A DNA stretch of 64,000 nt. Origin: Corynebacterium hindlerae. Its GTDB lineage: Bacteria > Actinomycetota > Actinomycetes > Mycobacteriales > Mycobacteriaceae. Within the stretch, counting starts at the first letter, position 1; the number at the start of each line of letters is the position of its first letter. Below are positions 1-64,000 of this stretch, piece after piece. The notes beneath the pieces were generated by a model, which made no database searches, was not told the origin of the DNA, and saw nothing but the letters and a program-made list of their open reading frames with translations. The stretch is taken from the NCBI RefSeq assembly GCF_014117265.1, contig NZ_CP059833.1, positions 1,457,069 through 1,521,068 on the forward strand. The letters are read 5' to 3'. Position numbers and translations under genes: made by a program.

Positions 1-963
1 TTCTTCGGTGAGGAAGTTATCATCGATGTCATCGCCAAGTTCAATGTTGGCTGTACCAGTTTTAGCAACATCAAAATCTGCCGCAGAGCTGGTCAATCGT
101 TTAATTCGAGGATATCCGTGGATCTTACCTGGCCGATCACCGTGGCTGAGGAAGAGACCGTTATCCCAATCCGGATCACCGGAGAAATAAGTCTCTGCCT
201 TAAGTTCTGGCCCAGCCAACTGACTGATATCACGGCCATCCAGGACGGCCTCAGTGCCGAATAATTCCAAATCCAAGCGTCTCTGAGTTTGATTACGCAA
301 GTTATCTAGCGTGCCCGCCAAAACGATAATCATCCGATATCCGGCATCGATCGCTTTAGCCATCACAGCAGTGAAATTGGCGGTTTTTCCTGATTGCACA
401 TAACCGACCACTAGCCCCCGGCGCGGGTGTGTGCCCGGGTTGAGTGGATCCTCGAGGCGACGGATCACATCGATGGCCTGCTGGTTAACACTCGCAATAG
501 CGTCAGCTGTCCAACCATTCTTCTGCAACACCCCTCGGTAGGCTTTCCAGTAGTAAGGGTGTTGCTTCTGTCGCTCTGGGGTGTACCAATCGTAGAATTC
601 TTCGTCAACGATTACTGGCTTGGACAATCCATTTACTATCCGGGAGAACTTCTCGGTGAATTCGCTGATCCCCAGCTCAGAAAACACAAAACTTAGCCGC
701 TCCGTTGAATTCGGAGCGGTTTCGGTAGCCGGATAGAGGGTTTCTGGAGCGGCCTCCAGCATCGTGTACAGATGCTCAAGGAAGTTCGCGAGTTGCGCAT
801 CATTGGCCTCGGAAAAATACTCGCGCAGAAGATCCTCAGCGTAACCGACCTGAGGCACGTTGACCTGCAAACGCTGGAGCAGCGGCATCGCGATTACTAG
901 GGGATTTCCAAAGTAGAAGCCAATGTCGCTGTTCAAACGGTTGTAAAGATCGTCATTGGACAT
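1..963 (-). CDS. Z1-domain superfamily II helicase/ATPase, N-terminal 321 codons (cut by window edge)
   Basis: I translated this by hand from the ATG at 963; it stays open to the window edge. Residues 187-194 read GYVQSGKT, a P-loop in the form typical of the Z1 family, followed by the conserved stretch around ANFTAVMAKA and VLAGTLDNLR. An AAAGG ribosome site lies 8 bases before the ATG. It follows the PD-(D/E)XK gene by 3 bases and the GHKL ATPase gene before that. Z1 helicases, MutL/MORC-like GHKL ATPases and a nuclease are the known partners of a restriction-type conflict system described by Iyer, Abhiman and Aravind. Its likely role is ATP-driven DNA translocation or remodelling. A cytosine methyltransferase and a Vsr-like nuclease often accompany such operons and could lie beyond the left edge. 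Confidence 0.85.
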   Translation of the reverse strand, partial: MSNDDLYNRLNSDIGFYFGNPLVIAMPLLQRLQVNVPQVGYAEDLLREYFSEANDAQLANFLEHLYTMLEAAPETLYPATETAPNSTERLSFVFSELGISEFTEKFSRIVNGLSKPVIVDEEFYDWYTPERQKQHPYYWKAYRGVLQKNGWTADAIASVNQQAIDVIRRLEDPLNPGTHPRRGLVVGYVQSGKTANFTAVMAKAIDAGYRMIIVLAGTLDNLRNQTQRRLDLELFGTEAVLDGRDISQLAGPELKAETYFSGDPDWDNGLFLSHGDRPGKIHGYPRIKRLTSSAADFDVAKTGTANIELGDDIDDNFLTEE

Positions 964-966
964 GGC

Positions 967-1989
967 TTAACCTTTCGTCTCTTCGAAATAGCTTCCCACT
1001 GCGGAACCCAATTCAGGGAGACCGCCTAGGGAAATGCGGTAAGAAATGTTGCTAATACGTTCATCGAAGTCTCCGCTGAGCCGCGGGAAATTCGTGTCAA
1101 CGTTGTAAAAGGCAATAGGTGTACGCAGCAACCAACGAGTTGTGTAAAGGTGTTGATTTTCAGCGATGATGCCAACCCGAGCGAGCTTGGTCTCCAGTAA
1201 TTCCGCCGCATGGGCGTCGTGAAGCTGCGAGCGGAGCCCGTCAATTGCCTCCATGAGGGTCTCGCCCCCTTCGGCGGTTTTTGTTACCTGGAGGGACGCG
1301 AAGAGTAAGTTTTTGCCCAGAGTTGCTTGCAGTTGTGATAACGAGGAGATTATGTGAGATCGTTCTTCACTAGAAGTTGTTTTCACTTCAATATCGCAGG
1401 TAGCGAAGGTAAAGTCGTGTTCTTCTGCGAGTGGCCCCAGCCATGCAGCGACGGCTTCGTCGACGGTTTTGAGCCCACTGCGGACAAGGTGACGGAGAAC
1501 CATAACCTCACCTAGCAGGCCAATTTCAGTTGCCTGGGAAACCATTTTGAAGCCTTGCAGCAATTCACGAAAGCCTGAGACGGAGTCTCGAATTGCGACC
1601 ACAGGGGAGACTCCGTATTGCTGGATCAGCGTGGCGATGTTGCGGAGGAAGTAATAAGGCGCGGTGAGATTGGATCCGTCAACGAGAACTTCGACGATCG
1701 CTTTCTCGGCGTCATCGAAGCGCTCTTCCTTGCGCAATCGGAGATTCCTCAGATCGCCGATGCCGGTCTGGTCTTTTTCAAAGTCGAAGCCGCTAGCTTC
1801 GACGCGTAAACCAAGGTAACGCTCACGAGGATTGATAATGAGACTGACGTCAGTTCCCTGTTGCAAGGAGATATCGGTCAATTCGCCGGTTGCCCAGCGG
1901 TTCTCAATCCAGGAAATCGGCAAATATTTCTGCCCAAGACCGGCTGTCATCGGTCCGGTAACGGCGCCTTCGCGGTGTTCCAGGCTCAT
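967..1989 (-). CDS. PD-(D/E)XK motif protein (DUF4420 type)
   Basis: This 340-residue protein carries a conserved GLLGE (E161) followed by D192 and by DIEVKT (E201, K203), the pattern of a PD-(D/E)XK nuclease core as in the DUF4420 family. It is probably the DNA-cutting subunit of the GHKL/Z1 conflict system. The ATG at 1989 lies 86 bases inside the end of the upstream GHKL gene. The start is nevertheless supported by a GGAGAG ribosome site 7 bases before it, so the long overlap appears real and suggests translational coupling. An internal ATG at 1950 is the alternative. The Z1 gene begins 3 bases after its stop. Confidence 0.8.
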   Translation of the reverse strand: MSLEHREGAVTGPMTAGLGQKYLPISWIENRWATGELTDISLQQGTDVSLIINPRERYLGLRVEASGFDFEKDQTGIGDLRNLRLRKEERFDDAEKAIVEVLVDGSNLTAPYYFLRNIATLIQQYGVSPVVAIRDSVSGFRELLQGFKMVSQATEIGLLGEVMVLRHLVRSGLKTVDEAVAAWLGPLAEEHDFTFATCDIEVKTTSSEERSHIISSLSQLQATLGKNLLFASLQVTKTAEGGETLMEAIDGLRSQLHDAHAAELLETKLARVGIIAENQHLYTTRWLLRTPIAFYNVDTNFPRLSGDFDERISNISYRISLGGLPELGSAVGSYFEETKG

Positions 1990-3619
1990 CGACGCTCTCC
2001 ACTTCTAGTCGGTCCGCAGGTGCACTACTGCATTGCTCAGCCTTATTCTTACCCAACTTCCACTGCAGCTCCGGGTAAGCAGGTGATGTCGATTTCCGTT
2101 TGGGGGTGAGAAGGCGACGTTCGTGTGCTTCAATTTCTTCCGCAACGGCGGCATCCAAGGCAGCTTGGTAAAGCGCCAGTTTGTCCATGGCTCGCTGGGA
2201 TTTTCGCGCCATGTCAAAAAACTCGTTAAAAAGCAGGTACGCCAATGTTCGGAGCAAGGGCGCATCCTCCGCCTCGCTACCGGTTAGTCCCAGAGCTGGT
2301 CGCAGTGCCTCATTAAGTCGGATGGTGTTGGAACGAAAGTCAATGTTGGCGAAACCTTCATCGGAGATTCTGCTAGTCCACACCACGTTGATGGGATCAC
2401 GCGGCGCAAATGCGGCGGTTTCTTCAATGACCTCAACCACCGGTTCCGCCATGCCTTTCCCCGGTGGGACAATTGGCTTTAGCTTGGAATCACGCTTGTT
2501 ATTCTCTTGAGCTATTTCAACTGCATAATCAATAAATTCCTCGAAGCCAAAGGATCTGTTTGCAGGATCACGCAAGCTTTCTACGAACTCATGAAAACTA
2601 TTGCGTGTTCGCACCGCTCCTTTTTGTGGACTAATAGTGAAGTACTCATCGATCACTCTCGGGTCGTCGATTTCGACCCTGGCAAGTCGCAGATTGCGGG
2701 CGGGTTTGATCAAGTTAAGCCAGTCGCCTTCTGTGATCAGTCGACCGTTAAGGTACAGATAGAACCCCTGGTGAGAATAGTTCCCCGCGCGGTCCAGCAC
2801 GAAGTTCACCGATTTCGATTCTGGCCAAAGGTGCACGGTAATGCCCGGCGCATTTTCCTCCCCTCCAACGGTAAGCTTCTTCGGGTATCCCGGCGCGCCA
2901 GGACGGGGATAGCCAAACGGGTTGATGGGTTGGACGCGTCCGGTCTTGAATGGTGTCGCAGTGGGACCTTGTTGGACATACAGCGACACCAATTCTGGTT
3001 GGTCGGCGAGGAAACGATGGTAACGCAATCCAATATGCTGACTGATTTTCACCGTCAGCAGGGACAGGTACGCGCGCGCCTGATCGGGGTCGCTGCCCTG
3101 GTATGAGTCGATGAGGTTGTGCCAGATGACGGTGGTTCCTGACCCTCCGCCAATTGCTTTGCGACGCTCAGCCCAAAGCCTATCCACCTGGGGCGCAGAG
3201 AGCACTCCGACTTGGAAGCTTCCCGAGAACATTGTGCGCCCTACTGGTTGGGCGTGCTCTTCAGCAGAAATGACAGAGGTTTGGGTCGAGTTAGAAAGGG
3301 AGGCTTCTTTCAGTCCTACTCCGTAACGCCCGATACCGTTCGATTTTTGGGGATTGTGTGCGCCGAGCCGGAGGATGTTTTCCAAGGTCTCTTGGCTCAT
3401 TCCATGTCCATCATCATGGATGTGAACCTCATCAACCAAACCTTCTACCAGGTGGAATACGATGGCAATTTTCGACGCTCCGGCGTCGATACTGTTGTCG
3501 ATAAGCTCGTCTAATCCAGAGTAAACGTCATGGTTACTTCCCAGTGCATGCTGGATGCTGGGCAGTGGAGCAGCTTCGATAAAAAGATCGAAGTCTTGCC
3601 TGGCGGAAAGCTCACTCAC
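1904..3619 (-). CDS. GHKL ATPase, MutL/MORC-like, of a Z1-type restriction/conflict system
   Basis: The N-terminus has all three GHKL nucleotide-binding boxes: ELIDNSIDA (39-47), DDGHGM (69-74) and GIGRYGVGLK (95-104). Such ATPases act as nucleotide-driven DNA clamps. The remaining residues to 571 have no motif I can name; the C-terminus is basic and Arg-rich. The start is a GTG at 3619. The gene is the first of three tightly packed leftward genes (GHKL, PD-(D/E)XK, Z1), the arrangement known for MutL-homologue restriction systems related to eukaryotic MORC proteins. Its role as the switch ATPase of that system is inferred from this context. Confidence 0.85.
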   Translation of the reverse strand: MSELSARQDFDLFIEAAPLPSIQHALGSNHDVYSGLDELIDNSIDAGASKIAIVFHLVEGLVDEVHIHDDGHGMSQETLENILRLGAHNPQKSNGIGRYGVGLKEASLSNSTQTSVISAEEHAQPVGRTMFSGSFQVGVLSAPQVDRLWAERRKAIGGGSGTTVIWHNLIDSYQGSDPDQARAYLSLLTVKISQHIGLRYHRFLADQPELVSLYVQQGPTATPFKTGRVQPINPFGYPRPGAPGYPKKLTVGGEENAPGITVHLWPESKSVNFVLDRAGNYSHQGFYLYLNGRLITEGDWLNLIKPARNLRLARVEIDDPRVIDEYFTISPQKGAVRTRNSFHEFVESLRDPANRSFGFEEFIDYAVEIAQENNKRDSKLKPIVPPGKGMAEPVVEVIEETAAFAPRDPINVVWTSRISDEGFANIDFRSNTIRLNEALRPALGLTGSEAEDAPLLRTLAYLLFNEFFDMARKSQRAMDKLALYQAALDAAVAEEIEAHERRLLTPKRKSTSPAYPELQWKLGKNKAEQCSSAPADRLEVESVDEPGTPRRRRYRTDDSRSWAEIFADFLD

Positions 3620-4017
3620 GTGACAGAGAGCCCTTTCTCAATGTCGTATTGGCGGGGGATTGCAGCCTAATAGGTACCGAATTGAACTTATCATTAACTG
3701 TCCGATCGGCTATACCGGCTTGGGTGGTGATCACTGAACGACGCCTACGTTGAGGTCACAATGGTTCCCGGTAGGTGGGACAGTCACTGTTTGGAGCAAC
3801 CACGCCAAACCTGGGCAACCTAGGAGTTATGAAGATAGCCCCCTAATCTCCTGTTAGGAAACTAGAAGGCCATCAAAGTATGTTGACGCAAACCAATATG
3901 CGTGATTCCGGGAAAGCGATTCTAGTCGCAGCCGGGCTCTCGGGTGGTGGAGGGTTAGTCCAATTCCTCGAGCACCAATGATTATACGGCCCTAACCGCT
4001 GTTGTCAACAGCGTCGA
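3620..4017. other. Intergenic region upstream of the GHKL/Z1 operon
   Basis: About 400 bases without a convincing gene on either strand. It must contain the promoter of the leftward GHKL operon and the end of the DUF3800 transcript. I see no clear -35/-10 pair, hairpin with a T run, or repeat. The region is AT-rich relative to the metabolic genes. Confidence 0.4.
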
Positions 4018-4734
4018 TCACTTCAATTGACGCACGGTCATTATATTGACTTTTCCTTCCTGTACGTCCTCAAAACTGTCTAATTCCAGAGCTCGGCGTA
4101 GTCGCGATGCCACCCGAGCCTTGGGGGTTTGACGTTTCGCATTGTCCGGTTTCCGATCGCGACGCCGTTCATATGCAATAGAACTAGCAACAAGGTCGGC
4201 GAGTTGCACAAAGTCCATTACTTGCGAATCAACATCGTATGCTTCAACAATGCAGCGGCTTCCCAGTTTCCGGTTCACCTCGTGCTTCACCGTCTCCGCA
4301 ACGGTGAATCCCTGCGGGGTTTGCACCAGATCCATGAAAACATTAACCAATTCTCCCCGATTAATATTACCTTGGATCAAACGGGCGGCCATGAGCGCTT
4401 GCTGCTCCCAAGTTTCGCGGTCATCATCGAACAATGTCTTTGAGTCATATACTGACCCGCCAACCCTAACGTCGGCTGCTGCAAGCACTTCCACAACCTC
4501 GAAGTAGAAGGCCACTTTGTCCGCCTTAATGTCGGCAAAATGGATCTCTCTATAGAATCCATGCTTTTGTCTTAGGTGGCGGATTTCTCGCTCAAGACTA
4601 GGAGCATTTCGAACTTTTACGAATCCAACAACAAAGAATCCACCACTAGAGTTTCGAGCACCTGACTCGTCAAGGTAGATCGTAGAGACAGGTACTCGAT
4701 TTGGGAGCGAAAAATTTTTTGATTTAGCCACCAA
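4018..4734 (-). CDS. DUF3800 domain protein
   Basis: This 238-residue protein has the DUF3800 signature: an early IYLDESG (19-25) and a late FVQLADLVASS, which place acidic residues as in RNase H-like folds. The biochemical activity of the family is not settled, but members are common in defence islands and near mobile elements, and that is the setting here. The start is taken as TTG at 4734 because GAGG lies about 9 bases before it; a GTG one codon later is nearly as good. It stands alone, with about 400 bases to the next gene downstream and about 300 bases upstream. Confidence 0.75.
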   Translation of the reverse strand: MVAKSKNFSLPNRVPVSTIYLDESGARNSSGGFFVVGFVKVRNAPSLEREIRHLRQKHGFYREIHFADIKADKVAFYFEVVEVLAAADVRVGGSVYDSKTLFDDDRETWEQQALMAARLIQGNINRGELVNVFMDLVQTPQGFTVAETVKHEVNRKLGSRCIVEAYDVDSQVMDFVQLADLVASSIAYERRRDRKPDNAKRQTPKARVASRLRRALELDSFEDVQEGKVNIMTVRQLK

Positions 4735-4990
4735 AAGATCATACCTCAGCTATGTAACATTAAACCCCATGTTAGAACAAACAAGCGAAACATCATGTGG
4801 CGAATTCAATATTGGAGACAGCGCCCGGGGCGGACAGACAACAACCCATGTCAAATAGAGTTAGCCATACACCAATCTCATATTTTCGATGGTTTAATGA
4901 ACTTGACGTTTTCAACATGCAGCACTCGTGACTCCTTGACTACCCTAGAGGATCCAAGGAGCACTAGCCACGCGCTTGTGCATTTTATCC

Positions 4991-5028
4991 ATTGACCCCC
5001 TGAGGATTTTTGCTCTTCAGGGGTCAAT
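4991..5028. terminator. Hairpin between DUF3800 and the Type ISP gene
   Basis: ATTGACCCCCTGA at 4991 pairs with TCAGGGGTCAAT ending at 5028, around an A/T-rich loop. It sits 12 bases after the stop of the leftward Type ISP gene, where a terminator is expected. No long U run follows on that strand, so function is probable rather than certain. The rest of the 4735-5039 gap shows no gene. Confidence 0.5.
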
Positions 5029-5039
5029 GCGTTGCAGAT

Positions 5040-8000
5040 CTACAACCCCTTCACAATGTCATTCGTCTCCACGGCCACGCGTGCAACTTTGGCAATGAGG
5101 TCCACGATGTACCGCGGATTACCCACTTCATCGGCCCAGTCGTTCGGGTCATTCACAATGCCCGAAGCCGTGTCCTTTTTGAGGTAATAGCGGTCAAAGA
5201 TCCATGCCAACGCCGATCGCGATCCCAACATGTATTCCTCGGCGTCCGCCGGGACGTTGGAGATGGTCACCACATTGTTGTACTTGATCCGCGTGAAGTC
5301 GCCCTTCTTCGCCCACTTCATTTTCTTCGCGCTAACGCGCCACGTCTCCCGGTCCTCCGGATCCGCGCCCGCCTTCAATTCGACCGTAACCGGGTACGGC
5401 TCCACATCCTCATACCCGACGTGCAGCGACATGAGCTTCTCGCCGGCCACGGCAAACTTGTCGAACTCATCCCGCGTCGGAGGCGTTTCAATATGCGGCA
5501 GCATCTTCTTCAAATCCGCCGCATATTTCTCCCGATACTCCGGATCGTGCAGCTTTCCGTACACAAAGTGGAAGATGTCATCGCCGGAAATATCCGTGCC
5601 CAGCTCATCCCGGTACAGCTTCTTGACCTCGTCGGTCACATTATCGACGCGCCGGTACCCCGCCACGACCTCACCGACCTCACCGTACTTGCTCGCCTCG
5701 CCAGGCTTATCGACGTCCACAGCCGCAAGATCCAATTCCCCTTCAGGAGCCTCAACCTTTTCCCACGTGAAACGGGGGAAGAACTGGCCTGTGAAGGTAA
5801 AAAACGAAAGGTCTGGAATCTGATCGACAGCTAGCACTGCAAACTGCGCTGCATCGCGTGGCGCCATTACTTCAAATCCAATATTTCGATGCTCCGGAGT
5901 CGGGAACATCGATGGGAGTTGGTACGTCATGTCGTTCAACGGAGGATCGAAAAGCCCCTGCAGCTTTGTGAATGGACGATACGCTGACGTGTAAGTCCGA
6001 TTCCCGTCCAATTCAATCTCTCGATTTCTCACTGCGTGGTTCTTGAGAGTGCGGTTCCACGAGATCTTTGTGGTATCCGCTAAAGCAGGAAAAGCGATGA
6101 GGAACTGGTTGAAATCAGCTTCTTTCGGGGAAACCAACCCTTCGGCCTCTGCCCACGCTCGGAACTGCAAACGAGCATCGTTATAAGCCGAAACCAATGT
6201 GCTCATATTCCCTTGCAGATTCATCTTGCCAAACGAATACGCCCAGGAATCGCGAGCAGTGGAAAGCCCTCGGGAAAATCGTTCAAAGAAATTATTCGTG
6301 TCAGTCTTCTTGTCCCCAATTACCGGCCACTTCTCAAAGTCAACAGACCGCTGGCTCAACCAATCGCCATATTCGTTTGGTTGAATCATTCGCCAGTCAA
6401 TTTCCGTGACAGTCGCTTGGGTGGCGTATTTTGTTTTCATTTCCGGCGTGGCGTAGTCAGGCGATTCGTAGTAGTGAATACTGCAGCCTTTCTTGCTACT
6501 GTCTTTGATTCCTACGGTGACTGCCACACCTACACGAATATTGAAGACGTTTCCGCCTTCTCGTTTCGCCAAATCGCCTGTTGTTCGGGAATTGCCGCGC
6601 AGATTGAAAATGTAAATGTCCGAGAAGTCCTCTGCCATTGAAAGGCGTACCCCCCCCCCCGGTATTTCCGTCAATCCAGCCGTTGTTGGTTACAAACGCG
6701 ACTACGCCCCGATCACCAATGCGGTCCGTCGCCCAGCGGAATGCGCGCAGGTAGGAGTCATAAAGCGAGTTCTTGTTCGTCGCGGTCGACTTAGCCGCGT
6801 AGGTCTCTTCAATTCGCTTATCCAAGGTCGGATACTTGAGATTCGCATTCAGATCGTTAGCACTGTTTTGACCTACCGAGTACGGTGGGTTGCTAACAAT
6901 CACGTTGATCGGTGCCTCAATCTGCCGGGTGATCGCGGCGTTGTTCTCTCGGAATACGTCAAGGTCAAGAACGTCGCCATCCTCATAAACCTGGAACGTA
7001 TCGGCAAGCGCGATGCCCTGGAACGGCTCGTATTCTGGAGCCTCGGTGCCGTCGCGAAGCGCAGCCTCTTCCCGTAGCGCGTTGTAGGTCATTTCGATGT
7101 TCGCGGTGGCCACGTAGTATGCGAGCAGCATGATTTCGGTGGCGTGCAGCTCGGAGGCATACTTGCGCGCTAGGTCTTCTGGTGTGATGTAACCGGACTG
7201 CAGGAGGCGCACCATGAAGGTACCGGTGCCGGTGAATGGGTCGAGGATGTGGACGCCTTCGTCGGTAAGCCCGCGGCCGAAGTGTTTGATAGACAGGTCG
7301 TTGGCGGCGCGGAGGATGAAGTCCACGATTTCGACCGGGGTGTAGACGATGCCGAGGGCTTCGGACTGCTTTTTGAAAGCCTTGCGGAAGAACTTCTCGT
7401 ACAGTTCCTTAATTACCTGCTGTTTGCCGGAGGCGCTGGTCAAGGCTTCGGCGCGCAGGCGCACGTCCGCGTAGAACTTTTCCAGTGGCTGGGTTTCGGT
7501 CTCCAGTTTCTTGTCATCAAGCGCGTCGACCATGCGTTGCATCACGCGGGCAACCGGGTTCATTTTCCCGAAGTTCTCCGAGTTAAACAGCGCGTTGAAC
7601 ACCGGCGCGGTGATCAGGTGCTGGGACAACATGCTGATCGCATCGTCTTCGGTAATCGAGTCGTTCAGGTTGCCCCGTAAGCCCTCGACGAAGATGTCGA
7701 ATTCTTTGCGGATTGTGGGGTCGGCGGCGTCGATAAGCGCCCTAATGCGCTCCATCTGTGCCTGCGCGATGCCCGCGACGTCCTCGGCCCAATCCTCCCA
7801 ATACGTGCGGGTGCCGACCTTGTCCACGATTTTGGTGTAGATCGCTTCCTGCCATTCCTCCAGCGAGAACAACACCAACTGGGTGACTTCGTCCTTGCCC
7901 GTGTCAAAGTTATCCGGCTTCTTGGTGTCGCCCACGTGGTCGTGCTCGACGGGGAGCTTTTCGTGATCGCCTTCGTTGAGATTGACGGAGCTGACTCGGG

Positions 8001-9957
8001 CATTGAACCGCTCATCGTGGGCACGGAGGGCGTTCAGCACCTGCCAGACAACCTTGAAGCGCTTGTTGTCATTCAGCACCTCAGCGGGGCTCTTACCTGG
8101 GGGGACAGCCACCGGAAGGATAATGTAGCCATACTCCTTGCCCTCCGACTTACGCATCACCCGGCCGACGGACTGCACTACGTCCACAATCGAATTGCGG
8201 GGGTTGAAGAACACCACCGAATCCAGCGCCGGCACATCCACGCCCTCAGAAAGGCAGCGGGCGTTGGTCAAGACACGAATTTCGTCCTGTTCTTTCGCGG
8301 CCTTGAGCCACGTCAACTTTTCTTTGCGAGTCAGTGCATTCATCCCTCCGTCCACATGATCGGCGGTCACTCGCAGGTCCACGTTGTGGAGGGAGACGTC
8401 GTTGAGCACGGCTTTCTCCCGAAGGAAATCGGTGTGGCTCGCAATGAGCTGCGGGAACGAAGCGGCGATATTCTTAGAGGTCTTGATGTCCTTGGCAAAC
8501 GCGACCGCGCGCTCCATTGGGAGTGCGCCCTCTTCAAAGCCACCTTTCTTGCCTTGTTCGGTTCCCGAGCGCTTGGCAAAGGCATTCCACGCGCCGATCA
8601 TTGCGGATGCCTGGGTGAGGGTCAGCTCCTCGGTAGGCGCCATACGCGCCATCGCGTCGGCTGCCACCGACTCGTCCACTGTCATGACCAGGACTTTGTA
8701 GTCCGTGAGCAGGTCCTTCGACACCGCCTCACCGAATCCGAGGCGGTGCATTTCAGGACCATAGACCGCCTCATCGTCCATGGAGAACAGCTCGGCGGAG
8801 TGCTCAACGGCCTTGCCTTTGACAGTGTCATCGAACAGGCGTGGTGTGGCCGTCATGTACAGGCGCTTTCCGGCTTTGATGTACTTCGCGTCGTGGACCC
8901 GGTTGAAGTTTGATGGGTCGTCGCCATGCAGCGTCGCGCCCGTGGTGCGGTGCGCTTCATCGCAAATGACCAAGTCGAATGGGTCAAGGCCCTTTTCTTG
9001 CGCGTCATGGATCGCAGGAATGGACTGGTAAGTGGAGAAAACAACTGTTAGCCCAGCTTTGCGTTTGCCCTTGCTCAGTTCCTCACTGATTTCCGCGCCA
9101 TTCGTACTGACGGGGATCTCCAGATCGTAACTGGCGATGTCCTCCGCTTCCTTGCCTACCTTGGTATCCGAGCACACCGCGTAGGTGCGCAGATCCAGCT
9201 GCGCCTGGGCCGACCACTCCTTCAAGCTCTGAGAAAGCAAGCTAATCGACGGCACTAGGAACAACACCCGGGCCTTAGGATTAGTCGGATTCAGCTCAGC
9301 TGCAAAACGTTCCGCCAACCGCAACGAAGTAAAAGTCTTGCCCGTACCGCAAGCCATGATGAGCTTGCCTCGATCATGCGTTTTGAAACCTTGCAGGACA
9401 TTCTTGATGGCTTCTTCCTGGTGTGGACGCGGTTCGAAGAACTCTTTTCTCGTCAGGTTGATCTGAATCTCCGAACCAGGGAACACAATGTCCCAGTTGA
9501 TCGGCGATTCCGCAATGTCGCTCACCCCGATGCGGTTGGTCTTAATGATCTGGTTTTCCAACGCGGATTCCGCATTACTCGACCAATTATCGGTGGTGGA
9601 AATAATGATGCGGTTGGCAAAAGTCTCGACGCCGTTCTCGGTCTGGAAACTACGTCCTGACGCCTCGAAGAACGAATCCAAGTGCCGCTTCTGCAGATAG
9701 GTCTGCGGCAGGTAGAACTTGCACTGGATTGCCGTCCAGCGTTGGTCATCACGTCGACGGGCGACCAAGTCGATTCCGGTATCCGCTTTGCCTCCGTTGT
9801 ACTTCCAATCGCCCCAACGATAGACCTCGTCATAGCGTTCCTTGAGCACCGGATCAGCCTTGAAGTAGTTCACCATGAGCTTTTCAAAGCTGAGTCCCTG
9901 CTCAGCAGCCGATGGGAGCGTACGGAGTTCAGCGATGGCATCACGGAAAGAAGACAT
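5040..9957 (-). pseudogene. Type ISP-like restriction-modification enzyme, frameshifted at a poly-G tract (phase OFF)
   Basis: One locus spans two reading frames that meet at the tract at 6650-6660. The first frame (9957 to 6496) encodes an Mrr-like nuclease (D63, then QCK at 78-80), a superfamily II helicase with Walker A CGTGKT (203-208) and DEAH (333-336), and the methylase motifs DPFTGTGTF (906-914) and NPPY (1023-1026). It reads GNT at about residue 1099 and then leaves frame for 54 unrelated residues. The continuation in the other frame (about 6660 to 5040) begins MAEDFSDIYIFNLRGN, the normal next part of Type ISP enzymes, and holds the rest of the methylase and the target-recognition region. 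The total of 4918 bases is one more than a 1638-codon gene. With 11 G the product lacks its specificity domain; 10 or 13 G would restore it. HipA ends 24 bases upstream. Confidence 0.88.
6650..6660 (-). repeat. Poly-G tract (11 G on the coding strand), putative phase-variation switch
   Basis: Eleven consecutive C on the + strand, read as G11 in the Type ISP gene. The codons before it are AAT ACC and those needed after it are GTA CGC CTT; these join in frame only with 10 G (or 7 or 13). Mononucleotide tracts of this length are well-known slipped-strand switches in restriction genes of other bacteria. A sequencing or assembly length error cannot be excluded from one sequence. Confidence 0.8.
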
Positions 9958-9981
9958 AAGTAATATTTTGCCTGATTACCT

Positions 9982-11121
9982 CTACCAATGCCGCCTGCGA
10001 CTCCGCAGAATCCTCACTAGATCCCTTTGGCGACGGGAATCCCAGGGACAGGCGTCGATAAGCGCCCGTGCGAGGTTGTCGGTGGCCTTTACTGCTTCGT
10101 CCGCGATGCTGTTCGCTTTCTTTTCGCTTAGGCCGTAGTCTTCGCAATACTTCAGGAATCTCTTGCGGCTAAGGCCATTTCTGTTGCCCGCAACGCTGAG
10201 TGCCATCGAGGTGTCACCATAGGGGGCGGTGCTGGGGATGTCGTAGACCGGGGAGAGCTCGAACCCCTGTCCTTTATTAATGACGGAAACATTCTTGGCG
10301 TGGAGGTCTCCATTACCGCTTAGCCAAGAGAATGCAAGCTGGGTAGCGAGTCCTTGAGCTGCGAGTATGGGCGAGCTGACTACACCGAGCACCGCTTCGG
10401 TTACCTCTTCGAAACTGACGTTGTATTTGTCTGCCGGATAGATATTCAGGAGCTGGCCGGCGTCTTCGACAGCATGTTTGTGGGGGAATTGGCCATCGAA
10501 TCTCTTAATGACCAGTCCAGATCGACCATGCTGGTCACGGATTACCTTGGCGTCAACAATCTTGTTCTTCTGCCCCTTCATACCCCGGAACGCCTGTATG
10601 CAGGCGTATTCGTTTTCGACAAGCCAGGGATGCTCTGGCGGCGAGATCTTTACGATCGCCTCCTCCCCCATAGGAAAGGCAATGGTCCGCGCCGAGGCCT
10701 TCTCCTGCACCCCAGCAATCGCATTGGGATCGGGCACGCCTGCGTCTGCCAGTACGTTTTCGAAGTCGAGGTCAGGCGCGTCCAAATCGATGCTCGCTTC
10801 GGGCTTTTTCGGGCGCTCCCCCTCAGGCAGCACCACCACTCGGCCAACAGTGTTCCCACCCACGGCGAGCAACAGCCCGAGATCGTCATCGGCTGAGGTC
10901 TTGACAGAGCGCTTCAACGCAGAAAGGCGTCGACCTTCGGGAAGCAATCCGGCGAAGAATGGTGGGAGAGCGCCGGGTTGGGTCCGCACTGGGCTTTGCT
11001 TCATCGGCAGGGTGGTTGCAACCGGGATGGTTGTCTCAGGAAGGTAGCGAAATTCTACGTATTCTCGCGTCCGCTCCAACTCGGCAACCTGCTGCTCTCC
11101 GATCCACACCCCGGCGATCAT
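9982..11121 (-). CDS. hipA: HipA-family serine/threonine kinase toxin
   Basis: This 379-residue protein has the HipA kinase fold: the N-terminal HipA_N-like region with LPEGRR (60-65), a catalytic loop GDLHAKN (271-277; D272 and N277), and the metal-binding D294 in PVYDIPS. HipA kinases phosphorylate aminoacyl-tRNA synthetases, which stops translation and promotes persistence. The start ATG at 11121 overlaps the hipB stop by 4 bases (ATGA), so the two are translated together. The Type ISP gene begins 24 bases after the hipA stop on the same strand and may share its transcript. Confidence 0.9.
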   Translation of the reverse strand: MIAGVWIGEQQVAELERTREYVEFRYLPETTIPVATTLPMKQSPVRTQPGALPPFFAGLLPEGRRLSALKRSVKTSADDDLGLLLAVGGNTVGRVVVLPEGERPKKPEASIDLDAPDLDFENVLADAGVPDPNAIAGVQEKASARTIAFPMGEEAIVKISPPEHPWLVENEYACIQAFRGMKGQKNKIVDAKVIRDQHGRSGLVIKRFDGQFPHKHAVEDAGQLLNIYPADKYNVSFEEVTEAVLGVVSSPILAAQGLATQLAFSWLSGNGDLHAKNVSVINKGQGFELSPVYDIPSTAPYGDTSMALSVAGNRNGLSRKRFLKYCEDYGLSEKKANSIADEAVKATDNLARALIDACPWDSRRQRDLVRILRSRRRHW

Positions 11122-11330
11122 CGCAGCGCCTCAGGCACGTGAATGACGGTGGTTAGCTCTAGTCCAAGAACCGCCAGCACGGCGCGCAGCTTGTCCACGC
11201 GCACCGTTTCTTTACCGGCTTCGATCGACCTAACTAGTCGCTCACTCACCTGTGCCAGGTCCGCAAGATCTTCTTGGGTGAGGTCGAGTTCTTTGCGTCT
11301 TGTTCTGATTGTTTCGTGGATTAGTTCCAT
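11118..11330 (-). CDS. hipB: HipB-like HTH antitoxin
   Basis: A 70-residue Xre-type helix-turn-helix protein; the HTH covers about residues 16-40 (LTQEDLADLAQVSERLVRS). It precedes hipA with a 4-base overlap, the standard antitoxin-toxin order. The ATG at 11330 is preceded by GGAGCGG. HipB proteins neutralise HipA and repress their operon by binding palindromes upstream. Matching palindromes start 18 bases before this gene. Confidence 0.88.
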   Translation of the reverse strand: MELIHETIRTRRKELDLTQEDLADLAQVSERLVRSIEAGKETVRVDKLRAVLAVLGLELTTVIHVPEALR

Positions 11331-11347
11331 TTCCGCTCCGCCATTTC

Positions 11348-11488
11348 AGGCACGATCGTGCCTATATCGGTCAGAATAGGCCTCGCTCAACGTATCTGCA
11401 ACCCCCTTTAGGTACGATCGTGCCGATTAGATAGTTATTGATGTGGACACAGTGCCAAATTTCCCAAAATCGGCACGATTGTGCCGAT
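11348..11488. promoter_or_regulatory. Three HipB-type operator palindromes between hipB and the exonuclease gene
   Basis: Three copies of one palindrome: AGGCACGATCGTGCCT (11348-11363, perfect), GGTACGATCGTGCC (11411-11424, one break) and ATCGGCACGATTGTGCCGAT (11469-11488, one break at the centre). Their centres are about 62 and 61 bases apart, close to six helical turns, which would allow cooperative binding or looping. They fill the space between divergent genes, so the HipB-like protein probably controls hipBA and perhaps also the exonuclease gene. A possible hipB promoter lies between the first two sites. Confidence 0.8.
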
Positions 11489-11535
11489 TTATTAGATCCG
11501 TTCATGGCTAGTGAAAACTGTGTCACAATTGCCGT

Positions 11536-12909
11536 ATGGGATTATTTGAGTGGCTGCGCAGCCTGTTCTCTTCACCGAAACTAGCGCCAAGGCCGTCGGC
11601 AAGCACCGGTCCTGCATTCATGGTGATCGATATTGAAACCACCGGCCTTTCTCCAAAGAACGACCGAATTCTGGAATTAGCTCTGGTCAGAACGGATCAC
11701 TTCGGTCGGCCGCTGGCGGAGTGGAGTTCGCGTATGAACCCGGAGGGGCCCGTCGGTGCTACTCACATTCACGGCATTACCGATGACGACGTGCGCAACG
11801 CCCCAACCTTTGCACACCTGGCTCCCTTCATTGCTTCACAACTTGCAGGTCATGCTTTGGTCTGTCACAACGCCAAGTTTGACCTTGCGTTTCTTCAGAA
11901 CGAATTTCGGCGTGCAGGCTGGGATTGGCCTCAGACCCCACATTTGTGCACTCTGCAGGCCTCACGCTCGCTACTTCCCCAGCTGCACCGTTACACATTG
12001 GAAGCGTGTTGTCACGCCGCCGGTTTTGCACATGTTGATCAGCACAATGCACTTGGCGATGCGAGAGCAACAACTCGCCTACTCCAGACGATGCTGGCTC
12101 TCGACTCTAAAAGTAAATCCGTCCACCAATTCCACCGGCTGCCTAATGAAGCTCGACGAGTTCAATGGCCGACATTGCCCTCTCGTTCCCCTCAACGCAC
12201 ACCCGAACGGAAATCGCTCCCAAAGCCACCGATCAGGAAGCAGAACTCCAGGAAGACTGAAGCAGCCCCGCTCATTTCTCAGATCAGTGCTTCCTCCGTA
12301 CTTGAGCATGTCTCCAATGACAACGCAGCCAACTACGTGGAAGTACTTCTTTTGGCCTTGGCTGACCATGAACTTACTGAAAGCGAATCTCAAGCACTGG
12401 CAGAACTACAACAAATGAGCCAACTGTCAGATGAAGAGGTGACAGAGATTCATCGCGCTGTTGCAGCCTCACTTGCCGATAATGCAGTTGCTGATGACAT
12501 TTTTAGCAAGCACGAACGCACGGAGATTAAGACCGCCCTGATGATGCTTGGGATTCCCGAGAAGCTGGCAACAAGGTTTTTCCGTGAGGCACAAAAGCGC
12601 AGGTATGTCGCTCTGTCCCAGGGACTTCCTCCCTTGCCCGACGACTGGAATGTGGGCGAGCCGTTGCATGTCGGCGATAACGTAGTTTTCACGGGAGTAG
12701 ACGATGCCCTGCGATCACAATTGGAGAATCAGCTTAAGAAAGCGGGCGTGTACCTCGCTTCAGGCGTTAGCAAGAAGACGGTCATGCTGGTGACCGACGG
12801 ATCTTTTAGTGGCAAAAAGTTGGATAAAGCCACCGAGCTGGGCACCCGGATCGTGACGCCGGCTGAATTCGAAAAGCTCTTGACGTGGATTCAGCCATTT
12901 GAGGGATAA
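11536..12909 (+). CDS. DnaQ-family 3'-5' exonuclease with C-terminal BRCT domain
   Basis: A 457-residue protein. Residues 28-185 form a DEDDh exonuclease: DIETTG (D32, E34), HNAKFD (D116) and H170 with D175. The middle is a linker and a tellurite-resistance-like helical stretch (about 250-360). The end (about 375-450, NVVFTGVDDALRSQ onward) is a BRCT domain like those of DNA ligase. Similar proteins are annotated in corynebacteria as exonuclease-domain proteins, with a probable DNA repair or processing role. It is transcribed away from hipBA across the shared operator region. Confidence 0.82.
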   Translation: MGLFEWLRSLFSSPKLAPRPSASTGPAFMVIDIETTGLSPKNDRILELALVRTDHFGRPLAEWSSRMNPEGPVGATHIHGITDDDVRNAPTFAHLAPFIASQLAGHALVCHNAKFDLAFLQNEFRRAGWDWPQTPHLCTLQASRSLLPQLHRYTLEACCHAAGFAHVDQHNALGDARATTRLLQTMLALDSKSKSVHQFHRLPNEARRVQWPTLPSRSPQRTPERKSLPKPPIRKQNSRKTEAAPLISQISASSVLEHVSNDNAANYVEVLLLALADHELTESESQALAELQQMSQLSDEEVTEIHRAVAASLADNAVADDIFSKHERTEIKTALMMLGIPEKLATRFFREAQKRRYVALSQGLPPLPDDWNVGEPLHVGDNVVFTGVDDALRSQLENQLKKAGVYLASGVSKKTVMLVTDGSFSGKKLDKATELGTRIVTPAEFEKLLTWIQPFEG

Positions 12910-12941
12910 CTGAACTCTGGTTTCCCAGATCGGGTGAGCGA

Positions 12942-13841
12942 TTACCCCACCACCGCTACCTCTCCATCGACCACCCGAAACGGCCTGCACATTCCGTTCT
13001 TTGTTGGCCCCACAATGGGTACTAATTCTGCTGGACAAACCACCGAGCGGTCCTTGTATCCGAGCAGGTATTCGTCGAAAGCCGGGAGGTCAAGCTGGTT
13101 TCCAAGGACGCCATCCAAGGACACATTTTCCTGATAGGCTCCCATGCAATGCTCTCCCACCTGGATCACGTCGCGCGCCAAGCTCGCTGCCCGTTTCGCA
13201 TCACGCACCGTGAGCCCACTCCACCAGGCCAAATCCTGGACTGTCGCAGGACCACGGGAGTGGAAATACCGGGTGCCGAGTTCAGCCAGAGCATCATCGC
13301 CTTCCAAGTCGAGGCCCGGCCCCGAAAATGCAAACACATCCTTGTCGATCTGCACCACATCCCCCGTAGAACCGAAAGATCGCAGCAGATGAGAGCCCTG
13401 CGCACCATCAAACCCCATGATTTCATAGGCCAATTTACGCGGTACCGGGCCGGAAGACAGCGCCTCATGAAAAGCAGCCTTTGCGCGCGCATAATCAGAG
13501 GAAGTGATGCCGAGGCCTGGGCGTCGTTTAGCGGCGGCTGCCTCCGCGCGGGGCGCGCACGACCGCATCATCCACGGCGCGTCCTCGGCGGCCAGGAAGT
13601 GGTGCGTGCCGCGCTGCGACCAGCAGCGGACGATACCATCGAAATTGTCGGCGTTAGCGCGCGCCTGCAGGGCCTTAACACCTGAATCGTACTGTTGCGC
13701 CTGGGTTGCAAGCATCCAGCGAGCAGCGTCGAGGGGCGTGACCAGCTTGAACGCAGGCACCAGACGCTGGGCGATAGGGCGTCGGGCGCGAAACTCCTCA
13801 GGTTTCATGCCCTGGAGCTCAAATGGCAACACACCCGTCAT
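12942..13841 (-). CDS. Winged-helix DNA-binding protein, AlkZ/YcaQ-like (HTH_42)
   Basis: This protein of up to 299 residues matches the HTH_42 superfamily, with the N-terminal RPIAQRL..ATQAQQYD region and the C-terminal LPAFDEYLLGYKDRS block that is diagnostic. Characterised members (AlkZ, YcaQ/AlkX) are DNA glycosylases acting on crosslinks or alkylated bases, and QAQ near residue 67 could correspond to their QxQ active motif, but activity here is inference. The ATG at 13841 gives the longest form; the ATG at 13808 (MKPEEFRARRP) fits the usual family N-terminus better. It is convergent with the exonuclease gene. Confidence 0.75.
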   Translation of the reverse strand: MTGVLPFELQGMKPEEFRARRPIAQRLVPAFKLVTPLDAARWMLATQAQQYDSGVKALQARANADNFDGIVRCWSQRGTHHFLAAEDAPWMMRSCAPRAEAAAAKRRPGLGITSSDYARAKAAFHEALSSGPVPRKLAYEIMGFDGAQGSHLLRSFGSTGDVVQIDKDVFAFSGPGLDLEGDDALAELGTRYFHSRGPATVQDLAWWSGLTVRDAKRAASLARDVIQVGEHCMGAYQENVSLDGVLGNQLDLPAFDEYLLGYKDRSVVCPAELVPIVGPTKNGMCRPFRVVDGEVAVVG

Positions 13842-13856
13842 CTACCCTTGAAACCA

Positions 13857-14342
13857 ATGACCACGCTTCAGCTCAAAACATTCCAACCCCTCCCCCAGGT
13901 GGCCCGGTTAAAAGAAACCGGAACACTCACAGGCGATTGGGATCGGATTTGCTCATGCAGCTGGACCGAAGCGTACCGAGGCATGGTGTCAAACATGGCC
14001 ACCCACGGCATCGATTGCGCAGGCAACCCTCCCATCTGGGCATGGTGGGGACCGCTCACCCTTGGCGACGCATTCCTGCTGTACGACCTCGAGCACGACC
14101 TACCGCAAGGCTTCGCCACCATCACTTTCAACGCCCCATCCAAACTGGTTTTCCTCAGCGACTATGGCGAATGGAATGACACCCTCTTCCCCTACACCCC
14201 ATGGACCCCAGACCCCCTACCACCGACACCAGGCCAGCAACTCCAGGCAACACTGCCCTACCTCGATCTAGCGTGGGTCACGGATATCAGCCCATTGCCG
14301 ACTGCGGATTTTTACGAGTTGGATTGGGATAGTGCAGTGTAA
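13857..14342 (+). CDS. DUF3841 domain protein
   Basis: A 161-residue protein starting at the ATG at 13857. The order of features fits DUF3841: a leading FQPLPQVARLKETGTL, then SWTEAYRGMVSNMATHG, then PIWAWWG, then the acidic FLSDYGEWND. The function of the family is unknown. It starts only about 15 bases from the start of the divergent winged-helix gene, so the two share a very short promoter region. It is a little shorter than many family members, without clear truncation. Confidence 0.7.
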   Translation: MTTLQLKTFQPLPQVARLKETGTLTGDWDRICSCSWTEAYRGMVSNMATHGIDCAGNPPIWAWWGPLTLGDAFLLYDLEHDLPQGFATITFNAPSKLVFLSDYGEWNDTLFPYTPWTPDPLPPTPGQQLQATLPYLDLAWVTDISPLPTADFYELDWDSAV

Positions 14343-14351
14343 GCGCCCGCA

Positions 14352-14409
14352 AATCCAGCGTACGGATGGGACGATCCAGGCCTTAAAAATCCCATCGGTA
14401 CGCTAAATT
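14352..14409. repeat. 58-bp direct repeat, copy 1 (upstream of fic)
   Basis: This copy matches 15774-15831 at 56 of 58 positions. It contains an imperfect hairpin, with AGCGTACGGATGGG (14358-14371) against CCCATCGGTACGCT (14392-14405), one mismatch within the stem. It starts 10 bases after the DUF3841 stop, so it may act as a terminator for that gene. The second copy overlaps the end of fic. Confidence 0.8.
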
Positions 14410-14451
14410 TCCCAACCCCTTAAGCCTTAACTGGCGGCGAACCCGCCACCC

Positions 14452-14518
14452 ACCGAAAGATAAGGCTTAAAGTTAGGTAGAGTCGAGATTCACCGAAGGA
14501 TAAAGCTTAAAGTTAGGA
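14452..14518. promoter_or_regulatory. Paired 27-bp direct repeats upstream of fic (candidate operator)
   Basis: CACCGAAAGATAAGG followed by CTTAAAGTTAGG (14452-14478) is repeated with two changes at 14492-14518, 40 bases on. The second copy ends 8 bases before the fic start and includes its ribosome-site region. Each copy has a GCTTAA core, and an inverted version (CCTTAAGCCTTAACT) lies near 14419. Since the Fic protein ends in a winged-helix domain, self-repression through these repeats is plausible. Confidence 0.55.
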
Positions 14519-14525
14519 GTGATCG

Positions 14526-15809
14526 ATGGGCGAGTGGCTGGAAAAGACGTGGCTGCCTGCTGACGGCACCGGCTTAAGTCGCCGCGCCCAGGCAGGCGGA
14601 AAGTATCGTGCTTACCTGCCAGATCCACTCTCGGAGGGCATCTCTATTTCTCCAGAAATAGCCTCCCGCGCCGGCATCCTAGAGCGCCAACTGCTCTCGT
14701 TGACTCGCAAAGACACCGCATTCGGTCTCGAAGGAATTTCCCGTTTCTTGCTGCGCTCCGAGGCAATTTCCTCTTCCCGGATCGAAGGCATTGCCCCAGC
14801 CGCCGACAAAGTGGCACTCGCCGAACTAGCCGACTCTGAAAGCATCACCGGTTTTAGTCGAAGCGCCGAGCTAGTGGCAAACAATATCGCCATCCTCAAA
14901 ATGGTGGAAAGTCGCATCGCCACGGCCGACGCCATCACTCCCAACGACCTCTGCGAACTGCAATCCCGCCTCATCGAAACCCCAAAGATCGCAGGACTGC
15001 GCACTGAGCAGAACTGGATCGGCGGCTCGAATTGGAACCCCCTTGAGGCCGAGTTCGTCCCACCACCACCACCCGAATACGTTGCAGGGCTTATCGACGA
15101 CCTATGCATCTATCTCTCCGGCGCAGAGCACGGCGCATTGATCCAGGCCGCAATTGTCCATGCCCAATTCGAAACCATTCACCCATTCGCCGACGGCCAC
15201 GGACGCGTCGGGCGCGCCCTCATTCATGCGGTACTGCAGCGACGAGGCCTCACCAACTCCCCAATGCTGCCAGTGAGCATGATCTTAGGTACATGGCCGA
15301 ACCGCTACGTAGCTGGACTTACCGCATTCCGAGAATCCAACATTGACGGGTGGCTGGACTTCTTCTTCACAGCCACAGAGGAAGCCATCAAACAATGTGC
15401 CCGAATTTCTGAGGACATCGCCGAACTCACAGCCGAGTGGCACCAGCGTTTTAATACGCACCACACAAACAGTGGGGCCAAACGGGCTCCCCGGTCCGAT
15501 TCTGCCGGAGCCCGCATTCTCACCCAACTAGCCGAGTATCCGGTTCTCACCGCCAATTCCGCAGCACGAATCTTTGACCTGTCAGACACTGCTGCTAGGC
15601 GTGCCCTGGAGTCACTTGCTGATGCGGGAATCCTGCGCCGAAAGTCCGTGCACAAGTCAGGAACCACCGGCTACCTCGCCGATGAAATCCTTGACCTCAT
15701 CACCTTCGCCGAGCGCAGACTGGCTTCCACACAGTTCGATACCCGGGTGAGCCCGCCAAGAGGTGGCTTCCCCAAATCCAGCGTACGGATGGGACGATCC
15801 AAGCCTTGA
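14526..15809 (+). CDS. Fic-family adenylyltransferase with winged-helix C-terminus
   Basis: This 427-residue protein carries the Fic motif HPFADGHGRVGR (219-230, catalytic H219) and, in its N-terminal Fic_N region, the inhibitory motif SSSRIEG (82-88, with E87). This places it in the class with internal self-inhibition. The C-terminal region (about 325-400) reads as a winged helix (AARIFDLSDTAARRALESLADAG). The Fic reaction is AMP transfer to a protein hydroxyl; the target is unknown. The last codons (about 416-427, KSSVRMGRSKP) are encoded by copy 2 of the flanking 58-bp repeat, so the tail may be secondary. Confidence 0.88.
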   Translation: MGEWLEKTWLPADGTGLSRRAQAGGKYRAYLPDPLSEGISISPEIASRAGILERQLLSLTRKDTAFGLEGISRFLLRSEAISSSRIEGIAPAADKVALAELADSESITGFSRSAELVANNIAILKMVESRIATADAITPNDLCELQSRLIETPKIAGLRTEQNWIGGSNWNPLEAEFVPPPPPEYVAGLIDDLCIYLSGAEHGALIQAAIVHAQFETIHPFADGHGRVGRALIHAVLQRRGLTNSPMLPVSMILGTWPNRYVAGLTAFRESNIDGWLDFFFTATEEAIKQCARISEDIAELTAEWHQRFNTHHTNSGAKRAPRSDSAGARILTQLAEYPVLTANSAARIFDLSDTAARRALESLADAGILRRKSVHKSGTTGYLADEILDLITFAERRLASTQFDTRVSPPRGGFPKSSVRMGRSKP

Positions 15810-15831
15810 AAATCCCATCGGTACGCTAAAT
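15774..15831. repeat. 58-bp direct repeat, copy 2 (overlaps fic 3' end)
   Basis: The second copy of the repeat at 14352-14409. It includes the fic stop codon (15807-15809) and the same hairpin (15780-15793 against 15814-15827). It lies between the convergent ends of fic and the DUF1846 gene, where a two-way terminator would be expected. The two differences from copy 1 keep both the possible reading frame and a stop codon. Confidence 0.8.
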
Positions 15832-15846
15832 CCGGCCGCCCAAACC

Positions 15847-17340
15847 CTACTTCCTAAACAGGCTCTTCTTCGCGAACTTCGGCTCCGAGGTCACCAGCAC
15901 TCCGAGGTTACGGAAGATGCCTTCGTCCACGGATCCGAGGATCGTGGTGGTGTGGATGTCGCAGCCGCGCAGCTCCTGCAGTCTCTCCAAAGCCAAGCGC
16001 GCGTTGTCGTCGGTGGATGCCGAGGTGGACAGCGCGATGAGCACTTCGTCGGTGTGCAGACGCGGGTTGCGGGAGCCGAGATGCTTGGTCTTGAGCGTCT
16101 GGATTGGTTCGATGGACTCAGGGGACAGCAGGTGCACTTCGGAGTCGATTCCGGCGAGCAGCTTCAGCGCGTTCAGCACGACGGCGGCGGAGCAGCCCAG
16201 CAGAGGAGAGGTCTTGCCTACCACGATGCGGCCGTCGTGAAGCTGCAGGGCGGCGGCCGGCGCTTCGGTCTGGGCAGCAAGCTCGAGAGCTGGGGCGATG
16301 ACGGAGCGCTCAGAGGTTTCGATGCCCAGGCGGCCCATGATCATGGCGACGCGCTCGGAACCGATCGGATCGAGCTCCGCGCGGGCCTCGGCAACGAGTT
16401 CCTTATAGTAGCGGCGGATGATTTCTTGGCGGCCGGCTTCTTGGCACACCTCGTCGTCGGAGATGCAGTGGCCGGCCATGTTCACGCCCATGTCGGTTGG
16501 GGACTGGTACGGGGAGGATCCGGCGATCTTCTCCAACAGCACCTTGAGCAGCGGGAACACTTCTACGTCGCGGTTGTAGTTGACCGTAGTTTCGCCGTAG
16601 GCAGTGAGGTGGAAGGGGTCGATGATGTTCTTATCGTCCAGGTCCACCGTCGCAGCCTCGTAGGCCTCGTTCACCGGGTGGTTCAGCGGGATGTTCCAGA
16701 TCGGGAAGGTCTCGAACTTGGCGTATCCGGTCTGGATACCCCGCTGGTGCTCGTGGTACATCTGCGAAAGACACGTGGCCAGCTTGCCGGAGCCAGGGCC
16801 CGGCGCGGTAACAACCACCAGGTCACGCGTGGTTTCGGAGTATTCGTTGCGGCCCAGCCCCTCCTCGGAGACCACCAGTTTGGTGTTGGAAGGATAGCCC
16901 GCGATCGTGCGGTGGATGGCCACTTTAAGGCCGAGGCGCTCCAGACGCTCCCGGAACGTGGTGGCCTGGATGTTGTCGTCCTCCATCTGCGTCATCACCA
17001 CATGTTCGACCAGAAAGCCCTGTTCCCGGAAGCCATCGATCAGGCGGAGCACATCCTCTTCATAAGTGATGCCAAAGTCCGCGCGCACCTTGTGGCGCTG
17101 CAGATCTTTGGCATTGAGGCAGACGAGGATTTCCAGCTCATCTTTGAGCTGTTCCAGCATGACGATCTTGTTATCAGGGGTGAACCCGGGGAGAACGCGG
17201 GAGGCGTGCATATCATCAAATAGCTTGCCACCCATTTCCAGGTACAGCTTCCCACCGATTTGGTCGCGCCGCTCTTTAATGTGGTGCGATTGCATCGCGA
17301 TGTATTTGTCGCGGTCAAATCCGACTTTCTGTGCAGTCAT
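15847..17340 (-). CDS. DUF1846 family protein
   Basis: A 497-residue protein. The ATG at 17340 ([14 protein letters not shown]) is chosen over upstream starts because the family begins at this point. Family blocks are clear: [20 protein letters not shown] near the N-terminus, [20 protein letters not shown] (P-loop-like) and [18 protein letters not shown] segments in the middle. Length is normal. The function of the family is unknown in corynebacteria. It is downstream of lutC on the same strand, about 100 bases away, and probably has its own promoter. Confidence 0.85.
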
Positions 17341-17441
17341 GCAGCGTGCGTCCTTAGTGCAGTAACGATCAGGTACGCCCGCTAAGTCTATCAACGATCA
17401 AAAACACCGCGGTACTAGTCCGGGGAAATTTATTCTCACCG

Positions 17442-18068
17442 CTACCCCAGCAAGATCACATCCAGGCGGCGAGGCCCATGCACTCCCTCCACACGCTCAA
17501 GCTCAATGTCCGATGTTGCGGAAGGACCCGAGATCATCGTGATCGGTGCGGTGCGCTCCACCCGGGCGAGTGCTTCCGGGATCAGTTCGACCACAGTATC
17601 TACCGGCACCACGCACACATGATGGTCCGGTACCAGGCTGATAGCGCGGCGTCCCTCGTTGGCGCGGCCGGTGAGGAAGATGGTTCCCGTTTCGGCGCAG
17701 GACACTGTGGAAGACGTGACCACGGCAGACACAGTGTCATTGAGCTCGCGGGTTGGCAGGACCTCTGAGCTCGACTCGAAGAAGGTACGGTTTGCCTCCC
17801 GCGCAGCCAACCAGGCGCGATCCAGCCCATCCGGTGCCACGATGCGGGTCGCCTCGCCAAGCAGCTCCGCCATTCGGGCTGGGAGAGACTCGGCAGTCTC
17901 GTGGTACACGTTCGCCTTGTAGTCCAGGAGCCGATCTTCCAGCATCTCCAGGGTGGCGGCGTGATTGAGGGACGAGGTGCGTCGATAAGCGCGCGGCACC
18001 TCTGGGGCCTGAGGCACGTCGGCGAGGGCGCCCGCAATACGTCGCAGAATCTCTTGCTTAGCGCTCAT
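17442..18068 (-). CDS. lutC: LutC/YkgG-type subunit of the L-lactate oxidising complex
   Basis: A 208-residue protein (start ATG 18068, MSAKQEILRRI) of the LutC family, with STVSCAETGTIFLTGRAN and the final ISGPSATSDIELERVEGVHGP block, which is characteristic. With LutA and LutB it supports oxidation of L-lactate to pyruvate in the cytoplasm. Its start lies 11 bases inside the end of lutB, which indicates coupled translation in a lutABC operon. Confidence 0.92.
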   Translation of the reverse strand: MSAKQEILRRIAGALADVPQAPEVPRAYRRTSSLNHAATLEMLEDRLLDYKANVYHETAESLPARMAELLGEATRIVAPDGLDRAWLAAREANRTFFESSSEVLPTRELNDTVSAVVTSSTVSCAETGTIFLTGRANEGRRAISLVPDHHVCVVPVDTVVELIPEALARVERTAPITMISGPSATSDIELERVEGVHGPRRLDVILLG

Positions 18069-19590
18069 TGTTGCCCTCCTCAGGGGTGAAACCGTCTTGG
18101 GATAGACGCTCGGCTGTTTCCGCACTGTGCTGCTTCCACCAGTTCCGGAATGACTGCTTCGGTGGCACGGGAATGTCACGCTGATCAGTCCAACCACCCG
18201 CTATGCCCGGCAGCCAACTAATCTTCTTCCCCGGCAACGCCACCGCACGCCCCAGCGGTAACGCCTGCTCCAGCAGCGACATCCGCCTGCCCGAAGACAT
18301 CGCCACCGACGCCGCCTTCATCAGCAGATCCATCTGGGTCGGCACCTTGTTGTCCTGCGCTTTTACCGCCTCAGAACGCAGGTGCACCAAAATATCCGGA
18401 ATGTTGATCTTCACCGGGCACACGTCGTAACACGCACCGCACAAACTCGACGCAAACGGCAACGACGCATTCTCCGCCGACGTAATGCCGGTGAGCTGCG
18501 GAGACAAAATCGCCCCAATTGGGCCGGGGTACGTCGAACCATACGCGTGCCCGCCGGCGTGCTCGTACACCGGACACACATTCAGACACGCTGAACAGCG
18601 GATACAGCGCAGCGCGTCGCGGCCAACCTCGTCACTGAGCACCGCGGTGCGGCCATTATCCAGCAGCACAATGTGCACATTCTGCGGGCCGTCACCTGGG
18701 GTTACCCCAGTCCACATGGAGGTGTATGGGTTCATGCGCTCGCCTGTCGATGACCGTGGCAGCAACTGCAAGAACACCTCAAGATCCTCAAAGGTGGGGA
18801 TGAGTTTTTCGATGCCCATCACCGTAATCAGTGTCTCCGGAAGCGTCAGACACATCCGGCCATTGCCCTCCGACTCCACCACGCTCAAAGTCCCGGTTTC
18901 CGCCACCCCGAAGTTCGCGCCAGATACGGCAACGGTGGTCTTGAGGAACTTCTCCCGCAGATGCGTGCGGGCAGCATCCGCCAGATCGCTTGGATCCGAG
19001 GTCAACGACTCATCCGTCTCTGGCATTTCCTGCAAGAAAATATCCCGGATCTCATGCCGGTTCCGGTGGATAGCAGGCACCAAAATGTGCGACGGTTTAT
19101 CCTTGCCTAGCTGCACAATCAGCTCCGCAAGGTCCGTTTCCGTCGCGTGGATCCCCTGCGTCTCCAGGTGTGCATCCAGGCCGATCTCCTGGGTGGCCAT
19201 GGACTTAACCTTGATAACCTCCGTCGACCCAGTCTCCTGAATCAGCTCAGTGACAATCCGGTTCGCCTCCGCAGCGTCACGCGCCCAGTGCACCTTACCG
19301 CCACGAGCCGTGAAGTTACGCTCGAACTCCTCCAACAGTGCAGGTAGCTGCGCGGCCACCCGCCGTTTGATCGCCTCACCAGCGTTGCGCAGTTCCTCCC
19401 AGTCCGGCAGTTCCGCCGTTACCGCCGATCGCTTGGCACGGATGGTGTGCGTGGCGTGGTGAATGTTCGCACGCATCTGCTCGTTACGCAGCTGCTCTTT
19501 CGCTGCCTTCGGGAACGGGATATCCGCGTGCACATTTCCCTGCCCATAGGCTGGGCGGGGGCGTGGCATTCCAAGGTTCGTTGTCATCAC
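18058..19590 (-). CDS. lutB: LutB iron-sulfur subunit of the L-lactate oxidising complex
   Basis: A 510-residue protein. The N-terminal two thirds belong to the same LUD fold as LutC; the C-terminal part has two 4Fe-4S cysteine clusters, CIRCSACLNVCPVY and CGACYDVCPVKINIP. Length and order match LutB. Its ATG overlaps the lutA stop by 4 bases. It carries electrons from lactate through the LutABC complex. It lies in the middle of the lutABC operon. Confidence 0.94.
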   Translation of the reverse strand: MMTTNLGMPRPRPAYGQGNVHADIPFPKAAKEQLRNEQMRANIHHATHTIRAKRSAVTAELPDWEELRNAGEAIKRRVAAQLPALLEEFERNFTARGGKVHWARDAAEANRIVTELIQETGSTEVIKVKSMATQEIGLDAHLETQGIHATETDLAELIVQLGKDKPSHILVPAIHRNRHEIRDIFLQEMPETDESLTSDPSDLADAARTHLREKFLKTTVAVSGANFGVAETGTLSVVESEGNGRMCLTLPETLITVMGIEKLIPTFEDLEVFLQLLPRSSTGERMNPYTSMWTGVTPGDGPQNVHIVLLDNGRTAVLSDEVGRDALRCIRCSACLNVCPVYEHAGGHAYGSTYPGPIGAILSPQLTGITSAENASLPFASSLCGACYDVCPVKINIPDILVHLRSEAVKAQDNKVPTQMDLLMKAASVAMSSGRRMSLLEQALPLGRAVALPGKKISWLPGIAGGWTDQRDIPVPPKQSFRNWWKQHSAETAERLSQDGFTPEEGNNER

Positions 19591-20390
19591 TTCGCTCCTA
19601 CTGGAATAGAAAGTTGCACGTCGCCGGTGATATCCAGTGGGTTCGTGCGGGTGGCGGCCAGAATTTCGGCAAAGTGCACGGTCTGGATGTCCTCGCCTCG
19701 TTTGTGGGCCGCGCCCCCGATGTGGAGCAGGCAGGCGGCGTCACCGCCGGTGCATAGTTTCGCGCCGGAGGCAGCGATGTTGCCGAGCTTTTGTTCCACC
19801 ATGGCGCCCGAAACGTCCGAGTTCTTCAACGAGAACGTGCCGCCGAAACCGCAGCATTCATCGGAATCCGGCAGCTCACGGAAGTCAATCCCCTCGACCG
19901 TGCGTAGCAGGCTGGGCTGGCGATCGTCCAACCGCAGAAGCCGCTTGCCGTGACAAGACGGGTGGTAGGTGACGGTGTGTGGGAAGTAGGACCCAAGTTG
20001 GGACGTGGCGTTGGTGACACCGAGGACGTCGATAAGCAGCTGCGATAGCTCGTAGGTGCGTGCGGCGACGTCCTCCGCTTCCCGCGCGAGCTGTTCCTCA
20101 CCAGCGGCGCGGGCGACCATCGGTTGCTGGTGGCCGAGCGAGGCGACGCAGGAACCGGACGGGGCAACGGCGTAGTCGAAGCTTTCCGACGAAAACGCCT
20201 GCACATGATTGCGAACCACCGGGAGTGCCTCGTCCAGATATCCGCTGTTGACGTGCATTTGGGAGCAACATCCTTGGCCCGCTGGGTACACCACCTGGTG
20301 CCCGAGGCGTTCCAGGATGCGGACGGTGGCTAAGGCGACTCTCGGATACATCGCGTCAACGATGCACGTGGAAAAGAGTGCGATTTTCAA
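19587..20390 (-). CDS. lutA: LutA cysteine-rich subunit of the L-lactate oxidising complex
   Basis: A 267-residue protein with two CCG-type cysteine-rich domains: GQGCCSQMHVNSGY and, near the end, DECCGFGGTFSLKN, plus YHPSCHGKRLL. This is the LutA pattern. First gene of lutABC; it starts at 20390 and is divergent from lldP, with two LldR-like palindromes in between. Confidence 0.94.
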   Translation of the reverse strand: MKIALFSTCIVDAMYPRVALATVRILERLGHQVVYPAGQGCCSQMHVNSGYLDEALPVVRNHVQAFSSESFDYAVAPSGSCVASLGHQQPMVARAAGEEQLAREAEDVAARTYELSQLLIDVLGVTNATSQLGSYFPHTVTYHPSCHGKRLLRLDDRQPSLLRTVEGIDFRELPDSDECCGFGGTFSLKNSDVSGAMVEQKLGNIAASGAKLCTGGDAACLLHIGGAAHKRGEDIQTVHFAEILAATRTNPLDITGDVQLSIPVGAK

Positions 20391-20435
20391 TGGGTCCTCC
20401 GGGGGTGAGTGCGGTTATTTTTTCAACAACCTTTG

Positions 20436-20544
20436 TGGTCAGACCATAGTAGAACGGTGAGGTAAATCACGCAAATGGCAAAAATATTCCTGACACCACT
20501 TGACGAACGTGACCCGCAACACATATTCTCCTGTGGACTGACCA
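20436..20544. promoter_or_regulatory. LldR-type operators between lutA and lldP
   Basis: TGGTCAGACCA (20436-20446) is a perfect palindrome and fits the published C. glutamicum LldR consensus TNGTNNNACNA. TGGACTGACCA (20534-20544), inside a longer CTGTGG...CCACACAG context, differs from it at one position. One site lies close to lutA, the other close to lldP. A GntR/FCD regulator of the right kind is encoded just after lldP. Lactate would be the expected inducer. Confidence 0.7.
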
Positions 20545-20671
20545 CACAGGTTGGCTGTGAGTTGTAAGCGCGAGCGCCTTATCGACGACCATCCCCTAGT
20601 CGCTCGTTGCCCCCACTTGCCTTCTCCTGCCATCCAAAACAGCAGGTGAACGCCTATCGGAAAGGACTTTT

Positions 20672-22477
20672 ATGGACAATCTCGCTGTCCTGAGCAGCCT
20701 GGCATTGCTGCCACTGGTGCTCGTCGGTGTGCTCCTCGCCGGCCTCCATTGGTCGGCTAAACGCGCGATGCCCGTCGGGTACGTGGCTGCCGTCATCGTC
20801 GCAATGAGCGTGTGGAAAATGACGCCGATCGGCATTATCGGCGCCACCATTGAAGGCATCATCGTCGCCATCACCATGCTTTATGTGGTGTTCGGCGCCC
20901 TGCTGCTGCTCTCCACCCTCACCATCGGCGGCGCAATGACCACCATCCGCGCCGGCTTCAACGGCATCTCGGAAGACCGTCGCATCCAAGCGATCATCAT
21001 CGGCTGGCTCTTCGGCTCCTTCATCGAAGGCGTCTCCGGCTACGGCACCACCGCAGCCGTTGTGGCCCCACTGCTGCTGGCCATTGGATTCCCGGCAATG
21101 GCTGCCGTTATGGTCGGCCTCGTCGTCCAATCCACCCCGGTGAGCTTCGGCGCCGTGGGTACCCCCATCCTGGTCGGCGTCAGCGGTGGCCTCGGCGGAG
21201 ACTCCGCAGTGGCAGAACGCGCCGCGGCACTGGGACTCACCATGCCCGACTTCCTCGCCCACATCGGTTTCCACGTTGCCGCCATCCACACTATTGTTGG
21301 CATCCTCATTCCGCTGTTCATCGTCACCATGCTCACCGGATTCTTCGGACCGGAGCGCAGGTTCCGCGACGGCCTGGAAGTCTGGCCGTTCGCCATCTAC
21401 GCATCACTGGCCATGACCATTCCATACGTCCTGGTAGCCCGCTTCCTCGGACCTGAATTCCCAGCACTGTTCGGTGGCATCTTCGGCATGACACTGGTCA
21501 TGTACACCACCAAGCGCGGTTTCCTCGTCCCCAAAACCACCTTCCGCTTTGGTCCCCGCTCCGGCTGGGAAGCACACTGGATGGGAACCATCGAACCAGC
21601 AGAAGTATCCGAAGAAGCGCCACGCATCACCCGCGCCCGCGCCTGGGCCCCCTACATCCTGATGGCAACGTTGCTGGTAGCGTCCCGCGTCATCGGGCCT
21701 CTGAAGGAATGGCTGGTCGGCCTAGCCATCCCATTCAAGGACATCCTCGGTACCGGCATCTCCACCTCCATCCAGCCGTTCTATCTCCCAGGCTTCGTCC
21801 TCATCCTCACCTCCGTGGTGGCCTTCTACCTGCAAGGAATGAACAAAGCCCAGATCAAGGAAGCGTTCTCCCTGTCCGGCAAGCAGATCGCCGGCACCGC
21901 AGCCTCCCTGATGTTCGCCGTCCCACTCGTGCGCGTGCTCATCCAATCCGGCCCATCGCTCAACGAATCCGGCCTCGCCTCCATGCCAGTGACCATGGCG
22001 CAAGCAGCAGCCGCCATCTCCGGCATGTCCTGGCCAGCGATCGCCCCGTGGATCGGTGCGCTCGGAGCCTTCATTGCAGGATCCAACACCGTCTCCAACC
22101 TGACGTTCTCCCAGTTCCAGTTCTCAACCGGCGTCGCCATCGGCCTCGACCGCCCAGAACTGATCGTGGCAGCGCAAGCCGTTGGTGGCGCGGGTGGAAA
22201 CCCCATCGCGATCCACAACATTGTCGCAGCCTCCGCCACGGTCGGCCTGCTCGGACGCGAAGGTGCACTGCTCCGTCAAACCATCTGGGTTACCATTTAC
22301 TACTGCCTGGCAGGTGGCGCAATTGCCTGCCTCTTCGTCACAGGCTGGGGCCTCAACCTGGGCACCATCATGGCCACACTTATCGTCATTGGGCTCATGA
22401 TCGTTGCCAGAAAGCTCTGGCACGCTCCAGCTCGACAACCACAAGAGCAGCCGGAAAAGGTTCCAGTTTCGCCTTAA
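20672..22477 (+). CDS. lldP: L-lactate permease
   Basis: A 601-residue, highly hydrophobic protein of the LctP family, with many membrane segments and the family blocks [39 protein letters not shown] and [14 protein letters not shown]. It imports lactate by proton symport. An AAAGGA ribosome site is present. It is divergent from lutABC and followed by its probable regulator lldR, so uptake, oxidation and control are grouped. Confidence 0.95.
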
Positions 22478-22479
22478 CT

Positions 22480-22517
22480 AAATGTGCAGTAGTTATAGAA
22501 TGAACTGCTGCACATTT
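22480..22517 (+). terminator. Hairpin after lldP
   Basis: AAATGTGCAGTAGTT (22480-22494) pairs with AACTGCTGCACATTT (22503-22517) around an 8-base loop, a nearly perfect 15-bp stem. It starts 3 bases after the lldP stop and ends 21 bases before lldR. No U run follows, so it may only reduce read-through into lldR. Confidence 0.6.
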
Positions 22518-22537
22518 CCCATGTTAAGGAGCTTCAT

Positions 22538-23254
22538 ATGTCGCCGGTCCAGCCCCGGGTCTACACCGTCATTCTCGAATGGTTGGAAGAAAAACTCCGC
22601 TCCGGCGACATCAGCATCGGCGACAAACTCCCCGCCGAGCGCCAGCTCGCGGAAGACTTTGGGATCTCCCGGGCGTCGGTACGCGAGGCAATCCGCGTCC
22701 TCGACGCCATGGGCCTCGTCCGATCAGGCACCGGCTCCGGCCCCAACGCGGGCGCCCTCGTCATCTCCGAGCCTTCCTCCGCGCTGGCCTGGGCCCTGCG
22801 CATGCACGTGGCGACCCGCTCGCTACCGGTCAAAGACATCGTCCACACCCGTGTCCTCCTCGAATCCCAAGCAGCACTCGAAGCCGCACACGGCCCAGAA
22901 ACCCCAGAACGCGCCCACACCCTCGCAGAAGCCCGTCAGCTCCTCGACCTCATGGACGACCCCGACCTACCAAGCGACACCTTCCACGAACACGACGCCC
23001 ACTTCCACATCCTGCTCACCTCCCTAGCAGGAAACATCGTCGTAGAAACCATCATGGACTCGCTACGCCAAGCAACCATCGGATACGTCGCAGAAATGGT
23101 CGCACACCTGCCCAGCTGGGCCGACACTCGCGACCAACTACAAATCCAACACCGCGACATCCTCGCAGCAGTCGAAGACCGCGACGGAGAACGTGCCAGC
23201 GAAGCACTCCGCCACCACATCGAATGGTTCTATAGCCTGCGGCGGGAGTTGTAG
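22538..23254 (+). CDS. lldR: GntR-family (FCD) regulator, LldR-like
   Basis: A 238-residue protein. The N-terminal winged helix (about 8-75; GDKLPAERQLAEDFGISR) is followed by an FCD ligand domain with metal-type histidines (FHEHDAHFH, and HRDI and HHIEW near the end). AAGGAG precedes the ATG. Position after lldP and the matching palindromes before lutA and lldP argue for lactate-responsive repression of both units, as for LldR in C. glutamicum. Confidence 0.88.
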   Translation: MSPVQPRVYTVILEWLEEKLRSGDISIGDKLPAERQLAEDFGISRASVREAIRVLDAMGLVRSGTGSGPNAGALVISEPSSALAWALRMHVATRSLPVKDIVHTRVLLESQAALEAAHGPETPERAHTLAEARQLLDLMDDPDLPSDTFHEHDAHFHILLTSLAGNIVVETIMDSLRQATIGYVAEMVAHLPSWADTRDQLQIQHRDILAAVEDRDGERASEALRHHIEWFYSLRREL

Positions 23255-23288
23255 GGGCGGGGTTTTGCGATGCCCCCAAGATTAGGGG

Positions 23289-23381
23289 CAGTGTTCGCGT
23301 TCTCCCCGACATTACTCTCCCGAAGTTCGGGCTGGTGAGAGCATTTTCAGACCAACCTCGGGGGCGTAATGTCGGGGTCAA
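23289..23381. repeat. 93-bp structured repeat, copy 1
   Basis: This copy matches 23485-23577 at 90 of 93 positions. It contains an outer inverted pair, CCCCGACATTAC (23304-23315) with GTAATGTCGGGG (23366-23377), and an inner CCCGAAGTTCGGG palindrome, so it could form a long cruciform or RNA hairpin. No coding sequence is seen here. Further similarity (CCTCG.GTTTGCTGGG) follows each copy, so the repeated unit is probably longer, with a period of 196 bases. Confidence 0.85.
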
Positions 23382-23484
23382 GTGCGCTGAGCACACAGCC
23401 TCGAGTTTGCTGGGGCACGTGTGAGGTTGAAGCGTCACGAGGGATTTACGTGACTATTGCGCTCGCACATATCGGTAGAAGAGT

Positions 23485-23577
23485 CAGTGTTCGCGTTCTC
23501 CCCGACATTACCCTCCCGAAGTTCGGGCTGGTGAGAGCATTTTTAGACCAACCTCGGGGGCGTAATGTCGGGGCCAA
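23485..23577. repeat. 93-bp structured repeat, copy 2
   Basis: The second copy of the structured repeat, 196 bases after the first. It keeps both arms of the outer inverted pair and the inner palindrome. It lies between the end of lldR and the convergent end of the MFS transporter gene. Together the two copies fill most of the 380-base gap. Confidence 0.85.
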
Positions 23578-23637
23578 CGCTCCAACCCACCAACCTCGGG
23601 TTTGCTGGGCCCATCAAGCCAACGCGAACCCCGCTTT

Positions 23638-24954
23638 CTAGTGCAGGCTTTTTCCTTCGATACCTTTCGGCACCATGAGCACAGCTATGAGGGATAGCAG
23701 GGAGATGAAGGCGATGTAACCGCCAATTGCCAGGGATGATCCGGTTTTGTTGAGCAGCATTTGCGCGATCATCGGGGCGAAGGCACCGCCGAAGATGGAG
23801 CCGATGGCGTAGGAGATTGATACGCCGGACAGTCGGATTCGGGCTGGGAACATCTCGGCGTAGAGTGCGGATTGTGGCCCGTAGGTTGCACCCAGTAGGA
23901 GGCCGAGGATGAGGGCGGCGACACCGAAGAGGTAGATGTTGCGGGTGTCGATGAGCAGCCACATGGGGATGGCGTACACAATCATGGCGACGTAGGCCCA
24001 GGCAAAGGTGCGGACTTTGCCGAATTGATCGCCCCAGAGTCCGGACCAGATGGTGCCGATGAGCCAGGTGACGGATCCCAGCAGTGATACGAGGAGAACT
24101 TGGGATTTTGGTAGTCCGAGGACTTTGGTGCCGTAGGAGTTGAAGAACGCGATGGCGAGGTATCCGGCAGCGTTGCAGCCTGCGAAGATGAAGGCCGCGA
24201 TGAATACGTCTTTGGTGTGGTTCTTGAACAGCACTCCCACTGGGGCGCTGGATTCCTTTTGCAGCTGCTGAAGTTCAGCGAAAACTGGGGACTCCTCGAC
24301 CATTTTGCGGATGAAGTAGCCGACTGCAATCAGGACGAGTGAGGAGAGGAACGGAATGCGCCAGCCCCAGGCGTTGAATTGTTCGTCGGTGGTGAGTCGG
24401 GTGAGAGCCAGCATGAACACGGTGGCAAGGAACATACCTGCTGGCACGCCGATTTGCGGGTAGGAACCGAAGTAGGAGCGACGATTGACCGGCGCGTGTT
24501 CCACGGCGAGCAGCGCGGCGCCGCCCCATTCGCCGCCTGCAGAAAGGCCCTGAATAATGCGGAGCAGCACGAGGATGAGCGGAGCTGCGATGCCGATGGT
24601 GGCGTAGTTCGGGAGCAGGCCCATTGCGACGGTTGCCCCACCCATACCGAATAGTGTCAAGACCAGCACTAGTTTACGACCAAAGCGGTCTCCGAGGTGA
24701 CCGGCGATGATGGCGCCGAGTGGGCGGAAGAGGAAGGAAATTCCAATCGATGCCCAGGACACAATTTGTGCCAGTGCTGGGGAGGAGTTCGATGCCGGGT
24801 TGAAGTATTGGGCAGCGAACACCAGGCCAGCTGCCTGCGCGTAGATGAAGAAGTCGAACCATTCGATGGTGGTGCCGACCATCGAGCCTGCGAGCACACG
24901 GCGGTGTTCCGTGGTTAATGGGGCAGGCGTCGTTTCCGTGGTTGCAGTGGTCAT
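23638..24954 (-). CDS. MFS transporter of the metabolite:H+ symporter type, probable phenylacetate importer
   Basis: A 438-residue, 12-helix MFS protein with family marks WFDFFIYAQAAGLVFAAQYF, the loop motif GHLGDRFGRKLVL and GEWGGAALLAVEHAP, typical of the MHS/ShiA-like group. It begins 11 bases after the paaK stop on the same strand and so is almost certainly cotranscribed with paaK. Phenylacetate uptake is inferred from that position, not from sequence. Confidence 0.85.
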   Translation of the reverse strand: MTTATTETTPAPLTTEHRRVLAGSMVGTTIEWFDFFIYAQAAGLVFAAQYFNPASNSSPALAQIVSWASIGISFLFRPLGAIIAGHLGDRFGRKLVLVLTLFGMGGATVAMGLLPNYATIGIAAPLILVLLRIIQGLSAGGEWGGAALLAVEHAPVNRRSYFGSYPQIGVPAGMFLATVFMLALTRLTTDEQFNAWGWRIPFLSSLVLIAVGYFIRKMVEESPVFAELQQLQKESSAPVGVLFKNHTKDVFIAAFIFAGCNAAGYLAIAFFNSYGTKVLGLPKSQVLLVSLLGSVTWLIGTIWSGLWGDQFGKVRTFAWAYVAMIVYAIPMWLLIDTRNIYLFGVAALILGLLLGATYGPQSALYAEMFPARIRLSGVSISYAIGSIFGGAFAPMIAQMLLNKTGSSLAIGGYIAFISLLSLIAVLMVPKGIEGKSLH

Positions 24955-24965
24955 GGGAGGCTCTC

Positions 24966-26291
24966 TTAGCTCTTAGGCCGGTTATCAACAAGGCGCTTGG
25001 CCTTGCCTTCACCGGTGTCAACGTGATCGCGAACCTCAACGCCAACGGTGATGCCGATGCGGTTTTTGATCTGTTTCTGCAGGTGGTGTCCTGCATTGTC
25101 GCGCTCGCTCTGGGAGAAATCTGGGTGGCCTTCCACCAGGATCGTCAGGGTGTCCATGCGCCCCTTACGGTCGAGCACACACTGGTATTTGGTTTTCAGT
25201 GCAGCTTCTTCGACGATCAGTTCCTCAAACTGCGATGGGAAGCAGTTCACCCCGCGCAGGATGATCATGTCGTCGTTACGCGCGCTGATGCGTTCGAGTC
25301 GTCGCATGGAGCGTGCGGTGCCGGGAAGCAGGCGGGTGAGGTCGTGGGTGCGGTAGCGGATGACCGGGAACGCTTCCTTTGTGAGCGGGGTGATGACAAG
25401 TTCGCCGAACTCCCCGTCGGGAACTGGCTGCAAGGTTTCCGGATCCACGATCTCTGGGTAGAAGTGGTCTTCCCAGATGGTGAGGCCATCCTTGGTCTCG
25501 ACACACTCCTGCGCGACGCCTGGGCCCATGACTTCGGAGAGCCCGTAGATGTCTGTGGCATCGATTCCGAGGGCTTGTTCCAGCTCACCGCGCATGCCTT
25601 CGGTCCAAGGCTCGGCGCCGAAAATTCCGGTGCGCAGCGAGGTTTCTGCCGGGTCCATGCCTTCCTCACGCATGCGGTCAACCACATTGAGCATGTAGGA
25701 CGGGGTGGCCAGGATAGCGTCCGGTTTGAAATCGCGGATGATCTGCACCTGGCGTTCGGTCATGCCGCCGGAGGTAGGGATGGCGGTAGCGCCAAGCTTC
25801 TCGACGCCGTAGTGCGCACCCAAACCGCCCGTGAAAAGCCCGTACCCGAAGGCCACCTGGACCTTGTCCCCTGGCCGAACGCCTCCTGCACGCAGGGATC
25901 GAGCCACCAAGTCGGCCCAAATTTCGATGTCATTGCGCGTGTATCCCACGACGGTCGGCAGGCCCGTGGTGCCGGACGATGCGTGGATGCGGGCGATCTG
26001 GTGATCCCCCACCGCAAACATTCCGAAGGGGTATTCGGCGCGCAGGTCCTTTTTCTCAGTGAAGGGGAACTTAGCCAAGTCGGACAGCTCTTTGAAGTCG
26101 TCCGGGTGCACGCCCATTTCGTCGAACACGCGGCGGTAGTGCGGAACGTTGAAGTAGGCGTGACGGATAGTGTTCTTCGCACGGGCGGTTTGCAGTGCGG
26201 TGATCTCATCGCGGGAGGCAAATTCGATCCCTGTTTCAGGACCGTGATGAGTGGACATGATGTCGTATACAGAAGTCACGTGTGAATCCAA
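24966..26291 (-). CDS. paaK: Phenylacetate-CoA ligase
   Basis: A 441-residue adenylate-forming enzyme with the ATP loop SSGTTGLPTVVGYT (105-118), YGLSEVMGPGV and VIRYRTHDLT. It activates phenylacetate to phenylacetyl-CoA, the first step of the pathway. The longest frame uses TTG at 26291; GTG at 26279 and ATG at 26258 (MSTHHGPETG) are possible starts. The PaaR-type operator lies 23 bases before the TTG. The transporter gene follows. Confidence 0.95.
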   Translation of the reverse strand: MDSHVTSVYDIMSTHHGPETGIEFASRDEITALQTARAKNTIRHAYFNVPHYRRVFDEMGVHPDDFKELSDLAKFPFTEKKDLRAEYPFGMFAVGDHQIARIHASSGTTGLPTVVGYTRNDIEIWADLVARSLRAGGVRPGDKVQVAFGYGLFTGGLGAHYGVEKLGATAIPTSGGMTERQVQIIRDFKPDAILATPSYMLNVVDRMREEGMDPAETSLRTGIFGAEPWTEGMRGELEQALGIDATDIYGLSEVMGPGVAQECVETKDGLTIWEDHFYPEIVDPETLQPVPDGEFGELVITPLTKEAFPVIRYRTHDLTRLLPGTARSMRRLERISARNDDMIILRGVNCFPSQFEELIVEEAALKTKYQCVLDRKGRMDTLTILVEGHPDFSQSERDNAGHHLQKQIKNRIGITVGVEVRDHVDTGEGKAKRLVDNRPKS

Positions 26292-26313
26292 CTTTCTTAT
26301 CGAACCGGACTTT

Positions 26314-26330
26314 ACTGACCGATCGTTCAG
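26314..26330. promoter_or_regulatory. TetR (PaaR)-type operator before paaK
   Basis: ACTGACCGATCGTTCAG is a near-perfect palindrome of the same type as those before the regulator, paaA and paaZ. Position just upstream of paaK fits repression of the paaK-transporter unit. A separate palindrome, GTGTGACTCACAC, lies at 26336-26348; its regulator is unknown. Confidence 0.75.
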
Positions 26331-26422
26331 CTAATGTGTGACTCACACTACAACAAAGCAGGTGACCTACGCCACCTTTTTTGCAAAACTTTGCCGGATT
26401 TTTGTTAGTGATGTTTCAGGCG

Positions 26423-27025
26423 CTAAAGCTGCAAACCTAAGAACGCCATCGTTTCCACGATGTCGGCAACCTCATCTTGATCCAAGGCACCCTCAGGCGA
26501 GTACCACTCAACCAGCGAATTAATCATGCCAAACAACAAGCGTCCAGCCACATTGGGCGCCACATCCGGATCGAGCGCCCCCTCCTCCTGCGCAGCGGAA
26601 ACGAGGCCGACCAGATAGTTGGTAAATTCACGCCGTCGTGCCAACGCCTCCAATTCCACCTCGGAGTTGCCCCGCAACCGGAGCAGCAGCGTGACATATT
26701 CCGGCTCCCGGCACAGCGCCAGCGTGGTGCCACGCACCAACAGCCGAAGCCTCTCCAGTGCCGGACCTGGCAGTTCTTCTACCTCCGCGACCAGGTCATC
26801 AAGCAGGCTGAGCGCCCGGTCGGTGGCATACTTCAACAATTCTTCCTTCGAGGAAATGTGATGATAGATCGCAGACTTGGAGAGGCCGAGGACCTTGGCC
26901 AGGTCGCCCATACTGGTTGCTTCGTAGCCACGCGCATTGAATTCCTGCACCGCAATACGCATAACATCATCGCGACTATAACCGGGCCGACCTTGCTTTA
27001 CTTGACGCCGTACTTGACTTCCCAC
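26423..27025 (-). CDS. paaR: TetR-family regulator, probable phenylacetate repressor PaaR
   Basis: A TetR protein of about 200 residues; the HTH is in the form TSMGDLAKVLGLSKSAIYHHI, followed by a helical ligand domain. The frame is open to a GTG at 27082, but that start would place the operator at 27046-27061 inside the gene, so the GTG at 27025 (VGSQVRRQVKQGRPGY) is preferred. It is divergent from the thioesterase gene. A TetR-type PaaR controls paa genes in C. glutamicum strains that have them. The ligand is presumably phenylacetyl-CoA. Confidence 0.82.
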   Translation of the reverse strand: MGSQVRRQVKQGRPGYSRDDVMRIAVQEFNARGYEATSMGDLAKVLGLSKSAIYHHISSKEELLKYATDRALSLLDDLVAEVEELPGPALERLRLLVRGTTLALCREPEYVTLLLRLRGNSEVELEALARRREFTNYLVGLVSAAQEEGALDPDVAPNVAGRLLFGMINSLVEWYSPEGALDQDEVADIVETMAFLGLQL

Positions 27026-27045
27026 AACCGTCAACGATACCCATT

Positions 27046-27061
27046 CCGAACGATCGTTCAG
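27046..27061. promoter_or_regulatory. TetR (PaaR)-type operator between paaR and the thioesterase gene
   Basis: CCGAACGATCGTTCAG has the same GAACGATCGTTC core as the other sites. It lies in the short space between the divergent regulator and paaI genes, so it would give self-control of paaR and control of paaI. Confidence 0.72.
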
Positions 27062-27104
27062 AAACTTGGTGACGCGCACCACATTTTGTGCTTAGCTGGT
27101 GGCC

Positions 27105-27551
27105 ATGAATCATCCAATCCTTGCCCCCGGAGTTGCGACGGGCCCCGAATTTGAGCATGTTCGAACGATGTTCGCTGACGATCCGGCCACCACCGATCTT
27201 GGCGCGGCCATCACACATCTAGCGGTCGGCGAATGCGATGGACACTTCACAGTCCAGCACAAACACTGCAACGGCCATGGCACTGTCCAAGGCGGCATTC
27301 TCTTCACTTTCGCCGATTCCCTGTTCGCTGGCGCCTGCAATGCCGCAGGTGAGACTGCTGTGGCGACCCACAATTCAATCCACTACATCGCCCCCGCCTT
27401 TGAAGGGCAGCGCATCGACGGCCATGCCCGTACCGTGCAGTCGTGGGGTCGCAATGGCTTCGTGGATGTCACACTCACCTGCGAGGGGAAGCCGGTCGCG
27501 GAATTTCGAGGGACATTCCGGGTGTTACCGGGCCGGCCAGAGAAGCGATAA
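27105..27551 (+). CDS. paaI: Hotdog-fold acyl-CoA thioesterase, PaaI type
   Basis: A 148-residue hotdog protein with HGTVQGGILFTFADSLF, the PaaI active region with its acidic residue, and THNSIHYIAPAFEGQ. PaaI-type enzymes release CoA from dead-end hydroxyphenylacetyl-CoA esters in the pathway. A GTG two codons earlier (27099) is an alternative start. The PaaR-type operator is just upstream, and paaA follows after about 100 bases with its own promoter. Confidence 0.85.
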   Translation: MNHPILAPGVATGPEFEHVRTMFADDPATTDLGAAITHLAVGECDGHFTVQHKHCNGHGTVQGGILFTFADSLFAGACNAAGETAVATHNSIHYIAPAFEGQRIDGHARTVQSWGRNGFVDVTLTCEGKPVAEFRGTFRVLPGRPEKR

Positions 27552-27585
27552 CCCACAATTCCAGTAACCCCGATCACATTTCTAC

Positions 27586-27630
27586 TTGATCCAAGTCACA
27601 TCTCCCCATATACTGACCGAACGATCAGTA
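27586..27630 (+). promoter_or_regulatory. paaA promoter with overlapping PaaR-type operator
   Basis: TTGATC (27586-27591) and TATACT (27609-27614) are 17 bases apart, a good -35/-10 pair. The operator TACTGACCGAACGATCAGTA (27611-27630) overlaps the -10 box, which is ideal for repression. The paaA ATG follows 19 bases later, with GAGGAG as ribosome site. Confidence 0.78.
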
Positions 27631-27648
27631 ATTAACTGAGGAGATGCC

Positions 27649-28587
27649 ATGACCCCTGAAGAACACTTCGATAACCTCATCGCAGAAGATTCCCGGATCG
27701 AACCCACCGACTGGATGCCGGAGGGCTACCGAAAAACGCTGACCCGCCAGATCAGCCAACACGCCCACTCCGAAATCATCGGTATGCAGCCAGAAGCCAA
27801 CTGGATCACCCGCGCCCCAAGCCTCAAGCGCAAGGCGATCCTCATGGCAAAGGTCCAGGATGAAGCCGGCCATGGTCTTTACCTGTACTCTGCTGCGGAG
27901 ACACTCGGCACCGACCGCGACACCCTCGTGGATCAACTGCTCGAAGGCAAAGCCAAGTACTCCTCGATCTTCAACTACCCGGCGCGCACCTGGGCAGATG
28001 TCGGCGCCATCGGCTGGCTTGTCGACGGCGCAGCGATCTGCAATCAGGTCCCGCTGTGTCGCTGCTCCTACGGACCTTATGGCCGTGCCATGGTGCGCGT
28101 GTGCAAGGAGGAATCCTTCCACCAGCGCCAAGGCTGGGAGATCCTGTACGAGCTCGCCCACGGCACCCCGGAGCAGAAGCAGATGGCACAGGAGGCGATC
28201 AACCGATTCTATGGCCCGGCCCTACAGATGTTCGGCCCACCGGATGACGATTCGCCGAACTCCAAGCAGTCCATGGCGTGGAACATCAAGCGTTTTTCCA
28301 ATGATGAACTGCGACAACGCTTCGTGGACATGATCGTGCCACAGGCCGAGGCCTTGGGTCTGCACTTCGAAGATCCCGACTTGAAGTGGAACGAAGAACG
28401 CGGTCACTACGACTTCGGCGCGCTGGACTGGGACGAGTTTTTCGGCGTCATCAAGGGCGATGGCCCGTGCAATGAGCAGCGGATGCAGCGGCGTCGAGAA
28501 GCCTTTGAGCAGGGCGCTTGGGTGCGGGAAGCCGCGGCCGCCTACGCCGAAAAGTACGAGTCCAACGACACCTCTCTGATTGCGTAA
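27649..28587 (+). CDS. paaA: Phenylacetyl-CoA 1,2-epoxidase, catalytic subunit PaaA
   Basis: A 312-residue ferritin-like diiron protein with [15 protein letters not shown] and [15 protein letters not shown], which supply the E..ExxH iron ligands. PaaA, with PaaB, C and E, epoxidises the aromatic ring of phenylacetyl-CoA using O2 and NADPH. Length is normal. First gene of the paaABCDEGJFH operon, under the promoter and operator just upstream. Confidence 0.96.
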
Positions 28588-28598
28588 AGGAAAAGCAC

Positions 28599-28883
28599 AT
28601 GTCTAACAACTGGCCACTGTGGGAAGTTTTTGTCCGCACCAACCGCGGTCTTTCTCACGTCCACGCTGGGTCGTTGCACGCCCCAGATGCCACGATGGCG
28701 CTGCGCAACGCGCGTGACCTGTACACACGTCGCAATGAAGGCACCTCCGTGTGGGTTGTTCCTGCCGAGGCTATCACCGCGTCTGACCCGGATTCCAAGG
28801 GCGGATTTTTCGAATCCGCACAGGGCAAGAGCTTCCGCCACGCCACCTACTACACCAAGTCTGAAGGGGTGAAGCACCTGTGA
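28599..28883 (+). CDS. paaB: Phenylacetyl-CoA 1,2-epoxidase subunit PaaB
   Basis: A 94-residue protein (start ATG 28599, AAAGGA upstream) beginning WPLWEVFVRTNRGLSHVHAG, the PaaB signature. It bridges or supports PaaAC in the epoxidase complex. It follows paaA by 11 bases and overlaps paaC by 4 bases (GTGA). Confidence 0.95.
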   Translation: MSNNWPLWEVFVRTNRGLSHVHAGSLHAPDATMALRNARDLYTRRNEGTSVWVVPAEAITASDPDSKGGFFESAQGKSFRHATYYTKSEGVKHL

Positions 28884-29707
28884 GCATCACGACGACCGAC
28901 TCCGCCACCCGCCAGTCCATGGGCGACGCCATCACCGCGGAGGACATTCAAAACTCTGGTGTGACCGCCCCCGAGAAGGTCGCCGAGTACGCACTCACCT
29001 TGGGTGACGACGCCCTCATCCTGGCCCAGCGCCTCGGCTGGTGGGTCTCCCGCGCCCCAGAAATGGAAGAAGATATCGCCCTAGCAAACATTGCCCTCGA
29101 CCTGCTGGGGCACGCCCGCTTCCTCCTGTCCTACGCTGGCACCGCCTGGGGCAAGACCGAAGACGACCTCGCCTACTTCCGTAACGAGGAAGAGTTCCGT
29201 TCCTGCCGCTTGGTAGAGCAGGAAAATGGCGACTTTGCGCACACTATCGCCCGCCAGCTGCTGTTTTCCTACTACGCCCACGGGCTGTACACCGCTCTGC
29301 TGGAATCCCAGGATGACACCCTCAAGGCGATCGCGGCGAAGGCCCTCAAGGAAATTGAGTACCACGTGGACCACGCCTCCCAATGGTTGCTGCGGCTGGG
29401 GCTAGGTACTGAGGAATCCCACACTCGCATGCAAAAAGGTCTGGACCACATGTGGCCCTACCTGGCGGAACTTTTTGAAGACCAGCCGATCCACTCAGAA
29501 CTCGAGGGCATCGCGGTGAAGCCATCCACCCTGAAGGCCGAGTTTGACGAACGGATCGCGTGGATCATCGACAAGGCAGGCCTGGAACTCCCGCAGGCCA
29601 AGCAGGCCCGCTCCGGGCACCGCACGGGAATGTTCTCCGAAGAACGCGGCTATATTCTCGCCGAAATGCAGGTGCTCGCCCGCCAGCACCCAGGCGCCAC
29701 CTGGTAG
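28880..29707 (+). CDS. paaC: Phenylacetyl-CoA 1,2-epoxidase structural subunit PaaC
   Basis: A 275-residue ferritin-like protein related to PaaA but with incomplete iron ligands, as expected for PaaC. Recognisable parts are LGDDALILAQRLGWWVSRAPEMEEDIALANIALDLLGHAR (about 41-80) and the LKEIEYHVDHASQW helix. It pairs with PaaA. GTG start, overlapping the paaB stop. Confidence 0.95.
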   Translation: MSITTTDSATRQSMGDAITAEDIQNSGVTAPEKVAEYALTLGDDALILAQRLGWWVSRAPEMEEDIALANIALDLLGHARFLLSYAGTAWGKTEDDLAYFRNEEEFRSCRLVEQENGDFAHTIARQLLFSYYAHGLYTALLESQDDTLKAIAAKALKEIEYHVDHASQWLLRLGLGTEESHTRMQKGLDHMWPYLAELFEDQPIHSELEGIAVKPSTLKAEFDERIAWIIDKAGLELPQAKQARSGHRTGMFSEERGYILAEMQVLARQHPGATW

Positions 29708-29717
29708 CGAGGTCATC

Positions 29718-30227
29718 ATGCACGAGCTCAGGCCCACCACGGAACGTGAAGCGCAGCTGTGGGATGCTGCCGCCACAGTACCCGACCCGGAAATCCCGGT
29801 TATTTCGATCGCTGACCTTGGGATTTTGCGTGGGGTGCGGTTTGACGGGGAACAACCGGTCATCACAATCACCCCAACCTATTCCGGATGCCCCGCTATG
29901 GAAACTATCTCCACAGATGTCAAAACCGCAGTGGAGCAAGCAGGGTTTCCTCGCCCCAGCATTGATCTCGTGCTCCACCCCGCGTGGACGACCGATTGGA
30001 TGACGGAAACCGGCAAGCAACAGCTAGAGGAATATGGCATCGCACCACCGCGTCGTGAAGCACGCAGTAGCGGCCCTATCCCCCTTACCCTCAGCGCCCC
30101 GGTGACCTGCCCACGCTGCAAGTCGCGCAATACCTACAAACTCAGCCACTTCGGCTCCACGTCCTGCAAAGCGCTCTACAGCTGCCGGGACTGCCACGAG
30201 CCATTCGACTACTTTAAGGTGCACTAA
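29718..30227 (+). CDS. paaD: PaaD, assembly protein of the phenylacetyl-CoA epoxidase
   Basis: A 169-residue protein (start ATG 29718). The N-terminal MIP18/DUF59-like domain has VPDPEIPVISIADLGILRGV and a conserved TYSGCPAME; the C-terminus has four cysteines (CPRCKS..., CRDC) in a zinc-ribbon-like arrangement. PaaD is thought to help with iron-sulfur maturation of the epoxidase. It overlaps paaE by one base. Confidence 0.94.
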   Translation: MHELRPTTEREAQLWDAAATVPDPEIPVISIADLGILRGVRFDGEQPVITITPTYSGCPAMETISTDVKTAVEQAGFPRPSIDLVLHPAWTTDWMTETGKQQLEEYGIAPPRREARSSGPIPLTLSAPVTCPRCKSRNTYKLSHFGSTSCKALYSCRDCHEPFDYFKVH

Positions 30228-31363
30228 TGAACAAGAAGGTGTCATTCAACCCGCTACCGGTCTCCGGGATTCGCCGCCTCACCGACGACGCCGTGGAGGT
30301 ATCCTTCGAGGTCCCAGCTGAGCTCGCCGACGACTACAACTACATCCCCGGCCAGTACGTAGCGCTCCGCAAAGACATCGACGGCCAGGAAGTGCGCCGC
30401 TCGTACTCCATCTGTGCAGTGCCCGAGCGCTTACCGACGGGCGCGTCTGTGATCAAGGTGGGCATCAAGAGGAATCTCGGTGGCGTATTCTCTACCTGGG
30501 CCAACACCGAGTTGCAGGTTGGCGACACCATCGACGTGATGAACCCACAAGGGGCATTCACCTCACGCACCCACGTCACCTTCCTCAACGACCCGTCCGC
30601 TGCTGGCAAAGGAAAGAAACACCTGGTAGCCGTCGCAGCTGGCTCCGGCGTCACCCCCATCATGGCAATCGCGGTCGCTTTCCTCGAGGCCGCCGACGAC
30701 CACACCTTTGAGCTGGTTTACGCCAACAAAGGCGCGGGAGACGTGATGTTCGCGGAGGAGATCGGCGACCTCAAGGATAAGTACCCGTCCCGCTTCGCAG
30801 TGCACCACGTGCTCTCCCGAGAAAACCGCGTGAACCCGCTGTTCACCGGCCGTATCGACAGCGAGCGCCTGGAATCCTTGCTGGATAACGTCCTTGATTC
30901 CGGCGCCGACGAATGGTTCCTCTGTGGTCCCTTTGAGCTGGTTCAGCTGTGCCGCGACACGCTATCTGCCCGCGGCGTGCCTGAAGACCGCGTCCGTTTT
31001 GAACTGTTCACCACCGGAAAACCAGGCGATGCGCCAGCCGGTCAACAGGGGCGCGAGGTGGAGATTAAGGAGGGTGAAGACATTTTCAAAATCAAGTTCA
31101 CTCTCGATGGGCTCACAGGCGAAGTTGAATCCCCGGTCTCCGCGCACGAAACCGTGCTCAACGCCGCATTGCGCAAGCGTTCCGACGTCCCGTTCGCCTG
31201 CGCCGGCGGGGTCTGCGGCACCTGCCGCGCCCGCGTGGTGGAGGGCGAATACGAAATGGATGAAAACTACGCCCTCGAACCGGATGAAGTAGAGCGCGGT
31301 TACGTGCTGACCTGCCAAACCCGCCCCACTTCTTCCTGTCTCACCGTTGACTTTGACTCCTAG
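30227..31363 (+). CDS. paaE: PaaE, ferredoxin-NADP reductase-type subunit of the epoxidase
   Basis: A 378-residue protein. The N-terminal FAD domain (RRSYSIC) and the NAD(P) domain (AAGSGVTPIMAI) come first; the end has a plant-type 2Fe-2S centre with C325, C330, C333 and C363 (CAGGVCGTC). It passes electrons from NADPH to PaaAC. The order FAD, NAD, 2Fe-2S is standard. Confidence 0.95.
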   Translation: MNKKVSFNPLPVSGIRRLTDDAVEVSFEVPAELADDYNYIPGQYVALRKDIDGQEVRRSYSICAVPERLPTGASVIKVGIKRNLGGVFSTWANTELQVGDTIDVMNPQGAFTSRTHVTFLNDPSAAGKGKKHLVAVAAGSGVTPIMAIAVAFLEAADDHTFELVYANKGAGDVMFAEEIGDLKDKYPSRFAVHHVLSRENRVNPLFTGRIDSERLESLLDNVLDSGADEWFLCGPFELVQLCRDTLSARGVPEDRVRFELFTTGKPGDAPAGQQGREVEIKEGEDIFKIKFTLDGLTGEVESPVSAHETVLNAALRKRSDVPFACAGGVCGTCRARVVEGEYEMDENYALEPDEVERGYVLTCQTRPTSSCLTVDFDS

Positions 31364-31374
31364 GAGCTTTTTAG

Positions 31375-32145
31375 ATGATCGAACTGGATATCACTGACAA
31401 CGTCGCCGAAGTCACCCTGAACAACCCGAAGGCGATGAACGCCCTAGCTGAGCAGGACTTAGTTGACCTGGCCGGGGCCTACACCGAGGCTGCAGCTGCC
31501 GGGGTCCGCGCTCTGGTCCTGCGCGGCGAAGGCCGGGGATTCTGCGCGGGCCGCAACATCGCTGGCGTGAACCCGAGGGAGGACGACGCCTACGACTACC
31601 TGGCCAACAAGGTCACCCCGGTGCTACGCCAGATGGCTACCTTCCCAGCGCCTACTTTCGCTGCTGTGCAGGGCGCCTGCCTGGGCGTTGGCCTGGGCCT
31701 GGCGGTCGCCACTGACATTGTGTACGTGGCCGAGGACGCCAAGATCGGTTCCCCGTTCGCCAACCTGGGTGCCACCCTCGATTCCGGTGGGCACGCCCTG
31801 TTTGTCGAGCGGCTCGGCGCGCATCGCGCCATGGACCTTATCGTCACCGCCGATCTGATGACCGGCGCGGATGCTGTGAACGCTGGCTTGTTCTCCCGCG
31901 CGGTGCCTGCCGCTGAACTGTTGGAATTCACCCGTGCAAAGGCGGTTAAGGCAGCCCAGGGGGCAACGCTCGCCTTCATGAAGTCCCGTGCCCTGGTGCA
32001 CCAGATCCGCGATGAGCGCATCGGACTCTGGGAGTCTCTGGAAGCCGAGAATGTAGCCCAGGGCGAACTGTGCAGCTCCGAAGACTACTTCGAGGGCTTC
32101 GCCGCCTTCCAGGAAAAGCGCCGTCCAGAGTTTAAGGGGAAATAA
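31375..32145 (+). CDS. paaG: Ring-1,2-epoxyphenylacetyl-CoA isomerase PaaG
   Basis: A 256-residue crotonase-fold enzyme. It lacks the two hydratase glutamates and instead has D136 in TLDSGG, the residue used by PaaG for isomerisation. It converts the ring epoxide to oxepin-CoA and also shifts double bonds later in the pathway. It lies 11 bases after paaE. Confidence 0.88.
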   Translation: MIELDITDNVAEVTLNNPKAMNALAEQDLVDLAGAYTEAAAAGVRALVLRGEGRGFCAGRNIAGVNPREDDAYDYLANKVTPVLRQMATFPAPTFAAVQGACLGVGLGLAVATDIVYVAEDAKIGSPFANLGATLDSGGHALFVERLGAHRAMDLIVTADLMTGADAVNAGLFSRAVPAAELLEFTRAKAVKAAQGATLAFMKSRALVHQIRDERIGLWESLEAENVAQGELCSSEDYFEGFAAFQEKRRPEFKGK

Positions 32146-32146
32146 C

Positions 32147-33337
32147 GTGACTGCATATCTCGTATCCGGAACCCGCACCCCGGTGGGCCGCTATGGTGGC
32201 GCGCTGTCCTCCGTCCGCCCCGATGACCTGGCTGCTTTGGTGGTCAAGGCTGTGGTCGAGGACTCTGGGATCCCGCCCGAGGCCGTGGATGAAGTGATCC
32301 TCGGTAATGCCAACGGCGCTGGTGAAGAGAACCGCAATGTGGCCCGCATGGCCTGGCTGCTCGCCGGTTTCCCTGATTCCGTACCGGGCATCACCGTCAA
32401 CCGCCTCTGTGCCTCCGGCATGTCCGCGATTGCCCTGGCCACCGCCATGGTGGAATCCGGCCAGGCCGACATCATTGTCGCAGGTGGCGTAGAGTCCATG
32501 TCCCGTGCGCCATGGGTTATGGAAAAGCCCTCAACCGCGTTTGCCAAGCCCGGCGAGATCTTCGATACCTCGATTGGTTGGCGCTTCGTCAACCCGGTTT
32601 TCGCAGCTCAGGACAAGATGACCTACTCCATGCCGGAGACCGCCGAAGAGGTCGCACGCCGCAGCAACATCTCCCGCGAGGACGCCGACGCCTTTGCCGT
32701 CCAGTCCCAGGAACGGGCGTTGGCCTCGCGTGGCTTTATGGCTGCCGAGATCACCCCGGTACCGGTGAAGGACCGCAAGGGCAACGTCACGCTCGTGTCC
32801 GAAGACGAGGGGCCGCGCGCCGGCACCACCCCGGAGGTGTTGGCCCGCCTGCGGCCCGTCGTTAAGGGCGGCGAGGTGGTCACCGCCGGCAATTCGAGCT
32901 CGCTTAACGACGGCTCATCCGCCATCATCGTGGCCTCCGAAGCAGCCCTGTCCAAGTACGGTCTCAAGCCGCGTGCCCGCGTCATCGCAAATGCGGCCGT
33001 GGGCCTGGAACCTGCAGTGATGGGCCTGGGCCCGATCCCAGCGACCCGTTCTGTCCTTGATCGCGCTGGTTGGTCCACCTCGGATGTCGACGCCTTCGAG
33101 ATCAACGAAGCCTTCGCCACCCAGTCGCTTGCCACCGTCCGTGAGCTGGACCTTGATCCCGAGAAAGTGAACGCGTGGGGCGGCGCCATCGCCCTTGGCC
33201 ACCCGCTCGGTTCCTCCGGTTCTCGCATCACCGTCACTCTGCTGAACCGCCTCGAGCAGACCGGTGCTTCTCGCGGCGTAGCCACCATGTGCGTCGGCGT
33301 CGGCCAGGGCACTGCTATCGCTATCGAAAGGGTATAA
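32147..33337 (+). CDS. paaJ: 3-oxoadipyl-CoA / 3-oxo-5,6-dehydrosuberyl-CoA thiolase PaaJ
   Basis: A 396-residue thiolase with active C88 in NRLCASGMSA, the GHPLGSSG histidine block and C382 near the end. In this pathway it releases acetyl-CoA in two steps, ending with succinyl-CoA and acetyl-CoA. GTG start one base after the paaG stop; paaF begins at the base after its stop. Confidence 0.93.
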   Translation: MTAYLVSGTRTPVGRYGGALSSVRPDDLAALVVKAVVEDSGIPPEAVDEVILGNANGAGEENRNVARMAWLLAGFPDSVPGITVNRLCASGMSAIALATAMVESGQADIIVAGGVESMSRAPWVMEKPSTAFAKPGEIFDTSIGWRFVNPVFAAQDKMTYSMPETAEEVARRSNISREDADAFAVQSQERALASRGFMAAEITPVPVKDRKGNVTLVSEDEGPRAGTTPEVLARLRPVVKGGEVVTAGNSSSLNDGSSAIIVASEAALSKYGLKPRARVIANAAVGLEPAVMGLGPIPATRSVLDRAGWSTSDVDAFEINEAFATQSLATVRELDLDPEKVNAWGGAIALGHPLGSSGSRITVTLLNRLEQTGASRGVATMCVGVGQGTAIAIERV

Positions 33338-34066
33338 ATGTCTGCTCTGACCATTGACTACTTGGACGATCGCGTCGTTGCGACGATGGCGCGCCCCGAG
33401 GTCCGCAACGCCATCGACGCGCAGATGATCGCCGAATTCCACGAGCTCTGCGCAACGCTGGAAAACGACCCAAAGATCCTCATCATCACCGGCGCCGAAG
33501 GGATTTTCGCCTCCGGCGCGGACATCGGCCAGCTGCGGGAACGCAGGCGTGACGACGCCCTCCGCGGTGTCAACTCCACCCTTTTTACCCGCATCGCTCG
33601 CCTACCGATGCCCGTCATCGCAGCGATCGACGGCTACGCCCTCGGCGGCGGGTCGGAACTAGCGCTAGCAGCGGATTTCCGGCTCGGCACCCCACGCATC
33701 AAGGTCGGCCAGCCGGAAACCGGACTCGGGATCACCGCGGCAGCAGGTGCCTTGTGGCGACTCCGGGAGGTAGTCGGCGAGCCGATCGCTAAGGAAATCC
33801 TGCTGGCGGGACGCATCTTGAATGCGGAAGAGGCCCTGGCCTGCGGTTATGTGACGGGATTGCATGAGGATGTGCTGGCAGCGGCGCATGAGTTGGCGGA
33901 CCGCGTCGGCAAGCAAGACCCGCTGGCTGTGCGCCTCTCCAAGCAGCTGTTCGCCATGCCCGCCGCCGCGCACCCGTACGTGGACAACATCGCCCAGGCA
34001 ATCTGCTTCGAATCCGAAGCGAAATTCGACCGCATGCAGGCTTTTCTAGATAGGAAGAAGAAATGA
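33338..34066 (+). CDS. paaF: 2,3-dehydroadipyl-CoA hydratase PaaF
   Basis: A 242-residue crotonase. Both hydratase glutamates are present: E107 in GGGSELALAADF and E127 in GQPETGLG. The loop ASGADIGQLRERRRDD supports enoyl-CoA hydratase rather than isomerase. It hydrates 2,3-dehydroadipyl-CoA in the beta-oxidation part of the route. It overlaps paaH by 4 bases (ATGA). Confidence 0.9.
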   Translation: MSALTIDYLDDRVVATMARPEVRNAIDAQMIAEFHELCATLENDPKILIITGAEGIFASGADIGQLRERRRDDALRGVNSTLFTRIARLPMPVIAAIDGYALGGGSELALAADFRLGTPRIKVGQPETGLGITAAAGALWRLREVVGEPIAKEILLAGRILNAEEALACGYVTGLHEDVLAAAHELADRVGKQDPLAVRLSKQLFAMPAAAHPYVDNIAQAICFESEAKFDRMQAFLDRKKK

Positions 34067-34887
34067 CACTTTCACGCGTAGGAGTACTAGGTGGCGGCCG
34101 CATGGGCGCCGGAATCGCGCACGCATTTCTCATGACCGGAGCTGCCGTGACCGTGGTCGATATTGATCCGGCGGGCCCGCTGGGGCGCATCACGCGCGAC
34201 GTGGAAAAATCCATCGAACGTGGCGCTTCCGGTTCGGCCTCCGATTACCTGGACCGCTTGACCTGCACCACCGCTGTGTCTGACTTCGCCGGTTGCGAGC
34301 TGGTCGTGGAAGCGATTCCGGAAGACTTCTCCCTGAAGGCTAAGGCTTTCGCCGACATCGCGACGGCGGCACCGGAGGCTGTGATCGCGTCCAATACCTC
34401 GTCTCTTTCGGTGACCGATCTCGCCTCGGTGGTGCCATCATCCCAGGTCATCGGCCTGCACTTCTTCAACCCGGTGCCAGCCTCGAAGCTCGTAGAGATC
34501 GTGGTGGCCGAGACGACCTCTTCGGATCTGGTTGAGCAGGCTAAGAAATGGGTCGCAGCGTTGGGCAAGACCCCCATCGTGGTCAAGGACTCCCCTGGCT
34601 TCGCCTCTTCCCGCCTCGGCGTCGTCATCGCCCTTGAAGCGATCCGCATGGTCGAGGAGGGCGTCGCGTCCCCAGAGGATATCGACAATGCCATGGTCCT
34701 TGGATACAAGTTCCCGGTTGGCCCGCTCGCTTTGACGGACATTGTTGGGCTCGACGTGCGCCTCGGCATCTCCGAATACCTCGCCTCCACCCTGGGCGAA
34801 CGCTTCGAACCACCAGCGCTCATGCGCGAGATGGTGGCTCGGGGCGAGCTCGGTAGGAAGACCGGGAAGGGGTTCTATTCCTATTAA
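34063..34887 (+). CDS. paaH: 3-hydroxyadipyl-CoA dehydrogenase PaaH
   Basis: A 274-residue 3-hydroxyacyl-CoA dehydrogenase with the NAD loop GVLGGGRMGAGIA (7-19), SNTSSLSVTDLA, GLHFFNPVP and KDSPGFASSRL. It oxidises 3-hydroxyadipyl-CoA to the 3-oxo form used by PaaJ. It is shorter than the two-domain E. coli PaaH but normal for the single-unit type. Confidence 0.92.
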   Translation: MTLSRVGVLGGGRMGAGIAHAFLMTGAAVTVVDIDPAGPLGRITRDVEKSIERGASGSASDYLDRLTCTTAVSDFAGCELVVEAIPEDFSLKAKAFADIATAAPEAVIASNTSSLSVTDLASVVPSSQVIGLHFFNPVPASKLVEIVVAETTSSDLVEQAKKWVAALGKTPIVVKDSPGFASSRLGVVIALEAIRMVEEGVASPEDIDNAMVLGYKFPVGPLALTDIVGLDVRLGISEYLASTLGERFEPPALMREMVARGELGRKTGKGFYSY

Positions 34888-34939
34888 GCTGGCCGGATTT
34901 CCTTATTCAATTGGGATATATCCCCGGTATTTTGTACCT

Positions 34940-35950
34940 ATGGATAAGGAAATTCGACAAGCTTCCCACTGGGCCCTCGCGTTCCGCCCAACCGGCACGC
35001 CCACCGCGGAGAACTTCCGCTTGGAAACAGCAGAGTTGCCTTCCCTGCAGGACGGCCAGGTGCTGGTGAAAAACATCGTGACCTCGGTGGATCCGTACAT
35101 GCGCGGCCGCATGAATGACGTGAAATCCTACATCCCAGCGTTCCAGATCGATGAGCCGCTGACTGGCGGTGCCATCGGCGAAGTGATCGAATCGCGTTCC
35201 GCCGCGCTCCCGGTCGGCACGATGGTTTCCCATTTCCTGGGCTGGCGGACGCACGCTGTGCTGGGTGAAGGCGAGGCGACGGTCGTCGATACGCGTGCGA
35301 TCGCGCCCGCAACCTACCTGGGTGCGCTGGGCATGCCGGGGCTGACGGCGTACGTCGGGCTGATGAAGGTCGCGGAATTCAAGGAGGGCGACGCGGTGTT
35401 TGTCTCCGGCGCTGCGGGTGCCGTGGGGCAGATGGTCGGGCAGCTGGCAAAGCAGTTCGGCGCGTCCCGAGTCATCGGCTCGGCCGGGTCGCCTGAGAAG
35501 GTGCAGCACCTGCTTGACCTGGGCTTTGATGCAGCGTTCAACTACAAGGACGGCGCGGTGGCTGAGCAGCTGAAGGCGGCGGCTCCGGAGGGGATCGACG
35601 TGTACTTCGACAATGTGGGCGGCGATCACCTCGAGGCCGCGATCGCCACGCTGAACGCCTTCGGCCGCGTCGCGATGTGCGGTGCCATCGCCCAGTACAA
35701 CGCCACCGAACCGACGCCGGGGCCACGTAATCTGGGGCTTGCGATCGGCAAGTGCCTCACGCTGCGAGGCTTCGTTGTGGGGCAATACGCCCAGTTCGGC
35801 GGCGAATTCCGCGAAAAAGTAGCGCCTTTGCTTCTCGACGGCTCCATTCGCACCGACACCACAGTCCGCCACGGCATCGAGAACATGCCGAACGCATTCC
35901 TTGAGCTGTTCACCGGCGGAAACCGCGGAAAGATGGTGGTGGAGATTTAG
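34940..35950 (+). CDS. NADP-dependent medium-chain oxidoreductase (PTGR/CurA-like)
   Basis: A 336-residue protein starting at the ATG at 34940. It has the N-terminal VDPYMRGRMND motif and GLTAYVGLMKVAEFKEGDAVFVSGAAGAVGQMVGQ-type cofactor region of leukotriene B4 12-hydroxydehydrogenase-like reductases, and no zinc-binding residues. These enzymes reduce alpha,beta-unsaturated ketones. It follows paaH by about 50 bases in the same direction; a role in phenylacetate use is possible but unproven. Its last 4 bases overlap the convergent higA-like gene. Confidence 0.85.
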   Translation: MDKEIRQASHWALAFRPTGTPTAENFRLETAELPSLQDGQVLVKNIVTSVDPYMRGRMNDVKSYIPAFQIDEPLTGGAIGEVIESRSAALPVGTMVSHFLGWRTHAVLGEGEATVVDTRAIAPATYLGALGMPGLTAYVGLMKVAEFKEGDAVFVSGAAGAVGQMVGQLAKQFGASRVIGSAGSPEKVQHLLDLGFDAAFNYKDGAVAEQLKAAAPEGIDVYFDNVGGDHLEAAIATLNAFGRVAMCGAIAQYNATEPTPGPRNLGLAIGKCLTLRGFVVGQYAQFGGEFREKVAPLLLDGSIRTDTTVRHGIENMPNAFLELFTGGNRGKMVVEI

Positions 35951-36234
35951 GGGTTTGGCGACGCACCGCCGTCTTGTGCCATGCGGCGGTCGTACTCAGC
36001 TTGCAGATTCATCCAAAGCTGTTCAGAAGTTCCAAAACAATTCGCTAGCAAACGAGCCAGAACTGGGGTTATTGACTGCCTACCCTGGATAATCTTCTGA
36101 ACCACACCAAGTCCAATATCAATTTCAATTGCTAGATCCTTGGCAGTCATTCGGTTAGGCCGGAGGAAGTCGTCCAATAGAACTTCACCAGGATGAACCG
36201 GCCTTTGCAGTGCATCATTGTCAACAACTGTCAT
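35947..36234 (-). CDS. higA: HigA-family antitoxin, apparently without HigB
   Basis: A 95-residue Xre-type protein with the HigA pattern HPGEVLLDDFLRPNRMTAK, a short HTH and the tail QLWMNLQAEYDRRMA. In HigBA modules the toxin lies just upstream; here the 360 bases upstream on this strand contain no RelE-like frame. It is therefore a solitary antitoxin or regulator, or a remnant. It marks the junction between the paa cluster and the AT-richer restriction island. Confidence 0.82.
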   Translation of the reverse strand: MTVVDNDALQRPVHPGEVLLDDFLRPNRMTAKDLAIEIDIGLGVVQKIIQGRQSITPVLARLLANCFGTSEQLWMNLQAEYDRRMAQDGGASPNP

Positions 36235-36596
36235 CTTTTCATCATTTCTGCTTGAACTAGAGAGACTTTTGTTGCCCCTCTAAGTAGTCCCTTCTCTACA
36301 AAAGAAGTATAGATTCCAACGTGGACGGTCGTTCGAATATTGCGTCTTTCACGCTCCGAATGACGTACACAGCTCGCTTAATTAATTTTATTCACCCACG
36401 ATCAGCTCGCCAGTTTTCGCTATTTTCAACCATCTAGCTGGACATTTGATCAAAATTTCCACCTACAAACGTGAATCACGACCTCTTTACAGATAGCTGT
36501 GTATGTCATTCACTCGCCTAGTGTGCGTGTATGCCCTACCATGAAGACATCGAGTGAAAATAACCCCGTCAAGAGCAGCTAGATAAAGGATTGAAA
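36235..36596. other. AT-rich junction between higA and the restriction island
   Basis: No gene is visible on either strand. An imperfect inverted pair, ACTTTTGTTG near 36267 and CTACAAAAGAAGT near 36296, may be the HigA operator. The promoter of the rightward seven-gene operon must lie here. AAAGGA at 36585-36590 is the ribosome site of the first gene. The base composition changes visibly from the paa genes. Confidence 0.5.
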
Positions 36597-37103
36597 ATGA
36601 CATACACGACCACTCAAACTCCTGATAGCATTAATACCAATCGGAAGTCACGCACCCACTACTTCATCGACATCGAGAATTTCAATGGAGGCCCCGTTCA
36701 CACTATTGACGAGTCGAACCGCTGCTACGACGAATTGTCTAGCATGCTTGGCTTCGACAAGACGGCGCAGATCACAATCGCCGCGGACATCACCACTATT
36801 ACAAACCTCCACCAAAGTTGGAATCCATTTCGCATCCTCCAGGGATGGGGAGAGAACGGTGCCGACTTGGCCCTCATCGAAGCAATGTCGAACGTCATCC
36901 TCGCTGAAGGCGACGACGTCGTGGAGGTATCTGGCGATGGAATCTTTACCGACCAGATCGACGCTTTGGTAGCCCGAGGTTTCCAAGTACACGTGTTCTC
37001 AGAATTGACTGCTCTCAACAACCGACTCAAGTTGGCCGCAACTACATGGACAACTTTCGAATACGACTCCAACAACGCAAAGGATTCTTATGCTTTCGCC
37101 TAA
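36597..37103 (+). CDS. NYN-domain (PIN-like) putative ribonuclease
   Basis: A 168-residue protein; the ATG at 36597 is chosen over the TTG at 36591 because of the AAAGGA spacing. HYFIDIENFNGGP and VVEVSGDGIFTDQIDALV match the acidic motifs of NYN/LabA-type nucleases (metal-binding aspartates). Such proteins cut RNA. It overlaps the next gene by 14 bases, so it is translationally linked to the methylase-like gene and the Type I operon that follows. The substrate is unknown. Confidence 0.72.
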   Translation: MTYTTTQTPDSINTNRKSRTHYFIDIENFNGGPVHTIDESNRCYDELSSMLGFDKTAQITIAADITTITNLHQSWNPFRILQGWGENGADLALIEAMSNVILAEGDDVVEVSGDGIFTDQIDALVARGFQVHVFSELTALNNRLKLAATTWTTFEYDSNNAKDSYAFA

Positions 37104-38970
37104 CCCACAGGGCACTCTCGCGCTCAAGGATATTGCTGACCTTGCAGAGGTCAGCCGAGCTGCTGTCAGTAACTGGCGCGCTCGCTACGCAGACAGCTTC
37201 CCCGAGCCTGTCCCCCTCTCTACTCCTCGCCGGCCGCTTTTCGACGCCCAAGAAGTCCTCACTTGGCTGACCGAACATGACCTCTTGCCAGCAGGAATCG
37301 AAGACAAGAAGACCTCACTCCGCCTTAGAGCAATTCTCAATACCTTGGCCAATGAAGGGTTGAACCCGGGCGAATTGGCAAAATTTGCCTTGCAACATCT
37401 CGCTGGAGAAAGTTCGGAAAGTTCCGAGCTAGTGGCAATCTTTGATGGGCTTTCTACTGAAAAGAAGTCGGTCCTTGCTTCCCTTGTTTTGGAGCATTGT
37501 TTCGGCAATCAAGGTCGCGGTTCATTTGGAATGTTCAGCACAAGCAGCTCCCGGGCATCATCGATCCTTGCCTCTGCTGCGAGCACTTCTGTAACGGACA
37601 GTTCCATCATTTTCGATCCGACATGCGGCATTGGCGAGACCCTTATTCAAGCCGGTCGTGCCGGCGGCAAAAAGTTGCGAGCTCAAGACACCGATCCTTT
37701 TGCCACCGAAATCGTCTCTCTCCGAAAGTCCATCGGTGAACCACGTCTTTCGGTAAAAGCTGGAGACTTCCTCACCACCGATACTTTCGGGGGCGATCGT
37801 CCTGATGTCATCGTTGCAGAACTTCCATTTGGCATGCGCATCGACAAGGAACAGCGCCGAGCCATGGAACGGACAAAAGTTGGCGCCAACGCTTCTTCAT
37901 CCAATGGGGATGCGGCTTTTCTTGCCAGAATTGTCGACGTTCTTGCCGACGAAGGCCGGGGTTACGCTTTGACGCCTTTGGCCCCTGCCTTCCAAGGGCC
38001 ACTTAGGAAATTCCGATCGAATTTGATTGCACATGGGTGCGTGGAGTTCATTTTCCAATTGCCACCACGACTGTTGACCAATACCTCGATCCCGACGCTT
38101 TTGTGGGTTTTGCGTTCTCCAAACGCTGTAGGTGAAACCCCAACAACGTTGATCGATGCATCCCAAGCGGACAACCGATTGGAACAAATTGGCAGTTGGA
38201 TTACCTCGCTCCGCAAAGGTGAGCACATTGACGTGCCACATGTTTCGGTTTCCCTCGCTGAATTTGTGACGAGCGAAGGCTCCTTGCTCCCATCTGAGTG
38301 GCTGTTTGAAGCTCTATCTGAGCAGGAAGTTGCGAACCGACTGAAGGAACTTGAGTCGGAAATCAATGCCATTTCGAAGAAGCTGGACCAACCAATCCGA
38401 CTGACCTTCGAGCATGGAAGCTTTGAAAATCCGATTCTCATTTCGCTCCGAGAAGCGATTGAACGGAAGCTGATCAAGATCCTCGATTTGCGACCAAAAG
38501 ACAAAGCAAATGGCGAGACCAAGAAAGTTCCCAAGATTGCATCAATCAATCTCCCAGAGCCAGAGCTTGTCGAGGTACCGGCAGATGAGGAATGCGCACG
38601 TTCAGGCGACATTGTTGCACTGGGTATGAGAGATTCCGCTCTTGTGCCCGGCACTTCCGAGGAATGGGCTGTACCCAACTTTGCCAAGGTCATTCGTGTG
38701 CTTGATTCAAAGCTTTCTCCGCGAATCGTAAAAGCCTGCATCGACCACAAGATGCGCGAACGGCGCACAGCGGCTCCAGGTGTGCTCACTCCCGGAACGG
38801 TCTTGCGTGGATTCCTAGACATTGAGATCCCATTGCTTACGGACGAGCAATTGGCAGAATTGGACTCTATCCTGCGAGAACTCGACGAGCGTAAACAACT
38901 AGCAGACAAGCTAGGCAACCTCGCGGCTGAGGCCAACGATGCTCTCATCGCAGCCACGCTTTTGAAGTAA
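37090..38970 (+). CDS. HTH protein with degenerate N6-adenine methylase domain and HsdS-like C-terminus
   Basis: A 626-residue protein. Residues 12-33 form a helix-turn-helix (LKDIADLAEVSRAAVSNW). Residues about 140-400 follow the HsdM-type methylase fold with motif I FDPTCGIGETL (175-185), but motif IV is AELPFG (243-248) where active enzymes have (N/D)PP(F/Y), so methyl transfer is doubtful. The end (FLDIEIPLLTDEQLAELDSILREL) resembles the conserved helical repeat of HsdS. It may be a DNA-binding regulator or an accessory specificity factor of the operon. It overlaps the NYN gene and is followed by hsdM after 59 bases. Confidence 0.75.
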   Translation: MLSPNPQGTLALKDIADLAEVSRAAVSNWRARYADSFPEPVPLSTPRRPLFDAQEVLTWLTEHDLLPAGIEDKKTSLRLRAILNTLANEGLNPGELAKFALQHLAGESSESSELVAIFDGLSTEKKSVLASLVLEHCFGNQGRGSFGMFSTSSSRASSILASAASTSVTDSSIIFDPTCGIGETLIQAGRAGGKKLRAQDTDPFATEIVSLRKSIGEPRLSVKAGDFLTTDTFGGDRPDVIVAELPFGMRIDKEQRRAMERTKVGANASSSNGDAAFLARIVDVLADEGRGYALTPLAPAFQGPLRKFRSNLIAHGCVEFIFQLPPRLLTNTSIPTLLWVLRSPNAVGETPTTLIDASQADNRLEQIGSWITSLRKGEHIDVPHVSVSLAEFVTSEGSLLPSEWLFEALSEQEVANRLKELESEINAISKKLDQPIRLTFEHGSFENPILISLREAIERKLIKILDLRPKDKANGETKKVPKIASINLPEPELVEVPADEECARSGDIVALGMRDSALVPGTSEEWAVPNFAKVIRVLDSKLSPRIVKACIDHKMRERRTAAPGVLTPGTVLRGFLDIEIPLLTDEQLAELDSILRELDERKQLADKLGNLAAEANDALIAATLLK

Positions 38971-39029
38971 CATCAAAACATTGTCTTACTCCCGGCCCGG
39001 TTAGGGCGGGCACAAACCAAGGAAAATTC

Positions 39030-40604
39030 ATGAATCACTCTGAGTTCAAGAGCCGCATCGACAAGATTTGGGATGTTTTCTGGTCTGGCGGTATTGCCAA
39101 CCCGATGAATGTCATCGAACAATTCACCTACTTGCTCTTCCTCCGCCAGCTCGACAAGCAGCAAGACAGCCTTGACGCGCAACGAGCTTTCGGCAAAGAG
39201 GCCCCGGCTCGCGCCGATATTTTCCAACCAAATCAACAAGATTTCCGATGGAAGAACCTGGTCACCGAGACCAGCCCGACTCGTCTGAAGGAACTCGTCG
39301 AGGACCACGCATTCCCTCACATGCGAAATCTCGGCAGCTCTGGCATGGCTGCTCACATGAAGAATGCCAATTTCGGCATCGATAACCCCAATACGCTACG
39401 CACGGTTATCAGCCAGATCGATGAGCTACCGCTGACCAAGCAGGACCTACTCGGTGATCTCTACGAGTACATGCTCTCTAAGCTCAGCAGTTCAGGCACG
39501 AATGGTCAGTTCCGCACCACGCAGCACGTCATTGACCTCATGGTGGAACTCATGAGACCGGCTCCCAATGAACGAATCATTGATCCAGCTTGTGGCACGG
39601 CAGGATTCTTGGTCAACGCTTGGGAGTGGATGCAGCACAACCACGAAGCAGAACTGCTCAAGAAGAGCACCCGCGATAGCTTTCAAACCAACGGTCTTAC
39701 TGGCTACGACAACGACTCAACGATGGTCCGATTGTCCGCAATGAATTTGTTCATGCACGGCTTCCAGGAGCCGAACATCAAATACAAAGATTCGCTGGGG
39801 CCAATCGATCCGCAGGACGAAGATGCTTTCGATATCGTTCTTGCCAACCCACCATTTTCCGGCACCATCGATGCCGCCGGCATGGACAAGAAGCTCAATC
39901 GCCTTGCTTCAACCAAGAAGACTGAGCTGCTGTTCATCAACCGTTTCCTGAGTTTGCTCAAAATCGGCGGCCGCGCAGCCGTTATCGTCCCTGAAGGCGT
40001 ACTTTTCGGTTCTACCAAGGCCCACAAAGCGATCCGCAAGGAACTTATCGAGAACCAAAAGCTCGATGCCGTCATCAAGCTCCCTTCCGGTGCGTTCAAG
40101 CCGTACACTGGCGTTTCCACTGCAATCCTCTGTTTCACCCGCACCGACGCTCCTGACACAGACCATGTCTGGTTCTACGAGGTGCGTGCCGACGGCCGCT
40201 CCCTCGACGACAAGCGCACCCCGCTTCTCGACGAACATCTGCTCGGCCCTACGCCTCTCGACCGGCTGCCTGATCCTGACAATCCCCTCGACAAGCCTAA
40301 GGCAGTCGAGCTCACGGACGAGCAACACGAGAAGAATAACCTCCCCGACGTGGTGAAACGCTTCGCGCTTCGCGATACCACTGAGCTTGAGCGTGCCCGC
40401 ACCGAGCAGAGCTTCTGCGTACCTGTTTCCGAGATCGCCGACAACGACTACGACCTTTCCATGAACCGCTACAAGGAAATAGTCTTCGAGGACGTGGAAA
40501 CTCGCGATCCAATGGAGATTATTGCGGAGATTGAAGCCCTCGATGCGGAACTCGCGACTGGAATGGCGCAGCTCAAGAGGCTGCTGGGCGGTGACGCGAA
40601 GTGA
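39030..40604 (+). CDS. hsdM: Type I restriction-modification methylase subunit HsdM
   Basis: A 524-residue N6-adenine methylase with the HsdM N-terminal helical domain (VIEQFTYLLFLRQLD), QFRTTQHVIDLMVEL, motif I DPACGTAGF (185-193) and motif IV NPPF (273-276), all intact. With HsdS it methylates adenine at the recognition site. It overlaps hsdS by 4 bases (GTGA). This is the catalytically complete counterpart of the degenerate protein upstream. Confidence 0.96.
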   Translation: MNHSEFKSRIDKIWDVFWSGGIANPMNVIEQFTYLLFLRQLDKQQDSLDAQRAFGKEAPARADIFQPNQQDFRWKNLVTETSPTRLKELVEDHAFPHMRNLGSSGMAAHMKNANFGIDNPNTLRTVISQIDELPLTKQDLLGDLYEYMLSKLSSSGTNGQFRTTQHVIDLMVELMRPAPNERIIDPACGTAGFLVNAWEWMQHNHEAELLKKSTRDSFQTNGLTGYDNDSTMVRLSAMNLFMHGFQEPNIKYKDSLGPIDPQDEDAFDIVLANPPFSGTIDAAGMDKKLNRLASTKKTELLFINRFLSLLKIGGRAAVIVPEGVLFGSTKAHKAIRKELIENQKLDAVIKLPSGAFKPYTGVSTAILCFTRTDAPDTDHVWFYEVRADGRSLDDKRTPLLDEHLLGPTPLDRLPDPDNPLDKPKAVELTDEQHEKNNLPDVVKRFALRDTTELERARTEQSFCVPVSEIADNDYDLSMNRYKEIVFEDVETRDPMEIIAEIEALDAELATGMAQLKRLLGGDAK

Positions 40605-41770
40605 CGGTTTCACGTGAAACTTGGCCGATGGTGCGGTTGGGGGATGTTTGTGATCGAAAAATCGGAAAGTGGGATCTTGGGACTCGTAAGAAATATGTAG
40701 ATATTTCTTCCGTGGATTCAATATCGAAAAAAATAATCGATGCTAGATATGTCGATCCGGAAGAAGCTCCTAGCCGGGCGAGGCAGGTCGTTCAAGAAGG
40801 AGACGTTCTCGTTTCAACTGTGCGGCCAAACCTGAATGCAGTAGCTTTGGTGAGCTCATCATTGGATGGACACGTTACCAGCACGGGATTCTGCGTGCTT
40901 CGACCCGATAAAACAATTTTGAACTCGACATTTCTCTTCTCATTCGTGCAAACGAACTATTTTATTGAGCAGTGTGTAAAGACGGCAACTGGGATTTCCT
41001 ATCCTGCTACAACTGCTACCAAAATTCTGGATATCAAGATCCCCCTCCCTCCCCTTGCCGAGCAGCGGAGGATCGCGGAGATTCTTGAGGTTACGAATCA
41101 AAGGCTCAATGCGACTCAAAAACAACTTGAGGAACTTGACGCGATTCGCAACAGTTTGATTCGTGAGATCGATGACCTTACTGCGTCTACCTGTCGACTT
41201 GAGGAGATTGCTGCAGTTTCAGGTGGCCTCTCTCTGAGTTCCAAACGCGCGAAAAACCCGATTGAGGCAAACTATCTCAGAGTCGCAAACGTTCAACGAA
41301 ATTCAATTGATCTCGGCGAAGTGAAGACCATTCGTGTTACTGAACGAGAGTTTGATCGATGCTTGGTCGCCGACGGAGACATACTGATGCTCGAAGCAAA
41401 TGCAAACCCTCGGGAAGTTGGCAGAGCCGCAATCATTTCTCCAGGAGATCACCGATTTGTATTCCAAAATCATCTATTCCGTGTCCGATCCATTGCCACT
41501 TCGCCGATCGTTCTGAACGCACTCTTGTCTGCTCCTTCCGTTCGACTTCAACTTATTCGTTGTGTCAAAACAACTTCGGGACTGAATACAATGACAATCA
41601 ATCAAGCCCGTGACTTACTCATTCCCGACCTTCCAACGATCGACCAAGAACGATTTGAGTCCCAGCTGCTGAAAATTGAAGAGTTGCGGGGCAAAATCCG
41701 AACGCGGATCCGCCTACTTGAAGAGCTCCACCAATCCCTTTCCGCTCGCGCTTTAGCTGGTCAACTGTAG
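40601..41770 (+). CDS. hsdS: Type I specificity subunit HsdS
   Basis: A 389-residue protein with two target-recognition domains, the first starting WPMVRLGDVCD and ending with IPLPPLAEQRRIAEILEV (conserved helix), the second from about residue 190 to LLIPDLPTIDQERFESQL. The DNA site cannot be read from sequence. The first codons GTG ACG GTT TCA CGT GAA AC contain a perfect parS-like core. The gene is AT-richer than hsdM, as is usual for variable specificity genes. Confidence 0.93.
   Translation: MTVSRETWPMVRLGDVCDRKIGKWDLGTRKKYVDISSVDSISKKIIDARYVDPEEAPSRARQVVQEGDVLVSTVRPNLNAVALVSSSLDGHVTSTGFCVLRPDKTILNSTFLFSFVQTNYFIEQCVKTATGISYPATTATKILDIKIPLPPLAEQRRIAEILEVTNQRLNATQKQLEELDAIRNSLIREIDDLTASTCRLEEIAAVSGGLSLSSKRAKNPIEANYLRVANVQRNSIDLGEVKTIRVTEREFDRCLVADGDILMLEANANPREVGRAAIISPGDHRFVFQNHLFRVRSIATSPIVLNALLSAPSVRLQLIRCVKTTSGLNTMTINQARDLLIPDLPTIDQERFESQLLKIEELRGKIRTRIRLLEELHQSLSARALAGQL
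40607..40620. promoter_or_regulatory. parS-like palindrome inside the hsdS start
   Basis: GTTTCACGTGAAAC is the complete 14-bp core of the ParB-binding parS site (full consensus TGTTTCACGTGAAACA); only the outer base on each side differs. It encodes V-S-R-E-T at codons 3-7 of HsdS. A 14-base match is very unlikely by chance in 64 kb. Whether ParB binds here is unknown. Confidence 0.6.
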
Positions 41771-41792
41771 GATTTCAGCCAGGAGGTAAGCA

Positions 41793-42869
41793 ATGTCCAC
41801 ACCAGATCAGCCAATTGAGAAGGGCGTCGATCAGCTCGGCGAGTTTGTCATCTACCGCACCCTCGACGACCTCACCGAGGTACACCTCCGTTTGATCGAT
41901 GGCAGCGTGTGGATGACGCAAGCCGAGATTGCCGAACTTTTCGGCATCACTAGCGCAACTGTCAGCATTCACCTCAAGAATATCTACGCAGAAAACGAGC
42001 TGACCAGGGATCGAACTCTTAAAGAATTTCAAAGAGTTCAGAATGAAGGCGACCGGGACATCGTCCGCAGCCTCAACCATTACAATCTCGACGCCATCAT
42101 GGCAGTGGGTTATCGTGTCCGCGGACCGCGGGGCGTCCAGTTCCGCACCTGGGCTTCTAGCATACTCACTGAGTATTTGGTCAAGGGCTTTGTGATGAAT
42201 GACGAAAAGCTCAAAGACCCTCGCGGACAGGATTACTTTGATGAGCTGCTCGCACGGATCCGAGATATTCGATCTTCGGAATACCGGTTCTACGCAAAGT
42301 TACGCGACATTTTTAGTTTGGCTGATGACTACGACGCGAAAGCGCCGTCGACAAGACATTTTTTCCAGCGCATTCAAGACAAATTGCACTACGCGATCAC
42401 TGGATTGACCTCGTCGGAAATCATTGCGACTCGGTGCGATCCACAAGCCGACAACCTTGGCTTAACTTCGTTCAAGGGCAACGTCGTGCGTAAAAGAGAT
42501 ATCACTAGCGCCAAGAACTATCTGACCAAAGACGAGCTCGAGATGCTCAACTTCTTGGTGTCTCAGTACCTCGATTACGCCGAGCAACAGGCCCGTCGCC
42601 GTAAGGTCATCCACATGGCGGATTGGATCGAAAAGACCGATTCCTTCATCGAGTTCAACGAGTACGAACCTCTCAAGGATCGTGGCCGTATCACGAGGAA
42701 GGAAGTCGAAAAGTTGGCCATCGAGCGGTATGAAATCTTCGACAGTCGACGCCGAGAAAAGGAAGATTCGGTTGTGGAGATTGAACTCCTGGAGCGACTG
42801 AAAGAAATGGATCGTCGGATTCTCGCGGATCGAAAGCGACTCGAGCCTCGTAAAGCATCTGACGAGTAG
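41793..42869 (+). CDS. RhuM-family protein
   Basis: A 358-residue protein of the virulence RhuM family. DGSVWMTQAEIAELFGITSATVSIHLKNIY (about 37-66) looks like a DNA-binding helix-turn-helix, followed by AVGYRVRGPRGVQFRTWA, the diagnostic block. The function is unsettled; genes of this family are often found between hsdS and hsdR in Type I loci, as here. The spacing to hsdS is 22 bases. Confidence 0.88.
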   Translation: MSTPDQPIEKGVDQLGEFVIYRTLDDLTEVHLRLIDGSVWMTQAEIAELFGITSATVSIHLKNIYAENELTRDRTLKEFQRVQNEGDRDIVRSLNHYNLDAIMAVGYRVRGPRGVQFRTWASSILTEYLVKGFVMNDEKLKDPRGQDYFDELLARIRDIRSSEYRFYAKLRDIFSLADDYDAKAPSTRHFFQRIQDKLHYAITGLTSSEIIATRCDPQADNLGLTSFKGNVVRKRDITSAKNYLTKDELEMLNFLVSQYLDYAEQQARRRKVIHMADWIEKTDSFIEFNEYEPLKDRGRITRKEVEKLAIERYEIFDSRRREKEDSVVEIELLERLKEMDRRILADRKRLEPRKASDE

Positions 42870-42945
42870 CAAAACAGATAATCTATTAGGTAAAGAAACT
42901 GTCACTTTAGGCGTCGAAAAGCGCCACCCCACCTGAGGACTTTGA

Positions 42946-45900
42946 TTGACCACTCCTTCACGCTCCAACTTTGCATTTGTCGGACCTGTCTTCCCACGCC
43001 TGCTGAGTGATTGCCGTGGGGCGGAAGCCGCGGCCGTCAGCAACCCACGTGCGTCGGCAATTCATGCACGTTTCGTCACAGAAGCAATGATCAAACACAT
43101 CAGTGCGTTCTATGGACTCGAGACAGGTGGAGCGATGCTGGACCTTGCCAGAGCGCCTAAGTTCCGCCAGGTTGTACCACCGAGCATCCAAAATAAGATT
43201 CATGCGCTGCGCAAGATCGGCAATGTTGCGGCTCACGAGGATAAGCATATCGAGCAACAAGTAGCTATCCACGCCATCGCCCACCTGTATGACCTCATGG
43301 TGTGGGCAGCCGCCAACGTGGCCGACCGCGGCCGCGCGGCGATTCCTAACGAGGCATTCGATCCGCAAATCCTCTTTGACGCACCAAAACAGCAGGCAAA
43401 GACCGCAGCTCAGTTGCGAAAGCTACAGTTTGAACTTGATCAGCGTGAGCAACAGCATGCCCTCCAGCTCTCGGAGGAACGCGAACGGCTGCGCGCTGAA
43501 CGCGAAGAACACCTGCGCCAGCAGGAACGCTTCCGGAAGGAATCCGCCGAACAAGCAGCCGAAATTGCACGTCTTCGCGCCGAACTCGAAGAAAAGACTC
43601 GCGCGGAGCTAGTTGAAGCTCAGGCCGAGGCAGGAGCAGTAGACACCACTGCGAACTTTGCCATCAGCGAGGCCGATACCCGCCGCGACATCATCAATCC
43701 AATGCTCGCTGCCGCCGGCTTCTCCGTTGAAAAAGGGAATGTACGCGAGGAAGTGCAGTTGCCTTCGGGACGCGCAGATTATGTTCTCTACGGTGAAGAC
43801 GGCAAGGCCTTGGCCGTAGTTGAGGCGAAGAAGCCGTCGGTAAGCATCTCAGCGGGTCGACAGCAAGCGGCACGGTACGCACGCGAACTAGAAGCCCAAT
43901 TCGGCCAGCGACCAATCATCTACTACACCACGGGCTACCTGGTCGAAATGTGGGATGACGTAGCCCTCCCTAGTGGCGTCGAACCTAAACCACGCGAAGT
44001 AGATGGCTACGCGACCGCACGCGAGCTGTACCAACTGATTAGGTTCCGCACGCTTCGCCAAGATCTGACCAAAGTGACGCATGATTCCGAAATTGCGGGA
44101 CGCCCCTACCAAGCAATCGCGATCCGGGCCGTCGCGGAGCACCTGAGCGATGGGTACCGTAAGGCCCTGCTAGTCATGGCTACCGGAACTGGCAAGACTC
44201 GTACTGCCATTGCTTTGGTGAAAATGCTGAAGGATGCTGGCTGGGTGAAAAACGTGCTGTTCCTTGCCGACCGCAAAGCACTGGTGAACCAAGCTGCGAA
44301 AAACTTCTCCGCCCTATACCCGGATGCGGGAATCGTAAACCTACTGAAGGAATCCAAAACCGATGGCACGGTTTATCTCTCCACCTACCAATCCATGATC
44401 AAGCAACTTGGGGAGAAGTTCACCCCCTACGCTTTCGACTTGATTATCGTGGACGAAGCTCACCGCAGTATCTACCGACGCTACCGGCGTATCTTCGATT
44501 ATTTCGACTCCTACCTGATTGGCCTTACTGCCACGCCACGTGACGAAATCGACCACAATACATACTCGATGTTCGACCTCCAGGACGGCCAACCGACCAC
44601 GGAATACTCACTCGAACAAGCAGTGTCCGAAGGCTACCTAGTTCACTACCGTCCGTACGCGGCGGAATCGATCATCCTGCAGACTGGCGTCTGTTACGAA
44701 GACTTGTCAGAAGAAGACAAGGTCAAATGGGATCTCGCGGAATGGGGTACCGACGAAGATGGAAACAAACTCGAATCCCCAGAAGGTGCCGACGCTTCTG
44801 AAATCAACGCCAAGCTCTACAATCTGAGCACCATCGACTTGGTCCTAAAGCAGGTACTCACCCACGGTATCAAGGTTGACGGAGCAGACCGCATCGGCAA
44901 GACGATCGTCTTTGCGCGAAACCAATATCATGCAGATTTGATCTACAAGCGGTTCGCAGTGGTTGACCCGAAGGTGAACGCTGAAGTGATTACCTCCGGC
45001 GTAGACAATCCAGACGAACTCATTGAGCGGTTTGAAGACCCGTCACCTCGTGGAATCGATGTTGCTATCAGCGTCGACATGCTCGACACCGGCATTGATG
45101 TCCCGGAGATCGTCAACCTTGTTTTCTTCAAGCCTGTCCACTCCCAAACCAAGTTCTGGCAGATGATAGGACGCGGCACTCGCACACGTAAAGAACTTTT
45201 CGGCGAAGGCCTAGACAAAGAAGAGTTCTTCGTCTTTGACTATTGCGACAATCTGCGCCACTTCGCTGGTGCGGACAAGCCTGCCACCGAAGGTTCTAAA
45301 CAGCGTTCGCTGTCCGAGCGACTGTTCCTCCGCCGCCTCGAGCTGTTGGACAGATCAAAGGATGCCGAATTGCGGGCGTCCATTAGAACCCACCTTCAGC
45401 AGCAGCTGGGAGGCGTGCCAGAGTCTAGCCCGCTGGTCAGCCCCAAGGCCCGGCCCATTTTAGACCGCTATCGTGAGCCAGCTTCGTGGGAAAGCCTCAG
45501 TGCTGCGGACTACGCTGATATGGAAGAACACCTTGCCAATCTTCCGTTCGCATCTGCCGCGGAAAATGAGCATGCCAAACGCTTTGACCTAGTTGTCCTT
45601 GGCTGCCAGACGGCAGTGGCCGAGGAACAGCCCGTGCCCGATGGCTTTCGTTTACGCGTCCAACGACTCGCTACCAACCTGCTCACGAAGCTCAACGTTA
45701 AGTCAATCGCCGCTCAAGCGAAGCTCCTTGAACAAGCCGCGTCCGATGAGTGGTGGGACGGTGTCACCGAAATGGAACTGGAAGTGCTCCGTCGGGGAAT
45801 GCGCTCACTCGTCCACAATGTAGATAGAGGCCAGCGCAACGCAGTCGTCATGGACATCAAGGACGAGCTCGGCGAACTCAACCTCATGTCCCTACCGCTC

Positions 45901-46392
45901 GAAGGAGCAGCCGGAACAGTCGTCGAAAGTACCGTTGAACAGAAGATTCAAGCTGTTTTGGATAAACACGGCGACGCTCTGGTACTGCAAAAGATTCGGC
46001 GAGCAAAACCTCTCACAGGAGTAGACATCATCTCATTGGAGCAGCTTGTTGCATCGGCTGGCATTTCAGATGTCGCCGGTCTACGCGAAGAGCTCGGAAT
46101 GTCGCTTCCACGTTTCGTCCGCACGATGGTGGGCCTCGAAGAAAATGTAGCCCGGGAGGTCTTTGCCGACTGGATTTCAGGCAGTCGACTCAATGCCACT
46201 CAGCTCGCATTCCTCAATCGGGTAGTCGGTGGCCTCGTACAAAATGGCATCGTAACTATGGGCGATCTGTGGGAGGCCCCTTACAACGACTACGGAGATC
46301 CGCTCGATGTCTTCGGCGGTAATACAGCCATGGTGTATGACCTGCGGGATCGATTGCAACGGATTGAGCAGTCTGTGGAGGAGATTTCCTAG
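42946..46392 (+). CDS. hsdR: Type I restriction subunit HsdR with N-terminal DUF4145-like domain
   Basis: A 1148-residue protein. Residues about 1-130 form a DUF4145-like helical domain and 150-230 an Arg/Glu-rich coiled coil. A PD-(D/E)XK nuclease follows (D278, then EAK at 293-295), then the motor with Walker A MATGTGKT (411-418) and DEAH (503-506). HsdR pulls DNA through the HsdM-HsdS complex and cuts it. The start is a TTG at 42946 with TGAGGAC upstream at good spacing. It overlaps the KAP gene by one base. Confidence 0.95.
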   Translation: MTTPSRSNFAFVGPVFPRLLSDCRGAEAAAVSNPRASAIHARFVTEAMIKHISAFYGLETGGAMLDLARAPKFRQVVPPSIQNKIHALRKIGNVAAHEDKHIEQQVAIHAIAHLYDLMVWAAANVADRGRAAIPNEAFDPQILFDAPKQQAKTAAQLRKLQFELDQREQQHALQLSEERERLRAEREEHLRQQERFRKESAEQAAEIARLRAELEEKTRAELVEAQAEAGAVDTTANFAISEADTRRDIINPMLAAAGFSVEKGNVREEVQLPSGRADYVLYGEDGKALAVVEAKKPSVSISAGRQQAARYARELEAQFGQRPIIYYTTGYLVEMWDDVALPSGVEPKPREVDGYATARELYQLIRFRTLRQDLTKVTHDSEIAGRPYQAIAIRAVAEHLSDGYRKALLVMATGTGKTRTAIALVKMLKDAGWVKNVLFLADRKALVNQAAKNFSALYPDAGIVNLLKESKTDGTVYLSTYQSMIKQLGEKFTPYAFDLIIVDEAHRSIYRRYRRIFDYFDSYLIGLTATPRDEIDHNTYSMFDLQDGQPTTEYSLEQAVSEGYLVHYRPYAAESIILQTGVCYEDLSEEDKVKWDLAEWGTDEDGNKLESPEGADASEINAKLYNLSTIDLVLKQVLTHGIKVDGADRIGKTIVFARNQYHADLIYKRFAVVDPKVNAEVITSGVDNPDELIERFEDPSPRGIDVAISVDMLDTGIDVPEIVNLVFFKPVHSQTKFWQMIGRGTRTRKELFGEGLDKEEFFVFDYCDNLRHFAGADKPATEGSKQRSLSERLFLRRLELLDRSKDAELRASIRTHLQQQLGGVPESSPLVSPKARPILDRYREPASWESLSAADYADMEEHLANLPFASAAENEHAKRFDLVVLGCQTAVAEEQPVPDGFRLRVQRLATNLLTKLNVKSIAAQAKLLEQAASDEWWDGVTEMELEVLRRGMRSLVHNVDRGQRNAVVMDIKDELGELNLMSLPLEGAAGTVVESTVEQKIQAVLDKHGDALVLQKIRRAKPLTGVDIISLEQLVASAGISDVAGLREELGMSLPRFVRTMVGLEENVAREVFADWISGSRLNATQLAFLNRVVGGLVQNGIVTMGDLWEAPYNDYGDPLDVFGGNTAMVYDLRDRLQRIEQSVEEIS

Positions 46393-48395
46393 TGGGACTA
46401 TTCACGTATCCTTCCCAAAGCCACCCTTTTAGAAGTAATGAACCTCAGGATCACACACTTGGGGAGACAACCTGGAACGATCGCCCAATCACAAACGCAT
46501 CCGAGGACACATTGGGTAGAGCTGCTTTCGCTGAGAAAGTAGCTCTGTTCATCAATCGATGCACCGCCTCCGATGACTCAATAGTTTTCGGGCTCACTGG
46601 CGAATGGGGTGCAGGAAAAACATCGATAATCTCGATGGTTATTCAAGAACTATCCGCATGCTCAGATAACTGGAGAATTTCCGAATTCTCCCCCTGGGCA
46701 GCATCCTCGCCCAATGGCGTGATGGAAGACTTCTTTGCAGCTTTGGGCGAAGCTGTTCCTGAAGTCGACAGGAAAACGCTGGCCAAATCCCTCAGCAGCC
46801 TGTATTCCATTGCTGCTGAGGCAATCCAGCTCGGAACAAATTCTCACCTGGGAAGTTTGTCACTTAGGCCTCCAGGGTTACCTTCAAACAACAAATCAGA
46901 ATTGGAAGAGTTTCAATCTTGGCGAACTTCCTTTGATAGTGCCTCTAAGCTTATTGCTCGTTCACATAAGAAAATTCTCATTGTTGTCGATGACGTCGAT
47001 CGCCTTCAAAAAGACGAGCTGTCCTCACTCTTAAAGACCATTCGCCTGCTCGGACGATTTCCAAATATCCACTATTTGATGGCATACGACGAAGCGTCTC
47101 TTTCCGAAATATTTTCTGGTTCATCACTTGACCAGAACAGCCAGGATATCGCTGAACGCTTTCTGGAGAAAATTGTGCAATTCCCTATTGCTATCCCCCC
47201 TCTTTCTGAAGTCCAAATATTGGACACAATATCCAAAAAGCTCGAAACCATCCGTGGAGAGTACAACAAAAATGAAATTCCTCTAACTAGGTCAGGAACC
47301 GAACCCCCCTGGCACAATATCGATTCTCTTCTTGGGACATTTTGCAGAGCTCTAAGAACTCCGCGCGCAATAAATAGATTCCTAGCTAATGCTCGAATCA
47401 ATGTCGATTTTAACGATCCAGGTGAAATCAATGTCGGAGACTGCATTGCACTTGCGTTTCTTCGCGTCATTGCACCACAAGTTCATGCTGAAATTGGTCG
47501 AAATAAGGAAACTCTTTGCCATAAGAGCTACAAAGAAGAACACCGCAAACGGGTGATCAATTCCGTATCTGCAATAGCCACCATTGCTCCTAGTCAACGA
47601 CAATCAGCAGTTGAAGAGGTCTTGAATTGGCTGTTTCTCGGCCCTATGCCTGCAGACAAGGGCATCGTCTTACCTGAATACTTTGATCGCTACTTCCAAT
47701 TCGGAATAACAGGATTCGACGTTAGCGATACAACTATTTCCACTGCAGCTGAGCGTGCGATTTCCAAAAAACCAGAAGTCTTGCTGGAATTGCTTCAAAC
47801 CTCGAATCAGCATCAAATCAAATCTATCTTGATTAAATTAAGCCACTTTTCAAATCTGAGCATGAATACCGATCAGAAGCTAGCATTCTTGATGCATGTG
47901 ATCCCAATAGCAACAAATTGCTGGGTCTCTCAATCCGTTGAATTGCCAGAACAAATGCTGATTGATTGGATTTATCCGTACTTGGCGAGCCTCCGCAAAG
48001 ATATAAAAATTCCCGAGGCAATCAGTGCACTCGATCGAATTTCAAACGGAAAACTTCTTGCTGCGATTTTCCAAAGACTAGAGACCTCCTGGGAAATGGA
48101 TAACATCAAGAGAGAGGATGTTGCATGGATGATGGAAGCCATTCCAATAGTGAATTCACAACTTTGCAGTCAATTCCTCGACGGGTTAAGGGAAGACCGC
48201 GATCACAAAGCACATCCTAGCCAAAATCGAGTTCTTGAATACATCGGTCTTTACGGTGTATTCTCCCAACTAAAAGTCTCCATCATCAACGATATTGAGC
48301 TTGGAAATATCGACGGCGGTGACGTCGCATCACGCTGCTATCAGATTTGGAAGGCGACTTCCAACAGCTATCAAACCAACAGATTAGCCTTTAAC

Positions 48396-49853
48396 GGCTC
48401 ATCCGGATCTGGAGTGCGTAATTAGCGGGAAGTGATATGTCGGGGTGGCACAACATATAGGGGCCCTGGCCGGTACAAGATGAGAGTTACCACACAACCA
48501 TCTGACCGAACCAGGACCCTACAATGCAGCCTACGTTCAACCTCGTCGCCGACACCATTTGCCGCACCGCGGAACTGGGATTAACGATCACCGATGCCGC
48601 GGATGCCGGCGAGTTCACGGTCATCAGTGCTCGTCCCATCGACTCCTGCGACAAGTGCCCGGGCTGCGGACACACAGGGCGGCTGCGTGATCACGTCGTG
48701 CGCCGGCTGACCGATCTTCCCGTCGTCGGCTTCCCCACCAGACTGCAGGTACGCGTGCCGCGGTTCCTGTGCCTGAATCAGTCCTGTGCCCAGCGGATCT
48801 ACCAGGGCGAACTGGCCTGCGCCGAACGCGGGCGCACCGTCACTCGCCGGGTGACCCGCTGGATTCTGCAACGGTTGGCGATCGACAAAATGAGTATCTC
48901 CGCCACCGCCAAAGCCCTGGGCTTGGGCTGGGACCTGGTCAACGACCTCGCCCTGGATGCCTGTCGGCACCTGGTCTACGACGACCCCGGCCACCTTGCC
49001 GGGGTACGCGTGCTGGGCGTGGACGAGCACGTGTGGAAGCACACCCACCGGGCCGGTGAGCCGGACTCGTTCGTCACCGTGCTCGTCGACATCACCCCCG
49101 TCATCGACGGCGCCGGACCGGCCCGGTTGCTGGACATGGTCCCGGGTCGTAGCGCCGCGGTACTGAGCGATTGGCTCAGCCAGCGTGGGCAGGGCTTTCG
49201 CGACCGGGTCGAGGTTGTCACGATGGATGGGTTTGCCGGCTACGCCACCGCCACCAAACAGGCCCTGCCGCGGGCGCAGGCGGTGATGGATCCCTTTCAC
49301 GTGGTGCACCTGGCCGCCGACAAGTTGACCGTGTGCCGGCAGCGCCTGCAGCGGATGACCACCGGGCGGCGGGGCAAGAAAAACGATCCGTTGTATAAGA
49401 ACCGGAAAACCCTGTTGACCAGGATTGACTTCCTCACTGATCGACAGCATCGGCGACTCGAGCAACTGTGGGCCACCGACGAAGACTACGTGGCTTTGGA
49501 GGTGACGTGGTCGGTGTATCAGCAGATCATCGCCGCCTATCAGCACCCGAAGAAAGCCGAGGGCAAGAAGCTGATGCGGAAGGTGATCAGCACGCTGCGT
49601 TCATCGACGATGCCGAAGGGGTTAGAGGAGATTAAGCAGCTGGGAAACACGCTGTACCGGCGCCAGAAGGACGTGCTGGCGTATTTCGATATCGGGGCGT
49701 CCAACGGGCCCGTCGAGGCGATCAACGGGCGCCTGGAGCATCTGCGCGGCATCGCTCTGGGGTTCAAGAACCTCGGGCACTACATCTTGCGATCCTTGAT
49801 CCACTCCGGACAGCTGCACACCAAGATCAACGCACTTTAAATCCTGAAGAGCC
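48396..49853 (+). mobile_element. ISL3-family insertion sequence, 1458 bp, with 8-bp target duplication
   Basis: Ends are inverted repeats of about 23 bp with 18 matches: the left starts GGCTCATCCGGAT and the right, read inward, GGCTCTTCAGGAT; both finish with AGTGCG. CCTTTAAC flanks it at 48388-48395 and again at 49854-49861, the 8-bp duplication usual for ISL3 elements. A single intact transposase gene fills the element, its stop codon lying inside the right repeat. Intact ends and duplication suggest a recent insertion. Confidence 0.95.
48524..49840 (+). CDS. ISL3-family transposase
   Basis: A 438-residue transposase. The N-terminal zinc ribbon CDKCPGCG (42-49) is followed by an HTH region and the DDE core: D167 in LGVDEHVWK, D235 in VVTMDGFAGY and E398 in GPVEAINGRL. 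Length and motifs match ISL3 transposases common in corynebacteria. It appears intact, so the element may still move. Confidence 0.95.
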   Translation: MQPTFNLVADTICRTAELGLTITDAADAGEFTVISARPIDSCDKCPGCGHTGRLRDHVVRRLTDLPVVGFPTRLQVRVPRFLCLNQSCAQRIYQGELACAERGRTVTRRVTRWILQRLAIDKMSISATAKALGLGWDLVNDLALDACRHLVYDDPGHLAGVRVLGVDEHVWKHTHRAGEPDSFVTVLVDITPVIDGAGPARLLDMVPGRSAAVLSDWLSQRGQGFRDRVEVVTMDGFAGYATATKQALPRAQAVMDPFHVVHLAADKLTVCRQRLQRMTTGRRGKKNDPLYKNRKTLLTRIDFLTDRQHRRLEQLWATDEDYVALEVTWSVYQQIIAAYQHPKKAEGKKLMRKVISTLRSSTMPKGLEEIKQLGNTLYRRQKDVLAYFDIGASNGPVEAINGRLEHLRGIALGFKNLGHYILRSLIHSGQLHTKINAL

Positions 49854-50098
49854 CCTTTAACATGGGTCTATACCGACAATTGGTACCCACCGAATTGGAT
49901 AGCTGGAGAGACAACGTCGCCACAGATGAAGATCACGCACCTATGACTTGGGGAGTACTTCGCTACCTCGCAGCCGATATTCTCTCAGAGAAGTCTTCTG
50001 ACTCCAATCAATAATTCGCCATAGCCCTCAGGAATTTCAATCTTTGGCAAGCCCCGCTCCATATAGAGTTTCTTTGCGTCCTTGCCACGCCACAACCC

Positions 50099-50551
50099 CT
50101 ACACCCGATCCACTATAGCGTCGGCACGCGCCGCCTCGAGCGCAGCTGACAGATCACCCAGCGGTTCCACGATGGCGTTGGTGATGCGCACGGTACAGAG
50201 CCGCTCCCCCGTTTCCTCGGCCGTGATGACCACTTCGTGCGAGGTCAGCGTGCGCCCGAGCTTGATGGGAGTGGCGACCGCACGAACATAGCCAGAGCGC
50301 GCGCCCCGGTGGTGGGTAGCGTTGATATCCACGCCCACGCAGGCTTTGCCAAGGGTGGAGGCGTATTTCAGCGCAGCCCACGAGCCGGCCATCTCACCGA
50401 GGCAGGCCATCGCTCCCCCATGCAAGGCTCCTAGGGACTGACGGTTGCGCTCGACCGGCATGCGCACCTCGACACGATCGACCGACTCGGAAACGACTTC
50501 AACGCCCATCCGAATGTCCAGCTCACCGAGCGAAATATTAACTGGATCCAT
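50099..50551 (-). CDS. Hotdog-fold thioesterase
   Basis: A 150-residue PaaI-like hotdog protein: LGALHGGAMACLGEMAGSWAA contains the HGG..E active region, followed by GVDINATHHRGA. It is divergent from paaZ with the PaaR-type operator between them, so it is probably part of the phenylacetate regulon. It may remove CoA from blocked intermediates. It is distinct from the paaI gene at 27 kb. Confidence 0.8.
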   Translation of the reverse strand: MDPVNISLGELDIRMGVEVVSESVDRVEVRMPVERNRQSLGALHGGAMACLGEMAGSWAALKYASTLGKACVGVDINATHHRGARSGYVRAVATPIKLGRTLTSHEVVITAEETGERLCTVRITNAIVEPLGDLSAALEAARADAIVDRV

Positions 50552-50582
50552 GTAAACCTCCCAAAGCCTTTGTGATCTACGT

Positions 50583-50617
50583 TATACTCTAGAACATTCC
50601 CGACCGAACGTTCAGTA
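50583..50617 (+). promoter_or_regulatory. paaZ promoter element with PaaR-type operator
   Basis: TATACT (50583-50588) is a good -10 box; the -35 is weak. CGACCGAACGTTCAGTA (50601-50617) is the same type of palindrome as the three sites at 26-27.6 kb, despite lying 23 kb away beyond the restriction island. The paaZ ATG follows 11 bases later, after AAAGGA. Confidence 0.72.
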
Positions 50618-50628
50618 AAGGATGGAAA

Positions 50629-52611
50629 ATGCTTGTTCCTAGCTACCTCTCCGGCCAGTGGACCACCCCGAAATCCCCTAGCAAAGTCACCGACGTACTG
50701 GACGCCCGCACCGGCGAAGTAATCGCCCAGGTCAGCACCGAAGGCCTGGACATCGCCGGCGCCATCGACTACGCCCGCACCACGGGCCAGGAGGGCCTCG
50801 GCGAGCTCACCATCCACGAGCGAGCCCTCAAACTCAAGGAACTCGCACTTTTCCTCGGCGAGTACAAGGAAGAGCTGTATCGCATTTCTGATTCCACCGG
50901 CGCAACGCAGCGCGACCACTACATCGACATCGACGGCGGCATCGGCACCCTGTTCACCTTTTCCTCCAAGGGCCGCCGCGAACTTCCCAACTCCCAGGTC
51001 ATCGTGGACGGCCCCACCGAGCCACTTTCTAAAGACGGCTCCTTCATCGGCACGCACATCTACACCCGCATCCCGGGCGTCGCGGTGCAGATCAACGCGT
51101 TCAACTTCCCAGTCTGGGGCATGCTGGAGAAGTTCGCCCCTGCGTTCATCGCGGGCGTCCCCACCCTGGTGAAGCCCGCCACCCCGACCGGCTACGTCAC
51201 CCAGAAGTGCGTCGAGCTCATGGTTGGTTCCGGCATCCTCCCCGAGGGGTCTATCCAGCTAATATCCGGCTCCGCCCGCACCCTCCTCGACCACCTCGAC
51301 TACCGCGATCACGTCGCCTTCACTGGCTCCGCCGCCACCGCCGCGCAGCTCAAGGGCCACAAGAACATCATCGAGGGCGGCTTCCGCTTCACCTCCGAGG
51401 CCGACTCCCTCAACGCCGCGATCCTCGCCTCCGACATCACCCCAGAAGATCCCGAATTCGACGCCTACATCAGGGTACTTTTCACCGAAATGACCGCGAA
51501 GGCCGGCCAAAAGTGCACCGCCGTCCGCCGAGCAATTGTGCCACGCCCGCTTATCGACGCCGTCAAGCAAGCCCTCGAAACCAAAGTGTCCGAGAAGGTT
51601 GACCTGGGTAAGACAATGGGTCCATTGGCCTCCTTTGAGCAGCAGCAAGATGTGGAACAGGCCGTCGCAAAGCTGGAGGCAGCTGGAGGCGTGGCGACGC
51701 GCGTCGGCACGCTGCCCGAACAAGGCGCCTACGTACTACCCACCATCCTGACCTGGGACAACGACTCCGATGAGGTCCACGACATCGAGGCGTTCGGCCC
51801 GGTCGTCTCCATCCTCGGCTACGACACCGACGCCGAAGCTATCGCGCTCGCGCAGCGTGGCAAGGGCTCCTTGGTGGCCACGGTCTGCACCCGCACCAAG
51901 GCAGCCGATTATGCTGCGGGAATGGCCGCCCACCACGGCCGACTACACTTCCTCGACCGCGATGACGCGAAGACCACCACCGGCCACGGCTCTCCCCTAC
52001 CGATGCTCATCCACGGCGGCCCAGGTCGCGCGGGTGGCGGCGAAGAACTCGGTGGCGTGCGCGGCGTGAAGCACTACATGCAGCGCACCACCCTGCAGGG
52101 CACCCCGAATCACCTCACCGCCGTCACGGGCGAATGGCAGCGCGGGGCCGACGTCCAACGTGGCAAACACCCATTCCGCAAGTCACTAGCCACCCTGAAA
52201 CTCGGCGACCAGTACGCCTCCGAGCTGCGCAAAGTGACCCTAGAGGACATCCTCGAGTTCGCAGAGAAGACCGGCGATACCTTCTACGCCCACACGGACG
52301 AAGAAGCCGCCATGGCCAACCCGTTCTTCCCACGCCGCGTCGCCCACGGCTACCTGCTGGTTTCTTGGGCGGCAGGCCTGTTCGTCTCCCCGGAGCCGGG
52401 ACCAGTGCTCGCGAATTACGGCCTGGAAAACCTCCGCTTTATCACCCCGGTGACCTACGACGACTCCATCCGCGTCGAACTCACCGCCAAGCGCATCACC
52501 CCGCGCGTCACTGACGAATACGGCGAGGTCGCCTGGGACACCGTCATCTACAACCAGAATGACGAGATCGTCGCCACCTACGACGTGCTAACGCTAGTGG
52601 AAAAGGAATAA
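50629..52611 (+). CDS. paaZ: PaaZ, bifunctional oxepin-CoA hydrolase / semialdehyde dehydrogenase
   Basis: A 660-residue fusion. Residues 1-520 are an aldehyde dehydrogenase with E257 and catalytic C296 (GQKCTAVRR). Residues about 530-660 are a MaoC-like hydratase with D550 and H555 (GDTFYAH). This is the ring-opening enzyme that hydrolyses oxepin-CoA and oxidises the aldehyde. Both active sites are intact. A terminator follows. Confidence 0.96.
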
Positions 52612-52617
52612 CGAACC

Positions 52618-52641
52618 CCCTGCCAGGGCCACCTGGCAGGG
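52618..52641 (+). terminator. Hairpin after paaZ
   Basis: CCCTGCCAGG (52618-52627) pairs perfectly with CCTGGCAGGG (52632-52641) around a 4-base loop, 6 bases after the paaZ stop. A short T run (CTTTTT) follows 8 bases later, within the 48-bp repeat. It is a likely intrinsic terminator for paaZ. Confidence 0.75.
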
Positions 52642-52642
52642 A

Positions 52643-52690
52643 CCTGCGCTTTTTAACCCCTTACAATCGTTTTAATCTTTATGATCTTGG
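52643..52690. repeat. 48-bp direct repeat, copy 1 (overlaps ATPase 3' end)
   Basis: This copy matches 53842-53889 at 46 of 48 positions; both start CTGCGCTTTTTAA and end TGATCTTGGG. It contains the stop codon and last codons of the leftward ATPase gene. The other copy is just upstream of the same gene's start. Confidence 0.82.
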
Positions 52691-53829
52691 GTACGAAACA
52701 GCGTAATAGCGGCATGTTCACGTAGATATTCCCGCATGTAAGGCAGCTCAAAGTCAACCAAACCGTACCCGGCACTACCAATCATTTCCGCGTCTATGAG
52801 GCGACGCCGGTAAGTCCCGGCATATTGAGAATTAACCTCCAAACGCTGGGCGATGTCCGACATGGCAGACGGGCCGTCATCAACCGCCATAGCAACCAAG
52901 AATGTCCTATCAACTTCAGACAGATCAGCCAGGGCGGGTTCATGAACAAGCTGCCCCAGCTTTCGCTTTGCCACTGACATGCCTTCGTTCACTGCTTTCA
53001 CAGTAATGACACCATTTTCCCGACGTTTAAAACACTGCTGACCAATGAGTTGGATCATAAAAGGATAACCACCACAGGATGCAACAGCTTCATCAAGCGC
53101 TTCGTTATCCCACGAAACGCCCGTTCCTATGACAGGCTCCGCAAGTGCTTTACGCACCTCATCATCACCGATCATGCCAAGATCAATTCGGTTGGCCCTA
53201 CGCAGAAATGTGACCGGGTTGGTGCCTTCCTGGCTGGCCAGCAAGGGTTTAATCGATTGCGGAATGCCAGCCAATGCGACGGCAATATTGCGATCTTCTC
53301 GAACCAAATGCTGGATGGTGGCACCAAACTCGATCACTTCGTCACACCGGTGATAATGCAACTCATCGAGGGTGATAAGGATGCCGACAGACTGCTGGTT
53401 TAACTTACTATCGACTTCTTCCTGCCACATCAGCAACTCAGTCAGCACCGAGCGCAGGGTCATTTTCGGCTGGTGAAGAACTGCCTCTGTGACCTGAACC
53501 CCACCAATTGCCGGAAGGCTAATTCCGGTGAGCTGCTTCTTGTGCGTGTGCAGTACATCGCTCGCAGTTCTAAAAAGTGCATCAATGATGCGCTCAGTGA
53601 ATCCCGCTGTTGCAGTTTCTGAAATGACCCACCATGAGCGAGACTTTGCCTCATCCTCGAACGCATTGAGCAAAACCGTTTTTCCCACACCACGTAATCC
53701 GGTTATCAACGAGACACGCTCATGAGAGCCAGGACCATCGTCTAGCGCCTCAGCAAAATCGAAAATCTCATCGCGCCGACCAGCTAGATACGGCGGTGAA
53801 GAACCGAGAGTTGCGCGGAAAGGATTCAT
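52672..53829 (-). CDS. AAA/STAND-type ATPase with winged-helix end
   Basis: A 385-residue ATPase with Walker A GLRGVGKT (44-51), Walker B-type GILITLDELHY and ALAGIP, the ORC/STAND pattern, then a winged-helix-like C-terminus (MSDIAQRLEVNSQYAGTYRRRL). Proteins of this type are common in actinobacteria and are often described only as ATP-binding proteins; the function is unknown. It stands alone between two 48-bp repeats, and its final codons (about QDHKD) are in one of them, which suggests entry as a unit or loss of a neighbouring duplicate. Confidence 0.82.
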   Translation of the reverse strand: MNPFRATLGSSPPYLAGRRDEIFDFAEALDDGPGSHERVSLITGLRGVGKTVLLNAFEDEAKSRSWWVISETATAGFTERIIDALFRTASDVLHTHKKQLTGISLPAIGGVQVTEAVLHQPKMTLRSVLTELLMWQEEVDSKLNQQSVGILITLDELHYHRCDEVIEFGATIQHLVREDRNIAVALAGIPQSIKPLLASQEGTNPVTFLRRANRIDLGMIGDDEVRKALAEPVIGTGVSWDNEALDEAVASCGGYPFMIQLIGQQCFKRRENGVITVKAVNEGMSVAKRKLGQLVHEPALADLSEVDRTFLVAMAVDDGPSAMSDIAQRLEVNSQYAGTYRRRLIDAEMIGSAGYGLVDFELPYMREYLREHAAITLFRTQDHKD

Positions 53830-53841
53830 GCCACGATCATA

Positions 53842-53889
53842 CTGCGCTTTTTAATCCCTTACAATCTTTTTAATCTTTATGATCTTGGG
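53842..53889. repeat. 48-bp direct repeat, copy 2 (upstream of ATPase)
   Basis: The second copy of the repeat at 52643-52690, 13 bases before the ATPase start. On the ATPase strand it ends close to the probable promoter of the gene and also follows the stop of the lipoprotein gene by about 33 bases. Confidence 0.82.
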
Positions 53890-53922
53890 GATTTCTGCAG
53901 GTCGTAGGCATTCCCGACAGCG

Positions 53923-54444
53923 CTATTTCGCGCTTGGATCATACCCACCAGGGACGCATTCGGTGAGGTTGATCGGCTCCGGCGGGCTCAGCTCAGCGAT
54001 GGTCTCTGGCAGCCAGCAAGTCCCCTGCAGTCCGAGGAATTGGCGGCCGTCGGGCTTGAGTTCCACCCAATGGTCATCAACGAACTGGGCGTAGAGCACC
54101 TGCTCTGTTGCTGGGGCTCCGTATTTGGCCCACGCGCCATCACAGTAGCTCAGCTGGGCTTCATGCTCGGAGCGACCAGTTTCGGCAGCGATGCGCTTGG
54201 ATTGACAACGTTCCACCATGTATTCCGGCGCTTGGTGCTTGTCGGACCCTGGCTCCGTGCCGCCAGGTTCAACAGCGATGGGGTTCGGCAGCGGAATCGG
54301 TGGCAGTGGCGGAGATTCGGGGCCACTGGCGACGGTCTGTATTTTGGCAGTCGTCATCGGGGTTGGGACCGCCTGGCTCTGCTCTGGCATTCCACAGGCG
54401 GCGAGTATGACACTGAATGAACTTAAGACAACTATCTTCCTCAT
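53923..54444 (-). CDS. Small secreted lipoprotein, unknown function
   Basis: A 173-residue protein. Residues 1-17 are a lipoprotein signal (MRKIVVLSSFSVILAAC) with lipobox LAAC; the mature part starts with a Pro-rich stretch (SPPLPPIPLPNP) and continues with ERCQSKRIAAETGRS, CDGAWAKYG and WLPETI. No family is recognised. Cysteines in the mature part could form disulfides outside the cell. It lies 45 bases downstream of the aminoacyl-lipid synthase gene on the same strand and may be cotranscribed with it. Confidence 0.75.
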   Translation of the reverse strand: MRKIVVLSSFSVILAACGMPEQSQAVPTPMTTAKIQTVASGPESPPLPPIPLPNPIAVEPGGTEPGSDKHQAPEYMVERCQSKRIAAETGRSEHEAQLSYCDGAWAKYGAPATEQVLYAQFVDDHWVELKPDGRQFLGLQGTCWLPETIAELSPPEPINLTECVPGGYDPSAK

Positions 54445-54489
54445 GGCCCTGCCCCTAAGGGGTAGCCACCACAGATAAAAGGTCTGTTA

Positions 54490-56817
54490 TCAGTTCTTGC
54501 CCAAAGTGTGCCACGCTAGTTTCCTAGCTTCGGCCCCGATTTCAGGAACGTAGCATTTGGACACCGCCATGCCGATGGCTGGTAGTGCTAGCGGATCGCG
54601 GTACAGCATCAGCCAGGTTTCGTGCACCGGATCAAACTTACGTTTAAAAGCGGCCAGTGACCGGAACCCGTAGAGCGGTTCCAGGGCAGATCCCACGCGT
54701 TCAAGCACCTGCCCCAAGGCGCCGGGATCCGTGGCGGCCAGCGGCGCGCCGGACAGGGATACCCAGCTCAGGCCGTCGTTATACGCCTGCTCTACTACTG
54801 AAGCGATCAGGAATTCAACCACTGGGCGGAACCCGTCGGTGCGGCGCCGCATGAAGTCGAGGACGATGCCTCCCGGCGCGGGTAGCCAGCTGGTGACGCC
54901 GTGGACTTGCCCCTCCTCGTCGAGGGCCAACATGAGCCGCACTGCAGGGTCATCGAGCTCAGCGAGACCTCCGAGCGTAAACCCCATTTCGGGCAGCGCC
55001 TTGTCGGATACCCATTCTTCGGAGATCTCTGCAATTTGTGCACGTACTGTGAGCGAGCATTCGGACCAAGTCGTCCATTCGGCGTGGATTCCTTCTTTGG
55101 TCGCGCGGTTGCGGGCAGTGCGGATGTCTTGAAACTTCTTGCCTTTGAACTCCGGGGCGTCCACCACCGGGATCACGGACTCTTCCGCCACCGCCACCCG
55201 ATTCCAATGGTCTCTGGTCTCTGCAAACGAAGGCCGAACCGAATACCAGGCAACCTGGGCGCCGGTCGAGTAGATGTAACTCTCGAAGGCGTCGGCAAGC
55301 TCGGGCGGCCCGACCGGCTCACCAACGGTGACGGCAATGCCATTGTGAAGCCGGTAGGCAACATAGCCTCCGTCGCCAAACCAATAGGAGTTGCCAGGCC
55401 ACAGCGTCATCCAGGACAGGTGGTCCCCGCCGCCAGCCTGCAGCAGCTCCCGGGCGCGCACCCGATCCGACTCCGACACGGGGTCCGGCGCGCTGCCGAT
55501 AAGACGAATAAACAGCACCAGGAACCCAGCCCAAAACACGACACCGACCCATTGGGTGAGCGCCCACGCCGTTGGCGTCGTCGGCAAGACATCAAAAGAA
55601 GCAAACTTAGCGACGACCGGTGGCAGGTATCTAAGCGGCAGCGCCGCAAGCAGCTGGGAGAACGAAGCCTTGAAGACCATCCGCCCCACCACAAGCCACA
55701 CCGCAGCAGTGGCCACGAACCATCCCGCGACGGCTGCGAAGAAACCCAGTCGACGATTCACGCTGAGCTTCACCGAGAACAGCCCCCGGCGCGCGACCAA
55801 GAAACCGCCGCACAGCAGCCATGGCAAGCTGATATAGACCAGGAACACTGGGTCGTCGAAGCCCAAGCGGAAGAGTTCACCGCCAATGGCAAGCACCGTC
55901 ACAGCCAACGCAAGGAGGCTGAAGTGGTACGCGATACGACGGCCACGTGCCAACCCCAGAGCAAAGACCGCGGCGATGAACAGTGGCATGGTGTTGGCTA
56001 GCGCTTGCCCCACCCCGGATGCGCTGAGATGCGACAATATCCGGGCGCAGGCCGCCGGTGCGACATTGTCCTCACAGACAAAAGTTACGAGGTCGCTCGA
56101 TAGCTCGGGAACCACAAAGAACGCCACGTCGGAAAAGGGGCCGGCGGCATCTGGATTCATCCCCGAGAGCCACGGTCCTGCAAACACGGTGAGCACCATG
56201 ATTGCAACCAACACACGGGACTCCCGGAGGGAGGACTTAGGCAATTGCAACTTGCGGTGGGACACCCACTGCCCTAGTAGCAGACCCGATATAGCGGCGC
56301 CGAAGAAAGCGAAGTCAGCCATCACACCGGCGTACAGGATCAGCGTGGTGGTAAGCACCAGCAGTAAGGTTCGAATACGGTGGCGCCACAGCGGACCCAT
56401 TTGCGCGGAGGCGTACATGCTGATGCCGACCAGCCAGACAAACGGATTGAGGATACGCTCGTGTTCAAGCATGTCTCCCCAGTACAGACCTATCTTGTCC
56501 AGCGTCCACACGCATGCTGATCCCAGAGCTAATCCGATCAGGTGCGCGATCACAGCGCCGAGGAAGTACCGTCGCGACCCCAGGTTGCGTTCCACTGCCC
56601 CGCCAAGCAGCAATAGCGCAATGGTCAGCAGCACCGCCCCGGACCAGGTAGCCACTGTGAGCGCGGAGCTGAAGACCGTCCACCAGGGAGAATCTGTACT
56701 AATCCCGAATCCGAGGCTGTCGCGAATCCAGTCAGTATCGAATCCGTAGGTGGCTCGCAGCGCCCATAGCACCACGACCGCCCCGAGTGTGACTGGATAG
56801 TTTTTCAGTTTCATCAC
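54490..56817 (-). CDS. MprF-like aminoacyl-phosphatidylglycerol (aminoacyl-lipid) synthase
   Basis: A 775-residue protein. About 450 N-terminal residues are membrane segments; residues 460-775 are the DUF2156 GNAT-like synthase with GDGGYVAYRLHNGIAVTVGEP, FKGKKFQDIRTARNRA and RRTDGFRPVVEFLIAS. Such enzymes transfer an amino acid from tRNA to lipid. In C. glutamicum related enzymes make alanyl lipids, so alanine is a fair guess. The membrane part begins like a rhomboid (AVERNLGSRRYFLGAVIAHLIG) but lacks the GxSG serine. GTG start, 4-base overlap with the esterase gene. Confidence 0.85.
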   Translation of the reverse strand: MMKLKNYPVTLGAVVVLWALRATYGFDTDWIRDSLGFGISTDSPWWTVFSSALTVATWSGAVLLTIALLLLGGAVERNLGSRRYFLGAVIAHLIGLALGSACVWTLDKIGLYWGDMLEHERILNPFVWLVGISMYASAQMGPLWRHRIRTLLLVLTTTLILYAGVMADFAFFGAAISGLLLGQWVSHRKLQLPKSSLRESRVLVAIMVLTVFAGPWLSGMNPDAAGPFSDVAFFVVPELSSDLVTFVCEDNVAPAACARILSHLSASGVGQALANTMPLFIAAVFALGLARGRRIAYHFSLLALAVTVLAIGGELFRLGFDDPVFLVYISLPWLLCGGFLVARRGLFSVKLSVNRRLGFFAAVAGWFVATAAVWLVVGRMVFKASFSQLLAALPLRYLPPVVAKFASFDVLPTTPTAWALTQWVGVVFWAGFLVLFIRLIGSAPDPVSESDRVRARELLQAGGGDHLSWMTLWPGNSYWFGDGGYVAYRLHNGIAVTVGEPVGPPELADAFESYIYSTGAQVAWYSVRPSFAETRDHWNRVAVAEESVIPVVDAPEFKGKKFQDIRTARNRATKEGIHAEWTTWSECSLTVRAQIAEISEEWVSDKALPEMGFTLGGLAELDDPAVRLMLALDEEGQVHGVTSWLPAPGGIVLDFMRRRTDGFRPVVEFLIASVVEQAYNDGLSWVSLSGAPLAATDPGALGQVLERVGSALEPLYGFRSLAAFKRKFDPVHETWLMLYRDPLALPAIGMAVSKCYVPEIGAEARKLAWHTLGKN

Positions 56818-58046
56818 AGGCCGCCTCGCTTTGCTACAAAGTCCATGTTATTTCGCAGTGCCACACGCCACACTTGGTAACTGTGTCCGCCTGGCACCTC
56901 CTCATATGTCGAATCAATACCCGCTTCGGAAGCCAATTTATGCAGGTAGCTCAGGTCTTCCCGAGAGTGGAGATCTTTTTCTCCCGCGACGAATCGTCCC
57001 TGGAGGTGAGAGTATTGTCCATCTGAATTACGGAGCAGGTCAGCGGGATTGACTGCTCGGAACTGTTCCTCGTCACCACCGAAGAACTGCTGCACTGTTT
57101 TAACGTGATCGCCAACAGTCGGCTCTTTCTGGCCAGAAAAGTTCAGGAACGTCCCATACGCATCCGGGGCGTTGGTGACCACTTGCAGCGCACACGTCCC
57201 GCCGTAGGAGAGACCTCCGATGGTCCATTTCTGCTGGTCTGGCTGCACTCGGAACTTCTTTTTCAGCTGCGCCGGCACGTCCACAGCCAAGTATGTTTGC
57301 ACCTTCTCGGTGGGGCCGTCAACGCAGATCGGATTCGCCGTCATCGACCCCGTCCCATCAACGCTAACCAGAATGGGGGATACGCCATCGTGTGCTGCTT
57401 GGAAGTCCTCCAAGGTCCGCGTGGCCTCACCGGGGTCAAACCATTGCGAGGGGGACCCGGGATTGCCCGCCAGCATCACGACGACTGGTAGCTGCAGCTC
57501 AGGCTGCGTGAAATACGCCGGTGGTATGTAGGCCAGCGCAGGTCGGTGGGTGAACTGGGTGGCTTCCAGATCCACGGTGACCAGGGCGCCCACTTCCCTG
57601 CCCTCAATTTCTGGAGGTGCACTAAGTTGCTGGAAGGTGGCGTAGTCCATCTTCTGCACGATGGGCCTAGGGTCAAGGGAATGAACGGTGGGATACTCTT
57701 GGAACTCCAGGTTAAACACGCCCCAGGCCCCGGGCAGCGCCAACAGCGTCATCAGCGCCAAGAGTTTCCGGCGCCCGCGTTGCAGCACGGTCCCAAACAG
57801 CGCAGTCGCTGCGACCCCTCCCGCCACATAGATCTGCCACGGAACCCGATCCGGGAACGGCTTCCACGTTTGTTCGAGGATGACCCAGCACGTGGCAGCA
57901 ACCAACGCTGCCAGTACCAGTGACCACACGGTGCGCGCCCATGATCGGCGATATCCCCACATCGTTACACCGAACGCCGTGATGAGCATCGCGTAGATTA
58001 CCCACGGGGCCGGGTTCTCTGTCAGGGAGATCGCACCAAAATTCAT
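56814..58046 (-). CDS. Membrane-anchored alpha/beta-hydrolase (esterase D / mycolyltransferase-like)
   Basis: A 410-residue protein with four likely membrane helices in residues 1-110 and an extracellular hydrolase domain after that. The nucleophile is S280 in GLSYGG; a late GGHSYQVWR supplies histidine. Fold and order resemble PF00756 esterases. It starts right after dedA and overlaps the aminoacyl-lipid synthase gene, so hydrolysis of the aminoacyl lipid, or another envelope ester, is a reasonable guess. Hydrolases next to aminoacyl-lipid synthases are known elsewhere. Confidence 0.78.
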   Translation of the reverse strand: MNFGAISLTENPAPWVIYAMLITAFGVTMWGYRRSWARTVWSLVLAALVAATCWVILEQTWKPFPDRVPWQIYVAGGVAATALFGTVLQRGRRKLLALMTLLALPGAWGVFNLEFQEYPTVHSLDPRPIVQKMDYATFQQLSAPPEIEGREVGALVTVDLEATQFTHRPALAYIPPAYFTQPELQLPVVVMLAGNPGSPSQWFDPGEATRTLEDFQAAHDGVSPILVSVDGTGSMTANPICVDGPTEKVQTYLAVDVPAQLKKKFRVQPDQQKWTIGGLSYGGTCALQVVTNAPDAYGTFLNFSGQKEPTVGDHVKTVQQFFGGDEEQFRAVNPADLLRNSDGQYSHLQGRFVAGEKDLHSREDLSYLHKLASEAGIDSTYEEVPGGHSYQVWRVALRNNMDFVAKRGGL

Positions 58047-58664
58047 TTACTTCTCCACGCGAGCGAGTCGCAGCTGGTTCAGGTAGGAAAGCACAATTGG
58101 GAGCACGGACAGGCCCACGATGACCAGCATGATAGCGTCGATACGGTGCGCAATGCCGGGTATGTCCCTCAACAGGACGCCCACCAACACCATGGACACC
58201 ACCCAGCCGATGGCGCCGAGCACATTCCACCCAAAGAATTTCCGGTAGGTCATATCCGCTGTGCCGGCAGCAACTGGGACGTAGGTGCGCACGATGGGCA
58301 CGAACCTGCCCAAGACCAAAGCGAAGGCGCCGTGCTTGGCAAAGAATTCTTCTGCTTTGTGCAAGTGATCGGTTTTGAGTACCCGAGCGTCCGGGCTGAA
58401 CATCCCGCGACCGAATCGGCGCCCCAACCAAAAGCCCACTTGATCCCCCAGCACGGCCGCAATCGCTGCCACCAGCAAGAGGGTCCACACCCGGATGCTG
58501 AGGTCGTGGCGCAAGATCGCGGCGGTGACTAGCAACGAGTCCCCGGGGAGGAAGGGGAAGAGGACACCGGATTCAATGAACACGATACCGGCTAGGCCTA
58601 CCAACACCCAGGGGCCGAAGCCCTGCAGCAGCGTTGTGGCATCGAGCAGAGTGGAAAGAGACAT
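58047..58664 (-). CDS. DedA/VTT-family membrane protein
   Basis: A 205-residue DedA protein with E31 and FLPGDSLL (37-45 region), VLGDQVGFWLGRRFG and GRFVPIVRTYVPVAAGTADM, all family marks, and about five membrane segments. DedA proteins move lipid carriers or phospholipids across the membrane. AGGAG precedes the ATG. It is the first gene of a tight dedA-esterase-synthase operon. Confidence 0.92.
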   Translation of the reverse strand: MSLSTLLDATTLLQGFGPWVLVGLAGIVFIESGVLFPFLPGDSLLVTAAILRHDLSIRVWTLLLVAAIAAVLGDQVGFWLGRRFGRGMFSPDARVLKTDHLHKAEEFFAKHGAFALVLGRFVPIVRTYVPVAAGTADMTYRKFFGWNVLGAIGWVVSMVLVGVLLRDIPGIAHRIDAIMLVIVGLSVLPIVLSYLNQLRLARVEK

Positions 58665-58783
58665 ACATTTTCTCCTGTTACATCAAGACAATAAACAATC
58701 TCTCTCAAGGCTCGGAAAGTCCAGTTAAAATTCAGATTTTCTGCTGGGCAGAAGTTAGGAGATTACTTTGGGGCGCTGATTGG

Positions 58784-59497
58784 CTACACAACGAACCCTT
58801 GCCTGCGGGCTACCTCGAAGGTCGAATCCCGTAGGTCCTGTGGCATCCGGTAGTGGCCGGCTATCTGGGCGGTGAAGCTAGGCACCGGCTTATCAGGATT
58901 GCGCAGGTCATAGTAGGTTTGGATGTCCTGGTCGTACTGCGCTACTGCCGCTGGATCCGCCTCCGCGTAGCTGTTTTCCATCACTCGGACGCTCCGTGGC
59001 AGGCGGGGTTTGAGCTGTGGCTGTTGGTTCGGCCAGCCAATTCCCATGCCCACTACCGGGAAGGTGAGTTGCGGTAGCTGCAGGAGGTCGATGACCGCCT
59101 GGGCGTCGTTATGCACGTTGCCGTAGAAGTTGACGCCGAGCCCCATGCTTTCCGCGGCGACACAGACGTTTTGTGCCATGAGGCAGGCGTCGGTAAAGCC
59201 CGCGGTGAAGTTGCGGGCGTACGCTCCGCCCTCGGCGTCGGTGAGCTGAGCATTGCGGTGGGTATCCACGATAAACAGCAGGTACACGGGCACATCCGCT
59301 ACATACGGTTGGTTGCCGATCTGCGCTAGCTTGTCCTTCAGCGTCTGGTCAGTGACGTGGATGATGCTGCATTGCTGCAGGCCCAGGGAGCTGGGGGTGC
59401 GCATTGCAACTTCGAAAATCGGGTCCATGTTGACCGGTTCAGCGGAGAAGGCACGGATCGTGCGGTGGCCGAGCTGTGTGTCGATCGTGGAATTCAT
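58784..59497 (-). CDS. NfsA/FRP-type nitroreductase
   Basis: A 237-residue FMN-dependent reductase: HRTIRAF near the start, TPSSLGLQQCSIIHVTD, then AESMGLGVNFYGNV and GMGIGWPNQQP. These enzymes reduce nitro compounds or quinones with NADPH. It is about 20 bases upstream of the binding-protein gene stop and convergent with nothing; no special link to neighbours is visible. The 120 bases between it and dedA hold no gene. Confidence 0.85.
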   Translation of the reverse strand: MNSTIDTQLGHRTIRAFSAEPVNMDPIFEVAMRTPSSLGLQQCSIIHVTDQTLKDKLAQIGNQPYVADVPVYLLFIVDTHRNAQLTDAEGGAYARNFTAGFTDACLMAQNVCVAAESMGLGVNFYGNVHNDAQAVIDLLQLPQLTFPVVGMGIGWPNQQPQLKPRLPRSVRVMENSYAEADPAAVAQYDQDIQTYYDLRNPDKPVPSFTAQIAGHYRMPQDLRDSTFEVARRQGFVV

Positions 59498-59519
59498 ACT
59501 TAAATAGCGTACCTGTCCC

Positions 59520-60479
59520 CTACTTGGTGGTCAGAAACTCGGAGACCTGCGCCAGACCTTTGGTGATCTTGGCAGCTGAGGTCACGCCGGTGGTGGCGGT
59601 GTCGACGTAGTACACGCGTCCGTTCTTGATGGCCGGTACATCGGCCAATGCTGGGTTTTCCAGCACGGCTTTGAAGTCCTCTGCTCCCCTGCCTCGGTAA
59701 TTCTGGATGATGATGACCTCGGGTGCCGCTTTGACGATCGTCTCTGGGTCAGCAGGCGCGGACCCGGGGGCGCCCAACTCGTCGATAACTGGTTTGCCAC
59801 CCACCTCGCGTACCAGACCGTTGAGCATGGTGGTCTTGGACATGATGAGGTTCTTGCCGCCCCGGCTCATCATCGTCAGTACCGTCGGCTCGCCTTCCAC
59901 CTTCTTCAGGACCTTAGCGCGTTCCGCTTCGATGGAGCTGCGCAGTTCTTTCCCGGCGTCTTCTTCGCCCACCAGCTTCGCCACTTCGTCGAGGTGTGTG
60001 AGGATGTCATCGATGCTGCTCCAGTCGTCGGAGGATACGACGGCCAGGGGCACGCCGGATTGTTTGAGCATGGCGGTGGCGTCCTTTTCGCCGTCGTGCC
60101 GGGCGCTGATGAGTACGAGGTCTGGGTTGCTGGCCAGGACCTGCTCGGGGTCTACCGGCGCCCCCACCTTCACCACGTGAGGCACCGCGGCAGCTTCTTC
60201 TGCAACTTTGCCCAGCTCAGGGTTCATTTCTGAGGCCATAACAACGCGGTCTTTCCCGACCAGCGGCAGCACGAGGGATGCCAGGTCTGGGGTCAGCACC
60301 GCGATGCGTTGTGGTTTGGCGGGAACCTCCACGTCAGTGCCGCCGACGCTCACGGTGCGTGGGAACTGCGCTGCGTCAGCGCTTTGGCTGGTTTTGGCGG
60401 TGTCTTGTTGTTCCGGCGCGGTCGTACCGCAGGCTGTGAGCAGCGCCAACGCAACGAGTCCGGTTAGTAGCTTTTTCAT
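59520..60479 (-). CDS. ABC-transporter substrate-binding lipoprotein (siderophore/heme/corrinoid type)
   Basis: A 319-residue lipoprotein; the ATG at 60479 is chosen because AAAGGAG lies in front. The signal ends at LLTACG. The mature part is a PeriBP/FepB-BtuF-type fold with QRIAVLTPDLASLVLPLVGK, NPDLVLISARHDG and an ending VYYVDTATTG. The substrate could be a ferric siderophore, heme or a corrinoid; the cobN/chlI/chlD genes directly upstream make a corrinoid or metal link attractive. No permease or ATPase gene is in the window. Confidence 0.82.
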   Translation of the reverse strand: MKKLLTGLVALALLTACGTTAPEQQDTAKTSQSADAAQFPRTVSVGGTDVEVPAKPQRIAVLTPDLASLVLPLVGKDRVVMASEMNPELGKVAEEAAAVPHVVKVGAPVDPEQVLASNPDLVLISARHDGEKDATAMLKQSGVPLAVVSSDDWSSIDDILTHLDEVAKLVGEEDAGKELRSSIEAERAKVLKKVEGEPTVLTMMSRGGKNLIMSKTTMLNGLVREVGGKPVIDELGAPGSAPADPETIVKAAPEVIIIQNYRGRGAEDFKAVLENPALADVPAIKNGRVYYVDTATTGVTSAAKITKGLAQVSEFLTTK

Positions 60480-60507
60480 TGTTCTCCTTTGGTGAAGTGC
60501 CAGTTGG

Positions 60508-61929
60508 TTAAGGTGCGGTGAGCCACGCCAGCGGGTCGCCTCGCCGACGCGCACCCCGGTTGTTACCCAGGGGCATCAGGTGCACCAGGCTGGCGGTTTC
60601 CAGTTGGCGAAGTGCCCGGCGGGCGTCACGGCGGGCGATGTCTTTCCCGGTATCGGTGAACCCGACGTTGGCGGCGCCGTCGCTGAGCACGATGGTGCGA
60701 ACGCGTTCCGGTGGGTGCCGGGAGGCTAATTTATGGGCCATGAGAAGCCCGGATGCCAGGGGAGTGCCACCACCGGTGGGGAGGGAGCGGACGCAGTCTC
60801 GGGCGCGGGTGACGCTCTTCGTCGGCGGCAGCCCCAGGTAGGCTTCGCCCCCCTTGGCGACGACAATTGCCACCCGATCCCGGTTCCGGTAGCCCTGATC
60901 CAAGATCCCGAGCGCTATCGACTTTGCGGTGCGGATCGCCCCGAGCCCCATTGACCCCGAAGCATCGACCACGATGATGGCCAGCCCCGCGCCACGGGTA
61001 ACGCGTTGTTGGGTGCGCAGGTCATCCTTGGTCACCACGATCCGCGGTGATCCGCTGCTGCGCCGCAGCGGCTGCCAGGGCGCGGCCGCCGCCAGAGTCG
61101 GCAGAATTGCTAGTGGTGCGTCACCGGTGTGGGGGAGTACCCTGCGGATTCGCCCGCGTGAAGCCGAAAATTCTTCCGCCCCGCCCCGCCCTGGCCAGCG
61201 GGTTCGCCCGGCGCGGTTGCGCACTACGAGCTGTGGCGGCGGGGCAGGAGCGTCGGGTTCCTGGGGCGGCAGCTCCTCGGATTCTTGGCTTTCGTCGCGG
61301 GACTGTTGTTGTTCTGGTGCTTCTTCCTCCGCTGGATCTGGAGGCGGCGGGGGTTCGGTCAGCTCGGTGCGGGGCGCCACGAAGAGTTCGAATACGCCCT
61401 GCATAATCAGTGTTTCGTCCGCGCCGAGCGTGGCCAACTGTGCGGCGAACCGGGCTGCGGGGACATCGAGCCGGGCTGCCGCCAATCCTGCTGTGGTGAG
61501 CAGGTGCACGATTTTTTCCGCGGGTACTGCTGCCACCGTAGCGGCCGGGTCAACGCCGGGTAACTCCGCGGGTTGTAACAGCGCACGCACCAGCTGTGGG
61601 GAGGATTCCTGGTTAAGTTCCAGTACTGCTGGTGCTGCGTCCGCGAGGGCGCCGGGCAGGTCGGCAAGAGTGGCGGTGCGTACCAGGATGCGCTGGGCGC
61701 GGATCGCGGCTGCCATCTCAGGTTCCCAGGCTTCCCCATATGACACCACCGCGGTCGCTGCTTCTTGACTCAGGTGAGTAAGGTCCATGCCAGGGGAGAG
61801 GCGGACAGTAGGTCCGGCGAGTGCGATGAGTTGTGGCCAGAGGGCGTCGATAAGCGCCGCGTCCCCGACCACTGCCATGCCCACCCCTGGGCAACGTGCC
61901 CACGCGTGCAGAAACAGCGGGTTAACCAA
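60508..61929 (-). CDS. Chelatase D-like subunit with von Willebrand factor A domain
   Basis: A 473-residue protein starting at the TTG at 61929, 8 bases inside the end of the ChlI-like gene and preceded by GGGAGAGC. The N-terminus resembles the second half of an inactive AAA unit; a Pro/Glu-rich linker (about 205-250) leads to a VWA domain with the metal site VDASGSMG. It matches the ChlD/CobT role of Mg- and cobalt-chelatases. It acts with ChlI-like ATPase and CobN. Confidence 0.85.
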
Positions 61930-62809
61930 GGAGCTCTCCCAACCGTTCCTCCACGTCAGCGGGGGTTTCAAACGGTTCGGTAGCGACGCGGTGCCGCAGC
62001 GCCAACCGAGCAACCGCCCGAATGTCCTCCGCAGTGACCTCGGTGGCGCCCCGGAGTGCGGCGTGCGCGGTGGCAGCGCGCGTGACCACCAACTCCCCGC
62101 GATGCCCCACGGTGCCGGCTGCGGCGCACAACTCGATGATCTGCACCAACGCCGCATCATCTAACGCCACCTGGGGCAGCTCCTGGCGGGCCCGGGCGAT
62201 ATCGGCCTGTAGTGCGTCCTGCGCCGGGCGCGCCGCCGCCACGAATCCTTCCGGGTCAGCGTCGAAAGCCAACCGGTCCCGGACAATGCGCAGTCGCAGT
62301 GTTGGATCAGTCAGCGTGTGCACCCAGGTGGCTAGGCCGAAACGATCCTGCAGCTGGGGACGCAACTCACCCTCCTCTGGGTTTCCCGATCCCACCAGCA
62401 CAAAGCGCGCCGGGTGCGTGTGTGAGATGCCCTCACGTTCCACGATATTCACGCCGGAGGCGGCCACATCCAGCAGGACATCCACGAGGTGGTCATCGAG
62501 CAGGTTGATCTCGTCGATGTAGAGGAATCCGCCGTGGGCGTCGGCAAGCAGGCCGGGGCGGAGCTTGGTTTCGCCGGTCGCCAGCGCATGGTCGATGTCC
62601 ATGGAGCCGATCAGACGATCCTCGGTGACCCCCAACGGGCAGTCCACCACCGGATCGTCCAGCAGTTCCCCAAGGGCGCGCACGGTGGTGGTTTTGCCGG
62701 TACCCCGATCACCCAACGCGAGCACACCACCAATGAGTGGGTCTACCGCGCACAGCAGCAGCGCGGTCTTGAGTTCATCTTGGCCAACGATCGAGGTAAA
62801 TGGGTACAT
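61922..62809 (-). CDS. ChlI-like AAA ATPase subunit of metal chelatase
   Basis: A 295-residue AAA protein with Walker A GDRGTGKT (33-40), [20 protein letters not shown] (Walker B region) and [29 protein letters not shown] sensor blocks of ChlI/BchI. It powers metal insertion into the tetrapyrrole. The cobN stop is directly upstream; the VWA subunit overlaps its end. Confidence 0.92.
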
Positions 62810-64000
62810 TTAGATTCCTTCCAAGATGTCATCGAGTCGGTCTGCGAGTTCTTCCAACTCTGCGATGTGGGTGTCTGAGGCGTCCCACAGGCCACGGTCG
62901 TGGGCTTCAAGGAGGCGAGTGGTCATCGAGTTCACCGCCGCCGGGTTTTCTTGCTCCATTCGCTGCCGCATGTCCTCGTCCAGCAGCAACAGCTCGGCCG
63001 CTTGGTCAAAGACCCAACCGTCTACCACCCCGGTGGTGGCCTGCATGCCGTAGGTGTTTTCCAGGCGCGTGCGCACCTGCGCCACCCCGCAATAACCGTG
63101 CTCTAGCTGCGCATTCACCCATTTAGGGTTCAGGATTCGGGTGCGTGACTCCAGACGCATCGCGTCCTGCAACGTTTCCACCCCGGGTTTGGCGTGCCAC
63201 GCGTGGGAGACGTAGGACTGCGGTGCCTGCCCACGCAGCTTCTCGACGGTCTTGGTTACGCCTCCCAAGAATTCAAAGTAGTGGTCCACACCGGCTAGGG
63301 AGGTTTCCGCCGAATCCACATTTTGGAACGTAGCGTCCACCGTGCCGAGGGAACGCTCCAGCACCGCATGCGCCTTCGCTCCGTTGCTCGCTCCCCAGGC
63401 GTGCCCCATCCGGTGCAAGTACATCTGCGCTAGTTCCGCATCATCGTCCCAGCTTGCGGCCTGGATGAGCTTATTGACGCCCGTGCCATAGTTGCCCGGC
63501 GCGGCCGAGAAAATCCGCACCGCAGCCTCCACCAACGGGATGTCTAGCTCCTCGGCGGAATCTGAGGCGTGCCGGGCAATCGGGTTGTAGGCCAGGGGCT
63601 CGTTCAACGTGGCGATCTCCCGGATGGCTTCATCGAGTAGCGCAATGGGGTTGGGCATCACGTCGCGGCACACCCCGGACAGCGTGCACACCACGTCCAC
63701 GCGCGGGCGTCCCAGTTCCTCCAGCGGGAGGATCCGGTAGGAGTCCACCCGGCCCCGAGGCCCGGTCACCGGCTGCGCCCCCACCAGGGCAAACGCCTGC
63801 GCGATACCCTCACCTTGAGTTTTGATGTTATCGATGCCCCACAGCACCATCGCAATGGTTTCCGGGAATTCGCCGTGCTCCTGCTGGTGTTTCTGGATCA
63901 ATTCCTCGGCTGTCGCCCGACCTCGCTCCCAGGCATTCGGGGTTGGCACGGTCGCAGGGTCCACACCGTGGATGTTCCGGCCGGTAGGGAGGGCATCCGG
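62810..64000 (-). CDS. cobN: Cobaltochelatase subunit CobN, C-terminal part (cut by window edge)
   Basis: The last 396 codons are in the window and the frame stays open to the edge, reading PDALPTGRNIHGVDP, the conserved CobN/BchH block, then MVLWGIDNIKTQGEGIAQA, RVDVVCTLSGVCRDVMPN and the tail NPKWVNAQLEHGYCGVAQV. CobN binds the corrin ring for cobalt insertion. Its stop is next to the ChlI-like start, giving an operon order cobN, chlI-like, chlD-like. Confidence 0.93.
   Translation of the reverse strand, partial: PDALPTGRNIHGVDPATVPTPNAWERGRATAEELIQKHQQEHGEFPETIAMVLWGIDNIKTQGEGIAQAFALVGAQPVTGPRGRVDSYRILPLEELGRPRVDVVCTLSGVCRDVMPNPIALLDEAIREIATLNEPLAYNPIARHASDSAEELDIPLVEAAVRIFSAAPGNYGTGVNKLIQAASWDDDAELAQMYLHRMGHAWGASNGAKAHAVLERSLGTVDATFQNVDSAETSLAGVDHYFEFLGGVTKTVEKLRGQAPQSYVSHAWHAKPGVETLQDAMRLESRTRILNPKWVNAQLEHGYCGVAQVRTRLENTYGMQATTGVVDGWVFDQAAELLLLDEDMRQRMEQENPAAVNSMTTRLLEAHDRGLWDASDTHIAELEELADRLDDILEGI

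What the first reader, a model, noticed from the sequence alone, without database searches (positions are those of the whole stretch)
5040..9957. Phase-variable Type ISP restriction-modification enzyme caught in the OFF state
A G11 tract (6650-6660, + strand C11) lies between methylase motif NPPY and the target-recognition region. The 4918-base span is exactly one base over 1639 codons, and 10 or 13 G would join the two frames. With 11 G the protein keeps nuclease and motor but loses the end of its methylase and its specificity domain. Slipped-strand switching would turn both restriction and modification on and off together, since they are one polypeptide. Phase variation by homopolymer is well known for Type I and Type III systems; I do not know of it in a single-chain ISP enzyme in corynebacteria.
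Basis: partly seen in the sequence, partly recalled or inferred. Interest (0 to 1): 0.88.

Follow-up and report, generated by a model that had tools for sequence, protein, structure and literature searches.

The report
Phase-variable Type ISP restriction enzyme
A one-protein bacterial enzyme that both marks and cuts DNA is split by a slippery run of eleven Gs, and relatives across the genus carry similar runs at other places in the same gene, some readable and some not, so this defence looks built to be switched on and off.

Summary
A Type ISP restriction-modification gene (5040-9957, minus strand) is split at a G11 tract (6650-6660); the specificity half stays open in another frame. Comparison makes phase variation the best reading. 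A 97.6%-identical relative ends in the third frame at the same site. In ten C. riegelii-like proteins (first 940 residues at least 97.4% identical) all three frames occur at a C-tract in the methylase; one out-of-frame and one full-length protein are identical over the 980 residues before it. Of 83 near-complete Corynebacterium Type ISP genes, 16 carry a G/C run of 8 or more, at about seven positions. Eleven of these are broken, each at its run; five are in frame across it (one has a stop elsewhere). Four other broken genes lack such a run, and six fragmentary loci broke without one. Halves downstream of the C-tract show dN/dS 0.09-0.16. One of 36 near-complete genes from other genera of the family has such a run. 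My searches found no report of repeat-driven switching of a Type ISP enzyme. Switching within a culture, and effects on methylation or phage, are untested; the window's own tract length rests on one assembly.

The parts
6496..9957 (-). First ORF of the split Type ISP gene: 1153 codons, the last 54 within and after the tract and out of frame with the family
9469..9861 (-). Mrr_cat_2 nuclease domain (PF13156)
8839..9438 (-). ResIII helicase-like motor, first RecA part (PF04851)
8149..8373 (-). Helicase_C part of the motor (PF00271)
7429..7803 (-). Type ISP coupler domain (PF22240)
6835..7419 (-). N6-adenine methylase, first part (PF02384), with NPPY at 6880-6891
6650..6660 (-). G11 tract (C11 on the + strand), the proposed slippage switch, at codon 1100
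   Evidence: other frame class at the same site in P0001
5040..6674 (-). Second open frame: end of methylase and specificity half
5097..6290 (-). Type ISP C-terminal specificity domain (PF18135)

Best explanation
This is a Type ISP restriction-modification gene that works as a contingency locus. Slippage of DNA polymerase on the G tract changes its length. One frame class of lengths gives the whole chain (nuclease, motor, coupler, methylase, specificity domain); the others, like the present G11, give a truncated chain without the end of the methylase and the specificity domain. Without target recognition the enzyme should neither methylate its site nor start the translocation that leads to cutting, so both activities go off together. 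The host has NucS and no MutS-like gene that I could find, and NucS does not correct indels, so slipped copies are probably not repaired. In Corynebacterium this gene family has gained such tracts repeatedly at different codons, which suggests selection for switchability: a clone would hold both defended cells and cells open to foreign DNA. Shown: anatomy, break at the tract, different frame classes among close relatives, recurrence, constraint on downstream halves in one tract-bearing clade. Inferred: switching rate, loss of both activities, benefit.
For: Anatomy. Other frame class at the same site in P0001, 97.6% identical over residues 1-1099. Ten C. riegelii-like proteins: 3 full-length, 6 out of frame in two classes, 1 ending in the tract; P0246 and P0252 identical over 980 residues before the tract yet in different frames. 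16 of 83 near-complete genes with runs of 8 or more; 11 of the 15 broken genes have one and in 11 of 11 it lies at the break; Fisher p 3e-7. Five of 16 are in frame across the run, as expected of freely drifting lengths. Run density against genome (18-35 fold) and synonymous shuffles (mean 0.025 runs of 10 or more against 4 seen, 67 genes, 200 shuffles). Downstream dN/dS 0.09-0.16 in the C-tract clade, six loci. NucS found, MutS not, in this genome; NucS does not correct indels (PMC8228993, passages).
Against: No reads or sister strains of this isolate were seen; its length rests on one assembly. Lengths in the protein cluster are inferred from amino acids and largely from third-party assemblies. 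The tract at codon 1100 is known only from the window and P0001; both are out of frame and no in-frame allele with this tract was found. Four of the 15 broken near-complete genes lack a run of 8 or more (L105 has G7, L086 C6, L053 and L102 none), and six fragmentary loci left out of the count (L093, L110, L111, L115, L116, L117) have frame changes with no run at all, so ordinary decay also happens. One of the five genes in frame across its run (L114) has a stop at codon 48. L046 has an assembly gap at its break. The C-tract genes share ancestry, so the 16 are not independent. MutL was not searched.
Confidence: 0.87

Rival explanations
1. Ordinary decay: the gene was inactivated by an indel in a weak spot and losing restriction is favoured; no switching.
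For: Four broken near-complete genes and six fragmentary loci have frame changes without a run of 8 or more; four genes with one frame carry an internal stop; in P. acnes one 1541-residue restriction gene was inactivated five times independently (PMC4746626, passages).
Against: Runs also sit in genes that are open throughout (L040, L078, L082, L113) far above the synonymous-shuffle expectation; full-length and out-of-frame alleles coexist at up to 100% identity upstream; downstream halves are constrained, dN/dS 0.09 between two out-of-frame alleles.
Confidence: 0.07
2. The length at 6650-6660 is a sequencing or assembly error and the strain's gene is intact.
For: Long G runs are where base callers and assemblers fail; the sequencing method of this assembly is not known to me.
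Against: An error of length does not create the run, which is itself the slippage-prone feature; P0001 is an independent assembly with another out-of-frame class; 11 of 16 run-bearing genes from unrelated genomes are out of frame. Errors could contribute to those too.
Confidence: 0.04
3. Transcriptional or ribosomal slippage on the run makes some full-length enzyme from any length, so the gene is tuned down, not switched.
For: Mononucleotide runs can cause transcriptional slippage (PMC1088944, title and start of abstract in the listing, about A and T runs).
Against: DNA tracts differ in frame between close relatives. The observations do not exclude leakiness on top of switching.
Confidence: 0.02

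Closest known systems
LlaBIII and LlaGI, Type ISP enzymes (PDB 4xqk, 5ffj)
   Same: Same domain order and sequence match over the whole length in two pieces
   Different: No homopolymer switch described in the passages that I read (PMC4872093)
Cj0031, phase-variable Type IIG enzyme of Campylobacter jejuni
   Same: Nuclease and methylase in one gene; phase variation changes methylation and phage restriction (PMC4889913, abstract)
   Different: No SF2 motor or ISP coupler (recalled); different family and phylum
Type ISP genes HP0667-HP0669 and JHP0612-JHP0613 of Helicobacter pylori
   Same: Frameshifted Type ISP genes
   Different: The HP0667-HP0669 frameshifts are stated to be not due to sequence repeats (PMC3936762, passages)
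G-tract switch of sortase-dependent pili in Bifidobacterium breve
   Same: Replication slippage at an intragenic G tract as an ON/OFF switch in an actinobacterium (PMC9187656, abstract)
   Different: Surface pili, not a restriction enzyme

Membership tests
Type ISP restriction-modification enzymes | Mrr nuclease, SF2 motor, coupler, N6-adenine methylase and C-terminal specificity domain in this order | tested here: met
   PF13156, PF04851/PF00271, PF22240, PF02384, PF18135; 4xqk and 5ffj
Type ISP restriction-modification enzymes | All in one polypeptide | tested here: not met
   In this allele the chain is split at 6650-6660; intact relatives exist. The gene is a member, the present allele does not encode the whole chain
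Type ISP restriction-modification enzymes | Site-specific methylation and translocation-coupled cutting | not testable with these tools
   Needs methylome and enzyme assays
Homopolymer phase-variable (contingency) genes | Long mononucleotide run in the coding region, joining frames | tested here: met
   G11 at codon 1100
Homopolymer phase-variable (contingency) genes | Tract length or frame differs between close relatives | tested here: met
   P0001 at the same site; three frames in the C. riegelii-like cluster at another site
Homopolymer phase-variable (contingency) genes | Reversible length changes within one clone, with phenotype | not testable with these tools
   No reads or strain sets at hand
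Type IIG enzymes (PADLOC's label for the best model, PDLC03597) | Single-chain nuclease and methylase without a helicase motor (recalled definition) | tested here: not met
   ResIII/Helicase_C motor and ISP coupler are present, so the label IIG is too loose

The most novel reading that the evidence does not exclude
Type ISP enzymes in Corynebacterium are a genus-wide, convergently evolved contingency locus. Homopolymer switches have arisen repeatedly at about seven codon positions across motor, linker, methylase and specificity regions, so that clones keep mixed populations of defended and DNA-permissive cells, and probably two methylomes, in a lineage whose mismatch repair does not correct slippage.
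Probability: 0.68. Interest if true: 0.82.

Novelty: new variant of a known kind. Interest (0 to 1): 0.72.

Why it matters
It would add Type ISP enzymes to the phase-variable restriction systems and Corynebacterium to the genera that use them. The gene is suited to asking how a single-chain enzyme is turned back on against an unmethylated chromosome. It also bears on why DNA uptake and phage sensitivity may differ between near-identical corynebacteria, and on whether actinobacteria with NucS and no MutS use homopolymers more freely. Some genes annotated as partial or frameshifted may be switch states.

Tried and rejected
Named-genome scan gave two distant hits; records near the window's genome may be left out there, so the species was not identified. 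Plasmid searches listed other genera, at about 71-76% DNA and about 60% protein identity. Simple decay was weighed and put at 0.07. That any G/C-rich gene would carry such runs was rejected by the genome-density and synonymous-shuffle controls and by 40 loci of other genera in the family, GC 0.59-0.65, where 1 of 36 near-complete genes has a run (the 36 counted by eye; Fisher 0.02). In one search the upstream values involving L114 are invalid because of an in-frame stop and were not used. In one search my pattern missed most proteins; one search repeated it more widely and still left some without a match.

Full report
WHAT IS THERE. On the minus strand a gene starts at 9957 and reads 1153 codons to 6496. 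Its first 1099 codons carry, in order, an Mrr nuclease, an SF2 helicase-like motor, the Type ISP coupler and the start of an N6-adenine methylase with NPPY at residue 1023. Codon 1100 opens a run of eleven G (6660 down to 6650). After it the frame is wrong and stops. The rest of the enzyme, end of methylase and specificity domain (PF18135), is open in another frame down to 5040. The two pieces match consecutive parts of one PADLOC model and of LlaBIII and LlaGI.

THE SAME SITE IN RELATIVES. A search with the first ORF (7998 scored, best 120 listed) found P0001, 97.6% identical over residues 1-1099, which ends in the third frame after three glycines: another frame class, also out of frame. P0122, a C-terminal half 73% identical to the window's, sits on a contig of the same length, so it is probably the rest of that gene. 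P0002 (94.5% identical in the first half) is full-length, has no run of glycines at the site, and its C half is 60% identical, which suggests exchange of the specificity region. P0003 (98.8% identical over 974 residues) ends at residue 980, shortly after Ala-Pro-Pro, near the place where other species have a C-tract; its DNA was not seen. Many other relatives have Asp or Ala in the tract column, so the run looks local. No in-frame allele carrying this very tract was found.

OTHER SITES. One search covered 242 genomes of the genus; 152 have a match at E 0.001 or better, many weak, and its list of places was cut. I analysed 109 loci: 30 given and 79 fetched (leaving aside L039). Most strong places listed were taken; several small fragments were not. 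Four short versions were dropped for longer ones, leaving 105. Of these 83 are near-complete on one contig (some lack the last residues because the locus ends); 22 are cut, fragmentary or partly matched and were left out. Sixteen of 83 carry a G/C run of 8 or more. By codon of the window's protein the sites are about 223 (G8, G9, G10), 320 (G10), 555 (G8), 675-690 (C11, C11), 975-983 (seven genes, C9 to C14), 1100 (this one) and one in the specificity half (G11). Fifteen of 83 have a frame change; 11 of the 15 have a run of 8 or more at the break, one a G7, one a C6 and two none. In the 11 genes with both a run and a break, the two coincide in all 11. Five run-bearing genes are in frame across the run, 5 of 16, the third expected if lengths drift freely; four of these are open throughout and one (L114) has a stop at codon 48. 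L046 has an assembly gap at its break.

RESULTS AGAINST. Of the 22 loci left out, six (L093, L110, L111, L115, L116, L117) have frame changes with no run of 6 or more G/C at the break, and L108/L109 have the run with an insertion element in it. Of the 68 near-complete genes with one frame, four have an internal stop. So these genes also decay in ordinary ways.

CONTROLS. Runs of 10 or more number 12 in 459 kb of these loci's gene stretches (two of them in L046). The density of ten-G matches in 90 of these genomes (664, each genome taken as 2.6 Mb) predicts 1.3 matches, or 0.66 without four outlier genomes, against 23 matches seen. Shuffling synonymous codons in 67 in-frame genes gives 0.025 runs of 10 or more on average against 4, and 1.1 runs of 8 or more against 5 (200 shuffles). 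In 40 loci of other genera, chosen from the listed places of the 62 matched genomes outside the genus, one has a run: a G13 at a break at the same methylase place (L144); one further break (L146) has none. The seven C-tract genes are partly related, so the 16 are not 16 events; about seven sites is my estimate and no tree was built.

THREE FRAMES IN ONE SPECIES-LIKE CLUSTER. One search, with a full-length relative as query, returned ten proteins whose first 940 residues are 97.4-100% identical, two of them named C. riegelii (P0244, P0245). At the C-tract three are full-length, six out of frame in two classes and one ends in the tract. P0246 (out of frame) and P0252 (full-length) have no difference in the 980 residues before the tract. 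Tract lengths here would be inferred from protein; the frame classes are what is seen.

IS IT DECAY? Downstream halves of six C-tract loci, four out of frame and two in frame, have pairwise dN/dS 0.09-0.16; the out-of-frame pair L042 and L043 gives 0.09. The window's C half has 535 open codons after the tract. I put decay at 0.07; the P. acnes case (PMC4746626, passages) warns that selection can favour losing such genes.

MECHANISM. The genome has a NucS_C match and no MutS_V match, while the same models ring in 7 and 11 of 14 control genomes; MutL was not searched. NucS does not correct indels (PMC8228993, passages). In Type ISP enzymes the target-recognition domain reads the site, the methylase marks it, and cutting needs two sites and ATP-driven communication (PMC4872093, passages). 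The present chain lacks that domain, so I infer that both activities are off; the truncated chain was not tested.

LITERATURE. Searches of the held open-licence library (the lists of 42 and 62 were capped) showed no report of repeat-driven phase variation of a Type ISP enzyme, or of a restriction system in Corynebacterium. Of the eight papers with both 'Type ISP' and 'phase variation' I read passages of six; PMC11842806 and PMC6346686 were seen in the listing only. Subscription papers are not covered.

VERDICT. New variant of a known kind: a phase-variable Type ISP enzyme, one of several in its genus.

Noticed in passing
L004 (G000:C1:1661983-1664991), run at 1501-1513: The genome's longest G run (G13) lies 41 bases before the first listed start of a long surface-protein ORF (Big_8, DUF5979), apparently in its leader region, so a second switchable gene is likely.
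   Followed up: partly
L044/L045 (G086) and L108/L109 (G074): The ends of what looks like one insertion element abut the G/C runs of two Type ISP genes at different codons (about 976 and 555), as if it targets such runs; the start of P0123 looks like a third case.
   Followed up: partly
L048/L049 (G142), L051/L052 (G033), L093/L115 (G014): N- and C-terminal parts of Type ISP genes lie about 51, 27 and 54 kb apart on the same strand, perhaps split by inserted elements such as prophages. G142 has the contig length of C. resistens DSM 45100.
   Followed up: no
window 967-3619, 4018-4734 and 9982-11121 (-): Neighbours look like a defence island: MzaB-like and MzaD-like genes (well below the NCBIfam cut-offs), a DUF3800 protein, and a HipA-like gene that ends 24 bases before the Type ISP start.
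   Followed up: no
P0002 against the window's gene: First half 94.5% but second half 60% identical, so specificity regions seem to be exchanged between alleles.
   Followed up: no
genus-wide: 184 of 242 genomes of the genus hold a G/C run of 10 or more, so other switchable genes are likely; G008 and G020 have hundreds of matches, perhaps partly assembly artefacts.
   Followed up: no
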